A stretch of DNA of 53,216 nt, taken from NCBI GenBank assembly GCA_002435145.1, contig DJLT01000006.1:1-53216 (forward strand), read 5' to 3'. The notes beneath the pieces are model-generated. The model did not search any database. It had not been told where the DNA came from and was given only the letters and a program-made list of their open reading frames with translations. Of this stretch, positions 1 through 53,216 are shown piece after piece. Positions within the stretch are counted from its first letter, which is position 1. Each line of letters begins with the position of its first letter. Source of the DNA: Neptuniibacter sp. UBA6509. Lineage in GTDB: Bacteria > Pseudomonadota > Gammaproteobacteria > Pseudomonadales > Balneatricaceae. A program made the translations under genes and the position numbers.

Positions 1-91
1 TTTTTTACATGACAGATGCAGTTAATAATAAATTATCCAGTACAGTTTCGATCTGTTACGGTTTGTGTATCTGAATTTAAGTGGGAATATT

Positions 92-1003
92 TTGAATCGT
101 TTAAATCTAAATCTGTTGCGTGCACTGGTGGTTATTCTGGAAGAGCGAAATGTCACCCGTGCTTCGGTACGTTTGCATTTAACGCAGTCGGCAATGAGTC
201 GCCAGTTGTCCCAGCTACGAGAGCATTTTAATGACCCTCTTTTAATTCGTGAAGGTAATGATTACTTGCTCAGTGCTAAAGCGAAGACGTTATTGCCGAG
301 AATTCAGACCATTTTATCTGATGTACAGAGTTTGACGGATGATGAGCTGTTTAATCCTGCAGAATGCCGCCGTTGTTTTAGCTTTGCTTGTACGGATCAT
401 GTTGCTCAATTTATCTTTCCCGATATTTTAGCGCGTTTGCAGAAAGAGGCACCGGGCATCGATATTCGTTTTGAAATGTGGCGTCCAGAATGGCTTCTTC
501 GTTTGGGTGATCTGCCTTTAGATTTAGCATCGACCACGACGAGTAGTTTGCCAGACAATGTTCATAGTATTCATATTGGCCACGATAGCCCTGTCTGCTT
601 AATGGCTAAGAATCACCCATTAGCTGGGATCGAATTAACTCTGGAGCAGATGCTTGAATACTCTTTTGTGCGTTTAAATAGTGGTGGTGATAAAGATTCG
701 TTCTTTGATAGAACGTTGGAAGAAAAAGGCTTAAATCGACGAGTTCTCTTTGAAGTCCCATTTTTTTCAGCGGCTTTCCAAGTGCTGGCTAGTAATCAGT
801 CGCTCCTGGTTTTACCTCTGCATATCGCTCGAAATGCACAGAAGCACTTTCCGTTAACTTATGCCTCTTTACCTTTGGATCAAGTACCTGAAAATCAGTA
901 TCACCTTTGTTGGCATGCGATACATCACCAAGATCCTGCTCATCGCTGGTTGCGCCATGCGATCACTGACCTCCTAAAAAGCCAGATGCATCTAGCTAAC
1001 TAA
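92..1003 (+). CDS. LysR-family transcriptional regulator
   Basis: A cytoplasmic DNA-binding regulator with the usual LysR layout. The N-terminal winged helix-turn-helix (about residues 1-60) contains the typical series RNVTRAS, LTQSAMSRQLSQLR and PLLIREG, followed by a two-lobed effector domain to about residue 303, normal for the family. The TTG at 92 is preferred because it gives MNRLNLNLLRALVVI, the classical family N-terminus, with a purine-rich stretch just before it; a GTG at 65 would add nine residues. The gene is co-directional with the LysE-type exporter 140 bp downstream, so it may control it, but LysR regulators more often act on divergent genes. The inducer cannot be predicted. 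Confidence 0.88.
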   Translation: MNRLNLNLLRALVVILEERNVTRASVRLHLTQSAMSRQLSQLREHFNDPLLIREGNDYLLSAKAKTLLPRIQTILSDVQSLTDDELFNPAECRRCFSFACTDHVAQFIFPDILARLQKEAPGIDIRFEMWRPEWLLRLGDLPLDLASTTTSSLPDNVHSIHIGHDSPVCLMAKNHPLAGIELTLEQMLEYSFVRLNSGGDKDSFFDRTLEEKGLNRRVLFEVPFFSAAFQVLASNQSLLVLPLHIARNAQKHFPLTYASLPLDQVPENQYHLCWHAIHHQDPAHRWLRHAITDLLKSQMHLAN

Positions 1004-1146
1004 ATTCGATCCAGTATGGGGTGAATGGCTGTAGGTTGAATGAATACTGGTTATGATTTTAGGTCATATCTTGTATTCTGAATTTGCATTTTTTTAATAA
1101 GCTAGGCCCCGCTAGAATGCAGCTATCTCTGAATTAGGTAACTGTA

Positions 1147-1752
1147 ATGACTTTGACTATTTGGCTTTCGTTAGTGGTTGTATGTGTTTTAGGTACTATT
1201 TCACCTGGGCCCAGCCTTGCGGTTGTATTACGTCAGACGTTAAGCAGTGGTCGTCGTCATGGGATGTTGACGAGCTTGAGCCACTCATTAGGGGTTGCGT
1301 TATGGGCGTTCTTAACTCTATGGGGCTTAGGTGTCTTAGTGACAAAGCACCCAGTGTTATATGACCTAATTACTTATGCCGGTGCGGCTTATTTAGCGTG
1401 GCTAGGTTTTAAAGCGTTGCGTTCAAAGGGCAGTGGTCAATTTGAACAAGAAAACGCTCAAAGCAGTTATTTTGCGGCGCTTGTCGATGGCGCGATGATA
1501 TCGCTTTTAAATCCTAAATTAGCGATTTTCTTTATCGCGCTTTTCTCTCAGTTTATCTCAGCAGAGCAGTTGATAAGCGATAAAATGATTATGGTAACAA
1601 CAGTCACTCTGATTGATTTAGTCTGGTTTATGAGCGTCGCAGTAGTACTGTCACAACCTAGAGTGATTAAGACGTTACGCGAAAAATCTAAAGCAATGGA
1701 TAAAATTAGTGGCGTGGTTATGATCGGCTTAGCACTACGGGTTATCGCGTAA
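1147..1752 (+). CDS. LysE/RhtB-family amino-acid exporter
   Basis: A 201-residue inner-membrane protein with about six hydrophobic segments, the size of RhtB/LysE exporters. Family signatures are visible: GTISPGPS near residues 16-23 in the first membrane segment, and SLLNPKLAIFFIALFSQF around 118-135. These proteins export amino acids or homoserine-like compounds using the proton gradient. The substrate cannot be read from sequence. It stands alone between a LysR gene and the convergent helicase gene. The start is ATG at 1147. Confidence 0.85.
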   Translation: MTLTIWLSLVVVCVLGTISPGPSLAVVLRQTLSSGRRHGMLTSLSHSLGVALWAFLTLWGLGVLVTKHPVLYDLITYAGAAYLAWLGFKALRSKGSGQFEQENAQSSYFAALVDGAMISLLNPKLAIFFIALFSQFISAEQLISDKMIMVTTVTLIDLVWFMSVAVVLSQPRVIKTLREKSKAMDKISGVVMIGLALRVIA

Positions 1753-1807
1753 CAGGGAAAAGGTAACGCAGAGAATAGGCAAAAGAGGTAAAGGCAAGAA
1801 AAGATAG

Positions 1808-1839
1808 ATTAAACAGGAGCAATGTGACCCCTGTTTAAT
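1808..1839. terminator. Inverted repeat between convergent genes
   Basis: Ten-base perfect arms (ATTAAACAGG and CCTGTTTAAT) flank a 12-base spacer in the gap between the convergent exporter and helicase genes. No U-tract follows on either strand, so a terminator role is inferred from position only. Confidence 0.35.
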
Positions 1840-1855
1840 GAGGGCTAGGGGGGCG

Positions 1856-3115
1856 TTACTTGTCTCCCCAGATTTTTTGGGCGGCCTGTGCTGCACGTAA
1901 TTTATCCTTTTTACTCATGCGCTTACCTTTGACCGGGGCTTGGCCTTTCTTTTCGCGTACTTCTAAAGGCACGATTGTGTCGCGTTCGAACCCTTCAATC
2001 TGCTCACGGGCTATGTTCTGTTTTATGCGCTTTTCGATCACCTTAAAGTGGTTATCGTTTTCGTGGTCGATAAATGAAAGCGCTAAACCTACTTCGCCTG
2101 CACGGCCTGTTCTTCCTATACGGTGAACGTAATCGGAAGGTGAACGGGGAAGATCATAGTTAAGTACGCAAGGAAGGTTAGGGATATCAATACCACGCGC
2201 AGCTAGATCAGTAGCCACCAAGATTTTACAGCGGCCAGCTTTAAAATCAGCGAGTGCGCCACTTCGCTCTGATTGGGTTAGATCGCCATGCAGCGCTTGT
2301 GCATTAATATCAGCCCGCGACAATTTTAAAATAACGTTATTCGCCGTACGTTTACTAGCAACAAAGATTAATACTTGAGGCCATTGCTCTGTTTTGATCA
2401 GATGTTTTAGCAGCATGGTACGGTTGTTACGATCCACTTCGATGGCCCGTTGTTCTAACTGTTCTGGGATAGTGGCTTCCTGCTTGATCACTATCTCAAC
2501 CGGATTATCCAGAATATCTTGAGTCAGGGAGCGTACGCTTTGTGGAAACGTTGCAGAGAACAAGAGGTTTTGACGCCGCTCGGGCAGTTCATCAAGAATA
2601 TCATCCAGTTCATCAGCAAAGCCTAGATCTAACATACGATCCGCTTCGTCCAAAACTAAAGTGTGGACGGCGCGAAGGTCGATGGCATTTCGTTTAAACA
2701 GGTCAATCAAACGGCCAGGTGTGGCCACTACAATATCGCAACCACTGCGCATCGCTTGCATCTGTGTATTGATCGATACACCACCATAAACCGCGAGGGA
2801 TTTTAGCTTTCTGGGAAAGTATTTAGCGTATTGTTGAACTGCTTCTTCTACCTGAACCGCTAACTCACGTGTAGGGACCAATACCAATACATTGGCGTGA
2901 TTGCTACGAGGCGCTAGGCCTACTTTCATCTTCTCTAAAATAGGCAGCACAAAACCTGCAGTTTTACCTGAACCTGTTTCTGCCGCCGCCAGAAGATCAT
3001 TGCCTTCTAGTACAGCGGGAATTGCTTTTAACTGGATAGGTGTAGCTTGTTCATAACCTAAGTCGTTAACAGCTTGGAGTAAGAAATCAGAAAGGCCAAG
3101 AGAGGTAAAAGACAT
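1856..3115 (-). CDS. rhlE: DEAD-box ATP-dependent RNA helicase, RhlE type
   Basis: A 419-residue helicase with all core motifs in order: Q motif near residues 3-33, Walker A AAETGSGKT (44-52), PTRELA (81-86), TPGR (132-135), DEAD (156-159), SAT (187-189), and HRIGRTGRAG in the second RecA-like lobe. The C-terminal tail of about 60 residues is short and lysine-rich, as in RhlE-like proteins that act in RNA turnover or ribosome assembly. The start MSFTSLGLSD is canonical. Assignment to the DEAD family is certain; the RhlE subgroup is inferred from overall resemblance and the short basic tail. Confidence 0.93.
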   Translation of the reverse strand: MSFTSLGLSDFLLQAVNDLGYEQATPIQLKAIPAVLEGNDLLAAAETGSGKTAGFVLPILEKMKVGLAPRSNHANVLVLVPTRELAVQVEEAVQQYAKYFPRKLKSLAVYGGVSINTQMQAMRSGCDIVVATPGRLIDLFKRNAIDLRAVHTLVLDEADRMLDLGFADELDDILDELPERRQNLLFSATFPQSVRSLTQDILDNPVEIVIKQEATIPEQLEQRAIEVDRNNRTMLLKHLIKTEQWPQVLIFVASKRTANNVILKLSRADINAQALHGDLTQSERSGALADFKAGRCKILVATDLAARGIDIPNLPCVLNYDLPRSPSDYVHRIGRTGRAGEVGLALSFIDHENDNHFKVIEKRIKQNIAREQIEGFERDTIVPLEVREKKGQAPVKGKRMSKKDKLRAAQAAQKIWGDK

Positions 3116-3325
3116 AAAACAAAAGGTGCTCAGTGGTGAGATAAGATTAAGCGTAATTCTACCAGAAGTCGGAGGATTTATCGGCCTGTTCTTTAAGAGA
3201 GAGTTAGAAATTCACTAACTACAAAAAGCTGGTAATAGGTCTTTTTGCAATTTAGTTGTATTAGGCGGTGCGGATTGTATATAAAGATCACCAATACTTA
3301 CTTAACTTCTCTACGGATAGTTAGC

Positions 3326-4015
3326 ATGAAATGGATTATTTCAACGTTGTTTTTAACATTATCGATGAGTGTTCAAGCGTCTTGCGTTATTTTGCTCCAC
3401 GGCTTAGCTCGCTCTGATTATTCAATGGAGAAACTTGGGGATGAACTGTCTCAAGCGGGTTTTTCCATCGTTAATCAAAGTTATCCCTCTAGGGAGTACC
3501 CGATTGAACGTTTAGCTGAGTTAGCGATCGTACCCGCACTTAAAAAATGCTCAATAGGTCAACCCGTTAATTTCGTGACTCACTCTTTAGGTGGGATCTT
3601 AGTTCGTCAGTACTTGAGTCAACATTCGATTGAGAATTTGAATCGAGTTGTGATGTTAGGGCCTCCAAATAAAGGCAGTGAGGTCGTGGATAAGCTGGGC
3701 GCTGTACCCGGATTCCACTTTATTAATGGCGATGCAGGCATGCAACTGGGAACCAGTGAAGTGAGTGTTCCTAATGAGCTGGGAGAGGCTCATTTTGATG
3801 TGGGGATTATTGCTGGGACTCGGAGTATTAATTGGATTCTCTCGTTTCTTATTCCTGATACAGATGACGGTAAAGTGTCGATTGAAAATACTAAGTTGGT
3901 AGGTATGAATGATCATATAGAGATGCCTGTAACTCATCCTTTTATGATGAGGAATGATCAGGTTATAGCGCAAGTCGTTCACTATTTAAAGCGTGGTGAA
4001 TTTGAACGTCACTAG
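3326..4015 (+). CDS. Exported alpha/beta hydrolase, lipase-like
   Basis: A 229-residue hydrolase. ATG 3326 is chosen over longer starts because it follows a GGATAG element and opens directly with a signal peptide (MKWIISTLFL..., likely cleaved after VQA, residues 17-19), so the protein is predicted periplasmic or secreted. The oxyanion region LLHGLARS (23-30) and the nucleophile elbow THSLGG (Ser87) match small triacylglycerol-lipase or esterase-like hydrolases. A histidine within NDHIEMPVTHPFMM near the C-terminus is a candidate for the catalytic base. Substrate unknown. It is divergent from the helicase gene. Confidence 0.8.
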   Translation: MKWIISTLFLTLSMSVQASCVILLHGLARSDYSMEKLGDELSQAGFSIVNQSYPSREYPIERLAELAIVPALKKCSIGQPVNFVTHSLGGILVRQYLSQHSIENLNRVVMLGPPNKGSEVVDKLGAVPGFHFINGDAGMQLGTSEVSVPNELGEAHFDVGIIAGTRSINWILSFLIPDTDDGKVSIENTKLVGMNDHIEMPVTHPFMMRNDQVIAQVVHYLKRGEFERH

Positions 4016-4099
4016 CTTTTTGATGTTTATTTGATCAAAGCGGGTCTGTTTTGGTCGGTTATCTACAACTAAACCATAAATAAATGAGTACATAATACA

Positions 4100-5050
4100 A
4101 TGATGTCAGGCCTTTCAAAGCCCATAAACGCTGAATATAGCCGGCGCATCAATCGAGCTATGCAATATATAGTTGATCATTTGGATAACCCTCCTAGTTT
4201 GGATGATGTTGCTCGGTTTAGTTATTTCTCTCCCTTTCATTTTCATCGGATTTTTCACGCCATAGTTGGGGAAACTGTAAATGACTTTATGATGCGTAAG
4301 CGAATGGAGCTTGCTGTGTGTAGGTTGCTAAGTCAGCGTGAAAAGAGCATCACTGAAGTTGCAAATATAGGTGGTTTTTCATCCAGCGCTAATTTTTCTA
4401 AAGCATTTAAACTCTATTTTGGTATTACCCCTAGTCAGTTGCGATCACCCTCGTCATCTAAAAGCAGCAAGATTGGAAAACTTTATAGCAAGTATGGAAA
4501 AGCCTTTAATCCTCAGGATTTGTATTCTCAATTTGTCACTAACGAGCAGATATTCGATAGCGAGAAATTAGAGGAACTTTTGATGAATGTACGGATTGAA
4601 AAACTAGAGGCTAAATCTATTGCACTGTTAACTGCGCCGAATGGTTATGAACTTGAGGGCATATTTAGTACCTGGGATAAACTTATTGCTTGGGGGCAAT
4701 CTATTGGAATCGAGGAGAGTGAGCAAGAGTGGTTTGCTATTTGTCACGATAACCCTATGGTTACGCCTACGGAGCAATGCCGATACGATGCAGCCATTAT
4801 GGTCGATGAGGCAATGAAAGTGGCAGCTCCTTATACAAAGCAGGTAATCCCAGAAGGTCAGTATGCCGTCGCTTATTACAAAGGTGATGGAGATAAAGTG
4901 AGTAATTTCTATATGGAACTGTACTCTGCATGGCTACCGACAAGTGGCTTTGAACCTGATGATTATCCACCTATAGCGCACTATTTAAATGATGTAAGGG
5001 CGGATGGTCATGTTGAGATGGAGTTGAATATTAAACTCAAAGCGCTATAG
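4100..5050 (+). CDS. AraC-family regulator with GyrI-like effector domain
   Basis: A 316-residue two-domain regulator. Residues about 12-112 form an AraC/XylS DNA-binding domain at the N-terminus, with paired helix-turn-helix motifs (PPSLDDVARFSYFSPFHFHRIF and KSITEVANIGGFSSSANFSKAFK) and the ending FGITPSQLR. Residues about 150-316 resemble the GyrI-like small-molecule-binding domain (RIEKLEAKSIA near its start; CRYDAAIMVD and VEMELNIKL at its end). This order is that of the SoxS/Rob-like AraC-GyrI proteins, which respond to hydrophobic or drug-like ligands. It has no obvious target next to it. Confidence 0.9.
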   Translation: MMSGLSKPINAEYSRRINRAMQYIVDHLDNPPSLDDVARFSYFSPFHFHRIFHAIVGETVNDFMMRKRMELAVCRLLSQREKSITEVANIGGFSSSANFSKAFKLYFGITPSQLRSPSSSKSSKIGKLYSKYGKAFNPQDLYSQFVTNEQIFDSEKLEELLMNVRIEKLEAKSIALLTAPNGYELEGIFSTWDKLIAWGQSIGIEESEQEWFAICHDNPMVTPTEQCRYDAAIMVDEAMKVAAPYTKQVIPEGQYAVAYYKGDGDKVSNFYMELYSAWLPTSGFEPDDYPPIAHYLNDVRADGHVEMELNIKLKAL

Positions 5051-5080
5051 CTTGATTAGAATAAGCTGAGCAGGGCACCC

Positions 5081-5110
5081 AAGCGGATGCCTTGTTCATA
5101 TAATCCGCTT
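5081..5110. terminator. Inverted repeat between araC-type gene and xthA
   Basis: Eight-base arms AAGCGGAT and ATCCGCTT around a 14-base spacer lie in the convergent gap. There is no U-tract, so function as a terminator is a guess from location. Confidence 0.3.
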
Positions 5111-5115
5111 ATAGA

Positions 5116-5931
5116 TTACAGATTAAGTTCAGCCCAAATAGGCGCGTGATCAGAAGGCTTTTCCATCCCTCTGATTTCGTAATCGACACCTGCATCTTGG
5201 CATTTCTCTAATAGCGGCTTAGTTAGCAAAATACCATCAATGCGTAGTCCGCGTTTCGGGTCGTCTGCAAAACCTTTTGAGCGGTAATCAAACCAGCTGA
5301 AGACGCGATCTTCATCAGGGTTAAGGTGACGGAAACAATCAGTTACACCCCATCCCGTTAGTTTTGCATACCATTCACGCTCTTCCGGTTGGAAGCTAGC
5401 TTTACCGGTTTTTAACCAACGCTTACGGTTAGGTTCGCCAATACCAATATCTTTGTCTTCTGGAGAGATATTTAGGTCGCCCATAATGACAAGATTTTGC
5501 TCCGCTGAGCAGTGCTCTTCTAAATGACTTTGTAAGTCAGCATAGAACTTACGCTTCGCAGGAAACTTGACTTCATGGTCAACACTTTCTCCTTGTGGAA
5601 AGTAACCATTCATAACACGAACAGTATTGCCCTGATCAGTTTCATAATCCCCCATGATCATGCGCTTTTGCGCATCTTCGTCATCGGTGAGGTATCCCTT
5701 TTGTATATTGCTTAGGGGCTTCTTAGATACGAGGCATACACCGTAGTGACCTTTTTGGCCATGAATCTCTACGTGATAACCCATGGCTTCTACATCAGCA
5801 ATGGGGAATGCTTCGTCATGGACTTTGGTTTCCTGTAAACCAATCACATCAGGTTGGTATTTATCGATAACCGCTTGTAGTTGATGAAGGCGAGAGCGGA
5901 GTCCATTAACGTTGAAGCATATAAGTTTCAT
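5116..5931 (-). CDS. xthA: Exodeoxyribonuclease III
   Basis: A 271-residue cytoplasmic DNA-repair nuclease of the endonuclease/exonuclease/phosphatase fold, an AP endonuclease and 3'-to-5' exonuclease in base-excision repair. It shows the metal-binding FNVNGLR start, GLQETK (catalytic Glu about residue 34), [11 protein letters not shown], and the C-terminal [10 protein letters not shown]. Its length equals that of E. coli ExoIII-type proteins. It is divergent from the glutathione reductase gene, two oxidative-stress functions back to back, but no shared operator was recognised in the 177-bp gap. Confidence 0.95.
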
Positions 5932-6108
5932 GTGACCGGTGTCCTGATCAGAAAATAAAACAGGATTTTAGTGAACAAATAGGATTAAGGATACTCATAT
6001 TGAATTAGTTATTTCTATTAAGGCGTTTAACTTTCTTTATTGGCCTCCATATAAATGCTTAAGTAAAGTAAGCGAAACACAATTTTGCACAATGAAAAGG
6101 AGCCAGCT

Positions 6109-7467
6109 GTGGCGGAATATGATTTTGATCTATTTGTAATTGGTGCCGGTTCAGGCGGTGTACGTGCAGCACGAATGGCAGCAGGTATGGGTGTAAAAGT
6201 AGCTATCGCGGAAGATCGTCATTTAGGTGGTACTTGTGTCAATGTGGGTTGTGTGCCCAAAAAGCTGTTTGTTTATGCTTCCCAGTATGCAGAAGGTTTT
6301 GCTGAAGCGGCGGGTTTTGGTTTAACTAATTCAGGTGTTGATTTTGATTGGCCAACTCTCCGCGATAATAAAACTCGTGAGATAGAGCGGCTTAATGGTA
6401 TTTATCAAAACATGCTGGTTAATTCAGGGTGTGAATTGATTAATGGTCGTGCAGTGCTGGTTGATGATCATACCGTAGCAGTGGGTGATACACAGTACAC
6501 AGCAGAGAGAATTCTAGTGGCTGTAGGCGGCTGGCCCAATGTGCCGGAAATTCCTGGTAGCGAATATATTATTAGCTCAAATGAGGTTTTCTATTTAGAA
6601 GAGTTCCCTAAACGCGCACTTGTGGTTGGCGGCGGTTATATAGCGGTTGAGTTTGCGGGCATTTTTGCTGGTTTAGGTACTGAAACGAAACTGGCTTATC
6701 GTGGAGATATGTTCTTACGCGGTTTTGATAATGAGATCCGTGAATTTACAGCAACCGAAGTGGCTAAGAAGGGCGTTGATCTTCTTTTCAATAATAATGT
6801 TGAATCTATTGAGAAGCAGGGTGATGGTTCATTCATCGCGACAATGACGGATGGTTCTTCTATAGAAACTGATCTTATTATGTATGCAACGGGTCGAAAT
6901 CCTAAAGTTGCGAATCTAGGTTTAGAAGAGGTCGGTATTAAACAAGGCAAAAATGGCGCGATCATTGTGAATGATCAGTTCCAAACTAATGTGCCTTCGG
7001 TGTATGCGGTCGGTGATGTGATCGATCGTGTTCAATTAACACCTGTGGCCCTTGCTGAAGGCATGGCGTTAGTACATAACCTTTATGCAGGAGCGAATCA
7101 AAAGGTTGATTATGATCTGATTCCGACCGCTGTTTTTTGCCAGCCAAACATCGGTACAGTAGGCCTAAGTGAGGAACAAGCCCGTGAACAGTACGCTAAT
7201 GTCGAGGTGTATAAATCCAGCTTTAGAGCGATGAAGCATACTTTAAGTGGCAGTGAAGAGCGCACGTTTATGAAGATGCTGGTGGATGCGGATTCTCGTA
7301 AAGTGATCGGTGTGCATATGGTTGGACCTGATGCTGGCGAAATTATCCAAGGTATAGGGATTGCGCTTAAAGCGGGTGCGACGAAAGAGGTGTTCGATGC
7401 AACGATTGGTATTCATCCAACGGCGGCGGAAGAGTTTGTAACTATGCGTGAGCCTGCTTCAAGTTAA
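6109..7467 (+). CDS. gorA: Glutathione reductase
   Basis: A 452-residue FAD- and NADPH-dependent reductase that regenerates GSH from GSSG in the cytoplasm. Visible are the FAD-binding VIGAGSGGVRAARMAA (about 10-25), the redox pair in GGTCVNVGCVPKK (Cys43 and Cys48), the second dinucleotide-binding VVGGGYIAVEFAG followed by the arginine-containing RGDMFLRGFD typical of NADPH-specific enzymes, and the C-terminal GIHPTAAEEF with the catalytic His/Glu. The GTG at 6109 is chosen because a clear AAGGAG lies seven bases upstream and it gives MAEYDFDLFVIG. Confidence 0.95.
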   Translation: MAEYDFDLFVIGAGSGGVRAARMAAGMGVKVAIAEDRHLGGTCVNVGCVPKKLFVYASQYAEGFAEAAGFGLTNSGVDFDWPTLRDNKTREIERLNGIYQNMLVNSGCELINGRAVLVDDHTVAVGDTQYTAERILVAVGGWPNVPEIPGSEYIISSNEVFYLEEFPKRALVVGGGYIAVEFAGIFAGLGTETKLAYRGDMFLRGFDNEIREFTATEVAKKGVDLLFNNNVESIEKQGDGSFIATMTDGSSIETDLIMYATGRNPKVANLGLEEVGIKQGKNGAIIVNDQFQTNVPSVYAVGDVIDRVQLTPVALAEGMALVHNLYAGANQKVDYDLIPTAVFCQPNIGTVGLSEEQAREQYANVEVYKSSFRAMKHTLSGSEERTFMKMLVDADSRKVIGVHMVGPDAGEIIQGIGIALKAGATKEVFDATIGIHPTAAEEFVTMREPASS

Positions 7468-7780
7468 ATGTTTAGATAGATCATTTCTTTGTCTTCGCTC
7501 TGATCAGCAAGAGTTGATCATGAGCGAAGCTTCCTCCCGCCTTATCCGTTCCCTGTGGTAATGCTCTGCATTTATCATTTTATAAGTTTGTGCCTGCGAA
7601 CCTCCGTTTTTATGCGCTTTTTCACATTTAGCACCTGGCGCCTTTTTAATACCTTTCTTATTTATTTTTAACACTTTTTATGACTTGGGTTCGGATGAAC
7701 TATATTTATTTATATTTCTAGCTTTTAGACTAGCGCCTCAAAAAAAGCGTTTGATTTGGCTGTTATAGGTACAGGTAAAT
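7468..7780. other. Intergenic region with strong hairpin
   Basis: Contains the gorA-proximal hairpin at 7493-7529, then an AT-rich stretch before the cytochrome peroxidase gene. I found no convincing FNR box, sigma-70 pair or small coding frame here. Confidence 0.5.
7493..7529 (+). terminator. Hairpin downstream of gorA
   Basis: CTTCGCTC-TGATCA pairs with TGATCA-T-GAGCGAAG, a 14-bp stem with a single bulged T and an 8-base loop, 25 bases after the gorA stop. No run of T follows, so it may be an mRNA 3'-end stabiliser rather than a classic intrinsic terminator. Confidence 0.5.
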
Positions 7781-8728
7781 ATGCGGGACATTTTAAAACT
7801 TTTAAGCTGTATGCTGTTTTCATTCTCTGTTGCAGCAATGGAACCTATTACACCACTTGAAGCCGTTCAAGACCTTTCTCTTGATAAGGTACGCTTAGGA
7901 CAGAAGTTATTTAGTGATGAGCGACTATCTCGCGATAATTCAGTTAGTTGCTTAAGCTGTCATGATCTGTCGATAAACGGTGCAGATGAAAAGTCACTTT
8001 CACTCGGAATTAATGGAAAAAAGGCAGTTATTAAAACGCCGACGGTTTACAACACTACCTATAATTTTGCCCAGTTTTGGGACGGGCGTAGCCGGACGCT
8101 TGAAAACCAAGTATCGGGACCGATTCATAACCCTCTTGAGATGGGCTCTCATTGGGGAGAGGTTATTCGTAAACTGCAAAATGATGCGGCGATAGTCCGT
8201 AGTTTTAATACGTTGTATGACGATGGCCTCACAGCATCAAATATAGCTGATGCAATTGCAACATTTGAGCGCTCTCTAGTGACAGTAGATTCTGATTTTG
8301 ATCGCTGGTTAAAAGGTGAAGAGAATGTACTGTCAGAGGAGGCAAAGCAGGGTTATGCCTTATTTAAGAGCTATGGCTGTATTAGCTGTCATCAGGGAAG
8401 AAATGTCGGCGGTAATATGTATGCGCATATGGGGACGTTTGGGAACTATTTTTCGGATAGAAAACTGCCTATAACCAAGGCGGATTACGGTCGATTTAAT
8501 GTTACTGGTATTGAGGAAGATAAATATCTCTTTAAAGTGCCTAGCCTAAGGTTGGTGTCATTACAGAAATATTTTTTTCATGATGCCAGTGAAAGCAATC
8601 TTGAGTCTGCAGTTAAAATTATGGCGTATTACCAACTCGGTAGGGACGTGAATGATACTGATGCAAAACTTATTGCGAAATTTCTTCAAAGTTTAGTGGG
8701 TAGGCATACACTTTTGGAGCAGAGATGA
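7781..8728 (+). CDS. Di-haem cytochrome c peroxidase family protein
   Basis: A 315-residue exported protein: signal peptide about residues 1-19, then two c-type haem sites, CLSCH (57-61) and CISCH (200-204). FWDGRSRTLENQVSGPIHNPLEMG (99-122) and PTVYN (87-91) are hallmarks of bacterial CcpA/MauG-like peroxidases, which reduce hydrogen peroxide with electrons from periplasmic cytochromes. The stop codon overlaps the start of the next gene (ATGA at 8725-8728), so the peroxidase and the c-di-GMP protein are very probably translationally coupled. This suggests redox or peroxide input to c-di-GMP signalling, which is an inference from coupling only. Confidence 0.9.
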   Translation: MRDILKLLSCMLFSFSVAAMEPITPLEAVQDLSLDKVRLGQKLFSDERLSRDNSVSCLSCHDLSINGADEKSLSLGINGKKAVIKTPTVYNTTYNFAQFWDGRSRTLENQVSGPIHNPLEMGSHWGEVIRKLQNDAAIVRSFNTLYDDGLTASNIADAIATFERSLVTVDSDFDRWLKGEENVLSEEAKQGYALFKSYGCISCHQGRNVGGNMYAHMGTFGNYFSDRKLPITKADYGRFNVTGIEEDKYLFKVPSLRLVSLQKYFFHDASESNLESAVKIMAYYQLGRDVNDTDAKLIAKFLQSLVGRHTLLEQR

Positions 8729-9936
8729 AAAACAAGGTCTCACACTCTACCGCCTTACAAGCTTACTTACTCATCGCCCTTATCGCGTTAGTGTTTTTCT
8801 TCTTGAAGGTGACTGGGTTTAATTCGGATGAACATTCTCAACGAGTGAATATACTGTTGTTAGCTGAGCGGGTGGATGCTGAATTAGATCAGGTTGCGTT
8901 GCAGATTCTGACGACCACCCTAAATCAGTATGACACCCTTTTGGGCTTGTACGACAAACATGAAAATCTTACTCGTTTATTAGCCTCTGATACGGGTGGT
9001 GTTTTTTATGGAACAAGTGAAAATATTACCGAAACTTCTGTGGCATTGTCTCATTTACTGCAAGCTAAGTTAGGCTTAATTGAGCGGCTTAAAACACAGT
9101 CAGCCATTGTGAGAAATGGTTTGTTTTATCTTCCAAAGCTTAGTGCCGAGCTTAGTAATCACCGATTTACTGGTGTTGTTCATCCAAATACGTATGTTAC
9201 ACAGCTAATGGCCTACAGCTATTTTGGCAGTGAATCCAGTAAAAGTAGTTTGTTAGATCAAATGGAGGTGTTAGAGCGTTGGGTTAAATTATATCCACAT
9301 GATAAAGCGCTGAGTCATTTTCATACTCACTTAACGAAAGCGCTTTCTGGGCTTAATAAGTTGGCTAAAATTCGACAGCAATATCTGACGATTGGTAGTA
9401 AGCAGCGACTTGAAGATCTTCGTTTGAACTATCTGCAACATCATCAAAAAAAGGTAGAAGAAACACAATCGTTAAGCGTCAAATTATTAGTGTTGTGTGT
9501 ATTTTTAATTGTATTTGTCATCTTTATATTACGTCGTTTAGACAGTGCCAGAATAGCTACGGAAGAGGCGAGTAATTTACTGCATGATGCCGTGGAGAAG
9601 TTATCAGAAGGTTTTGCGCTTTATTCATCGGATGGAGCCTTGCGCTTTACTAATAGCTGCTGGCTTGAACAGCACGGGATTAGTGATCTGAATGATTTTC
9701 CTAAAACCCTGAGGGAGTTTAATGAGAAGAAAAATATGTTCATTTCTGAGGAAAGTGAGCTTCAGGATGAGAGCACCGGGCAGTCATATACACTGCAGAA
9801 AACAACAGACGGACGTTGGTTACAGGCTAGAGATACGTTAACTAGCGATGGCGGACTTGTTTGTCTACGTGTGGATATGAGCGACTATAAGGCTGCTGAA
9901 CATCAGTTAAGAAAGTTAAGTAGTGCGGTAGAATAG
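8725..9936 (+). CDS. N-terminal half of membrane c-di-GMP protein (sensor and PAS), ends at amber stop
   Basis: Codes for 403 residues: a membrane segment (about 12-28), a long all-helical extracytoplasmic region (about 35-250) resembling double-all-helical (DAHL-type) ligand-binding domains, a second membrane segment (about 253-270), and a degenerate PAS domain (about 285-395). The frame stops at TAG 9934-9936 inside the phrase LSSAVE-stop-SPSSIIITD, where PAS proteins of this type normally read AVEQSPSSIIITD. The frame continues without another stop to 11961. The two parts are therefore one 1078-codon gene broken by a CAG-to-TAG change, unless the stop is suppressed. If translated alone, this half would be a membrane sensor without output domains. 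Confidence 0.85.
   Translation: MKNKVSHSTALQAYLLIALIALVFFFLKVTGFNSDEHSQRVNILLLAERVDAELDQVALQILTTTLNQYDTLLGLYDKHENLTRLLASDTGGVFYGTSENITETSVALSHLLQAKLGLIERLKTQSAIVRNGLFYLPKLSAELSNHRFTGVVHPNTYVTQLMAYSYFGSESSKSSLLDQMEVLERWVKLYPHDKALSHFHTHLTKALSGLNKLAKIRQQYLTIGSKQRLEDLRLNYLQHHQKKVEETQSLSVKLLVLCVFLIVFVIFILRRLDSARIATEEASNLLHDAVEKLSEGFALYSSDGALRFTNSCWLEQHGISDLNDFPKTLREFNEKKNMFISEESELQDESTGQSYTLQKTTDGRWLQARDTLTSDGGLVCLRVDMSDYKAAEHQLRKLSSAVE
9934..9936 (+). other. In-frame amber codon interrupting the c-di-GMP gene
   Basis: TAG at codon 404 of the joined frame. Flanking codons encode a conserved PAS start on both sides with no frame change, so a single C-to-T transition of CAG (Gln) explains it. Confidence 0.85.
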
Positions 9937-9984
9937 AGTCCCTCCTCAATTATTATTACCGATATTAATGGCGCGATAGAGTAT

Positions 9985-11961
9985 GTGAATCCTAAGTTTG
10001 AAGAGGTGTCAGGCTATGAGCTGGCAGATATATTAGGAGAGAACCCTAACTTCCTAAAATCGGGTTATACCTCTTCAAATGAATATGATGCGCTTTGGTC
10101 AGATCTGCTCTCAGGTAAGAGCTGGAAAGGGGTTTTTAATAATCGCCGAAAAGATGGCAGTGAATATTGGGAGTCTGCTTCTATCTCTCCAATTCGAGAT
10201 GAATTAGGTGAAATTACAAACTTGATAGCGATTAAAGAAGATATTACGCAGCAAAAAAAAGACAATGATAACCTTAAAATGGCTGCAGCCGTTTTTGATG
10301 CAACTCAAGAAGGCATAATGACGACGGATGCTCGGTTACGTATAACGGCGGTTAACCCTGCGTTTACTGAAATCACTGGGTATACAGAAAATGAGGTTCT
10401 GGGGAATTCGCCAGCCATTATTAGCTCTGGTAAGCATGATGCAGATTTTTATAAAAATATGTGGACAGTGCTGCTTCGTGATGGTCGCTGGTCAGCGGAG
10501 GTATGGAATAAAAGGAAGGACGGTTCTTTATATCCGCAATCCTTATCTGTGACAGTGGTTTCCGATGACCGGGGAGAGGTCTCTCAATACATAGCTATCC
10601 TATCTGATATATCCGAGCGTAAAGCTCAAGAGGAAAAGATTCATTATCAAGCATATCATGATGGATTAACGGGCCTTCCAAACCGCTCTTTATTAATGGA
10701 TAGGATTGAGCATGATCTAGAATTAGCGAAACGAACTGCTCATGTGAGTAGTTTATTGTTTGTTGATTTGGATCGTTTTAAGCGTGTAAACGATACCATG
10801 GGTCATGATGTGGGTGATCGGCTATTAGAGGAAGTGGCTGAGCGTTTAAAAAGCATTGTGCGTGCAAGTGACACTATCTCCCGTTTTGGTGGGGATGAAT
10901 TTGTTGTTTATTTGGCGGATATCTCAGGTCCTGAAGATGCTGTTCTTGTTGCTGAAAAAATTGTTGAGTCATTATCGAATCCATTTGATTTGAACGGTTT
11001 TGAAGTTTTCGCTGGAGCGAGTGTCGGTATAGCATTGGCGCCAAACGATGCAGATAGGCCTGATGAGCTCCTCCGTTTAGCTGATTTAGCGATGTATAAA
11101 GCGAAGGAATCTGGACGTAATCAGTATCACTTCTTTGCTTTAAAAATGCAGGATAAGGTCAACCGAAAATTAGCGTTAGAAAATTTAATGCGTAAGGCGT
11201 TAGATAACAATGAGTTTGAAGTTTTCTACCAGCCTATTATTGATAGTGTGAGTAAAGAAATTTTTGGCTTTGAAGCTTTAGCTCGATGGAAACAACCGGA
11301 TGAAGGGATGATCCCTCCTTCTGAATTTATCCCTGTGGCCGAGGAAAGTGGGCTCATTGCCCCAATAGGTGAATGGGTATTGGAGCAAGCTTGTCATGAT
11401 ATTAGCGTGTTGGATTCAGGGCACGGAAATGGAAAATTACACTTGTCGGTTAATGTCTCAAGCAGACAGTACCCCTTAGGGTTTAATGCGGCCAGCTTGA
11501 ATAATATTCTAGTCAAAACTGGTTTCTCTGGTCATTTACTTTCGCTGGAGTTAACGGAGAGCATTTTATTAGAAGATGATCCAGATTTATTACAGTGGCT
11601 AAGTGATTTTAAAGAGTTGGGTGTTAATTTATCAATCGATGACTTTGGTACAGGCTATTCCTCTTTAAGCTACCTGAAGCGCTTTCCTATTAATGTCTTG
11701 AAGATTGATCAAGCCTTTATCGCAGATCTAAATAAAGAGGATGATTCTGCATCCCTAGTGAAGGCAATTATAGCCATGGCTAGAAGTCTAAATATGAATG
11801 TGATTGCAGAGGGTGTTGAGTTGCAATACCAAGTGGAGTTGATAGAGCATCTAACTTGTCATTATATGCAAGGCTATTATTTCGCTAAGCCAATGTCCAT
11901 TGCTGAACTGACTGAATGGATTGCTAATTACAAGCTGATGCTTTCTAAAAAAGACCTATAG
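9985..11961 (+). CDS. C-terminal half: PAS-PAS-GGDEF-EAL c-di-GMP synthase/phosphodiesterase
   Basis: In the same frame as the preceding half. It carries the rest of one PAS domain (YVNPKFEEVSGY), a further PAS with PAC motif (to about residue 212), a GGDEF domain with intact FGGDEF (301-306) and a canonical RxxD inhibitory site (RASD, five residues before GGDEF), and an EAL domain with FEAL (429-432) and DDFGTGYSSL. Both catalytic signatures look intact, so the ancestral protein could make and degrade c-di-GMP. GTG 9985 is the first possible restart but has no good ribosome site and would cut into the PAS fold. Expression of this half alone is doubtful; readthrough of the amber codon is the alternative. 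Confidence 0.85.
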   Translation: MNPKFEEVSGYELADILGENPNFLKSGYTSSNEYDALWSDLLSGKSWKGVFNNRRKDGSEYWESASISPIRDELGEITNLIAIKEDITQQKKDNDNLKMAAAVFDATQEGIMTTDARLRITAVNPAFTEITGYTENEVLGNSPAIISSGKHDADFYKNMWTVLLRDGRWSAEVWNKRKDGSLYPQSLSVTVVSDDRGEVSQYIAILSDISERKAQEEKIHYQAYHDGLTGLPNRSLLMDRIEHDLELAKRTAHVSSLLFVDLDRFKRVNDTMGHDVGDRLLEEVAERLKSIVRASDTISRFGGDEFVVYLADISGPEDAVLVAEKIVESLSNPFDLNGFEVFAGASVGIALAPNDADRPDELLRLADLAMYKAKESGRNQYHFFALKMQDKVNRKLALENLMRKALDNNEFEVFYQPIIDSVSKEIFGFEALARWKQPDEGMIPPSEFIPVAEESGLIAPIGEWVLEQACHDISVLDSGHGNGKLHLSVNVSSRQYPLGFNAASLNNILVKTGFSGHLLSLELTESILLEDDPDLLQWLSDFKELGVNLSIDDFGTGYSSLSYLKRFPINVLKIDQAFIADLNKEDDSASLVKAIIAMARSLNMNVIAEGVELQYQVELIEHLTCHYMQGYYFAKPMSIAELTEWIANYKLMLSKKDL

Positions 11962-11965
11962 CGGC

Positions 11966-11998
11966 GGCACTATAGCGGCACTACAGCGGCACTACAGC
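11966..11998. repeat. Three tandem copies of an 11-bp unit
   Basis: GGCACTATAGC followed by two copies of GGCACTACAGC, directly after the EAL gene stop and running over the chromate transporter stop codon (11992-11994, minus strand). Two copies are identical and one differs by a single base. Confidence 0.8.
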
Positions 11999-13170
11999 AG
12001 ATTGCTGATAATGCCTAATATGCTAAAAACGATGACCAATACCAAGATTGGTATTTTAAAGTATCTCATAACAAAGAAACCACAGATGACAACTGCCATA
12101 TCAATGGCTGAACCTACAGCACTAATAAATACAGGTTGGTAGAGCGCTGAGAGTAACAAGCCTACGACTGAAGCATTTATCCCCCAAATAGCTCCCGCGA
12201 CTTTAGGTTGCGTCGTTAGTCTTTCCCATGAACCGTGAATGCTGAGTATAAGCAGAAAACCAGGTAAAAATATTGTTAAGGTCGCTGCTAATGCGCCGAG
12301 AAAACTGTTTTCAGGCATTAGGTCAGCACCTAAAAATGTGGCTAAGGTAAACATCGGCCCAGGAATGGCTTGTGCGGCCGCATAGCCCAATAGGAAACGT
12401 TCGTTATCTATTGATTCGGCTAAGGTTTGTTGTAATAGAGGGAGTACTACATGCCCGCCACCAAACACTAAACTACCCGCATGATAAAAAGAGGAAATAA
12501 GCTCAATCCAGTCTGAGGCTAAACCAAGTACAGGTAGAAGAAAAAAGAGCCCTACAAAAAGAAAGAAAGGAGGTTTCGTAATGTATGGATCTGATGCTTC
12601 TGATGTTGATGCAGTTATGGGACTACTCTTTTGTACCGCTCTATATTGCTTAAAAGCACCGTAAGCAGCGGCCATTATTAATACGCAAAGCTGAGTCCAT
12701 AAGCTTGGAAGTACCAGTAGCGTTGCTGCGGTTAAAACAGCGATTGCCATGGTGGTTGTTTCTTTACAGAAACTACGCATCATATTTAATGTAGCGTCAG
12801 CAACAACGATCACGGCGAGAAGCTTTAAACCATGGATAAGGCCGGTTAACCAAGCCTGCTCCTCATTGTAAAGTGTCGTGGTTGCAATAACATAAATAAT
12901 AAGAAAGGAGGGTAAGGTAAACCCTATGAAAGCCGCAAGTCCGCCTTTAAGGCCTGCTCGTTGCAAACCTAAGGCAAAGCCTACCTGACTAGAACCAGGG
13001 CCCGGTAAAAATTGGCTGAGGGCAACTAAGCGGGAGAAGCCGTCTTGGTCTATCCACTTTTTATCTTGGATAAAGGTTTTTTGGAAATAGCCTAAGTGAG
13101 CAGCGGGTCCACCAAAACTGGTTAAGCCCAAAAGTAAAAACTGCCAAAATACTTCCCACACTCGACGCAT
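11992..13170 (-). CDS. chrA: Chromate efflux transporter, CHR family
   Basis: A 392-residue inner-membrane protein of the long CHR type with two homologous halves. The N-terminal half has FGGPAAHLGYFQ and LSQFLPGPGSSQVGFALG; the C-terminal half has the matching FGGGHVVLPLLQ and AAQAIPGPMFTLATFLG. About ten hydrophobic segments are present, and the linker between halves is polar (about residues 175-195). Members expel chromate, though some act on other oxyanions. There is no chrB-like regulator next to it. It is convergent with the c-di-GMP gene, and its stop lies in the tandem repeat. Confidence 0.92.
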   Translation of the reverse strand: MRRVWEVFWQFLLLGLTSFGGPAAHLGYFQKTFIQDKKWIDQDGFSRLVALSQFLPGPGSSQVGFALGLQRAGLKGGLAAFIGFTLPSFLIIYVIATTTLYNEEQAWLTGLIHGLKLLAVIVVADATLNMMRSFCKETTTMAIAVLTAATLLVLPSLWTQLCVLIMAAAYGAFKQYRAVQKSSPITASTSEASDPYITKPPFFLFVGLFFLLPVLGLASDWIELISSFYHAGSLVFGGGHVVLPLLQQTLAESIDNERFLLGYAAAQAIPGPMFTLATFLGADLMPENSFLGALAATLTIFLPGFLLILSIHGSWERLTTQPKVAGAIWGINASVVGLLLSALYQPVFISAVGSAIDMAVVICGFFVMRYFKIPILVLVIVFSILGIISNLL

Positions 13171-13296
13171 TGTTATCTCACTGATCTCTCTAGGTACTTA
13201 ACTTAGTGTATTAATCAAAAGCTTTAAAACACATAGTTTAAATTTTTGTAGGGTACGTCAGTTTTATGATGATTTAGTGAAACTTACGTAGTGTTT

Positions 13297-14583
13297 TCAT
13301 TCTGAACTGTTTTCAAGCTTATTTTTTGCCTCAATCCATTGTGACATATACTGGGTGCTTTTCATGCTGTGATGATTAAGCATAGCTCCGGTAAAATTTT
13401 CTAGTCGGTGAGAGGGTAGGTCTTGTTTCAGTTGAATGATGTGTTGAATAAGGCGTGGGCCCGTTTTATTGCCATCATAATGGTTGTTCAGAATCTCACT
13501 AGAAAAGCGCTGTTTACGATCCCATAGATACTTATCAGTATAGTGATCTACGGTGGCTTGAATAAATGAACTGTTATCTTTCGCTATTTCTCCTGGCCAA
13601 TGTTCATCTGCAGTCATACCCTCAGCACCAATCTCTGTAGTGATTGAAGGGGTGCGACAAACCATTGCATCTAATAATTTACCCTTAATACCTGCACCAA
13701 AACGTAAGGGGGCCAAACAGAGTCTTGCGTTGCTAATGACATCGTAAGCGTTGTTTGCCCAACCTTTGATATGGAAGCCTGTTTTAGGGTTGTGAAGTGC
13801 TGTTGCTTTGGGTGGTGGGTAAGAACCGTAGATGTGAAGTTCCACATCTGGGTACCCCTTATCTTTCAGTTTTTCCTTTATTTCAGGCCAAAGGGTTTGC
13901 ATTTGCAAGACCGAATCCCAGTTGGGGGCGTGGCGAAAGTTTCCGATCATCATTAGGTTTTTTCGGGAATCGAAATCAGCGAGTTTTGTCGGTAGCTCTT
14001 CCAGATCTAGCATAAAAGGCAGGTGATAAATCTGTTGCATAGGCATACTAAATTGATGTTGTAACAGATCTATTTCGTAACTTGAGATAATTAAGGATAG
14101 GTCGGAGCGGTAGATAGCAGCAATCTCACGTTTGGCTAGGTCTGAGTATAGATCGCTGAGCTCCATCGGCCGATTTTTTTTAATCGCTTGGTGCCTTGCA
14201 TTACGCAAGCACTGAAGATCTTCAGTGTCTAATATTCTAAGCGCATTCGGGCAATTCTTTTCAACTCTCCAGCCAAACTGTTCTTCCATCATGAAACGAT
14301 CAAACATAACGATGTCTGGGTTAAGCTCGCTGATATGACGATCAAAACTGCTGTCGTTTAAGGTAATTGAAAGGCTTTGGATACCCTCCAATTTCAGATC
14401 GCTCATGTGATCTGTTTCTTGAGCTGGGCTAGCAAAAGTAACGTCCCAGCTTTGATTTTTAAAAAGGCGCAGAAGAGATAGCATATGGCTCCCTGCCGCT
14501 GATGAGTTCGGCTCAGGCCAGACATAACCAATGACAAGCACAGATAGATTGGTCGGTATGTCGATTGGGGATGAGAACGGCAT
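13297..14583 (-). CDS. Glycosyltransferase, GT4-like
   Basis: A 428-residue two-lobed GT-B protein. The N-terminal lobe begins with VLVIGYVWPEPNSSAAGSH, the extended phosphate-loop region common in these enzymes. The C-terminal lobe has the glycosyl_transf_1 features: LMMIGNFRHAPNWDSV, IYGSYPP, GFHIKGWANN, and the donor-binding LAPLRFGAGIKGKLLDAMVC with the later glutamate in EIGAEGM. Such enzymes transfer sugars from nucleotide donors during surface polysaccharide or glycoprotein synthesis. It is not within a polysaccharide cluster, so the acceptor is unknown. Confidence 0.8.
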   Translation of the reverse strand: MPFSSPIDIPTNLSVLVIGYVWPEPNSSAAGSHMLSLLRLFKNQSWDVTFASPAQETDHMSDLKLEGIQSLSITLNDSSFDRHISELNPDIVMFDRFMMEEQFGWRVEKNCPNALRILDTEDLQCLRNARHQAIKKNRPMELSDLYSDLAKREIAAIYRSDLSLIISSYEIDLLQHQFSMPMQQIYHLPFMLDLEELPTKLADFDSRKNLMMIGNFRHAPNWDSVLQMQTLWPEIKEKLKDKGYPDVELHIYGSYPPPKATALHNPKTGFHIKGWANNAYDVISNARLCLAPLRFGAGIKGKLLDAMVCRTPSITTEIGAEGMTADEHWPGEIAKDNSSFIQATVDHYTDKYLWDRKQRFSSEILNNHYDGNKTGPRLIQHIIQLKQDLPSHRLENFTGAMLNHHSMKSTQYMSQWIEAKNKLENSSE

Positions 14584-14840
14584 GAGGTTGTACCTATCAG
14601 TTAGAGAAGAACAGTGATACGAGATATTCTACCTTGGTAAAAAGAAGAATCTATAAAATGTCATCTTTCATTGTTTTAATAACGAGACTTGCGTCTATAA
14701 ATGGCAAGCTTGAGATGTTCGCTTCAGCAAAGACTTCTTTACAGAGTGGTTGGCCTTAATAAATAAGTTCTGCACGCTGTTGAATGGAATTAAAAAGATA
14801 GAGCTTTTAGATAAAGGCTCAATTATACGAAGGATAGAGT

Positions 14841-15374
14841 ATGACCTTGAAAGATAATTTCGAATTAATGGCTCGCTATAATCAGTGGATGAATGAAAAT
14901 ATTTACGAAGCGGCGAGTGAGCTAGATCAGGCTACACTTAAAGCTGACCAAGGTGCGTTTTTCAAATCTATACTAGGTACGCTTAATCATATTTTGGTGG
15001 GAGATATTATATGGCTACAACGGTTAGCTGAGCACCCGTCAAACTTTGTTGCTTTAGATAGGATTAAAACGATTCCTCGTCCTATTTCCTTAGATGTATT
15101 GTTATATGAAGATATCGAATTACTCAGAGATGAACGCTACCTAATTGATAAGGCGGTTATTGATCTTTGTGATCAGATCGAAATCTATGATTTAAACCAG
15201 CCTCTGTCTTTTACTAATATGAAAGGGAAGCGGTTTGAAAAAAGATTTGGCTATCTATTACAACATTTGTTCAATCATCAAACACATCATCGTGGCCAGG
15301 TTTCTACATTGTTAAGTCAAAATGGTGTTGAACTTGCCGTGACAGATCTTTTAGCCATTATTCCTGAAGCTTGA
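14841..15374 (+). CDS. DinB-family putative metal-dependent enzyme
   Basis: A 177-residue four-helix-bundle protein of the DinB/YfiT type. The expected histidine triad is visible: His50 (LNHILVGDIIWLQR), and His146 and His150 (FNHQTHHRGQVSTLL). Members bind a divalent metal; some are thiol-dependent transferases or hydrolases. Nothing shows which one applies here. The gene lies 17 bp before the DUF1835 gene in the same direction, so they are probably co-transcribed. Confidence 0.88.
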   Translation: MTLKDNFELMARYNQWMNENIYEAASELDQATLKADQGAFFKSILGTLNHILVGDIIWLQRLAEHPSNFVALDRIKTIPRPISLDVLLYEDIELLRDERYLIDKAVIDLCDQIEIYDLNQPLSFTNMKGKRFEKRFGYLLQHLFNHQTHHRGQVSTLLSQNGVELAVTDLLAIIPEA

Positions 15375-15391
15375 GTAATTTAAGGCAAAGC

Positions 15392-16501
15392 ATGAGATTA
15401 CATATTACGAACGGCGATTGTGCAGGTGAAATGTTGAAGTCATCTTCCTCTATAGAGGGGGATGTTTTGTGCTGGAGGGATCTACTGCATGATGGGCCTG
15501 TGCAGGCGCTGCCTTATCGTGAGTATGTCGCTAAACGAGTGGAGTATTTAAGTACTCTATTACGTGAAGGGGAGTGTTCTGAAGTAATACCAATGCAAAA
15601 AATAGAATCTGATTTCATAGAGCGAGATCTAATTTTATCTAGCCTTAGTACTTATAATGAGATTGTTTTATGGTTTGAGCATGATCTTTACGATCAACTG
15701 CAGTTGCTTGAGGTCTGTCAGCGTTTAAGTGAAAAGCAGAAGCCCTTACCAGATATATCACTCGTGAGTATCGATTCTCACTCTGAAGTACCGTTCTTTC
15801 ATGGGTTTGGGAATTTAACAATTCCTATGATGGAGAAACTTTTTCTGCAACGTCAACAACTGAGTCAGGCTCAATTAAAGATCGGCTGTGAACTTTGGGC
15901 TTCCTTTGTGGCTGATTCTCCTGAGCAGCTTGCTGCGTTTGCCAGAGATGAAATTGCAGGTTGGCCCTTTATGGCGCAGGCGCTTTCTCGCTTTTTTTCC
16001 GAATTCCCTGATGTAAATACAGGGTTAACATTGACCCAGACTTATCTGTTGTTGACGCTTTTGAAAGCGCCGGAAGAATTGCCCGCGCTAGAATACAACT
16101 TGAAGCTGGCGGAACAAGCGAATGCTTTACCTGAAGATATCACTGCAGAGCAGCGTTATTATGAAATCTTGATAGGCCCTGCAACCTTTAAGCGTATTTT
16201 CAATCATCTCCAGCAGCTTGAAACCGCTCCATTTATGGGAGATCTTTCCGTTCGTTATGAGCTTAACCGCCTTATTAACGCAGCCGTGCCTTATGTGAGT
16301 GTAATGCAGATTGATGGCGAGAGTGTTTACTCATTAACTCATGCGGGTGCGGAAGCAATACAGGGGCTAAGGCAGTGGCAACAGGATAACGAAATTGATT
16401 ATTGGCGCGGTGGGGTGCACTTAACGAATAGTTCTTTATGGATGTGGAGTGAGGAAGAGAAAAAGCTATTGCTTCACAACTGTTGTGTTAGTGAAAGCTA
16501 A
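15392..16501 (+). CDS. DUF1835-domain protein of unknown function
   Basis: A 369-residue protein whose N-terminus (MRLHITNGDCAGEML..., then VLCWRDLLHDGPV and a FEHDLYDQLQL segment) matches the DUF1835 family, with a helical C-terminal region. Function unknown. ATG 15392 is preferred over an upstream TTG because a TAAGG element lies about seven bases before it. It follows the DinB gene closely in an apparent two-gene unit. Confidence 0.82.
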   Translation: MRLHITNGDCAGEMLKSSSSIEGDVLCWRDLLHDGPVQALPYREYVAKRVEYLSTLLREGECSEVIPMQKIESDFIERDLILSSLSTYNEIVLWFEHDLYDQLQLLEVCQRLSEKQKPLPDISLVSIDSHSEVPFFHGFGNLTIPMMEKLFLQRQQLSQAQLKIGCELWASFVADSPEQLAAFARDEIAGWPFMAQALSRFFSEFPDVNTGLTLTQTYLLLTLLKAPEELPALEYNLKLAEQANALPEDITAEQRYYEILIGPATFKRIFNHLQQLETAPFMGDLSVRYELNRLINAAVPYVSVMQIDGESVYSLTHAGAEAIQGLRQWQQDNEIDYWRGGVHLTNSSLWMWSEEEKKLLLHNCCVSES

Positions 16502-16736
16502 GTTAATGATCTAACTAAATGCCTGTATTTTTGAAAATAGCTGATATGTTAAATTTCTATATAGTTTCGTCATAAATTTATATTGATGGCTTTAATTAAT
16601 ATTTTGCGTATTTAAAATTAGCTATATGTAACTCTTAAGTCTGTTTAGGCTTATCGCATCTTGTCAGCATGTTCATGCACTATATCGGTATCTAGCTACG
16701 AAATAGAGTGGCTTACAGGCGATATAGTTGTGCGGG

Positions 16737-16768
16737 GCTTATGGCTTAAGGAGCTTATAGCTTAAGAG
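16737..16768. repeat. Imperfect 16-bp tandem duplication
   Basis: GCTTATGGCTTAAGGA is followed at once by GCTTATAGCTTAAGAG (13 of 16 identical). Confidence 0.6.
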
Positions 16769-16862
16769 CCTAATCAGCAGGGTAATATTTTCATATATGC
16801 GAAAGAGGAACTTAGGAATAATCACGTACACGCATTGATGATTCTTAGTAGTGTGGGGTGAT

Positions 16863-16912
16863 AAAAATCGGCACATTAAAAGCAATCTATTCTAAATCGC
16901 TGTTAATGTGCC
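16863..16912 (-). terminator. Intrinsic terminator of the diguanylate cyclase gene
   Basis: Arms GGCACATTAA and TTAATGTGCC (10 bp) enclose a 23-base loop; on the minus strand the hairpin is followed by GATTTTTATC. It sits just after the minus-strand stop at 16922. Confidence 0.65.
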
Positions 16913-16921
16913 AGATGGTGA

Positions 16922-17950
16922 TTAACCGGAGATTTGAATCTGATTACGGCCACTATCTTTGGCTTTGTATAGTGCTTTATCCGTGCGTTCTACAAGTTGC
17001 TCTGCCGACTCGTCTGCGGTGAGCTGAGATACTCCAAAGGATGCGGTTATCGAACTGATTATCTCACCGGATTTCTTTTGTTTGATTCGGATAGCTTGGA
17101 TCTTTTGACGAATCTGTTCAGCAATATTCGCTGCCTCATCTACAGAAGTGGACGGCATCAGCACTGCAAACTCTTCTCCTCCAAATCTAACGGGTAGCAT
17201 TGGTTCAGGGCATACTTCTTTCAGGAGTTTACCGACATATTGCAGTACTTTATCACCCATAAGATGTCCGTAAGTGTCGTTAAAGCGTTTAAAGTGATCA
17301 ATGTCGATTAAGATAAAAGAGGAAATAATATCAGGATTGTTTATACCTACAAGCTGAGAAATTTCGGCATCAAATGCTCGCCGATTAAACAGGTTGGTTA
17401 ATGGATCTACACGGGCATCTTGCTTAGACTTATTTAGCTCTTCTTTCAGGGATTGTATTTCCGCTTGCGCTTCTTGCATGCGGTTTTGAAACTGCCTGGC
17501 TGTTTCGCTGATAGATTTTGTATGGGTTGATAGTGCTTGAATAACCGATTCTAGCGGAAGGCTAGGTTCACCATCTTCATTATTGTGAAGGTTATCAAGG
17601 CTATCTTCGAGGATCGAATGGTAGTCTTCGGTTTCTACTGCTGTTTTCTCAGCATGTTGGTGCAAATCATTAATTAAGTCGATAAGGCTTGCTTGCACAT
17701 CATCTGAACTATTAATCTCATCTTTGATCATATGCTCGCGAAAAAGTTGTTCGCTAAGCATTGTCGGGCAGGTGCCGTATGTTGTTAGAGTTTTGTTGAG
17801 TTCAACATTAAGTTCCGGCATACGGTCACTGACATAGGTATACCATAACGCATAGTTCAGTGGATTAGGCGAAATGTTGTGCTTAACCATCAGAGGGACA
17901 GCCTGACGGAGATATTCAGCAGCTTGGTTATTATCTTCAGCGAACTTCAT
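16922..17950 (-). CDS. Diguanylate cyclase (GGEEF)
   Basis: A 342-residue soluble protein. An N-terminal helical region (about 1-110) with LRQAVPLMVKHNISPNPLNYALWYTYV resembles a domain often seen before GGDEF in gammaproteobacteria. A coiled-coil linker (about 145-178) leads into a GGDEF domain with DPLTNLFNRRAFD, FILIDIDHFKRFNDTYGH and an intact GGEEF (257-261). No RxxD inhibitory site is present at the usual position, so product inhibition through that site is unlikely. It should make c-di-GMP from two GTP. No membrane segment. The input signal is unknown. Confidence 0.93.
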   Translation of the reverse strand: MKFAEDNNQAAEYLRQAVPLMVKHNISPNPLNYALWYTYVSDRMPELNVELNKTLTTYGTCPTMLSEQLFREHMIKDEINSSDDVQASLIDLINDLHQHAEKTAVETEDYHSILEDSLDNLHNNEDGEPSLPLESVIQALSTHTKSISETARQFQNRMQEAQAEIQSLKEELNKSKQDARVDPLTNLFNRRAFDAEISQLVGINNPDIISSFILIDIDHFKRFNDTYGHLMGDKVLQYVGKLLKEVCPEPMLPVRFGGEEFAVLMPSTSVDEAANIAEQIRQKIQAIRIKQKKSGEIISSITASFGVSQLTADESAEQLVERTDKALYKAKDSGRNQIQISG

Positions 17951-18481
17951 ACTTCCCCTATCGCTTATTTAATTGAACATAAAAAAATAATAAATTCCCC
18001 TTAAATAGTAAGGAGAAAATCGCTTATTGATCGGCAATTCATTAACTTTAAAACAAGCGTTTTAATATGGGAACAGTTTACTTAAAATAAATAACCCCTG
18101 TTTAGCTGTCAATTAAGAAATGCCGTACATTCTAGTAAGCTATCAAACTTCGATCAGACCATATCTCGTGTGCTTTGTAATCCAATAGCCAGTTATAAAA
18201 TGCACTCTTAGATAATTCTCAACTACCAACAGTATCGGCAGAGCTGATCATTTCTTCAAGGAAAAATTAAATCTGCAATATTTTTACGCGGTTTAAAAAG
18301 GTTCCTGCAAAAGGTTTCAGATGAGATAGAAGGTCATTATGGCATAGCAACTTTATACACTAATCTTATTGCTTGTTTTTCACACAATGAACTTGCATGT
18401 TAGAGTTAAGCAAGTGCGATTACTTCTGACGTGAGCAGGGTCGATGTTTTTTTATATAATTAAAAAATGGGTGAGGGCCTA
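17951..18481. other. About 530-bp divergent intergenic region
   Basis: Separates the diguanylate cyclase and SulP genes. A TATAAT at 18455-18460 could be the -10 of the SulP promoter, though its -35 (TGAGCA) is poor. ATCGCTTATT occurs twice (from about 17959 and 18019). No gene, riboswitch or terminator was recognised. Confidence 0.4.
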
Positions 18482-20131
18482 ATGCCGCAAATGAATGTTA
18501 TCCAACTTCGTCATCTGCGAGGTGATTTATTTGGCGGTTTAACTGCGGCGGTTGTTGCTCTTCCTCTTGCGTTAGCTTTTGGAGTGTCTTCAGGTGCTGG
18601 GGCTATTGCAGGCATTTATGGGGCTATTTTTGTAGGGTTTTTTGCCGCAATATTTGGTGGTACGTCAACACAAATTTCTGGCCCAACGGGACCTATGACC
18701 GTTGTTATGGCAGCCACATTTACCCAATTTAGTGCGATAGACCCTCAGCAAGGCCCCATCTTGGCTTTTACTGTTGTTTTGATGGGCGGTTTTTTTCAAG
18801 TTTTGTTTGGTCTGTTTAAACTCGGTCGGTTTATTACACTGATGCCTTTTCCGGTTATATCCGGCTTTATGAGTGGTATCGGTGTGATTATTATCGCGCT
18901 CCAGCTTGCACCGCTGCTAGGGCACTCGGCAGAGTCATCAGTACTCGAATCATTGATAGTGCTCCCCGCTAATGTAATGAGCTTTAACAATGGCGCGGTA
19001 CTTTTGAGTATCATCACGCTGATAATCGTATTTCTTTGCCCTCGTAAGGTGGCAGCGTTTCTCCCACCCCCCTTAATCGCTTTATTACTCGGTACATTGA
19101 CTTACCTATTATTATTCTCTGAAGGCAGTGTTGATGTTATTGGAGATATACCTTCAGGCTTTCCCTCATTTATATACCCTGATATAGAGATAACCCTGCT
19201 TAAAGAGATGATCTTTGCTGCATTGATGTTAGCTGCGCTGGGGTCTATTGATTCGTTGTTAACATCGCTTGTTGCAGACAACATGACGCGAACTCAGCAT
19301 AACTCAGATAGAGAGCTTGTGGGTCAGGGTATCGGAAACATGGTGGCAGGCGCCTTTGGCGGATTGCCTGGAGCAGGAGCGACGATGCGTACCGTCGTTA
19401 ATATTCGTGCCGGTGGTAAAACACCTGCATCTGGTGCTCTACATGCGGTAATCCTGTTGCTGATAGTTTTAGGTGCTGGGCCTTTAGCGGAAGATATTCC
19501 TCATGCAGTCTTGGCGGGAATCCTCATTAAAGTGGGTATCGATATTATTGATTGGAGCTTTTTAAAGAAAATTCATCGAGCTCCACCGTTTGTCGTTTTC
19601 TTAATGTTACTCGTACTGGGTTTAACGGTTTTTGTTGATCTTGTGACAGCTGTTCTAGTGGGGGTATTTATTGCGAATGTCATAACAATTAAACGGCTGT
19701 CAGATATTCAAATTGATTCAATTCGAGTGATAGCCGATGAGCCAGATAATCTTGAGCAATTAAATGATCGGGAGAGGTTTATATTATCCTCCGCGGCTGG
19801 GCGTATATTGCTTTATCACATCGATGGTCCTCTAAGCTATGCGTCGGCTAAAGGCATGACACAGAAGTTACTGGATAGTCAGCCACATGATGCATTGATG
19901 TTTGATATGACGTCGGTGCCACTTGTCGATGTATCAACGGCCATGGCTATAGATACGATGATTGCTGATGCTTTAGAGGCAAATCGTGATGTGTATTTGA
20001 TTGGTATGAACGATCTTGTGAGAGATGTTTTTGTTAAAATGCAGGTGTTATCTCGCTTGTCAGATCACTATTGTTTTGAGAATCGAGAAGAGGCTCTTGA
20101 AGATGCTTACCAACGAATGTCTTTGTCCTGA
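18482..20131 (+). CDS. SulP-family anion transporter with STAS domain
   Basis: A 549-residue inner-membrane protein. It starts with the SulP hallmark LRGDLFGGLTAAVVALPLALAFGVSSGAG, continues with IFGGTSTQISGPTGPMTVVM and LGSIDSLLTSLVAD, and ends in a cytoplasmic STAS domain (about 430-545). SulP proteins carry sulfate, bicarbonate or dicarboxylates; the substrate is not decidable here. ATG 18482 follows GTGAGGG and a possible -10 would place the RNA start near 18467, so the in-frame ATG at 18467 is less likely. The 3' end overlaps the convergent YigZ gene by 25 bp. Confidence 0.92.
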   Translation: MPQMNVIQLRHLRGDLFGGLTAAVVALPLALAFGVSSGAGAIAGIYGAIFVGFFAAIFGGTSTQISGPTGPMTVVMAATFTQFSAIDPQQGPILAFTVVLMGGFFQVLFGLFKLGRFITLMPFPVISGFMSGIGVIIIALQLAPLLGHSAESSVLESLIVLPANVMSFNNGAVLLSIITLIIVFLCPRKVAAFLPPPLIALLLGTLTYLLLFSEGSVDVIGDIPSGFPSFIYPDIEITLLKEMIFAALMLAALGSIDSLLTSLVADNMTRTQHNSDRELVGQGIGNMVAGAFGGLPGAGATMRTVVNIRAGGKTPASGALHAVILLLIVLGAGPLAEDIPHAVLAGILIKVGIDIIDWSFLKKIHRAPPFVVFLMLLVLGLTVFVDLVTAVLVGVFIANVITIKRLSDIQIDSIRVIADEPDNLEQLNDRERFILSSAAGRILLYHIDGPLSYASAKGMTQKLLDSQPHDALMFDMTSVPLVDVSTAMAIDTMIADALEANRDVYLIGMNDLVRDVFVKMQVLSRLSDHYCFENREEALEDAYQRMSLS

Positions 20132-20724
20132 TAAGATGTTTGGTGCTGAAAGGGTTTAAGCCCTAGTCTTAATTGTATGAGTTGTTCATCACTGGCTTTG
20201 CCAGTGATTTGTAAGTCTTCTTGCCAGTTTCTTTCTGTAACACTGACTCTGCACTTCATGAGCAGGGTTTCAATGTCTCCGACTATAAAATGAGGGAGAT
20301 GAAGGTTAAATTCAAATACATCAACCTTCTCGCTTATTGGAAGTGTTTTTAATGCCTCTTGAACGGCTAAGCTGTAAGCCCGTACAAGTCCTCCTGCACC
20401 TAGTTTTATACCTCCGAAGTAACGGGTTACAACCACTGTTATTTCGCACAGTTCGCTATGTTTTATGACATTTAGCATTGGCTTACCGGCGGTACCTTTA
20501 GGCTCCCCGTCATCATTACTACCCCAGCAATTAAGGTTTTCCCTCGAACCTGCTATTTGGGCCCAGCAGTTATGGTTTGCTTTTATATGTTGTTGTCTAA
20601 TTTCTTGAAGAAAGTTTTTGGCGCTATCAATATCTGGCGTGTGAGCGATGTGGGTGATGAAGCGACTATGCTTCACTACAACTTCAGATTGATAGAGTGC
20701 TTGGGCTGGTATGTATGATGTCAT
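20107..20724 (-). CDS. yigZ: YigZ/IMPACT family protein
   Basis: A 205-residue cytoplasmic protein of the UPF0029/IMPACT family. The N-terminal domain shows KHSRFITHIAH, NHNCWAQ, the conserved DDGEPKGTAGKPML and VVVTRYFGGIKLGAGGLVRAYS; the C-terminal part is the small DUF1949-like domain. Homologues bind ribosomes or regulate translation in eukaryotes; the bacterial role is unclear. Its start overlaps the stop of the upstream CDF gene by four bases (ATGA), so it is probably co-translated with it. Confidence 0.92.
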   Translation of the reverse strand: MTSYIPAQALYQSEVVVKHSRFITHIAHTPDIDSAKNFLQEIRQQHIKANHNCWAQIAGSRENLNCWGSNDDGEPKGTAGKPMLNVIKHSELCEITVVVTRYFGGIKLGAGGLVRAYSLAVQEALKTLPISEKVDVFEFNLHLPHFIVGDIETLLMKCRVSVTERNWQEDLQITGKASDEQLIQLRLGLKPFQHQTSYQDKDIRW

Positions 20725-21890
20725 TGCTCAATGCCTACAGCGAAGAAAACCTTACCTAGGGTTCCTTCCGGGATAGCGGTTTTTTCTAGCTCAACTTTAA
20801 TGTTATGAATTAACACATCAGTTGCTATATCTAAGCGAGAAGTAAAGTTTTTATTAAGTAAAATTTCAATATCAATCTTATCATCTAAGTAGTGAAGGTG
20901 GATGCGATAAAGAGATATCTCTCCATTTAAGGAACCTAAATAGTCACGAATTATTGATTCGATGGAGCTGCGCATAGGCTGTAAAGTTTTGTGAGGTGTT
21001 ATCTCTGTGTCCTCATCATCATAAGTATCGATATGAAAAATGATGTGGGCAATATCGTCATTCTTGAATAGTTTTTGACACGCGGTATCACCGATGAGGT
21101 GTCCTTCAGATGCACTGATATAGGGAGACACTTGAATATGCATTTCCAGAATTGTTTTGCTACCTATTGTCCTTGTTTTAAAGTTATGTACGTTTACGAT
21201 ACCTTCTATGGATAGAACCTGTGCTTCATATTGGCGGACTTTTTCTGCAGGTAATGCTGTGCCGACGAGTTCTTGAAAACTGTTCCAACTAAGGTCCCAA
21301 CCTATTTTGGCGACCATGATGGCAACAAAGATAGCGGCAACAGCATCAAGCCAGTTTAATCCGGACATGGCGCCTGCGATGCCGATAAAAACAATAACGG
21401 ATGATATAGCGTCTGTTCGACTATGCCATGCATTAGCAATAAGAAGGTCAGAGCTAAGTGCTCGGCCAACTTTAACGGTGTAATGGTATATCCATTCTTT
21501 AGCAGCGATGGATACGAGTGCAACGACAAGCGCAGGCCAAGATGGGATAGGGAGCTCTTCATTATTAAGTAGATGGAGCGTACTGTCATAAGCCATAGCA
21601 CCCGCTACCGCTATGAGTATGCTGCCTAAAATTGCAGTGCCGACAGTTTCGAAGTGCCCATGTCCCCATGGATGATCTTCATCGGGTCCCTTAGCTGAGA
21701 TCTTTAAAATCCCTAAGACCAGAATATCAGTTAGCAAATCAGAAAGGGAGTGTATTCCATCTGCAATAAGGGCTGACGAGTTAGAAAGGGTCCCAAATGT
21801 TATTTTAAGGAACCCTAAAGCTAGATCTAGAAATGCGCCAATAAGGGTGACTTTGTTAGCCGCTTTTATTTGAGTGTGATCACGCTGCAT
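20721..21890 (-). CDS. Cation diffusion facilitator metal transporter with long C-terminus
   Basis: An inner-membrane metal/proton antiporter of about 389 residues. Six membrane segments occupy the first 200 residues. The metal-site motifs are ADGIHSLSDLLTD in helix 2 and NAWHSRTDAISS in helix 5 (HxxxD, typical of zinc or iron carriers). The cytoplasmic dimerisation domain (VLSIEGIVNVHNFKTRTIG...) is followed by about 100 extra residues (GEISLYRIHLHYLDDKIDIEILL) not present in short FieF proteins and resembling a second ferredoxin-like domain. ATG 21890 is chosen over a TTG five codons upstream; neither has a strong ribosome site. Confidence 0.9.
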   Translation of the reverse strand: MQRDHTQIKAANKVTLIGAFLDLALGFLKITFGTLSNSSALIADGIHSLSDLLTDILVLGILKISAKGPDEDHPWGHGHFETVGTAILGSILIAVAGAMAYDSTLHLLNNEELPIPSWPALVVALVSIAAKEWIYHYTVKVGRALSSDLLIANAWHSRTDAISSVIVFIGIAGAMSGLNWLDAVAAIFVAIMVAKIGWDLSWNSFQELVGTALPAEKVRQYEAQVLSIEGIVNVHNFKTRTIGSKTILEMHIQVSPYISASEGHLIGDTACQKLFKNDDIAHIIFHIDTYDDEDTEITPHKTLQPMRSSIESIIRDYLGSLNGEISLYRIHLHYLDDKIDIEILLNKNFTSRLDIATDVLIHNIKVELEKTAIPEGTLGKVFFAVGIEQ

Positions 21891-21905
21891 AGGGCACTCG
21901 TTCAA

Positions 21906-22523
21906 GATGCGGAGGAAAAGCTTGCTGATGTAAGTTCTAATAAGACTTAAATTAGCTTAGCGTATTTAAAGGTTTAGCTTCAAGCTATGAGTGAATTTCC
22001 ATAGTTAAAGGTCTTATTAATCTAAATACTATGCATTATTTTGGTGCTATTTGAACGACCTTCGAATGTGTAATCCTTCGTAGGTTCTTAATAGGCGATT
22101 ATCTTGTTTGAATTATTACTGTTATACAGCTCGAATAGGGGGCTCAGGCAGTCAAGCTGTTTTATTCAAATTTTATTGTTTTACACTGTTGACAGGCATT
22201 AAACCTTAAGATCCTTAAGATGTGGATTTAAAAACCTAAAGTTACAGTATTGACATAATTAACATCTTGATTTTAAAGGATTAATTTTTGATTGGTTAAA
22301 AAATGATCAGTTTGAGCCGGGCCCTTATTTAATGGGTGTTTCATGGAGTTTTGAATAATTAATTCACAAAGTTATCCACAGTGAATGTGGGTAGCCTTAG
22401 GCAGCCCTTGTAGCATCGGCGTTTGCTTGGAAAGTGGATGGTTTTATGAATCTAATAACTATTTTTTAAAGAGAAAAATTAGTTATAAAAAAGTATGATT
22501 TTAGTGTTTGGAAAAAAGGAAGA
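21906..22523. other. 618-bp divergent intergenic region, AT-rich, no gene
   Basis: Contains two TTGACA hexamers (22189-22194 and 22250-22255) without good -10 partners, one perfect TTATCCACA (22372-22380), and a bulged hairpin TAACTATTTTT/AAAAATTAGTTA around 22457-22485. I saw no coding frame with a ribosome site and no known riboswitch. Confidence 0.45.
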
Positions 22524-23408
22524 ATGATGGAAAACGGGATGGTTGTTCAGCTGATATTACCCTTAACTCTTTTTACTATTATGCTGGGAGTGGGGATGTC
22601 TTTGCGTATACAAGAGTTTAAGCTTTTTTGGCAGCAGCCTTCTCTTGTTTTTATAGGGGTTGTTGTTCAACTAATTCTTTTGCCTTTGCTTGGGTTGGCA
22701 GTGGTAAAGCTGTTTCAGCTTAGTCCCGTTCTTGCTGTGGGAGTCATGATTGTGACATTTGCGCCAGGAGGTGCTACATCCAATATGCTGACTTATCTTG
22801 CAAGAGGTGATACTGCCTTATCAGTTTGCTTAACGGCAGTTTCAGGGCTTATAACGCCTTTCACGATGCCTGTTTTAACAGTATTAGTGATGGGTTACTT
22901 TATGGGTGAAAGTAAAACGATTGAGTTCCCCATTTTTCTGACAGTCATTAAGTTAATTGTCATGTCTGTTATTCCTGTTGTTATAGGGGTTTGCATTCAG
23001 CGGTTTTGGCCAGAATTTTGTAAGCGAATTGAGCGTTTTGTGAAAATTCTTGCCTGCTTCTTTTTGATAATGGTTGTTTTCTATATTGTTAAGACAAATT
23101 GGGAACAACTACCTGTTTTACTCACTGAGTTAGGGCCATCAATTCTTTCGTTAATTATTATTGCTATGTCTATAGGTTACTTTATTGCTTGGAAGATGAG
23201 CTTGAGCGCAGAGCAAGGGGTCACTATGTCGATGGAGGTCGGCATTCAAAATGCGGCTATTGCTTTAATGATGACAGGGGGAATACTGCAAAATTCAGAA
23301 ATGGCTGCCAGTGCGCTTATCTATGGTGTGCTAATGAATATTCCGGCATTTATGCTGGTTATTTATACAAACAGCGGGCTAAGCAGTGTTATGAAACAAT
23401 CAGGCTAA
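22524..23408 (+). CDS. Bile acid:sodium symporter (BASS) family transporter
   Basis: A 294-residue inner-membrane protein with about nine or ten hydrophobic helices. Family signatures include ITLxMGVGMSL-like text near the start (FTIMLGVGMSLRIQEF), the FAPGGATSNMLTYLARGD crossover region (about 77-95), and SMEVGIQNAAIALMM near residues 232-246. The known members import bile acids, pantothenate or keto-acids with sodium; the bacterial substrate is unknown. A strong AAGGAAG precedes paired ATG codons at 22524 and 22527. Confidence 0.9.
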   Translation: MMENGMVVQLILPLTLFTIMLGVGMSLRIQEFKLFWQQPSLVFIGVVVQLILLPLLGLAVVKLFQLSPVLAVGVMIVTFAPGGATSNMLTYLARGDTALSVCLTAVSGLITPFTMPVLTVLVMGYFMGESKTIEFPIFLTVIKLIVMSVIPVVIGVCIQRFWPEFCKRIERFVKILACFFLIMVVFYIVKTNWEQLPVLLTELGPSILSLIIIAMSIGYFIAWKMSLSAEQGVTMSMEVGIQNAAIALMMTGGILQNSEMAASALIYGVLMNIPAFMLVIYTNSGLSSVMKQSG

Positions 23409-23519
23409 GTTTTTAGTCTCTTAAAGATGCCAAGTACATGGAAAATTGGATGTAAGGTGTAACGGGGTGCCGTGCTTGCTTAATTCAATTGCTCAACCAC
23501 AGAGGCGATAGAGAACTTT

Positions 23520-23553
23520 CGATACGATACAGTTCACAGCCTGAATCGTATCG
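23520..23553. terminator. Inverted repeat between convergent BASS and queE genes
   Basis: Nine-base perfect arms CGATACGAT and ATCGTATCG around a 16-base spacer, ending four bases before the queE stop. No T-run, so only a possible terminator. Confidence 0.35.
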
Positions 23554-23556
23554 GTA

Positions 23557-24189
23557 TTAATCAATACCCAAGACTTTATGGTTTTGCAGACTTAGCTTCC
23601 AGCGTGGGTGCTCAAGGCAATACGTTATGACGTCTTGGGTATGGATGGGCCGAGCGGGGCTATCTAAAGGCTGAAGATAGAAATCAGTAAAGTCCATATC
23701 CTGAAAGTCTTCGGGCTGAGCAAGCGCTTGAGGGTAAACCAACTTCAGCTCATCTCCGGAAGTGATAATCACCTCCGCATCGGCTTTAGGGCTTACACAG
23801 ATCCAATCAATATGATTAGGTAAAGGCTTAGTTCCATTGGTTTCTATGGCGACTTCAAAGCCATGCTGGTGGCAAGCGTCTACAAGTGCTTGATCGAGTT
23901 GTAGAGCGGGTTCACCTCCCGTGAAAATGATGTAAGGTGAGGTGGAGCTTTGTTCGGGCCAGAAACTTTTAAGAAATTCACAAAGTTGATTTGGCGTTTC
24001 AAACTTACCGCCATTTTGACCATCAGTGCCAATGAAGTCAGTATCACAAAAATTGCAGACGGCATTTTTCCTGTCCTTTTCACGTCCAGACCATAAGTTA
24101 CAGCCAGTGAAACGACAAAAAATTGATGCACGTCCACTTTGCGCACCTTCGCCTTGCAAACTATAGAAAATCTCTTTTACGGAATACAT
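23557..24189 (-). CDS. queE: 7-carboxy-7-deazaguanine synthase
   Basis: A 210-residue radical-SAM enzyme that contracts 6-carboxy-tetrahydropterin to 7-carboxy-7-deazaguanine for queuosine. The start MYSVKEIFYSLQGEGAQSGR is the family signature. The cluster-binding cysteines occur in the unusual long form CRFTGC-(14 residues)-CNFCDTDF, as in other proteobacterial QueE proteins. FTGGEPALQ and the SPK segment (ICVSPKA) complete the active site. No other queuosine genes lie nearby. Confidence 0.95.
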   Translation of the reverse strand: MYSVKEIFYSLQGEGAQSGRASIFCRFTGCNLWSGREKDRKNAVCNFCDTDFIGTDGQNGGKFETPNQLCEFLKSFWPEQSSTSPYIIFTGGEPALQLDQALVDACHQHGFEVAIETNGTKPLPNHIDWICVSPKADAEVIITSGDELKLVYPQALAQPEDFQDMDFTDFYLQPLDSPARPIHTQDVITYCLEHPRWKLSLQNHKVLGID

Positions 24190-24313
24190 TAGATTGTGTT
24201 AGAAAGGGCCTTTATTTTAGAGGCGATAAGTCTACACTGGCAGAGTGTGACTGCAAGTTAATTTCATTCATTTTAAAATTAGATAACTAATTTTGGTATT
24301 ACGGGATTTATAC

Positions 24314-24823
24314 GTGGAACTTCAAGAGATTGATAAAACGGTTTATAAGCAGAAACAGCGAAAAGTTGCTCTAGTTCTGTGTTTAATTTTTGCAGTTATT
24401 GGATTAGGTTTGAGTGCTGTTTTCCGTCATTATTTTGGTAATGAAGATGGGAGCAACACATGGGTTAATCTATCCGGTGTTTTATTAGGTGCGCTCATTA
24501 CTATCGGTGTCTTCTCACGTTTTGTTACCCGCCCTTATTATGATGAGCTTCGTTATGGGTGGAACTTAAAACGTCAAGCATTGAAGATCCAGAACCACCG
24601 CCATCGTTGGGAAAAACTGCTAGAAGAAAAGAATGAAACGGCTGCGGTGGTTCTAGCTTTTTATTACAAGGCGACGTTGCAGGTTCAAAGTCTAGAAGGA
24701 AATGATTTTGGCTATAATGACACTAAGGAGCGTGAGAACAAGTTTTTGCTTCAATGTCAGGGGCTTGAAGTCGGTGCGGATCCTTCCCGTTACTCCATTG
24801 ATATGCTTCTGATGATGAAATAG
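24314..24823 (+). CDS. DUF3087 family membrane protein
   Basis: A protein of about 169 residues: MELQEIDKTVYKQKQRK, two membrane helices (about 18-37 and 52-72), then a soluble helical tail with GWNLKRQALKIQNHRHRW and AVVLAFYYKATLQVQSLEG. These features match the DUF3087 family of gammaproteobacterial membrane proteins, function unknown. GTG 24314 is preferred, since an upstream GGGA is well spaced and the ELQEIDK start is family-like; a TTG at 24293 is the longer alternative. It is divergent from queE. Confidence 0.8.
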   Translation: MELQEIDKTVYKQKQRKVALVLCLIFAVIGLGLSAVFRHYFGNEDGSNTWVNLSGVLLGALITIGVFSRFVTRPYYDELRYGWNLKRQALKIQNHRHRWEKLLEEKNETAAVVLAFYYKATLQVQSLEGNDFGYNDTKERENKFLLQCQGLEVGADPSRYSIDMLLMMK

Positions 24824-24868
24824 CATTTTTACCTTTTGCTTAAAAGGCACAAGCTACAGTCTATTTGG

Positions 24869-24891
24869 TATATTCTAATGTCTTACATTAG
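24869..24891 (+). promoter_or_regulatory. Candidate operator upstream of rhodanese gene
   Basis: GTATATTCTAAT (24869-24880) runs into a CTAATGT-CTT-ACATTAG palindrome (24875-24891), about 80-100 bp before the rhodanese start. The same 12-mer lies just upstream of the SLAC1-family gene at 26751. A common regulator is inferred, not shown. Confidence 0.4.
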
Positions 24892-24969
24892 GGAACGTGA
24901 CTATTAGGCTGTTTCTGTGTCAGAATCATTATATCCTTATGGAATAAACTTATAATAATTAGAGGGTGG

Positions 24970-25611
24970 ATGATGTTTAAACAGACAATAAAGGGTTTAG
25001 CGTTGGTGACGTTGATAGCTTCATCATCGATGGTCTTAGCTGAAGGCGCTAGGAAGGCGATGATTACACCAGAACTATACTCCTTCACCGTTGAGCATGA
25101 TGGTGAACCTATAGAGGTTATGCGTAATCAAAACCCTGATAATAAAGTCCATGAACTCTACAACACAACGTTTCGTGGAATGCCTCAGCCTATTCATCCC
25201 TTTGAACCTCATGATGTCGAGACAATTGGTGAGCGAGAGTTTGTTGCTTTAATGCAGGCCGCTCAAAAAGATGAAAATATTTTGATCGTAGATACACGTA
25301 CTGAAGGTTGGCACTATCGTTTGACGATACCTGGAAGTGTGAATGTTCCTTTTACGGTTATGAAAGAAGAAGAGTCAGCTGCGGATGCCTTAGATGACTT
25401 TGGTGTTGTAAAAAATGCAGATGGTAGCTATGACTTTGCTCAGGCTAAAACATTAGCGATGTTTTGCAATGGTTACTGGTGTGGACAGACACCTACCTTG
25501 ATTCGTGCGCTATTAGAGAAAGATTACCCTGCCGATAAAATGAAATATTATCGTGGCGGGATGCAAGCATGGACAAGCTTAGGTCTAACAACAGTCGGAG
25601 ATGCTGAATAG
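24970..25611 (+). CDS. Exported rhodanese-domain sulfurtransferase
   Basis: A 213-residue protein with a signal peptide (about 1-24, cleavage near VLA-EG), so periplasmic. The rhodanese domain spans about 85-205: ILIVDTRTEGWHYRLTIPGSVNVPF, then the active-site loop FCNGYWCGQTP with catalytic Cys166 and a second cysteine, Cys171, in the loop, and the C-terminal YYRGGMQAWTSLGL. It probably handles sulfane sulfur. A clear terminator follows, so it is monocistronic. The upstream motif shared with the SLAC1-family gene suggests a sulfur-response link. Confidence 0.88.
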   Translation: MMFKQTIKGLALVTLIASSSMVLAEGARKAMITPELYSFTVEHDGEPIEVMRNQNPDNKVHELYNTTFRGMPQPIHPFEPHDVETIGEREFVALMQAAQKDENILIVDTRTEGWHYRLTIPGSVNVPFTVMKEEESAADALDDFGVVKNADGSYDFAQAKTLAMFCNGYWCGQTPTLIRALLEKDYPADKMKYYRGGMQAWTSLGLTTVGDAE

Positions 25612-25621
25612 CGTTTGATTG

Positions 25622-25648
25622 AAAAAGCCTCCTTTGGAGGCTTTTTTT
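25622..25648 (+). terminator. Intrinsic terminator after rhodanese gene
   Basis: GCCTCC-TTT-GGAGGC with five A before and seven T after, 10 bases past the stop codon. Confidence 0.93.
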
Positions 25649-25754
25649 CTTTTTTGTGCTCCCTGGAGCCATCGCACTTCTATCTACTTTTCTTTCTCTA
25701 TATTAATGAGACCTGCCTCACTAGGCCTCTAGATATAGGCTCCATTACGTTTGG

Positions 25755-26727
25755 CTACTCTGGAATACATATCTCTTTACGTTTTATAGCAATCAGCGTT
25801 CGTAAGAATAATACGACGATTACGCAACTTGCCAGCAGCAGCAAAACGATAGAGAGATAATGGAAAAAAGGCAGAGGGTTTGCATGGTACATGCTTAGTG
25901 TTGCTATTGTGGATGCCGCCAATGGGAATGAGTAAGCCCACCAAGACATAAAGAAATTTATTTTCATGAATTTTGGTAGCTGTGAAAGCAAAAGTAAAAC
26001 TAAAAACATAGCGCTATAAAACAGAATACGGGCAAAGCTATCTAATTCTCCAGTCAGCTTCATGTAAGAAATAAATCCAACAGCAGGTGGTGCAATTAAT
26101 ATAAAAAGTGTGGGAAGTAGTTTTTGCGGTAATGGCTCATGGAAAAACATACGGTTGAATATGAGCGTTTTAAGTACGATCCAATAAACTAAACCGATAG
26201 AAAAGAAAAACCAGCTGACCTCTAGAAAGCCATGTTCAACACCGGCTACAGGTACCAATATATTACCGACTACAGGGATAAACCAAGCGGGTGTACTATG
26301 GGCTATTTTGAATTTTGGCTGATGTAGCCATTGTCCTAAGGTATATAAGGTAAAACCTAAATGAATAATGCTACCCATGGCCCATAAGTAAAAAGATAAG
26401 GTGGTAGAGATTGATAGTGTGGCAACACTCATCAGTAACATACCGATTGAAAATGCGGGGAAGAAGCTCATCTTAATTGGATGATGAAATTCTTCAATGA
26501 CAGCGTGTGGGTAACTGCGTGCCTTTAGAGCGTAAGTGACCACAATAATGATAAAGGTGCAGACGCTAATCAGTAACAAAACGTTAGAAATGATGATCGG
26601 AAAACCCAGAAGGAGTGCAGCTTTTTCCCAGGCGAGGCTTAATCCTGTCAAACCCATGACCATCGCAAAAAAAAGCGGGAGGGAAGTGAGCTAAGCGCGA
26701 ACTTACATGTTCAGAATTGTTTGACAT
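25755..26727 (-). CDS. SLAC1/TDT (TehA-like) anion channel, apparent frameshift near N-terminus
   Basis: Ten hydrophobic helices of the SLAC1/TehA/Mae1 family. The downstream frame begins at ATG 26663 (MVMGLTGLSLAWEKA), but the family start lies upstream in another frame: ATG 26727 encodes MSNNSEHVSSRLAHFPPAFF, which would join perfectly to AMVMGLTG if one T were removed from the run of eight (A8 on the plus strand, 26667-26674). The spacing of 973 bases is 3n+1, as a one-base insertion predicts. Family members move dicarboxylates, tellurite or sulfite. Either the gene is recently broken, is read by slippage at T8, starts at 26663 without the first part of helix 1, or the base is a sequencing error. 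Confidence 0.8.
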
Positions 26728-26750
26728 AGATGATAATTGCCGCTAAATAA

Positions 26751-26762
26751 GTATATTCTAAT
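26751..26762 (-). promoter_or_regulatory. Candidate operator upstream of SLAC1-family gene
   Basis: GTATATTCTAAT on the plus strand, about 25 bp upstream of the ATG at 26727, identical to the 12-mer before the rhodanese gene. AT-rich surroundings make chance agreement possible. Confidence 0.35.
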
Positions 26763-26879
26763 ATATTAATTTATAACTTAGGTTAATGCTACGAGCTTTT
26801 GATAGAAAAGCCATAAACTTAAGTTACTGCCTCGTTTGAGGTAGTAAAGAATAAACTGTGTGGAGGGTTTGTTATACGT

Positions 26880-27794
26880 TTATGGGCGCTGTGCTTCACC
26901 GCCAAATGCTGAAATCAATGCAGGGAATAGCTTCGCGAATTCCAGCCCCATTTGAACCATGTCGGCATCAAACTGCGCTACTTCATCTTCAGCCGCTTCG
27001 TCAGCCATCTTATCTTGAAGTTGTTCGCTTAACTTAAGGCGTTTAATTGATAGGTCGTCCTGAATTAAGATTTTAAGTTGCTCGTCCCACTCGACAGCTA
27101 ATTTAACAACACGTTTGCCGGCTTCTAGATGAGCAATAAACTCTTCATCTTCAAGCTGTTGCCCTTTGATGCGGATAACACCACCTTCAAGAACATTATC
27201 CCGAAGTTCACATTCATCAAGTACTTCAAAACCATCTGGAAGGCTATCCGTTTGTTCTAGCCAGTTAGACATCACCGCAGAAGGGGATTGCTGCACATCG
27301 GGTAAAGTTATTTGTAGGCTGCCTAAAGTGCCTCTAAGATGGCTTAGAAGTTCTTCAGCGCGTTTATGGCTAGATGCGTCAACGGCAATCCAGCCTAAAC
27401 TAGGTAAGATGAGCGCGGTCGTTTGCTGGAATTTACTGAACGCACGAGGAAGAAGGTCAAGAATAACTTCATCCTTAAGTTGATCTTTCTCTTTTTTATA
27501 AACTTTTCGCGCTTGCTCATGTTCAATGACGGCGACCTTTTCACCAACGGCTTCTTTTATCACCGCGCCCGGTAGAATCTTTTCTTCCTTTCGAGCGGCA
27601 ATCATAAACATGCCATGCACTTGGTGAGCATGCATGTCGTCTAGAAGGTGACAGGGGGGGACCCAGCCGTAGCGACTTAGTTCTTGGCTTTTACAGGGAC
27701 TGAACGTTTGTTCTTGGAGCTTCTCTTGTAACTGTTCCTGAGTGTATTCAAAGGCTTCAGTTAAACGATAGAAGATTATATTCTTAAACCACAT
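26880..27794 (-). CDS. rdgC: Recombination-associated protein RdgC
   Basis: A 304-residue DNA-binding protein that forms a ring around double-stranded DNA and limits RecA action. MWFKNIIFYRLTE is the family start, followed by the characteristic YGWVPP, KILPGAVIKEAV, LLPRAFSKFQQT and SLGWIAVDASS. The ATG at 27794 has GGAG five bases upstream; a longer frame upstream adds 13 residues with no homology. It appears to be a single gene between minus-strand neighbours. Confidence 0.95.
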   Translation of the reverse strand: MWFKNIIFYRLTEAFEYTQEQLQEKLQEQTFSPCKSQELSRYGWVPPCHLLDDMHAHQVHGMFMIAARKEEKILPGAVIKEAVGEKVAVIEHEQARKVYKKEKDQLKDEVILDLLPRAFSKFQQTTALILPSLGWIAVDASSHKRAEELLSHLRGTLGSLQITLPDVQQSPSAVMSNWLEQTDSLPDGFEVLDECELRDNVLEGGVIRIKGQQLEDEEFIAHLEAGKRVVKLAVEWDEQLKILIQDDLSIKRLKLSEQLQDKMADEAAEDEVAQFDADMVQMGLEFAKLFPALISAFGGEAQRP

Positions 27795-27897
27795 AGCAGC
27801 TCCAATTAGAAAAATGGCTCTGCATGTTAACAAGAATTGTTGCGGATGGAAGTGAAAAATTGTTTGTTTGGCTTAACAAGTGTGAATTAGGTAAAAA

Positions 27898-28371
27898 TTA
27901 GTGAGCGTTTAGCTTTTTATGACCCTTGCTCACTGCTCTATCAACATAAAAGCCATATAAATCGAGTGTGTTAACCCCGACTATTTTTTCAGCGACTTCG
28001 TTGCCTAGGCCATCTAGAAAGAGGAGGGTTGGGGTGGCCCATGCGTTATATCGCTGTGCAAATTCAGTCGCGTCCACGCGTTGACCATTAAAGTCTTTTA
28101 CTTGATGGCCACTGTATATTTCCAATCGGCTAAACAGTGTTGAGTTTTTATACTGCTGGTTGAGCTGCATAGGTTTGAGAATCTCTTCTGTGACTTGTAC
28201 ACAATATTCACAATTGGGTTGAGAGATTAAGAGTAGGACAACCTTTTGATTTCCTAAATGGTCAAATCCTTTTTGTGAGTAAGAATCCTGTAGATCTATG
28301 GCTATAGGTATTTCTGAGCCCCAGGTTATGGGGCAGACGAAAAGAAGCAGCGTTAAAATGAATCTCATCAT
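27898..28371 (-). CDS. Exported thioredoxin-fold protein
   Basis: A 157-residue protein with a signal peptide (about 1-18), a CEYC redox site (54-57) and the cis-proline ATPT (Pro114 within ATPTLLFLDG). The layout resembles SoxW-type periplasmic thioredoxins, which reduce disulfides or protein-bound sulfur in the envelope. The partner is unknown. It lies 27 bp downstream of an exported hydrolase gene, so the two are probably co-transcribed. Confidence 0.85.
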   Translation of the reverse strand: MMRFILTLLLFVCPITWGSEIPIAIDLQDSYSQKGFDHLGNQKVVLLLISQPNCEYCVQVTEEILKPMQLNQQYKNSTLFSRLEIYSGHQVKDFNGQRVDATEFAQRYNAWATPTLLFLDGLGNEVAEKIVGVNTLDLYGFYVDRAVSKGHKKLNAH

Positions 28372-28398
28372 ATGGAGTTGTCTATAACAAAACTAAGG

Positions 28399-29310
28399 TT
28401 ATAAGCCTTCTATAAATGTAAGGCTGTGTTCTATCACATCGTCTAAGTAAAGATCTCTAAAAAAGTGACCAGCTCCCTCGATTTCGATTGCGGTAACCAT
28501 GGTGTTATCAATACTGGCCATTTTTTTTGGTAGATCTGGCACTGTTGTATCTTCGTTGCCACTGAAAAGGAGAGTAGGTATGGTTGTGTTTTTTAAAAGG
28601 TAAGGGGTGTCTAAACGGGGATCAGGGCTGTAATAATTCAGAAAGCTAGCTGTCGTGACCCGGGTGCTGCTGCAATAGATAAAATGGGTATTATCCATCA
28701 TCTTTTCTTTTTGTTGAGTCTTAGCAAAACTTAGAAGAGGTGAGAGTTCTTGTTGATAACGCTCAGCGTAATTGTTTTGCTCGTCCTGCTCGGACCATGT
28801 TTGTGGCGCTAGTAAAATTTGTCCTTTAATCGCGGGATTTGATTTTTCTTGAACGTACCATGCCGTCTGGTTGCCGCCTCTGGAGTGGCCTGCCAAAATT
28901 ATCTGCTGAGTTCCTTTTGACTTAAGCCAGTTAACCCATGCATCAATCTCTTCAATTGCATCCGTATGCTTATGTGTATGTGTGGTATCACAGTCATACA
29001 TACCGTGGCGGTCATCTATTCCTAAACTTAAATTGATTGCGAGGCTACTGATCTCTTCATCATTTAAGAGCTCTTGCCAGGTTTGGATTATCTCCATTTT
29101 ATTATGAGCAAGCGTACCATGGGTGATTAGAATGACCGTATCAAAGCCGCTTTCATCTGCCAAACTTAAGTTTGCGTTTAGAGTGAGATCCTTCCATTTC
29201 AGTTGCACTTCTTCCGCTGAAACTAGTTGAGGGTTGGCAATAGCAATAGCTAGCAATAGCGTACTTAGTAGGCGAGATGTCACAGAGTGAGATTTTATTA
29301 TGCGTGGCAT
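28399..29310 (-). CDS. Exported alpha/beta hydrolase
   Basis: A 303-residue protein with a signal peptide (about 1-32, VSA-EE). It shows LITHGT (62-66), the nucleophile elbow GHSRGG (Ser143), an acid in SGNEDTTVPD and a base in GAGHFF, so a complete Ser-Asp-His set. The stretch DCDTTHTHKHTD (about 106-117) is rich in histidine and could bind metal. The substrate is unknown. It shares an apparent transcript with the thioredoxin-fold gene downstream. Confidence 0.82.
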   Translation of the reverse strand: MPRIIKSHSVTSRLLSTLLLAIAIANPQLVSAEEVQLKWKDLTLNANLSLADESGFDTVILITHGTLAHNKMEIIQTWQELLNDEEISSLAINLSLGIDDRHGMYDCDTTHTHKHTDAIEEIDAWVNWLKSKGTQQIILAGHSRGGNQTAWYVQEKSNPAIKGQILLAPQTWSEQDEQNNYAERYQQELSPLLSFAKTQQKEKMMDNTHFIYCSSTRVTTASFLNYYSPDPRLDTPYLLKNTTIPTLLFSGNEDTTVPDLPKKMASIDNTMVTAIEIEGAGHFFRDLYLDDVIEHSLTFIEGL

Positions 29311-29456
29311 AGAAGCTCCAATACGGCTTGTACTTTATTTAAGTTATATTGATATTCTTAAATGAGATATGCAAGCCGTTTAGGAGTTTTGAACTGCGAA
29401 TCATACTAATGATAAGAATTCAGTATGGAATCAAGCATGAAAATGACAGGTTTTGG

Positions 29457-29999
29457 TTATAGCCCTTCATAAGCCAGTAGAGCATGAACAGGAATGCCTG
29501 AGTCTTGGATCTTACTTGAACCTTGAAGATCAGGTAGATCAATGAGGGCCGCCGCTTCATATACGGTGGCGCCGAGTTTCTGAATAATACTGCAAGCCGC
29601 TAAAATAGTACCACCTGTCGCAATAAGATCATCAAAAACTAAAACCTTATCCCCTTCAGTAACGGCATCTACCTGCATCTCTACAGTGGCTGTGCCGTAT
29701 TCTAGCTTATATTCCTGGTGGATGGTTTCTCCGGGAAGCTTGCCTTTTTTTCGTACAAGAACAAGCGGAATGTTTAGGTGATATGACATGATTGACCCAA
29801 TTAAAAAGCCTCTAGCATCTATGCAGGCAATATGGGTAATGTCGCTATCAATGTAACGCTGGATAAAAGCATCGGAGATCATACGAAGTGCTTTGGGGTC
29901 TTTAAACAGAGGAGTGATGTCTCGGAACTGGACACCGGGTTCCGGCCAGTCAGGAATTGTGCGAATAACTGACTTTACATAACATTCGTCGTAAGACAT
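29457..29999 (-). CDS. apt: Adenine phosphoribosyltransferase
   Basis: A 180-residue cytosolic purine-salvage enzyme converting adenine and PRPP to AMP. The PRPP-binding signature VLVFDDLIATGGT is at about 127-139, with RGFLIGSIMSYHLNIPLVLVRKKGKLPG and the start VKSVIRTIPDWPEPGVQFRDITPL typical of Apt. It is last in the long minus-strand series but is separated from the regulator by a terminator hairpin, so it probably has its own promoter. Confidence 0.96.
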   Translation of the reverse strand: MSYDECYVKSVIRTIPDWPEPGVQFRDITPLFKDPKALRMISDAFIQRYIDSDITHIACIDARGFLIGSIMSYHLNIPLVLVRKKGKLPGETIHQEYKLEYGTATVEMQVDAVTEGDKVLVFDDLIATGGTILAACSIIQKLGATVYEAAALIDLPDLQGSSKIQDSGIPVHALLAYEGL

Positions 30000-30111
30000 T
30001 AAAAAAACTCCTTAGAAGCTATGTGTTGATTTAGCGCAATGATTAACCGCGAAGAAAACGGTCTAATTTCGATGTTGGGTTACACATTTAGATGGCTACT
30101 TTATGTGCAAC

Positions 30112-30149
30112 AAATAAGTACCGGTCATATTAGTGACCGGTACTTATTT
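30112..30149 (-). terminator. Perfect 16-bp hairpin at the end of the FNR/Anr gene
   Basis: AAATAAGTACCGGTCA and its exact complement are separated by six bases; the regulator's stop codon overlaps the first stem base. The tail on the minus strand is TTATTTGTTG, only weakly U-rich. Confidence 0.7.
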
Positions 30150-30943
30150 TAAGATTGAGTACCTTTACCGCATGCTGCGGTGGTAGTCTCTTGAACTTCA
30201 GGCTCCGGGCATTCACCTGAGAGTTGGTAAAGCTTATCGATATCTTGGATATGTACTTCTTTACCTTCAACTACGAGTAAATCAGCTTTTTGGAAGCGAG
30301 TGAAGATACGGCTAACGGTTTCTACCGCAAGGCCTAAGTAGTTACCTATTTCGTTTCGTGACATAGATAAGCGAAAGCTGGTCTCAGAATAGCCGCGTTC
30401 TTTGAAGCGATGGGATAGCTTAATAAGGAACGTTGCAACGCGCTCTTCTGCGTTTTTCTTTGAGAGTAACAGCATCATCTGCTGCTCTTCTCTGATCTCT
30501 TTACTCATTGTACGTAGCAGTTGGCGGCGCAGTTCTGGCAGTTGGCCAGATAGATCGTCTAAACGTTCAAAAGGGATCTCGCAAACGGTTGTCGTTTCAA
30601 GTACTTTAGCTGAAACTGGGTATTCGTTTGAGTCAAACCCACTCATCCCTACAAGCTCTCCAGGGAAATAAAACCCAGTGATCTGCTCTTCACCTTCATT
30701 GGTTATTGTGTAGGTTTTAATGGTGCCTGCACGAATAGCGTAGACATTGGTAAAGTTCGAGCCTTGATGAAAGAGATGCTCTCCCTTCTTTAAAGGCCGA
30801 CTTTTTTCAATGATATTATCGAGACGTTCCATCTCGGTCATATTAAGAGAAACGGGTAGGCAGAGTGTACTTAGGCTGCATGTATTGCAGCTTACCTGTT
30901 GTAAGCTGCGCAGTTTTCCTTCTGTCGCCTTGTTATTACCCAT
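30149..30943 (-). CDS. anr: FNR/Anr oxygen-sensing transcriptional regulator
   Basis: A 264-residue CRP/FNR regulator. The cluster cysteines are present: Cys19, Cys22 and Cys28 ([13 protein letters not shown]) and Cys121 (TTTVCEIPF), giving an oxygen-labile 4Fe-4S switch. The cNMP-like barrel is followed by a helix-turn-helix with [21 protein letters not shown], whose E..SR residues read TTGAT-N4-ATCAA sites. It lies 74 bp after hemN, and FNR-type boxes occur upstream of ccoN and ccoG in this window, so it very probably controls the neighbouring oxidase genes. FNR versus Anr naming depends on lineage. Confidence 0.95.
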
Positions 30944-31017
30944 AATAAAAATCCTGTTGTGTTAAATCTAGCGGCTACTTAATTTCGATTATGTAGTATT
31001 TCAGCATATACGGGAAG

Positions 31018-32412
31018 TTAAATAATTCTAGAAAAACGCTGTGAGTTCTGATCTTTTGGTATATATGCATCAAAAGCCATGCAGATTCTACGTATTAGCA
31101 GACGGCCTGCAGGTGAAACAACGATACGTTTAGGGTCAAAACTAATAAGACCATCCTTAGTAAAAGCACTTAATTCTTGCTGGGCATCGGCAAAATATTG
31201 ATCGAATTGAATTCCGAAGAGTTTTTCTACCGGTTCTTTTTCCAATTCAAAGTGGCAGATTAATTGAGTAATCACGTGACGGCGGATAATATCGTCTTGC
31301 GTCAGTGATACGCCGCGACGTACTGCATGGGAATCTGCTTGAACCGCATCTGTATAAGGTTGCATCTCATGCTGGTTTTGATAATACACAGAGCCAATTT
31401 GGCTGATAGCAGATACACCCATTGCCACTAAGTCACATTCAGAGTGGGTTGTGTACCCTTGGAAATTTCGGTGCAGCTTACCGGTATTTTGCGCTATTGC
31501 GAGCTCGTCATCTGGCTTGGCAAAATGATCCATACCTATGTAAACATAGCCCGCTTGAAGTAGCTTATTAATAGTCGACTCAAGAATGGCTAATTTAACT
31601 TCTGGGCTTGGTAGCGTTGCTTCGTCAATATGACGTTGCGGTCTGAATCTATCGGGTAGGTGGGCATAGTTAAATACGGATAATCTGTCCGGATTCATCT
31701 CTATCACGGTATCTAGTGTTTCATTAAAGCCATCAAATGTTTGATAAGGTAGGCCATAAATCAGATCTAGATTGAGCGAGCGGAATCCTTGGCGTCGCGC
31801 TTCTTCAAGTATGGCAGCCGTTTGCTCAACTGACTGTACTCGGTTAACCGCTTCTTGAACTTTCGGGTCAATATCTTGAAGGCCGAGGCTAATGCGGTTG
31901 AAGCCAATTTCCCTAAGAACCTGAATAGTTTCTTCAGTCGCTTCCCTTGGATCGATCTCAATGGAGTAATCGCCTGAATCATCATCCAGTAGATTGAAAT
32001 TGGAACGCATCTGCCCCATAAGCTCACGCATCTGCTCATGGCTGATAAATGTTGGTGTGCCGCCGCCCCAATGTAACTGAGTTACTTTACGGTCATTGCT
32101 ATACCACTGCGACAGTTGGGACATCTCTTTGTATAAAGTATCGAGATAGGGCTGTGCTTTTTTTCGATTACGAGTGATAACTTTGTTACATGCGCAGTAG
32201 TAGCATACATGTGCGCAGAACGGGATATGCACATAAAGAGATAAGGGGGCGTTGAGGTCTGCGCTATTTTGCCCTGTGCTGACTAAGTCAGCGGCCGATA
32301 AATCTGGATCAAACTGTACGGCCGTTGGATAAGATGTGTATCTTGGTCCTGACAGGTCATAGCGCTTAATTAGATCTAGATCCCACTTTATTAGGTTACT
32401 ATCCACGAACAT
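31018..32412 (-). CDS. hemN: Oxygen-independent coproporphyrinogen III oxidase
   Basis: A 464-residue radical-SAM enzyme that decarboxylates coproporphyrinogen III without oxygen, supplying haem under low oxygen. The start region KRYDLSGPRYTSYPTA is diagnostic, and the cluster motif is IPFCAHVCYYCACNK (Cys66, Cys70, Cys73). HWGGGTPTF and GVSAISQIGSVYYQN are also typical. It sits between the cco assembly genes and the regulator gene, a common arrangement that links haem supply to cbb3 oxidase. Confidence 0.96.
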   Translation of the reverse strand: MFVDSNLIKWDLDLIKRYDLSGPRYTSYPTAVQFDPDLSAADLVSTGQNSADLNAPLSLYVHIPFCAHVCYYCACNKVITRNRKKAQPYLDTLYKEMSQLSQWYSNDRKVTQLHWGGGTPTFISHEQMRELMGQMRSNFNLLDDDSGDYSIEIDPREATEETIQVLREIGFNRISLGLQDIDPKVQEAVNRVQSVEQTAAILEEARRQGFRSLNLDLIYGLPYQTFDGFNETLDTVIEMNPDRLSVFNYAHLPDRFRPQRHIDEATLPSPEVKLAILESTINKLLQAGYVYIGMDHFAKPDDELAIAQNTGKLHRNFQGYTTHSECDLVAMGVSAISQIGSVYYQNQHEMQPYTDAVQADSHAVRRGVSLTQDDIIRRHVITQLICHFELEKEPVEKLFGIQFDQYFADAQQELSAFTKDGLISFDPKRIVVSPAGRLLIRRICMAFDAYIPKDQNSQRFSRII

Positions 32413-32459
32413 TTCCTCGTAATCTTTTTACTACTGCAATAAAAGGGTAGTGAATATGG

Positions 32460-33122
32460 CTAGCGAATCATTCCTTGCCAGGGAATTGTATAGATTCCCA
32501 TTAAAATAATGATGCTACCTGAAATATATTTAGTTAGTTGCTTTTGTAAAATTACTTTTACTTGTTGTGCCAGCACACCGGTTAGCAGCATCGTTGGTAG
32601 AGTTCCCAGACCAAATGCCGCCATGAGCTGTGCACTCAAGGTCCAATCTGACGCTGCAGAAGCCCAGATTAAAGTGCTGTAAACTAATCCACAAGGTAAC
32701 CAGCCCCATAGCACTCCCAAAAGTAATGCTTGAGAGATATTTCTAACGGGTAATAGTTTGCTGGCCAATGGGCTGATTTTTTTCCAAATCATTCCGCCAG
32801 CGTGTTCAATTTTTGTAAGACCTTGCCACCATTGAGCTATGTAGAGACCCATGCATATAAGCATGATGCCAGCAAAGGTGCGAAGGGCGAGTTGTATTGT
32901 TTGATTTTCAACCAACCAGCTTAGGCTGCCTAAAAGAGCGCCAGCAAGAGTGTAACTTAGAATGCGGCCGCTATTATATCCTAGCAATAAGCCAAAGCCT
33001 TTGGTTCCATTTGGATTGCTTAAAGATACCGTCGTGGCAATCCCTCCGCACATACCAAGGCAATGAGTGCCGCCTAGCAACCCTAGAATAAAAGCGGTAG
33101 GTAAAGAAAGGGCTTCAGTCAT
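32460..33122 (-). CDS. TauE/SafE- or DsbD-like membrane protein of the cco cluster
   Basis: A 220-residue inner-membrane protein with six or so helices. The first helix carries GLLGGTHCLGMCGG (His20, Cys21, Cys25), a probable metal- or thiol-active motif, and a second conserved segment reads GVLWGWLPCGLVYS. This is the DsbD_2/sulfite-exporter-like family regularly found after ccoS and thought to assist copper or redox steps of cbb3 oxidase assembly; that role is inferred from context. It overlaps the ccoS stop by eight bases. Confidence 0.87.
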   Translation of the reverse strand: MTEALSLPTAFILGLLGGTHCLGMCGGIATTVSLSNPNGTKGFGLLLGYNSGRILSYTLAGALLGSLSWLVENQTIQLALRTFAGIMLICMGLYIAQWWQGLTKIEHAGGMIWKKISPLASKLLPVRNISQALLLGVLWGWLPCGLVYSTLIWASAASDWTLSAQLMAAFGLGTLPTMLLTGVLAQQVKVILQKQLTKYISGSIIILMGIYTIPWQGMIR

Positions 33123-33309
33123 CCTGTTTTTTATCGGGATTTACGCGTGCGTCTTCAGGGATAAGGTCGTCGTCGTCATCGTATAAAATACTATGAGCAG
33201 GGCTTTCTAAATCATCATACTGGCCATTATTTACATTCCAGAAAAAAGCCCATACGGCACAGCTGGCTAGAATGATAGCGATTGGAATGAGAAGAAAGAT
33301 AATATCCAT
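33115..33309 (-). CDS. ccoS: cbb3 oxidase maturation protein CcoS
   Basis: A 64-residue single-helix protein, MDIIFLLIPIAIILASCAVWAFFWNVNNGQYDDLE, with the acidic tail usual for CcoS. It is required for cofactor insertion into cbb3 oxidase. It is located after ccoI and overlaps the next gene, as in most cco clusters. There is a 159-bp gap from ccoI in which I saw no structure. Confidence 0.94.
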   Translation of the reverse strand: MDIIFLLIPIAIILASCAVWAFFWNVNNGQYDDLESPAHSILYDDDDDLIPEDARVNPDKKQDD

Positions 33310-33468
33310 TGAGATAAAGAACCCTTAGCTTTTGAGGTGTTAATTCTACCTGATTTTACAGCGCTCGGTTAGTGGGTAATCGATATGATCGGTGTAGATG
33401 TATTCAATGTGTAAAAAGAGTGACTATACAGGGAAGGTATGTATTGGTAATTTTATAATGGGAGGCGG

Positions 33469-35994
33469 CTATGAGGGCGCTTGAGTTTCCGTATTTGCAG
33501 CATTATTTGCTTGAGCCTCTAAGGACTGAGCGGGTTTGGTTGTTTTAAGCTTATATTGCTTTAGACGGTTAAGGCGCATCGCATTTCCTACGACGACAAG
33601 TGAGCTTGCCGACATTCCTAAGGCTGCCATGTAAGGAGCAATAAAACCGAATGCCGCTAGTGGTAAAGCCATAAGGTTATAGCATAGAGACCAACCGAGA
33701 TTTTGTTTGATAATTTTCTTTGTTTTACGCGCTAATAAAATCCCATCGACCAATCGTAATAGGTCATGGCTAATCAGTACACCGTCTGCATTTGTTTTAG
33801 CTAAATCTGTCGCTCCACCCATTGCGATGGATGTTTGAGCGCCTGCGAGTACCGGAATATCATTAATACCATCACCGACCATGACGACTTGAGCCCCTTG
33901 CTCTTGGAGGCTCTTTACGTGACTTAGTTTCTCTTCGGGAGAAACTCCAGAAACGGTTTTATCAATACCCAAGAAGGCTGAAACCTCTTCTACGGCAGAA
34001 GAGTTGTCGCCGGTTAGCATTTCACAGTGTAAACCGAGTGCTTGTAGGCCTTTAATAGTTTGTTGGGCCTCTGGGCGTATCTGATCATTTAATCTAAACC
34101 AGGCAAGCGCAGATGTTTCATTACACAAAAGCAGCCACTGCCCACTATCTTGAGGTAATGGTGGAGCTGCTTTATTTGAAATCAGTGTGGCGTATTCCGG
34201 TTTACCTATTCGATAAGTCTGGTTGTTAATTGAACCCTGTAGACCTTGGCCTAATGTGTTTTCAATCTCTGTAGCATCAAGTTCACCTGATCTCGCATGG
34301 AACGCTTTGGCTATTGGATGTTCGCTATGTTTTTCAAGCGCCGCTGCTATTTTAGTGCATTCCGTTTCGTTCAAGTCAGCGATAGGAATTACTTCCTGTA
34401 GGCTCAGATTACCTTCTGTAAGGGTGCCTGTTTTATCAAAAACAATGTGTGTTGCTGTTGCTAGGCTCTCTAGAACATGACCTCGGGTTATGAGTAATCC
34501 GTTTTGTCGTAATGTTCCTGTGGCTGCTGTAAGCGCCGTAGGTGTAGCAAGAGATAATGCGCAAGGGCAAGTTACGACCAATACCGATAATGTAATCCAA
34601 AATGCATGCGCGGGTTCTACCATCCACCAGCCTACACCTACACAGGTTGCTGTGATAAGTACGGCAGCAACAAAATAGTTGGCTACCTTATCTGCAATTT
34701 TTGCTACTTGCGGTTTCTCTTCCTGAGCGCGCTCAAGTAAACGAACAATGGCTGAAAGTTGGGTGTCACTACCTGTTTGAATGATCTCTATCGTGAGTGG
34801 GTTTTCAACATTAATTGTCCCGCCAACAACATGCTCTGTTGCTTTCTTTCTGATGGGCAGGTATTCCCCTGTCAAGGCTGATTCATCAATAGAGCTATTC
34901 CCATTGATGATGATGCCATCCGAGGGGATGGTATGGCCTGGCCGTACAATTACATGGTCACCCGTTTTTAGATCGTTGACGGGGACCAGTTGTTCTTCAC
35001 CGTCAACTAAACGTAGAGCGCTGGCGGGGAGTAGATTTAGTAGTGAATTGCCTGCTCGCCCTGTGCGATGGCGAGCCTGCATTTCTAGGAAACGGCCAAT
35101 AAGAAGGAAGAAGGTAAACATGGTGACCGAGTCAAAATACACTTCGCCGCTGTTTGTAAATGTAGCCCAGACGCTCGCAAGATATGCTCCACCAATTGCT
35201 AATGAAACGGGTACATCCATTGTTAAGTGGTGGGTTTTCAGGTCCCTCACAGCAGCAATAAAGAAAGGACGGGCCGCATATAATACGACAGGCGTGGCAA
35301 TCACAAGACTTGCCCAGCGAATAAAGGTCACATACTGGTTGTCTATGCCCTGTAGGGCTCCGCCATAGAGCGCAACCGCTAGCATCATGGTTTGCATCAT
35401 GCCAATACCCGCGATACCTAGTCGTCGGGTTGCCCGTTTGTGTTCCTGTTCTAAAAGCTGTTCTTCTTTGTCTGGATGATATGGATGAGCTTGGTAGCCA
35501 ATCCGGTATATTTCAGACAGTAATGTGCTTATGGGAGTGATGTTTTTGTCCCAGTTAATACGTGCACGGTGGTTGGTCAGGTTGACGTGGGCTTTGGTTA
35601 CACCGGGAGTTTTCTTGATATGGTTTTCAAGTAACCATACGCAGGCTGCACAGGTTATTCCTTCAATTACCAGTGAAGCTTCAGAGATGGAGTTTTTGCA
35701 AGTGATGAAGTCGTGCTGGACATCATTGTCGTCATACAAAGCGAGTTCTTGCAATAATGATTCAGGAAGCTCTTTGCCTCGAATTTCAGGAGAGTCCGCA
35801 GCTTCTGTACGATGTTTGTAATAAGTATCTAAGCCGCTGCTAATGATGGTTTCAGCAACAGCAAGGCAGCCCGGGCAACACATGTTGCGAGGTTCTTTAT
35901 CGATGACCAAGGAGTAACGGCTTCCAGGAGGGACCGTGAGTCCGCAGTGGTAGCAGTTATGCTTTTCATCTTGGTTAGCCGGGCTTTCTGACAT
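33469..35994 (-). CDS. ccoI: Copper-translocating P-type ATPase of the cbb3 cluster
   Basis: An 841-residue P1B ATPase. It has an N-terminal cysteine module (CYHCG and CCPGC, within the first 45 residues), a heavy-metal-associated domain with CAACVWLLE, eight membrane helices with the CPC motif (TCPCALSLATPTALTAATG, near residue 475), DKTGTLT (about 518), SEHPIAKA and GDGINDIPVL. CcoI/CtpA proteins move copper to the periplasm for the cbb3 binuclear centre. Position between ccoH and ccoS supports this over a general copper-efflux pump. It starts two bases after the ccoH stop. Confidence 0.95.
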   Translation of the reverse strand: MSESPANQDEKHNCYHCGLTVPPGSRYSLVIDKEPRNMCCPGCLAVAETIISSGLDTYYKHRTEAADSPEIRGKELPESLLQELALYDDNDVQHDFITCKNSISEASLVIEGITCAACVWLLENHIKKTPGVTKAHVNLTNHRARINWDKNITPISTLLSEIYRIGYQAHPYHPDKEEQLLEQEHKRATRRLGIAGIGMMQTMMLAVALYGGALQGIDNQYVTFIRWASLVIATPVVLYAARPFFIAAVRDLKTHHLTMDVPVSLAIGGAYLASVWATFTNSGEVYFDSVTMFTFFLLIGRFLEMQARHRTGRAGNSLLNLLPASALRLVDGEEQLVPVNDLKTGDHVIVRPGHTIPSDGIIINGNSSIDESALTGEYLPIRKKATEHVVGGTINVENPLTIEIIQTGSDTQLSAIVRLLERAQEEKPQVAKIADKVANYFVAAVLITATCVGVGWWMVEPAHAFWITLSVLVVTCPCALSLATPTALTAATGTLRQNGLLITRGHVLESLATATHIVFDKTGTLTEGNLSLQEVIPIADLNETECTKIAAALEKHSEHPIAKAFHARSGELDATEIENTLGQGLQGSINNQTYRIGKPEYATLISNKAAPPLPQDSGQWLLLCNETSALAWFRLNDQIRPEAQQTIKGLQALGLHCEMLTGDNSSAVEEVSAFLGIDKTVSGVSPEEKLSHVKSLQEQGAQVVMVGDGINDIPVLAGAQTSIAMGGATDLAKTNADGVLISHDLLRLVDGILLARKTKKIIKQNLGWSLCYNLMALPLAAFGFIAPYMAALGMSASSLVVVGNAMRLNRLKQYKLKTTKPAQSLEAQANNAANTETQAPS

Positions 35995-35996
35995 TT

Positions 35997-36515
35997 CTAG
36001 TTAGCGGGCTTAAGAATAATAGTGTTTTGGTCGTAAGGTGGATGGATCTCAGCACGTAGATTCCACTGCGAACTATCATCTTCCAGAATAAGATAGCGCT
36101 TACCTTTTAGAGTGTGTTTAAGGTTGCCAGTAAAGGAGCTTGTCCCGTCAATATGCTTAAGCAAAATGCTCTGGTCATACTGTTGATGTGTTGGATGAAT
36201 AATGCTGAGATTTAAGAAAGCCGGTTTATCTGCTTGGTTTGACGTAAAGTTAAGCATTAGATCTCCCGTTAGGTTATCCAGTGCTAGTGAACCTTCAACA
36301 CCAAGTTCTTTGGCCGCTTGAGATTGTGATTTATCTACAAAATGCCCACGGGCAACTTTGTACATATCATCTTTAACGATGCCGTCATGGGTGACAATTG
36401 ATAGATATAGAAAAAATGTGCCATAGATAACAACGGCAATTATTGGAGTAAGAATAAACCATAGCCATGGTTGTTTGTACCAAGGGCCTGGAGGTGTATT
36501 GTTTGTTGAATTCAT
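35997..36515 (-). CDS. ccoH: CcoH/FixH family oxidase assembly protein
   Basis: A 172-residue protein: short cytosolic N-terminus (PPGPWYKQPWLWFILTPIIAV, a FixH-like start), one membrane helix (about 15-36) and a periplasmic beta-rich domain. FixH-type proteins stabilise the cbb3 complex and work with CcoI. A terminator and an FNR-like box precede the gene, so it may be transcribed partly on its own. Confidence 0.92.
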   Translation of the reverse strand: MNSTNNTPPGPWYKQPWLWFILTPIIAVVIYGTFFLYLSIVTHDGIVKDDMYKVARGHFVDKSQSQAAKELGVEGSLALDNLTGDLMLNFTSNQADKPAFLNLSIIHPTHQQYDQSILLKHIDGTSSFTGNLKHTLKGKRYLILEDDSSQWNLRAEIHPPYDQNTIILKPAN

Positions 36516-36529
36516 TGTTATAAATACCT

Positions 36530-36582
36530 AAAAAAAAGCTGCCAAACTTGAGATGCTAAATATCACATCTTAAGGGGCAGCT
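36530..36582 (-). terminator. Intrinsic terminator or attenuator between ccoG and ccoH
   Basis: Read on the minus strand, AGCTGCC pairs with GGCAGCT and is followed by a run of eight T; inside lies a second imperfect pairing TTAAGATG/CATCTCAA. It would end the ccoG transcript before ccoH or act as an attenuator. Confidence 0.7.
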
Positions 36583-36598
36583 ATTCTAACCTATTTAT

Positions 36599-36632
36599 AA
36601 TTAAGGTGGTGTATAAATAATCCTCCTTAATT
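36599..36632. repeat. Imperfect inverted repeat in the ccoG-ccoH gap
   Basis: AATTAAGGTGG and CCTCCTTAATT form an 11-bp stem with one mismatch around a 12-base loop. No U-tract. Together with the following terminator it fills most of the 132-bp gap. Confidence 0.55.
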
Positions 36633-36644
36633 GATTTTCATCAG
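36631..36644. promoter_or_regulatory. FNR/Anr-like box upstream of ccoH
   Basis: TTGAT-TTTC-ATCAG matches nine of ten conserved positions of TTGAT-N4-ATCAA. However, no -10 hexamer lies at the class II distance on the minus strand, and a terminator lies between the box and ccoH, so function is uncertain. Confidence 0.35.
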
Positions 36645-36647
36645 TGC

Positions 36648-38072
36648 CTAGCGTTTTGGCGAAGGCCCAATAAAGCGGTTCTCTTCTTTAATCGAGATAG
36701 AAGGGTTATCTAAAGCTTCTACTTCGAAGAGGATGGTATTGTTTGCACTGCTTAGGTATTTGGTTTTAATGCTAATGCGTATAGGCAGATCTAGGAGCTC
36801 ACCTGATTTAATTGTGACGATCTCTTTGCCTTTATAAACCATTCCATCAAGTCCAGATGCTTTAATGCTGAATTGATGATCTACCTGCTCTTTGTTGGCA
36901 ATCTTCAGTGTGTAAATATTTTCAATAGAGCCGTTGGATGTTTCAATATAAAGCTGTCCACGGTCACGAAGAATATCCACCTCAAGAGGAATTCGGCTAT
37001 ACAGTGTGTAGCCAAAGGCTATAAACATAGCGCACATGACTGCGAAGTAACCAATAAGGCGAGGGCGCACAATGTGTGTTTCGTGACCATCAAGTTGATG
37101 CTCAGTGGTATATCTTACAAGCCCTTTTTCATACCCAACACGCTCCATCATGTCATCACAAGCATCTACGCAAGCTCCGCAGGCTACACATTCGTATTGA
37201 AGTCCATCTCTTATATCAATGCCTACAGGGCATACATGTACACATGCATTACAGTCGATACAATCGCCTAAGCCTGCGGCCTTGTAATCAGAATTCTTTT
37301 TACGTTTACCTCTGCTTTCACCGCGTTTTTCATCGTATGAAATAATTAATGTGTCCTGGTCAAACATGACTGATTGAAAACGCGCGTAAGGACACATGTA
37401 AATGCAGACTTGTTCACGTAGCCAGCCTGCATTCCCGTAAGTTGCGACAGTAATAAAGCCAATCCACCACATCTCCCACGGACCGAGTTCGAAGCTGCCG
37501 ACAGCTGCAAGCAAATCCCTGATGGGTGTGAAATAACCAACAAATGCAATTGCCGATGCTGCAGAGAATACGACCCAGAGAAAATGTTTGGCACTTTTTC
37601 TTAGTATTTTTTCTTTGCTCATGCCCGCAGTTTTATCCATGCGCATGCGCTTATTGCGATCACCTTCAGTAACGCTTTCAATCCAAATGTAGATCCAGGT
37701 CCATACGAACTGAGGGCAGGCATACCCGCACCAGAGACGCCCGGCAAATACAGTAAAGAAAAAGAGTGCGAAAGCTAAAATAATGAGTAACCAAGATAGC
37801 AGCATGAAATCTTGTGGCCAAAAGGTCATGTTGAAAACATGAAACTGGCGATTAGGTAGGTCGAAAAGTACAGCCTGACGGCCATCCCAAGTAATCCAAG
37901 AGAAGCCAAAAAACATGACTAGCATGATAAAGCTGGATGCCTGGCGGAATTTTTTGAAAATCCCTGAATAGTTTTTAACGTAAATGTGTTCACGTTTAGC
38001 GTACAGGTCAAAGTTCTCCTCAGAATCTTTTTTCTTCTTTGGAGTGATGTCTTGAACTGGAATCTGACTCAT
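36648..38072 (-). CDS. ccoG: CcoG/RdxA cbb3 accessory ferredoxin-like membrane protein
   Basis: A protein of about 474 residues. It has several N-terminal membrane helices, a first cysteine-rich loop (GRLWCGYACPQFVWTW), two 4Fe-4S motif sets (CIDCNACVHVCPVGID and CVACGACVDACDDM), a further membrane helix and a C-terminal immunoglobulin-like periplasmic domain. CcoG reduces copper for cbb3 assembly. ATG 38072 (MSQIPVQD) is preferred since GTGAG lies upstream; a TTG at 38108 would add 12 residues. A promoter with an FNR-type box is predicted upstream. Confidence 0.94.
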   Translation of the reverse strand: MSQIPVQDITPKKKKDSEENFDLYAKREHIYVKNYSGIFKKFRQASSFIMLVMFFGFSWITWDGRQAVLFDLPNRQFHVFNMTFWPQDFMLLSWLLIILAFALFFFTVFAGRLWCGYACPQFVWTWIYIWIESVTEGDRNKRMRMDKTAGMSKEKILRKSAKHFLWVVFSAASAIAFVGYFTPIRDLLAAVGSFELGPWEMWWIGFITVATYGNAGWLREQVCIYMCPYARFQSVMFDQDTLIISYDEKRGESRGKRKKNSDYKAAGLGDCIDCNACVHVCPVGIDIRDGLQYECVACGACVDACDDMMERVGYEKGLVRYTTEHQLDGHETHIVRPRLIGYFAVMCAMFIAFGYTLYSRIPLEVDILRDRGQLYIETSNGSIENIYTLKIANKEQVDHQFSIKASGLDGMVYKGKEIVTIKSGELLDLPIRISIKTKYLSSANNTILFEVEALDNPSISIKEENRFIGPSPKR

Positions 38073-38108
38073 ATCGATACTCACATACTCACGAGTGATA
38101 GTTTGCAA

Positions 38109-38154
38109 TCAACTTTGCTAATACTTAGAGAAAGTAGTGTATTAGCAAAGTTGA
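38109..38154 (-). repeat. Perfect 16-bp inverted repeat in the ccoG leader
   Basis: TCAACTTTGCTAATAC and its exact complement are separated by 14 bases. It begins about at the predicted RNA start (near 38150) of the ccoG promoter, so it is either a 5'-terminal mRNA hairpin or an operator over the start site. Confidence 0.8.
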
Positions 38155-38156
38155 AT

Positions 38157-38162
38157 ATTATA
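38157..38162 (-). promoter_or_regulatory. -10 element of ccoG promoter
   Basis: A perfect TATAAT on the minus strand, centred correctly for class II activation from the FNR-type box at 38185-38198. The -35 region shows no TTGACA, as expected of an activator-dependent promoter. Confidence 0.65.
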
Positions 38163-38171
38163 GAGTTCTAC

Positions 38172-38208
38172 AAAAAAAGGCGACATGATCTACATCATAT
38201 CGCCTTTT
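38172..38208 (-). terminator. Intrinsic terminator of ccoNOQP
   Basis: Minus-strand RNA: AAAAGGCGA-U-AUGAU, tetraloop GUAG, AUCAU-G-UCGCCUUUU, a 15-bp stem with one U-G wobble, followed by seven U in all. It starts 18 bases after the ccoP stop. Its upper stem and loop also form an FNR-like site. Confidence 0.9.
38185..38198 (-). promoter_or_regulatory. FNR/Anr box for ccoG, inside the ccoP terminator
   Basis: ATGAT-GTAG-ATCAT on the minus strand keeps the full TGAT-N4-ATCA core. Its centre (38191.5) is 29.5 bp from the first base of the TATAAT at 38162, which puts the box at -41.5, the class II FNR position. Confidence 0.65.
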
Positions 38209-38225
38209 ATTTTCACGCGCTGTCT

Positions 38226-39119
38226 TTATTTATTAGACAGGCTGTATACGTAAGCTGTGATTAAGTGAATCTTATCATCGCTTAGTAGGTCTTTGTGAGC
38301 AGGCATAACACCTTGTCGACCGCTACGGATAGAGTGAGCTACCTTGTCAAAAGAGCCACCGTATAGCCATATGTCGTCAGTCAGGTTAGGTGCACCTAAG
38401 ATAGGTAGACCTTTAGCGTCAGCGCCGTGACAAGCAGTACATAGTGCTTGGAACTGGCCTTTACCGCGTTCAGCGCGTTCAGCATCTGCTTCAGCACCGC
38501 TGAGTGAAAGGACATAGTTCGCTACGTCAGCAACACCTTCTTCACCTAGAACTGCACCCCATGGTGGCATACCGCCACTACGACCATTTGTGATAGAAGC
38601 TTTGATTGTTTTAGCGTCACCGCCATACAACCAATCATTATCAGTTAGGTTAGGGAAACCATATGCGCCCGTTGCAGCTGAGCCGTGGCACAGAGAGCAG
38701 TTGTTGGCGAACATGCGCTGGCCCATTTTTAGGCCACCTTCATTTTCAGGCTTTAGAAGTTCTTCAGCAGGCAGGGCAGCGTATTTAGCGAATACAGGCT
38801 TATACACTTCGTCTGCATGACGGATTTCTTCTTCCCATTGGTTATGAGATGTCCATCCAAGTACGCCTTGGAAATTACCTAAACCAGGGTAAAGAACAAG
38901 ATAACCTAGGCCAAAAATAACAGTTCCAATAAACATCTGGAACCACCATTTTGGAAGTGGATTATCATACTCGGCGATGCCATCAAATTCATGGCCTAGA
39001 GTTTCTTCAGTTGTTTCCTGGTGTGGCTGGCTTTTACGTGTAGCAAGTAGTAGCCAAGTACAACCAAGGATTACAGCTAGGGTAATTACTGTTACCCATG
39101 CGCTCCAGAAAGCACTCAT
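38226..39119 (-). CDS. ccoP: cbb3 oxidase di-haem subunit III
   Basis: A 297-residue membrane-anchored cytochrome c: two helices (about 7-27 and 59-78), the acidic linker EFDGIAEYDNPLPKWW typical of CcoP, and two haem c sites CSLCH (141-145) and CTACH (227-231), each with a methionine ligand region (GMPPWG, VMPAH). It passes electrons to the CcoO/CcoN subunits. Its start overlaps the ccoQ stop by four bases. Confidence 0.97.
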   Translation of the reverse strand: MSAFWSAWVTVITLAVILGCTWLLLATRKSQPHQETTEETLGHEFDGIAEYDNPLPKWWFQMFIGTVIFGLGYLVLYPGLGNFQGVLGWTSHNQWEEEIRHADEVYKPVFAKYAALPAEELLKPENEGGLKMGQRMFANNCSLCHGSAATGAYGFPNLTDNDWLYGGDAKTIKASITNGRSGGMPPWGAVLGEEGVADVANYVLSLSGAEADAERAERGKGQFQALCTACHGADAKGLPILGAPNLTDDIWLYGGSFDKVAHSIRSGRQGVMPAHKDLLSDDKIHLITAYVYSLSNK

Positions 39120-39301
39120 TTTTGTTGTCTCCCGTTATTGGAATCATCATCCAGTACTGGCTCGTCAGGTTCCTGAAGAGGCATATTGGCTGCATCGTCA
39201 TATTTATCTTTATTTTTTGGGTTTAATACCCACGCAAACAAAGCTAAAAAGGTGATTAGCATTATGACTGGAATATATGGTCCATAAACTTCGTAATTCA
39301 C
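39116..39301 (-). CDS. ccoQ: cbb3 oxidase subunit IV
   Basis: A 61-residue single-helix protein (YIPVIMLITFLALFAWVLNPKNKDKYD) with an acidic tail, the standard CcoQ form that stabilises the oxidase. It is placed between ccoO and ccoP, six bases after ccoO and overlapping ccoP. Confidence 0.93.
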   Translation of the reverse strand: MNYEVYGPYIPVIMLITFLALFAWVLNPKNKDKYDDAANMPLQEPDEPVLDDDSNNGRQQK

Positions 39302-39307
39302 GCGTTA

Positions 39308-39928
39308 TTACCGCTTATTGTTGTATTCAGTGTGCAGTTTACCCAGAGACTGCAGGTAGGCAACAAGAGCATCAATCTCATATTTACCTTGTACTGCGTC
39401 CTGTGCACCAGCGATCTGTTCATCTGTGAACGGAACGCCTACGCTGCGCTGAACTTCAAGTTTTTTAGCGGTATCTTTACCTGTCAGTTTGTTCTCAAAC
39501 AACCAAGGGTAAGAAGGCATTTTAGACTCTGGTACTACGTCACGTGGGTTATACAAGTGAGCGCGATGCCAATCGTCTGAATAACGGCCGCCTACACGAG
39601 CTAGGTCAGGACCTGTACGCTTAGAACCCCATAGGAATGGGTGCTCCCAAACGTGCTCGTTTGCAGTTGAGAAATGACCGTAACGTTCCGTTTCAGCACG
39701 GAAAGGACGGATCATCTGGCTGTGACATACGTTACAACCTTCACGGATGTAGATGTCACGACCTTCAAACTCAAGCGGAGTGTAGGTACGAAGACCTTCA
39801 ATTGGTTTAGTCGTAGAAGACTGGAAGAACAGAGGTACGATCTCAGCTAAGCCACCGCCACTGATGACGATGATGATCAGCAAGATCATGATACCTATGT
39901 TCTTTTCAATCGTTTCATGTTTGATCAT
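39308..39928 (-). CDS. ccoO: cbb3 oxidase mono-haem subunit II
   Basis: A 206-residue membrane-anchored cytochrome c with one N-terminal helix (about 10-32) and a single haem c site CNVCH (65-69) in [18 protein letters not shown], a CcoO signature. [28 protein letters not shown], with the methionine ligand, is also conserved. Follows ccoN by 20 bases. Confidence 0.97.
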
Positions 39929-39948
39929 TTTTATATGCTCCCCTGACC

Positions 39949-41379
39949 TTAAGCTGCTTGTGCAGAAGCATCAGCTTCTGGTGCAGTGCTGTCTTTACGA
40001 ACAGTCTGCCAAGTGTTGTAAGCCATTAACAACATACCCAATAGGAAGAACATGCCGCCCAACCAGCGTACGAAGTAACCAGGGTGAGATGCTTCTAGTG
40101 CTTCAACAAAGCTGTAAGTTAGCGTGCCATCTTCGTTTACTGCGCGCCACATTAGGCCCTGAAGAATACCGTTAACCCACATCGCACAGATATAAAGAAC
40201 TGTACCGATGGTTGCTAACCAGAAGTGAGTGTTGATCAAGCTAACACTGTACATCTGAGCTTTACCAAATAAGCGTGGGATCATGTGGTAAACAGCACCG
40301 ATAGATATCATAGCAACCCAGCCTAGTGCACCTGCGTGTACGTGGCCAATTGTCCAGTCTGTGTAGTGAGACAGAGCATTTACTGTCTTGATGGACATCA
40401 TTGGGCCTTCGAACGTAGACATGCCGTAGAAAGACAGAGATACAACAAGGAAGCGAAGAACAGGGTCGGTGCGAAGTTTGTGCCATGCACCAGACAACGT
40501 CATCATACCGTTAATCATACCACCCCAAGACGGAGCAAGTAGGATTAGAGACATTACCATCGCTACAGACTGAGTCCAGTCAGGAAGCGCTGTGTAGTGA
40601 AGGTGATGACCACCCGCCCACATGTATGTCGCAATCAATGCCCAGAAGTGAACGATAGATAGACGGTAAGAGTAAATTGGACGCTCAGCCTGCTTTGGTA
40701 CGAAGTAATACATCATACCTAGGAAACCAGCTGTCAAGAAGAAGCCTACAGCGTTGTGACCATACCACCACTGCACCATCGCATCGACAGTACCAGGGTA
40801 AACAGAGTATGACTTCCACATAGAAACTGGGATAGCCATGCTATTTACAATGTGCAGTACTGCAACTGTAATGATGAATGCCATGTAGAACCAGTTGCCT
40901 ACATAGATGTGAGATGTTTTACGCATCTTCACTGTGCCTAGGAATACAACTAGGTAAGCCACCCATACTACTGTGATCAGTAGATCGATAGGCCATTCTA
41001 GCTCTGCGTACTCTTTTGAAGAGGTCAGACCTAAAGGCAAAGTGATTGCAGCTGCAAGAATCACAGCCTGCCAGCCCCAGAATGTGAACGCAGCTAGACC
41101 ATCAGAGATCAGGCGACGTTGACTGGTACGCTGTACAACGTAGTAAGAAGTTGCAAACAGGGCGCAACCGCCGAATGCAAAAATAACTGCGTTTGTATGC
41201 AGTGGACGCAGACGACCATAGGTCAACCATGCGGTATCAAAGTTTAGTGCAGGCCAAACCAATTGTGCAGCGATTAGGACACCGACGGTCATACCGACGA
41301 TTCCCCAAATTACTGTCATTATGGCGAACTGGCGCACCACTTTATAATTATAGGTGGGGTGTTCAGTTGCTGTGCTCAT
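39949..41379 (-). CDS. ccoN: cbb3 oxidase catalytic subunit I
   Basis: A 476-residue, twelve-helix haem-copper oxidase subunit that reduces oxygen to water at high affinity. The low-spin haem and CuB histidines are visible: [16 protein letters not shown] (His61), [11 protein letters not shown] with the active-site tyrosine segment, [13 protein letters not shown], and [12 protein letters not shown]. It is first of four genes ccoNOQP. An FNR-type box lies about 300 bp upstream, implying a long 5' leader and induction at low oxygen. Confidence 0.98.
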
Positions 41380-41748
41380 GTCAGGCTCTCATCAACAAGC
41401 TAGTTATAGAAATTTGAGTTTCGCAGCCAATTATCTTGGAATAAGGCCGTATTATCAATGTATTTAGGTGAATTAGTGGGGCATTTTGTCGCAGGTGCGC
41501 AATAGAGACCTAGGTATCGTATCGATACTCCCTATGGATAGTATGTGTTTTTATCTTATTGAAAAGTAAGGATATTTTTTTTGTGTCTTGAGAAATGTTC
41601 TAAATAATCTGCAGCTTTTACTGTTTTTGTGTGACCTAAGTCTAGGTTTTTCCCCTTATTACAAACCGCTTTTCGGATGTTTATTTGACATAAATCAATT
41701 GGATTTTATGGGACAATTGCTTTTTTTAAGCTCTAGAAGGTTTATTTC
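41380..41748. other. Divergent intergenic region carrying the ccoN leader and promoter
   Basis: Holds the FNR box (41685-41698), a likely -10 and a predicted ccoN leader of about 270 bases. TATCGTATCGATACTCCC (around 41515) is a small palindrome-like element in the leader. No small gene with a ribosome site was found. Confidence 0.5.
41658..41698 (-). promoter_or_regulatory. FNR/Anr-dependent promoter of ccoNOQP
   Basis: On the minus strand TTGAT-TTAT-GTCAA (41698-41685) matches nine of ten FNR positions; TGTAAT (41663-41658) follows 28.5 bp from its centre, close to the class II geometry. Read toward the plus-strand hydrolase gene, no -10 is found at the right distance. Confidence 0.72.
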
Positions 41749-42348
41749 GTGCTAATTAATGGTGAAGCAGTCTTGGGTCGTATCATATTTGCCCATGGTG
41801 CAGGCGCAGGAATGCGCAGTGATTTTATGCAGGATATGACCATGAAAATGGTTGAAGCAGGATTTCAAGTGGTACGGTTTGAGTTTCCCTATATGCAAAA
41901 GATGTCAGCAGGGGAAAGTCGACGTCCGCCTGATCGTATGCCTAAACTCATAGAGTATTTTGATGGTCTGATCGGGACGTTTGAGGATGATGTCCCTTTG
42001 TATTTAGCAGGCAAGTCTATGGGCGGTAGGGTTGCCTCGATGTTAGCTTCTAATGCAAATATTAAAGGATGTTTTGTGTTTGGTTACCCTTTCCATCCTG
42101 CAGTTAAACCTGAAAAATTACGAACTGAGCACTTGTTGGCTGTAGACACTCCAATCCATATCTTTCAAGGTACACGTGATCGAATGGGTTCATTTCCTGA
42201 AGTATCTGCGTACAATCTCTCACCGTCAGTGTCTATACACTGGTTAGAAGATGGGGATCATGATCTTAAGCCCAGAAAAGCTTCCGGTTATACGCAAAAT
42301 TCTCATCAAAATCATATTGTTAGTTTTATTAAGAACTGGGTGAATTGA
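41749..42348 (+). CDS. Alpha/beta-family hydrolase (KANL3/Tex30-like)
   Basis: A 199-residue cytoplasmic hydrolase fold: IIFAHGAGAGMRSDFM (oxyanion region), LAGKSMGGRVASML with the nucleophile serine, IFQGTRDRMG and GDHDLKP with the base histidine. Family function is unknown. GTG 41749 follows AGAAGG. Its stop overlaps a possible upstream start of rlmM; the two genes are co-directional and probably one transcript. Confidence 0.85.
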   Translation: MLINGEAVLGRIIFAHGAGAGMRSDFMQDMTMKMVEAGFQVVRFEFPYMQKMSAGESRRPPDRMPKLIEYFDGLIGTFEDDVPLYLAGKSMGGRVASMLASNANIKGCFVFGYPFHPAVKPEKLRTEHLLAVDTPIHIFQGTRDRMGSFPEVSAYNLSPSVSIHWLEDGDHDLKPRKASGYTQNSHQNHIVSFIKNWVN

Positions 42349-42353
42349 GTTTT

Positions 42354-43412
42354 ATGGATCACTTGCTTTTACAGTGTCGGTCAGGCTTTGAAAAAGAAGC
42401 GGCTGCTGAAATCACAGATCAATGTGCTTCCATTGGTGTATATGGTTATTGCACCTTAACCGCCGGGCAGGGTTACCTTCTTTTTAATGTTCAGCAGTCT
42501 GGTGACGCAGAGCGAGCAATACGTGAAATCGTTTTCAGCCACCTTATCTTTATCCGCCAATGGATGGTGTGTGGAGAGTGTCATTCGCTTGAGCGGGAGG
42601 ATAGGGCTTCTCAGGTTCAGACTTTAATTGAAGACTTTCCTCAGTGTGCGGATGTATGGATAGAGTATCCCGATACGACTGATGGTCGTGAGCTAGCGAC
42701 TTTTGCCAAGAAGTTCAGTTCTGCGTTAGCACAAAAGTTACGTAAATCAGGTTGTTTAAAAAAGCAGAAACCAAACAAAGCACTACGTTTAATGCTATTT
42801 ACGCTGACGGGTAGTGATATATATATTGGATATGTTGCAGTGGCTAACTCGGCTCCATGGCCGTTGGGTATTCCTCGTTTGAAGTTTCCAAAGAAGGCAC
42901 CTAGTCGTTCAACTTTGAAGTTGGAAGAATCCTGGCATTGGTTTATACCAAAAAATGAATGGGACGAGCGTTTGCCGCATGGCTCTACTGCAGTTGATTT
43001 AGGTGCGGCGCCCGGCGGTTGGACTTGGCAATTAGTTCAGAGAAGCATGTTTGTTACGGCTGTTGATAATGGGCCGATGCAAGATGAATTAATGGAAAGC
43101 GGGCAAGTTAAGCATGCTTTAGAAGATGCGTATAAGTTTATGCCAGAGCAGCCTGTTAATTTGATGGTTTGTGATGTTGTGGATAAACCGATAAAAACGG
43201 CAGAAATGGCCGCAGATTGGGTGATACAGGGCTGGTGTAACGAAGCTATTTTTAACCTTAAATTGCCAATGAAGCAGCGTTACACTGAAGTTGTCAGCTG
43301 TTTTAACCGTATTGCTGAGAAATTTATGGAAGCAGGGCTTGCCTATGAATTAAGTGCAAAACATCTCTACCATGACCGTGAAGAAATTACCTGTCTGCTT
43401 CGGATTATCTAA
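42354..43412 (+). CDS. rlmM: 23S rRNA 2'-O-ribose methyltransferase RlmM
   Basis: About 352 residues: an N-terminal THUMP-like RNA-binding region (LLLQCRSGFEKEAAAEITD) and a Rossmann methyltransferase domain with DLGAAPGGWTWQLVQ for S-adenosylmethionine, VDNGPM, and VCDVVDKP. RlmM methylates C2498 of 23S rRNA. ATG 42354 fits the family start (MxxLLLxCRxGFEKE) and has GAG five bases upstream; a TTG at 42345 is the alternative. Confidence 0.95.
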   Translation: MDHLLLQCRSGFEKEAAAEITDQCASIGVYGYCTLTAGQGYLLFNVQQSGDAERAIREIVFSHLIFIRQWMVCGECHSLEREDRASQVQTLIEDFPQCADVWIEYPDTTDGRELATFAKKFSSALAQKLRKSGCLKKQKPNKALRLMLFTLTGSDIYIGYVAVANSAPWPLGIPRLKFPKKAPSRSTLKLEESWHWFIPKNEWDERLPHGSTAVDLGAAPGGWTWQLVQRSMFVTAVDNGPMQDELMESGQVKHALEDAYKFMPEQPVNLMVCDVVDKPIKTAEMAADWVIQGWCNEAIFNLKLPMKQRYTEVVSCFNRIAEKFMEAGLAYELSAKHLYHDREEITCLLRII

Positions 43413-43456
43413 AGAAAAGGATAATCCGAAGGAGTGGCCTTTAATTGCTTGAGCGC

Positions 43457-43738
43457 TTAGTGCTCGTAAACAGTTACTTTTTCTTCACTTTCAAGCATCG
43501 GAATGATAGCCGACATTATTTCTAGTCGTTCTGGTGAGCTGGCCCAGCGCTGCCAATCTTGTAGTGTTCTGTACGTTGCAATGACTAGGCGGTGGTTAGG
43601 ATCTTTCGCGTCTTTTAAAGCTTCAGCTGAAATAAATCCGTGTGCTTGCATTGCTAGCTGCATCGTTTCGCTTGCTGCTTTATCGTAATGCATCCCTAAC
43701 TCATCAGCGATATGGCGTTCAATCATAACTTTAATCAT
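43457..43738 (-). CDS. Antibiotic-biosynthesis-monooxygenase-fold (ABM) protein
   Basis: A 93-residue single-domain protein of the ABM dimeric alpha/beta barrel family: MIKVMIERHIADEL, PNHRLVIATYRTLQDWQRWASSPERLEIM and a C-terminal strand VTVYEH. Members include small monooxygenases and haem-degrading enzymes, but most are uncharacterised and no specific activity can be assigned. Single gene, convergent with rlmM. Confidence 0.82.
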   Translation of the reverse strand: MIKVMIERHIADELGMHYDKAASETMQLAMQAHGFISAEALKDAKDPNHRLVIATYRTLQDWQRWASSPERLEIMSAIIPMLESEEKVTVYEH

Positions 43739-43907
43739 GGCAATTTCCCCATCTGAATTGACATTTATATTCTATAGAATGGTTTATTTATATATTAAAA
43801 GCGACTTAAGTTGATTAAATCGAGTGAAATCGCTTTTTCTGTCATGGGTAATTTGAGACAATACGCGACTTTGTTCAAGAGCCAAAAGTGCGTAAGAGAC
43901 AAAAAAG

Positions 43908-44147
43908 ATGACCGATATCAAAGCTGACCATATTCTAGATGCTCAGGGACTTCATTGTCCTGAGCCGGTTATGATGTTACATAATCGAGTAAGGGATATG
44001 CACGCAGGGGAAATCTTACATATTTTGGCTACCGATCCTTCTACTCAACGAGATATCCCAAAGTTTTGTGCTTTTTTGGGGCATGAGTTAGTAGAGCAAT
44101 ATGAAGAGAATGAGCTTTTTGGATATTACATCCGTAAAGGTGAATAA
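43908..44147 (+). CDS. tusA: Sulfur carrier protein TusA
   Basis: A 79-residue protein with the TusA signature DAQGLHCPEPVMML; Cys17 carries persulfide sulfur for tRNA 2-thiouridine and other sulfur transfer. The C-terminal YYIRKGE end is usual. It is followed with overlap or near-overlap by proQ, so the two are coupled in transcription. Confidence 0.95.
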   Translation: MTDIKADHILDAQGLHCPEPVMMLHNRVRDMHAGEILHILATDPSTQRDIPKFCAFLGHELVEQYEENELFGYYIRKGE

Positions 44148-44154
44148 TTTTAGT

Positions 44155-44703
44155 GTGGCTGATGATATTAATCAGATCTCTATTCAAACCAAGCAATTAA
44201 TTGATCAACTGGAACAGTTGCTTGAATCTGCTGAAAGCGAGCAGAAAAAGATAACCAGTAATATGTTCCAGTCCGAGGCTAACCAGGTGAATGACGTAGT
44301 TAACAAAGCGCCAAAGGCGAAATCCAAAAACCGTGCTGCTAATATGGCTGCCTTGCAGCAGTTGATGGAAGCGTACCCAAAAACCTTTGACCGTAAGAAT
44401 GTCAGACCTCTTAAAATTGGTATTCAGGAAGACTTGATTGCTGATGAGAAGGTTGCAAAGAATAAGATCAAGAGAGCTTTGGCTAGTTATGTACGCTCGC
44501 TAAATTATTTTCGTTCTTTACGCGAAGGCGTTGAACGCATTGATATTGCTGGTGAAGCGAGTGGTACGGTGACTAAGGAAGAGTCTGATCACGCGAAGCA
44601 AAAGCTCAAAGAGATTAATAAGGCGCGTCAAGAGAAGCGTCAAGAGGAAGAACGCGAAGAGCGTATGAGCAAGAAGCTTGAGATGTTGGTGGGTAGAAAA
44701 TAA
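44155..44703 (+). CDS. proQ: ProQ/FinO-domain RNA chaperone
   Basis: About 182 residues: helical N-terminal part, then the ProQ/FinO domain with AALQQLMEAYPKTFD, VRPLKIGIQEDLI and LASYVRSLNYFRSLREGVERIDI, and a highly charged C-terminal tail (ARQEKRQEEEREERMSKKL). It binds structured small RNAs and mRNA 3' ends. The start is uncertain: GTG 44155 (after AAGGTGA, 11 bases) just past the tusA stop, GTG 44140, or ATG 44101/44110 inside tusA. The order differs from enteric proQ, which has an unstructured linker and a KOW-like end that are absent here. Confidence 0.88.
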   Translation: MADDINQISIQTKQLIDQLEQLLESAESEQKKITSNMFQSEANQVNDVVNKAPKAKSKNRAANMAALQQLMEAYPKTFDRKNVRPLKIGIQEDLIADEKVAKNKIKRALASYVRSLNYFRSLREGVERIDIAGEASGTVTKEESDHAKQKLKEINKARQEKRQEEEREERMSKKLEMLVGRK

Positions 44704-44717
44704 ACCCTGCTGATTTT

Positions 44718-44751
44718 AAAAAAAACGACGGCTTTTGCCGTCGTTTTTTTT
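44718..44751. terminator. Bidirectional terminator between proQ and lapD
   Basis: ACGACGGC-TTTT-GCCGTCGT, with eight A before and eight T after, serves both convergent genes. Confidence 0.95.
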
Positions 44752-44805
44752 GGTTTAATTCGTACTAATGTATGAGTTTGTATTTTTACTTAAAAATATT
44801 TTTAG

Positions 44806-46755
44806 TTAGTCAAGGGCCTTAGGGGAGCCATGTAAATAACCTTGGCTGCCGTCAATCTCTAAAGTGCCTAAGAGCTGTAGTTGGGTCTCTCTTTCAACAT
44901 GCTCTGCATAGGCTTTGATTCCTAGGCTGTGGGCAACTCCAATTAAGCTGCTAACAAAAAACTTATCTTCATCATTTTGGTCAATTTCCCGAATAAGGGA
45001 GCCATCAATCTTTATATAATCCGGTTGAACAGAGTAAAGGTAGGAAAACCCACTAGGATGAACACCGAAGTGGTCTACACCAAAACCAATACCAAGCTCT
45101 TGTAATGTTTTTCTGAATTCAGCGATTCGACTTATATTGTTGAGTACACTTGTCTCATCTAGTTCAAACATCACCTTGCCTGTTAAACGCTTGCCCTTTA
45201 GTTGCGAAGTAATCCAATGGAGGAAGGATTCGCTATTAATGGTTTCGTGACTGAGGTTTATTGTTAGAGGGCAGGTCGCCGCTTCCGCTTTCTCTAAGGC
45301 GAGCTCGATGACGGCTTTATCCATCTCAGACATTAGGCCAAGTTCTTTGACTAGATTAATAAATTCGCCTGCTGATGCCGCTTTCTTATCACGATCTAGA
45401 ATGCGGGCGAAGATTTCATCTTGAATAGGCATAGAACTTGGGCTCTTACTAAATACGCTCTGTACTTGTAAGAATATTTTGCGCTGATTTATTGCGTTAG
45501 CAACATGCTGTTTCCAGTCTGATTGTTCCGGTGCAATAGGGTTATTGTCGGTGCTGCAGTATTGTTTCCATACTGTTTTTTCATTTGCCGCATTATCACT
45601 AGCAATTCTGGCTTCGGATAAAAGCTGATTACTATTGCTTATATCGCTGCATTCACAACTACCCACGCTAATAATTGGCTGAGTTACTTCTGTGTTTGTA
45701 AACTGTTCAAGCAATTTTCTGCTTTCTGAGTCGATGTTTTCTAAGCAGATTTTTAGTTGATCAAGGTTTGTATTGTTGATGAGTAAAACAAAATCAGCCC
45801 CGGTTATTCTGCCTAGAACGCTTTGATCAGATCTGCTTGATACATCTTCAAGAAGCGTGGCTAAATGCTTCAGCAGGTTGTTGGTTTTATCCATACCGAT
45901 TTCTTGGTTAATGGCTTGTAGGTTAATTAAGTGGATATTTAGTAGCGTTCCACGGCCAAAATCTTTTCGGTAATCAAGTCGTTCCGCTAGTTGAGCTTCT
46001 GTAGCCCTTTGATTGGAGAGGCCGGTTAAGCTGTCTTGATAAGCATTTCTACGCAGTTCTTCAATATTGCGTGTCTGTTCTTCGAACATCCCTTTTACTT
46101 GGCGAACCATTTTATTCATGGCTTCAACTACACGCTTTAATTCACGCGTGCCTGGGAGTTTTTCCTGCTCGATGTAGTGTTTTTCAGAGAGTGCAATGGC
46201 CTGTTTTTCAACTCGGTTTAATGGGCTGAGTAGATATCTGATTAGAGAGCTGATAGCGAGCAAGCAAACAATAGAGAGAGAGACGAATAGGATGATACTA
46301 TCTTGTGCACCTTTCCAGAGTTTGTCATAGGCATATCCCGCACTACTTTGAACGTAGATTTTACCAACTTGTCGCCACTGGTAAGTCACTTCTCTGTTCA
46401 TTGAGGGTGGGGTAATGACAACCATATTTTGAAACCATGATGGGACATTATCATTGCTATTGGTGGGTGCCTTTTTTTCAAAAAGAATGCCCTGATCCGC
46501 GTTGGTTACGATTATTCGGTGGTAAAAGCCGCTATCAAAAATAGCGTTAACCGCGGTTTCTACAGTGGCGCTATCGTTCTCGGCCATGTAAGGGCCTAGA
46601 TATAGACCTAGATGAGTGGCTGAGTCTTGGGCATGCGATTCCAGTTGGTCTTGAAGCATCGAGCGCGAACTTTCAGACATAATGTAAAGTGTGCCAGAAA
46701 CTAGGCCTATTAAGACTGCAAAAATTGCTGCTATGAGTTGGTTAACCAGTGACAT
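44806..46755 (-). CDS. lapD: LapD-type c-di-GMP receptor with degenerate GGDEF and EAL domains
   Basis: A 649-residue inner-membrane protein: helix 1 (about 5-25), a periplasmic LapD/MoxY domain (26-150), helix 2 (about 153-175), a HAMP linker, a GGDEF-like domain in which the signature reads TGADF, and an EAL-like domain in which EAL is replaced (QDEIFARI) and DDFG reads DHFG. Both enzyme sites are therefore probably inactive, as in LapD, which binds c-di-GMP and holds the protease LapG in the periplasm. The neighbour 22 bp upstream is LapG, supporting the call. Confidence 0.94.
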   Translation of the reverse strand: MSLVNQLIAAIFAVLIGLVSGTLYIMSESSRSMLQDQLESHAQDSATHLGLYLGPYMAENDSATVETAVNAIFDSGFYHRIIVTNADQGILFEKKAPTNSNDNVPSWFQNMVVITPPSMNREVTYQWRQVGKIYVQSSAGYAYDKLWKGAQDSIILFVSLSIVCLLAISSLIRYLLSPLNRVEKQAIALSEKHYIEQEKLPGTRELKRVVEAMNKMVRQVKGMFEEQTRNIEELRRNAYQDSLTGLSNQRATEAQLAERLDYRKDFGRGTLLNIHLINLQAINQEIGMDKTNNLLKHLATLLEDVSSRSDQSVLGRITGADFVLLINNTNLDQLKICLENIDSESRKLLEQFTNTEVTQPIISVGSCECSDISNSNQLLSEARIASDNAANEKTVWKQYCSTDNNPIAPEQSDWKQHVANAINQRKIFLQVQSVFSKSPSSMPIQDEIFARILDRDKKAASAGEFINLVKELGLMSEMDKAVIELALEKAEAATCPLTINLSHETINSESFLHWITSQLKGKRLTGKVMFELDETSVLNNISRIAEFRKTLQELGIGFGVDHFGVHPSGFSYLYSVQPDYIKIDGSLIREIDQNDEDKFFVSSLIGVAHSLGIKAYAEHVERETQLQLLGTLEIDGSQGYLHGSPKALD

Positions 46756-46777
46756 ACTCTAAATCCTCGTCATAAAC

Positions 46778-47482
46778 CTAGCGCAGGTTAATGTCCTTAT
46801 TTTCAATTCTTGATTGCAATTTGACCCAAGGCTTTAACCGGTCAGATGTGCCAACTAGGGTTGTTCTTCGGCCCATTTTTGATAGCCATAGTTTATCACC
46901 ATTAAAGCTATATACATGCAATAGATCAGGCCGTTTTGATGCAGGTAATATGGTGCCATTTATATTATCAAGTATCAGTGGGGTAGTTTTGGGAGACGGA
47001 TAATAGGTCAGTACCATATGTGCTTGGTTGTATTCTAATGCTTTTACATAAGCAAGGCTCATTTTATCATCTGCAACGCCCAGCTCGCGCAACGTATAGT
47101 ATTTAGCGATACTGAAGTCTTCACAATCGCCGCCATTGGTAATTAAAAATTCTACAGGTGTTGCCCAGTAGTCTTTTTTCTTCCAGTGTTTAATATCATC
47201 GATAAAGCGAACTTGGTTGAAAAAATCATTGACGCGTTCAAGCTTATCTTCTTCGCTATCATTTGAAAGTTCATCAAGTAAATTTTGCCATCTTTCTATG
47301 CGCCGCTTGGCATGAGGACCATACTTTTTTCCAAGCTTTTCTATATCGGCTTTACTGAGGCGTATATTTTCCGCATCAACTTGAATAAATACGAGGCTGG
47401 CGATAGCAAACAGAAACGCCAGAAAAGATGCGGGGCATCTACTGTTTAGACTGCGTTTTTCTATTTTATGAGCGGAATTCAA
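46778..47482 (-). CDS. lapG: LapG periplasmic cysteine protease
   Basis: A 234-residue exported transglutaminase-like protease. A signal segment (about 17-37) is followed by the catalytic triad Cys120 (NGGDCEDFSIAKYY), His155 (YNQAHMVLTYY) and Asp172 (LILDNING). LapG cuts the N-terminus of large surface adhesins to release biofilm cells when c-di-GMP is low. No LapA-like adhesin or type I secretion genes lie in this window, so its substrate must be elsewhere. Confidence 0.95.
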   Translation of the reverse strand: MNSAHKIEKRSLNSRCPASFLAFLFAIASLVFIQVDAENIRLSKADIEKLGKKYGPHAKRRIERWQNLLDELSNDSEEDKLERVNDFFNQVRFIDDIKHWKKKDYWATPVEFLITNGGDCEDFSIAKYYTLRELGVADDKMSLAYVKALEYNQAHMVLTYYPSPKTTPLILDNINGTILPASKRPDLLHVYSFNGDKLWLSKMGRRTTLVGTSDRLKPWVKLQSRIENKDINLR

Positions 47483-47513
47483 GAGTTAGCCTGTCGCCTA
47501 TTTAATTTTAATT

Positions 47514-48605
47514 CTACCCTGAGGGCATCATGCCACATTGCTTAAGTAATTTCTGCCAAGCTTGCGTGTGCTTGTTTCGTGCTTTTATATAACGTCCCCA
47601 CACGCTTGTTTCATTCGTTTTGGACAATACCATACGTTGATAAGTTTCTAGTTCTATCGGCAGGGTTAATTCATATTCTTTAAAAGAATTAATTAAATGA
47701 TTGCTGGCTTGTAGCCATTCATCTCCACTTTTGTGCACGCTTGCAAGGTAGGGCTGTACTTCTCCGATGTAGAATTTATAAAAAATATTTTTCATTATTT
47801 TAGCTTTATTTGAAACGTTGTTGTTAGTACAAAGTTTCTGTTTTTGCATGCCTTGTTCTAGCGTATCTGATGCTTGATCAAGATGTATAGTCATTAATTG
47901 AATAGAACTTAGAACTTTTGAGCCGGATTGATTAATGAATAGAACTTCATTAAACGACTCTATTTGTGATAATTCAGGTGGTAGGGGCCAATCCTTTTTG
48001 ACTAATGGGGTCCGGACAATAGCGGTTAGTTTTTGAATGGCAGCGATACTTGCCATTACTTCCGCGTCATTTTGAAGGGAAAGGGGGTCTTTATTTCTTG
48101 AGAAGTTCACCTCAATCTCTTTGGAGGTGAAAATACCGTTCCAAAGCTCGGCAGGTAAATTTCTTTGTTTGATCTGAAGGATTTCGTTAACTAGCTGTTG
48201 GTGTTTGCGGTTTTCTTCAGTGGCAGTGGAAAGCTTCTCGCTACAGGTTTTTAGAGTATGTATAAAACGGAGTTCATAGCTCATTTTTTGTGAGGGCAGG
48301 TATACCTTTCCTAAAGAACTATTTCGTTCAGCAATAAGAGGTAATAATCTACACTCTTTAAGTTTTAGCAGATCGAATAGGCCTTCCCTTATTTCAACTG
48401 TAGGCATTTTTAGTTGTCGCCTTAAAGGGAAAAGTGGTCGTATGGGGATCTGATAATTATCCCGCTGCTCTATCTCTAGTACATTACTTATTCGGTATTG
48501 ATAGTTTTCCAGTATATCTTCAGGTGTCGATCTCTCGCATCCTTGTAATAGAAGGCTGATGAGTAATAAACAGAAAAATTTAGCGTTAGCATGATTAAAT
48601 GACAT
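47514..48605 (-). CDS. DUF3080 lipoprotein
   Basis: A 363-residue protein with a lipobox LLLQGC (Cys23), so lipid-anchored, and a mainly helical mature domain (ILENYQYRISNVLEI..., later IRPLFPLRRQLKMPTVEIREGLFDLLKL). It resembles the DUF3080 family, of unknown function. The start overlaps the MATE gene stop by 11 bases, and lapG follows 31 bp later, so it lies within an apparent MATE-DUF3080-lapG-lapD transcript. Confidence 0.85.
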   Translation of the reverse strand: MSFNHANAKFFCLLLISLLLQGCERSTPEDILENYQYRISNVLEIEQRDNYQIPIRPLFPLRRQLKMPTVEIREGLFDLLKLKECRLLPLIAERNSSLGKVYLPSQKMSYELRFIHTLKTCSEKLSTATEENRKHQQLVNEILQIKQRNLPAELWNGIFTSKEIEVNFSRNKDPLSLQNDAEVMASIAAIQKLTAIVRTPLVKKDWPLPPELSQIESFNEVLFINQSGSKVLSSIQLMTIHLDQASDTLEQGMQKQKLCTNNNVSNKAKIMKNIFYKFYIGEVQPYLASVHKSGDEWLQASNHLINSFKEYELTLPIELETYQRMVLSKTNETSVWGRYIKARNKHTQAWQKLLKQCGMMPSG

Positions 48606-49944
48606 TTAGTTGTTGCTTACTTTTCCAATGCAGGCGAGACAGTAACAGTATAGCGCTAATGGTGAGTCCTATTAACAGGCCAATCCAAAAGCCAGTAGGT
48701 CCCATCGGTGTGAGTATTATGTCGGTCTTTCCCAGTATGAAACCCGTAGGAAGGCCTATTATCCAATAGGCTATGAATACGATAAGGAGAGGGACTTGGG
48801 TGTCTTTGTAGCCACGTAGTGCACCTGCGCAGGTTATTTGAATTGCATCTGAAAACTGAAATAGGGCGGCAATGACTAACAGTGTTGTCGCAATGCTGAT
48901 GATCTGTAAATCTGTTGTGTACAATCCCGCGATTTCATCAGAGAGTAATGCCATAAGTCCAGAGCTAAAGAACGCAATAATAATGGTAACAACTAATCCT
49001 GCTTTTGCACTATGTCGAGCCCCAGCATAGTTTTTACTGCCGAGCAGTTGACCAATTCTAATTGTGACAGCCAGTGAAATGCTTAAGGGAATCATAAAGA
49101 CAAGACCTGTGAAACTCAGCGTTATCTGGTGAGATGCAATAATGGTTTCGCCTAAATCAGCAAGCAGCAGGGCAATGACAGAAAACATACTGACCTCAAT
49201 TAACAGGGCAACGCCTATAGGCAAACCAAGGGCTAAATAGTCTTTGATCGCTTTAAATTGAGGGGGTTTCCATTGCTTAAAAGGTGCGAGGGGTTTAAAC
49301 GTTGGTGATTTTAAAATATAGAGGATAGATGCAATCAGCATGATCCACATTACAATGCTAGTGGCCCATCCACAGCCTACTCCTCCGAGAGCGGGTAAAC
49401 CTAGTTTTCCATAGATCAGTATATAGTTAAGGGGGATATTACAGGCTATGCCTAAGAGCGCTATTTTCATCCCAGGCAAGGTTTTCCCAAAGCCCTCTAT
49501 ATAGCTTCTAATTAGCTGGTATATAAGGATGGCGGGTATGCCCCATGATATTGCTGATAGGTAGTCTAATGTCAGCGTGGCGAGCTTCGTTTCTACATTC
49601 ATGAGCACTAATATGGGTTCGCAGTGATGAATGGCGAGCATGGAAAGTATACATAGGCAGATAACTATAACGCCGCCTTGATGAAGAGTTTCACAACTTT
49701 TATAGGATTTACCTTCCCCTACTTGATGAGCAACGATAGGGGTGGTTGCCATTAAGATACCTTGGCATGCTAAAAAAAGTGGGAGCCAGATGCTTGAGCC
49801 TAGAGATACAGCTGCAAGATCAGTTGAATTGAAGCGGCCAGCCATGAGTGTGTCTACAAAGCCCATTGACGTTTGAGCAATTTGAGCGATCGCAATAGGA
49901 AAACCTAAAGCGAGGATTAGCTTTATTTCGGCTAGGTATTTCAG
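48595..49944 (-). CDS. norM: MATE-family multidrug efflux protein, NorM-like
   Basis: A twelve-helix sodium- or proton-driven drug exporter of about 449 residues. The first ATG (49866) gives only MGFVDTLMAGRF, but 26 codons upstream in the same frame encode LKYLAEIKLILALGFPIAIA and QIAQTS, which is the conserved first helix of NorM. This frame is open back to a TGA near 49960 and contains no ATG, GTG or TTG. CTG 49944 has GGAG eight bases upstream, so it is proposed as the start. Two homologous six-helix halves follow (second half from about residue 240). Confidence 0.88.
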   Translation of the reverse strand: MKYLAEIKLILALGFPIAIAQIAQTSMGFVDTLMAGRFNSTDLAAVSLGSSIWLPLFLACQGILMATTPIVAHQVGEGKSYKSCETLHQGGVIVICLCILSMLAIHHCEPILVLMNVETKLATLTLDYLSAISWGIPAILIYQLIRSYIEGFGKTLPGMKIALLGIACNIPLNYILIYGKLGLPALGGVGCGWATSIVMWIMLIASILYILKSPTFKPLAPFKQWKPPQFKAIKDYLALGLPIGVALLIEVSMFSVIALLLADLGETIIASHQITLSFTGLVFMIPLSISLAVTIRIGQLLGSKNYAGARHSAKAGLVVTIIIAFFSSGLMALLSDEIAGLYTTDLQIISIATTLLVIAALFQFSDAIQITCAGALRGYKDTQVPLLIVFIAYWIIGLPTGFILGKTDIILTPMGPTGFWIGLLIGLTISAILLLSRLHWKSKQQLNVI

Positions 49945-50002
49945 GAGGGGAGCTCCAATTCAATGATAACTGTTTGTGAGTGTCGTTAAGTTTAGCTTTT
50001 GT

Positions 50003-50257
50003 TTATAACGGTAAGGTTGATTCTTCAAGTAGTGTTAGGATCTGTAGAGCCTCGTCTCTTGACTGACCACAAAATTCAATTTCTGCTGCAAAATTTTTAC
50101 ATGCCTTTGGTCTGTTTGGTTGATTGAAGATAGTACATCGATAATCATCAGCTAAATATTGGCATCGTGAGTTGGCTGCTTTATCTAAACTGCTAATGCT
50201 AGGTGCGATACAGCATGCACCACAATGCGCTCTACAGTCCATAATGAGATTACTCAA
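50003..50257 (-). CDS. YkgJ-family cysteine-cluster protein
   Basis: An 84-residue protein with eight cysteines: Cys8, Cys12, Cys15, Cys16 (DCRAHCGACC), Cys32, Cys41, Cys53, Cys63. The pattern HCGACC plus CxYL and RPKACKNF matches the YkgJ/UPF0153 zinc- or iron-chelating family. Function unknown. A second ATG (MDCRAHC) is possible as a start. Confidence 0.87.
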   Translation of the reverse strand: MSNLIMDCRAHCGACCIAPSISSLDKAANSRCQYLADDYRCTIFNQPNRPKACKNFAAEIEFCGQSRDEALQILTLLEESTLPL

Positions 50258-50289
50258 ATGCTGATGTAGAGTTATTGTACTTGGTAATG

Positions 50290-50323
50290 AAAAAAAAGGC
50301 TGATCATTTGATCAGCCTTTTTT
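50290..50323. terminator. Terminator downstream of mqo
   Basis: GGCTGATC-ATTT-GATCAGCC with eight A before and six T after; usable in both directions, positioned for the end of the mqo transcript on the minus strand. Confidence 0.9.
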
Positions 50324-50369
50324 ATGATGTTGTTAATACGTATGTGATTACATACGTCAGAGCTTGTGC

Positions 50370-51857
50370 TTATTGCGGGTCTAGTTGCAGAGTCGACAAC
50401 GTTTGTTGGCGAATAGAGCGCAGTAGCTCAACATCCTGAGTAAGGTCTTGTCCGTAGGATGGAATCATGGTTTTGATTTTATCCTGCCAAGCCTCGGTTG
50501 CTAGTTCATCGGCAAAGCAGCGTTCCACAATGGATAGCATTGCGCTTACTGCGGTTGAAGCACCAGGCGATGCACCGAGTAATGCTGCTAAACTACCGTC
50601 TGCAGAAGTGATAACTTCTGTACCAAATTCAAGCTTACCTTTACCGTTAGCATCTTTCTTGATGATCTGAACGCGTTGGCCTGCATGGGAAATCTCCCAG
50701 TCATGCTCTTTTGCTTCAGGGATGAAGTTGCTGAGAGACATGACGCGCGAGCCATGTGTTTGCATAACTTCACTGATGAGATAGCGAGTTAAATCCATGC
50801 TAGTCGCACCAACATATAGCATCGGTTTAAGGTTGTTCAGTTTTAGACTACCGAACATATCTAGCATCGAGCCTTTTTTCAAAAACTTTGTAGTGAAACC
50901 AGCAAAGGGTCCAAAAAGTAGTGCTTTCTTACCATCAATTACACGGGTGTCTAGGTGTGGAACTGACATCGGTGGAGCACCAATAGGTGCCGCGCCGTAA
51001 ACTTTAGCTTCGTGCTGTTCTACAATTTCTTGGTTATTACAAACCAGCCATTGACCGCTTACAGGGAAGCCACCGTAGCCATCACCTTCTGCAATTCCTG
51101 ATTTCTGTAGTAGTGGAAGAGCTCCACCACCAGCACCTAAGAAAACAAAGCGGCTGTTGATAACTTCAGTTTGTTTGCTTTCTTTGTTTTTAAGTGTGAC
51201 CGACCAGCTTTTATCTTTGTTCTGATAAAAGTCGACTACGTCATGGTTAAGTAGAAGATCGAAATCATTTTGATCTTGTAGGTTCTTAACCATACTACGC
51301 GCTAGAGAACCAAAATTTACGTCAGAACCGTAGCGAACACGTGTAGCCGCAATTTTTTCACCGTCTTTGCGGTTTTCCATCACCAGCGGCATCCATTGGC
51401 GAAGCACGTCAGGGTCTTCGCTGTATTCCATAATATCAAACTGATGATGTGAACTGAGTGCTTCATAGCGCTTACGCAGGAACTCTACATTTTTATCACC
51501 CCAGACAAAGCTCTGATGAGGCACTGGGTTTATAAAATTAGAAGGTTCTGGTAGAGCATTTTGTTGTACTAGGTAGGACCAAAACTGCAAGCTTACTTCG
51601 AAAGAAGCGTTGATTGCATAGGCTTTATCGCAGTTTATGCTGCCATCAGCCATTTCTGGCGTATAGTTTAATTCACAATAAGCGGCATGTCCTGTTCCCG
51701 CGTTGTTCATGCAATCGGTGCTTTCCATTGCAACCTGGTCTAGTCGCTCAGCCATGCATATCTTTAGGGATGGATCCAGCTGCTTGAGTAAGACACCAAG
51801 CGTCGAACTCATAGCTCCCGCGCCGACTAGCAATACGTCTACTGATTTTGTGGTCAT
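50370..51857 (-). CDS. mqo: Malate:quinone oxidoreductase
   Basis: A 495-residue FAD-dependent peripheral membrane enzyme that oxidises malate to oxaloacetate and passes electrons to quinone. The dinucleotide fold starts with VLLVGAGAMSSTLGVLL; NNAGTGHAAYCELNYTP, RFVFLGAGGGALPLLQKSG, GQWLVCNN and LLGASPGASTAVSAMLS are all family-typical, and the length matches bacterial Mqo. It provides a route into the respiratory chain alongside the cbb3 oxidase. Confidence 0.97.
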   Translation of the reverse strand: MTTKSVDVLLVGAGAMSSTLGVLLKQLDPSLKICMAERLDQVAMESTDCMNNAGTGHAAYCELNYTPEMADGSINCDKAYAINASFEVSLQFWSYLVQQNALPEPSNFINPVPHQSFVWGDKNVEFLRKRYEALSSHHQFDIMEYSEDPDVLRQWMPLVMENRKDGEKIAATRVRYGSDVNFGSLARSMVKNLQDQNDFDLLLNHDVVDFYQNKDKSWSVTLKNKESKQTEVINSRFVFLGAGGGALPLLQKSGIAEGDGYGGFPVSGQWLVCNNQEIVEQHEAKVYGAAPIGAPPMSVPHLDTRVIDGKKALLFGPFAGFTTKFLKKGSMLDMFGSLKLNNLKPMLYVGATSMDLTRYLISEVMQTHGSRVMSLSNFIPEAKEHDWEISHAGQRVQIIKKDANGKGKLEFGTEVITSADGSLAALLGASPGASTAVSAMLSIVERCFADELATEAWQDKIKTMIPSYGQDLTQDVELLRSIRQQTLSTLQLDPQ

Positions 51858-52307
51858 AGGAACTTTGCCATTTTAATAATAATAATGGTTTGTGAAGTAG
51901 CAAAGGTAATGGGGCTTGTGGCCTCAACGGAACTAACTGTTTTATTAGATCAACAATTTTTTGCCGTTATTACCTCAGACTTCAGTAGCCTGCATAATCA
52001 GGAAATATAAAAAACAAAATTCCTGTTGCAGTGCAGTTGGCGCGAATTATACGGATTTTGCGCTTAAAGTCTTGGGGGATTGGGCTAAAGATGTTAGCAA
52101 TTTGGATAATGCTAATCCTAAAGTATTAGGTCTTTTGGTGTGTATTGTGTTTGTCTAGGGGTCTTATATCAAATCTTGTATATTTACATTTTTTTAATTT
52201 ATAGATAAGCCCCTTTATACCTGACTTTTATAGGGTTTATGGATGTTTACATATTTTGTGGTCTAGACTAGGCTGCACAGCCTAATTTTTGTTACTGGAG
52301 TCTTTAA
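51858..52307. other. 450-bp divergent intergenic region without recognised elements
   Basis: Lies between mqo and the SMI1/KNR4 gene and should hold both promoters, but no clear -35/-10 pair or FNR box was found. A 65-codon open frame (51961-52158) lacks a ribosome site and family resemblance. Confidence 0.45.
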
Positions 52308-52718
52308 ATGGAAGATATTATTGAATTGTTGCAGGAGCGTAATATAGAAGTACCTGTTCCATTAGAGCTTCCAGATGAAGATGACTTAGTAGAAATTGAA
52401 GAGGCTATTCTTATCTCGTTGCCGAATGAATATAAGCTATTTCTGCTTGAAGTAAGTGATATTGTCTGCGGATCAATTGAGCCTGCGACGTGTGCTGATT
52501 CTCAATCCCATACTTTCCTTCCTGATATGGCTGCACGTGCATGGGATGTTGGGATGCCGCGTGAATATATTCCAATATGTGAGCATGCTAACGGTTTTTA
52601 CTGTATATCCGAAGTAGGGCAAATTTTATTGTGGCAGTATGGTTGTGATATCGAAGAGTCTGAAGAAGAGTGGCCGTCAATTTGGAATTGGGCTAAAGAT
52701 GTTTGGTTGGAGAGCTAG
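52308..52718 (+). CDS. SMI1/KNR4-family protein
   Basis: A 136-residue acidic protein. EIEEAILISLPNEYKLFLLEVSDIVCGSIEPAT and the later YIPICEHANGFYCISEVGQILLWQYG are standard SMI1/KNR4 features; such proteins are frequent immunity proteins of polymorphic toxins but also occur alone. No toxin gene is next to it here. It ends two bases before the next gene, which is co-directional, so the two form an operon. Confidence 0.87.
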   Translation: MEDIIELLQERNIEVPVPLELPDEDDLVEIEEAILISLPNEYKLFLLEVSDIVCGSIEPATCADSQSHTFLPDMAARAWDVGMPREYIPICEHANGFYCISEVGQILLWQYGCDIEESEEEWPSIWNWAKDVWLES

Positions 52719-52720
52719 CC

Positions 52721-53134
52721 ATGAATAGCAAAATTTTTAAACAGGTTGAAAGCTTCGCTAAAAATATGATGGATGCGGCTGGTAGAGATGACGAAAAATC
52801 TTTTTATGATTTCTATAATCAGCTCAAATGCCTCTGTGATGAGAATAATGGTAAAAAGAATGATCATCCTGTTTTATGGGAGACTTTGGCTGATTTTACT
52901 GATGACTGTGAAGAGTCCATTCTTTTTTATAAGCAGGCCTATCAAATTGCGGATAAGCTAAAAGAGAATGAATATAAAGCATCGATTCAATTTTCCTTAG
53001 CACAGCGATATATGGAGTTAAGTCAATCTCTTGAGGCTAAAGGCAGTTTGCTGAAAGCAGAGAAATTTGCTTCGTATACTGAAGATGAAGAGTTGAAAAG
53101 AGAGATTGCTGAGATGCTCAAAAAATTAGATTAG
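52721..53134 (+). CDS. TPR-like helical protein of unknown function
   Basis: A 138-residue all-helical protein, MNSKIFKQVESFAKNMMDAA..., with helix pairs resembling tetratricopeptide repeats (ESILFYKQAYQIADKLKENEYKASIQFSLAQRYMEL, split by a short turn). ATG 52721 is preferred since GGAG lies ten bases upstream. It is paired with the SMI1/KNR4 gene; a role as a partner or second immunity protein is only a suggestion. Confidence 0.75.
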   Translation: MNSKIFKQVESFAKNMMDAAGRDDEKSFYDFYNQLKCLCDENNGKKNDHPVLWETLADFTDDCEESILFYKQAYQIADKLKENEYKASIQFSLAQRYMELSQSLEAKGSLLKAEKFASYTEDEELKREIAEMLKKLD

Positions 53135-53201
53135 TTGAAGCTATTTTTTTAAAAAAAAAGGAGCCTGTTGGCCACTGCTGTCCCATAGTTAAGGGTGGTA
53201 A

Positions 53202-53216
53202 ATGAAAAAGCCTGAG
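53202..53216 (+). CDS. Possible gene start cut by the window edge
   Basis: ATGAAAAAGCCTGAG preceded by AAGGGTGG with a five-base spacer. Only five codons (MKKPE) are visible, so the product cannot be identified. Confidence 0.35.

Follow-up and report, generated by a model that had tools for sequence, protein, structure and literature searches.

The window, a stretch of 53,216 nt, carries a cbb3 oxidase gene cluster on the minus strand in which ccoP, encoding subunit III of the oxidase (38226..39119; TIGR00782, 289.3 bits), is the last gene before a predicted terminator and is followed by ccoG, encoding the accessory protein CcoG (36648..38069; TIGR02745, 544.6 bits), which is 77–90% identical to CcoG from loci named Neptuniibacter. 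An fnr/anr gene lies on the same strand (30149..30943; NF008365 Fnr, 333.9 bits against a cut-off of 228), and its product has an N-terminal Cx2Cx5C motif, FNR 5cvr as its best PDB relative, and a recognition helix that aligns with LTVETISRLL of that solved structure. Upstream of ccoN is a canonical Anr box, TTGAT-TTAT-GTCAA (41685..41698, minus strand; 9/10), which served as the positive control; all 18 ccoN boxes, that of the window and those of the 17/17 gammaproteobacterial loci holding the region, score 9–10/10 and have the outer bases T and A. The box of the window (region 41380–41698) lies ~312 nt before the ccoN start codon. A conserved −10 is not apparent at class II spacing from it, and ccoN may therefore carry a long leader or start elsewhere.

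In the gap between ccoP and ccoG, a terminator-like hairpin and an operator-like palindrome occupy the same bases. The predicted intrinsic terminator of ccoNOQP (38175..38208, minus strand), assigned from the sequence, its fold and the stem pairing in relatives, reads AAAA (38208–38205), GGCGATATGAT (38204–38194), a GTAG loop (38193–38190) and ATCATGTCGCC (38189–38179), and is followed by a tract of seven T (38178–38172) and then by TATAAT, the complete minus-strand order being AAAA-GGCGATATGAT-GTAG-ATCATGTCGCC-TTTTTTT-GTAGAACTC-TATAAT. The 11-bp stem has a computed folding energy of −20.9 kcal/mol, and with its GC-rich base and the U-tract the element has the make-up expected of an intrinsic terminator. 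The top of this hairpin is the FNR/Anr-like palindrome ATGAT-GTAG-ATCAT (38185..38198, minus strand; core TGA-N6-TCA), the centre of which, at 38191.5, is 29.5 bp from the first T of TATAAT (38162). If this hexamer (38157..38162, minus strand) is the −10 of a ccoG promoter and spans −12 to −7, transcription is predicted to start at 38150, which puts the palindrome centre at −41.5. The first-pass annotation had described this geometry, a palindrome within the hairpin, 29.5 bp from TATAAT and thus at −41.5, and it proved exact to the base. Neither the promoter nor the terminator appears in the consensus-scanner output for the window, the promoter because no −35 hexamer reaches 4/6 matches and the terminator probably because its stem runs into the T-tract. 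Compared with the FNR consensus TTGAT-N4-ATCAA, the palindrome matches at 8/10 positions, both mismatches being the outer bases; since the window holds 78 sites with at most two mismatches against 46 expected, such a match means little by itself.

Further features surround ccoG. At the 5' end predicted for the ccoG transcript is a leader hairpin, a 15-bp inverted repeat (38110..38153, minus strand); it is strong in the genus of the window, with a mean z of −3.82 relative to mononucleotide shuffles, and weaker elsewhere. Many relatives, including some in which the promoter has moved, retain a leader motif, TATAATATTC-N7-CTAATR; TATAATATTC-N7-CTAAT was rejected as the mark of a genome-wide regulon, since of 11 genomes 10 have it at ccoG, with 0–2 further places per genome. 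Directly after the ccoG stop codon is an FNR-like box, CTGATGAAAATCAA (36631–36644, minus strand; 9/10), and between this box and ccoH another terminator-like hairpin was seen by eye. We considered this ccoG-end box (CTGAT-GAAA-ATCAA) as a second example of the same arrangement and discarded it: it is conserved in part of the window genus alone (9/10 in five and 8/10 in four of its ten loci), is absent from that place in the rest of the 37 loci scanned, and has no −10 at 22 nt.

The comparison drew on CcoG searches of 57 relatives and 116 genomes of the family and on 80 further stretches, yielding 109 parsed ccoP–ccoG gaps, of which 99 (97 distinct) come from the family; L161, in which no ccoP was found, and G072, with a partial CcoG, were left out. 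Hairpins alignable in an 11+4+11 format are present in 78/99 family loci, and the other 21 comprise all loci of genera g2 (8), g12 (7) and g15 (1) together with L014, L016, L095, L100 and L103. Judging, for example, from gap sequences common to named loci, g13 probably corresponds to Neptunomonas, g7 to Marinobacterium and part of g16 to Aliamphritea. Seven genera (g1, g3, g4, g7, g8, g9 and g11) make up a set of 51 loci, the window included. A −10-like hexamer was defined as a match of at least 4/6 with A at position 2 and T at position 6.

Throughout the seven genera, TGA-N6-TCA is found in the hairpin (51/51 loci), and the core is present in 72/78 aligned hairpins overall. Downstream of the operator, a −10-like hexamer lies at 21–23 nt, equivalent to −40.5 to −42.5 from the predicted start, in 50/51 loci, compared with 0–28 of 51 for eleven other three-nucleotide offset windows; in L137, the one exception, position 2 of the hexamer at 21 nt (TGTACT) is not A, and TATACT follows further downstream. 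Among offsets 14–33, TAnnnT occurs most commonly at exactly 22 nt (38/51) and next at 25 nt (23/51), the latter peak arising because many species have the overlapping TAnTATAAT; in these loci, the hexamer at 25 nt (−44.5) is closer to TATAAT than the one at 22 nt. Both spacings fit the range in E. coli, where 19 of 23 FNR-activated promoters with a known start have a site at −41.5 ± 4, as given in the available text of PMC3688515. None of the 51 loci has a −35 with at least 4/6 matches, the best match being 2 or 3 of 6 (mean 2.75 vs 2.48 in shuffled sequences). In combining a good −10 with a weak or absent −35, the predicted ccoG promoters resemble class II FNR-activated promoters.

How far the fused form extends was gauged by pattern searches. 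A strict combination of TGATNNNNATCA, T-tract and TATAAT matched 1/369 sampled gammaproteobacterial genomes, namely the window's own; given that the sample contains no other family member and that the strict form would miss most relatives, this count shows the fused form to be rare outside the family, which is less than proof of absence. Within the family, ATGAT-N4-ATCAT followed by T6 matched in 42/116 genomes, mostly at the ccoP–ccoG locus, the off-locus exceptions being in G063, G099, G100 (19 places), G102, G106, G107, G108, G112 and G115. In G100, the ATGATCGCCATCATTTGCTCG stretch recurs at many contig ends, which suggests a repeated element. We also tried TTGAT-N4-ATCAA followed by T6 as an indicator of the arrangement in other terminators of the family and rejected it: scored without a hairpin criterion, it matched in 20/116 genomes, none of them the window's, and five matches (G016, G068, G074, G075, G104) lie ~3.6 kb upstream of ccoG, in the place of the ccoN box, with the rest scattered.

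The bases of the hairpin change at unequal rates. Parsimony changes were counted over 76 hairpins, that is, the 78 minus the bulged g4 hairpins of L140 and L141, both of which the 78-hairpin count forced into register. Within the core, G9/C9' changed 0/0 times, T8/A8' 2/1 and A10/T10' 3/3, and the outer operator bases A7/T7' changed 3/2 times; the GGCG stem base is similarly slow (0–2 changes), whereas the loop has 9–22 changes, the top pair T11/A11' 9/12, and the mid-stem positions A5, T6, A6' and T5' 7, 4, 7 and 2, respectively. The slow bases thus form two blocks, one being the GGCG terminator base and the other the TGA/TCA core with its outer A/T, with faster positions between them, a picture that the slow T5' (2 changes) fits less well and that the count over all 78 hairpins repeats. 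Stem pairs are mostly kept, including through two-sided changes (C-G to T-A and G-C to A-T at the base, T-A to C-G in mid-stem), so that, as far as the alignments tell, the RNA hairpin is also under selection. Between genera, hairpin-arm identity is 0.93 at ccoP against 0.51 for a control terminator at a proQ-like gene (random 0.39), and within a genus 1.00 against 0.74, in the 19 genomes that have both; the control comprises 20 hand-picked arms, some of them shortened, from 30 loci delivered by an automatic finder, and any arms among them that are not terminators would depress the control identity. A second control terminator, at a rhodanese-domain gene, looks like the proQ control, judged from the listing alone. 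The conservation of the arrangement in many marine relatives across the family, together with these controls, led us to reject chance as its explanation.

Several lineages separate the two features. In g4, the palindrome reads CTGAT-N4-ATCAA in 5/5 loci, 9/10 to the FNR consensus, at the cost of a stem pair (a C-A mismatch in L024, L026 and L130, a bulge in L140 and L141), with TATAAT or TATACT exactly 22 nt from the operator in 5/5. In two g11 loci, L127 and L128, a complete terminator stands apart upstream (−18.8 and −20.2 kcal/mol), and TATGAC-TTAC-GTCATA is nonetheless retained 22 nt from TATTAT, with an equally good hexamer at 17 nt; from ccoP to ccoG, these loci show two successive terminator-like hairpins, and of the second the operator palindrome is all that is left. 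Just upstream of the hairpin, and abutting or at most 3 nt from the ccoP stop codon, g13 has TTGAC-N4-ATCAA in 8/8 loci, an Anr-type box centred at −68.5 to −71.5 relative to the main −10; the available text of PMC6343905 gives −61.5 and −71.5 as positions of class I FNR sites. The g13 hairpin itself has ATGAA/TTCAT or GTGAA/TTCAT at −42.5 to −44.5 in five loci; in the other three (L016, L021, L099) the core is gone. In g16, the core is lost in three loci (L094, L096, L098), and in the 12/15 loci that keep it the −10 has moved 23–25 bp further, leaving the palindrome at −64.5 to −66.5, which shows that the core can persist without the spacing; g5 is mixed. The box of L095, TTGAC-N4-ATCAG, keeps the core.

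The first-pass annotation had proposed aligning the ccoP–ccoG gap across related genera to see whether the core is kept, and had named its loss in close relatives that retain the terminator as evidence against a dual role. The alignment bore out the expected constancy in the seven genera, and losses of the kind it named do occur, in 6/78 aligned hairpins and in three unaligned ones (L016, L100, L103). All nine losses are confined to three genera, two with a displaced −10 (g5, g16) and one that has a separate Anr box (g13). Core kept versus lost is 51/0 in the seven genera and 22/10 in g5, g6, g13 and g16 (p = 2.7e-5), a comparison for which the grouping was made post hoc, the counts were compiled by hand, and the relatives are not independent.

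As to the identity of the cognate regulator, FNR and CRP sites differ at the outer base. At the ccoG site, the outer bases are A and T, rather than the T and A of FNR, in the window and in 44/50 distinct hairpins, and we accordingly call the window site FNR-like rather than a consensus Anr box. The site could be a real operator that belongs to CRP/Vfr or another member of the CRP family instead of Anr, which we regard as unlikely: TATGA-N6-TCATA is one base per half away from the CRP site TGTGA-N6-TCACA, CRP class II sites are also centred at −41.5, the genome contains a second over-cut-off match to a CRP-family HTH model, and relatives score 6–9/10 for CRP, many at 8/10, and at many loci as high as for FNR or higher (8 vs 7 in some), with L114 and L116 at 9/10, whereas the window site scores 8/10 for FNR and 7/10 for CRP, the g4 sites score 9/10 against 6/10, g13 has 9/10 FNR boxes in the ccoP–ccoG gap, and both the role of ccoG and the nearby fnr gene point to Anr. 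The boxes of g4 and g13 speak for FNR. A G at position 6 (27/78 hairpins), giving GTCA, was dismissed as an argument against FNR, as ccoN boxes of the same genus can also have GTCAA. Anr is the likely regulator of the ccoG site, because an fnr gene lies in the window, ccoN has canonical Anr boxes, and two other genera have FNR-like boxes in the ccoP–ccoG gap; it is not proven, because the outer bases are A/T in most species. Binding of an FNR-type protein to the window site is plausible, albeit probably weaker, in view of the base tolerances of FnrL from R. capsulatus: in the available text of PMC4634722, its ChIP motif is (T/C/A)TGA-N6-TCAA with invariant TG and CA, position 1 is T in 37%, C in 34% and A in 24%, position 14 is A in 90%, and the comparison table includes ATGATCCAAGTCAT, in which both outer bases are changed.

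Selection for a good terminator alone, with the FNR-like core and the TATAAT spacing as by-products of shared ancestry, also appears improbable to us. The terminator features are intact, the hairpin outlasts the core in the nine loci listed above, and 12 g16 loci have the core without the spacing, all of which agree with such a requirement; it does not account for the proQ control, which diverges fast in the same genomes (the second control being alike by listing alone), for the presence of two slow blocks instead of one, for the narrow range of distances to the −10, or for the palindrome that L127 and L128 keep beside a separate terminator. Conservation of the hairpin as an RNA feature, such as the 3' end of a small RNA from the ccoP 3' UTR, rather than as an operator would agree with the strong hairpin, the U-tract and conservation at the level of sequence, and we give it very little credence, since it leaves unexplained the −10 distance, the g4 mismatch favouring ATCAA, and the L127/L128 palindrome.

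The best explanation, to which we assign a probability of about two in three, is a dual-function element, an FNR/Anr-like class II operator fused into the intrinsic terminator of ccoNOQP. It is built on what the DNA displays, namely, the geometry, its conservation, the two slow blocks, and the natural separation of the two features in some lineages. The upper stem and loop of the terminator would serve at the same time as the class II operator of an FNR/Anr-type dimer: at low oxygen, Anr, whose gene lies 7 kb off in this cluster, would bind the double-stranded palindrome at −41.5, touch sigma-70 and alpha, and recruit RNA polymerase to a promoter with a good −10 and no −35, so that ccoG would be made when the oxidase is made. 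As RNA, the same bases would form the hairpin that ends the ccoP transcript. We infer that the protein is Anr, that it activates the promoter, and that the cell uses both functions. The dual role suggested in the first-pass annotation is supported by the comparison insofar as a CRP/FNR-type core lies in the terminator at the class II distance and is conserved beyond the control; its assignment to Anr is likely yet unproven, and some relatives have lost the core. That the fusion is itself regulatory, with Anr on the terminator DNA at low oxygen changing termination and thereby coupling the oxidase subunits and the assembly factor via one 50-bp element, is a doubtful extension of an idea raised in the first-pass annotation, that bound Anr could affect termination or readthrough; Anr might then act as a roadblock that helps release, or the terminated polymerase might be passed to the adjoining ccoG promoter.

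If the dual-function reading is right, one short sequence is seemingly subject to two selections, as RNA and as DNA, in a clean natural case, and the lineages that separate the functions, through the second terminators of two g11 loci, the upstream Anr-type box of g13 and the operator-suiting mismatch of g4, make the trade-off testable. It would also predict that these bacteria can turn on ccoG through Anr separately from ccoNOQP. A promoter scanner can overlook an operator that lies within a terminator, and among the matches listed in a search of the open-access literature none described an FNR site in such a place.

The closest known systems include the class II FNR promoters of E. coli, such as dmsA, narG and nirB, which have FNR sites at −41.5 in the available text of PMC3688515; the window shares the FNR-type palindrome at this position and differs in that its operator forms part of the upstream operon's intrinsic terminator and has outer A/T instead of T/A. 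The ccoN Anr box of the same cluster has the same presumed regulator and N6 core, with T/A as outer bases; the available text of PMC6588701 lists ccoN with Anr boxes and does not name PA1551. FnrL sites of R. capsulatus share the TGA-N6-TCA-type motif, and according to the authors of PMC4634722, in the main text of which, so far as available, the word terminator is absent, a site inside ccoN may serve repression of ccoGHIS. Our scan found an FNR box of at least 8/10 ~29–48 nt before the projected ccoG start in 12/14 alphaproteobacterial loci (all except L058 and L070; four more had no usable gap) and in none of six other non-gammaproteobacterial loci. These boxes of the Rhodobacterales type are free-standing, with no terminator seen as far as examined, and are too near the start codon for activation to be assumed. 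Oxygen control of ccoG would therefore not be new, and it is the merger of the operator with a terminator that sets the arrangement in the window apart.
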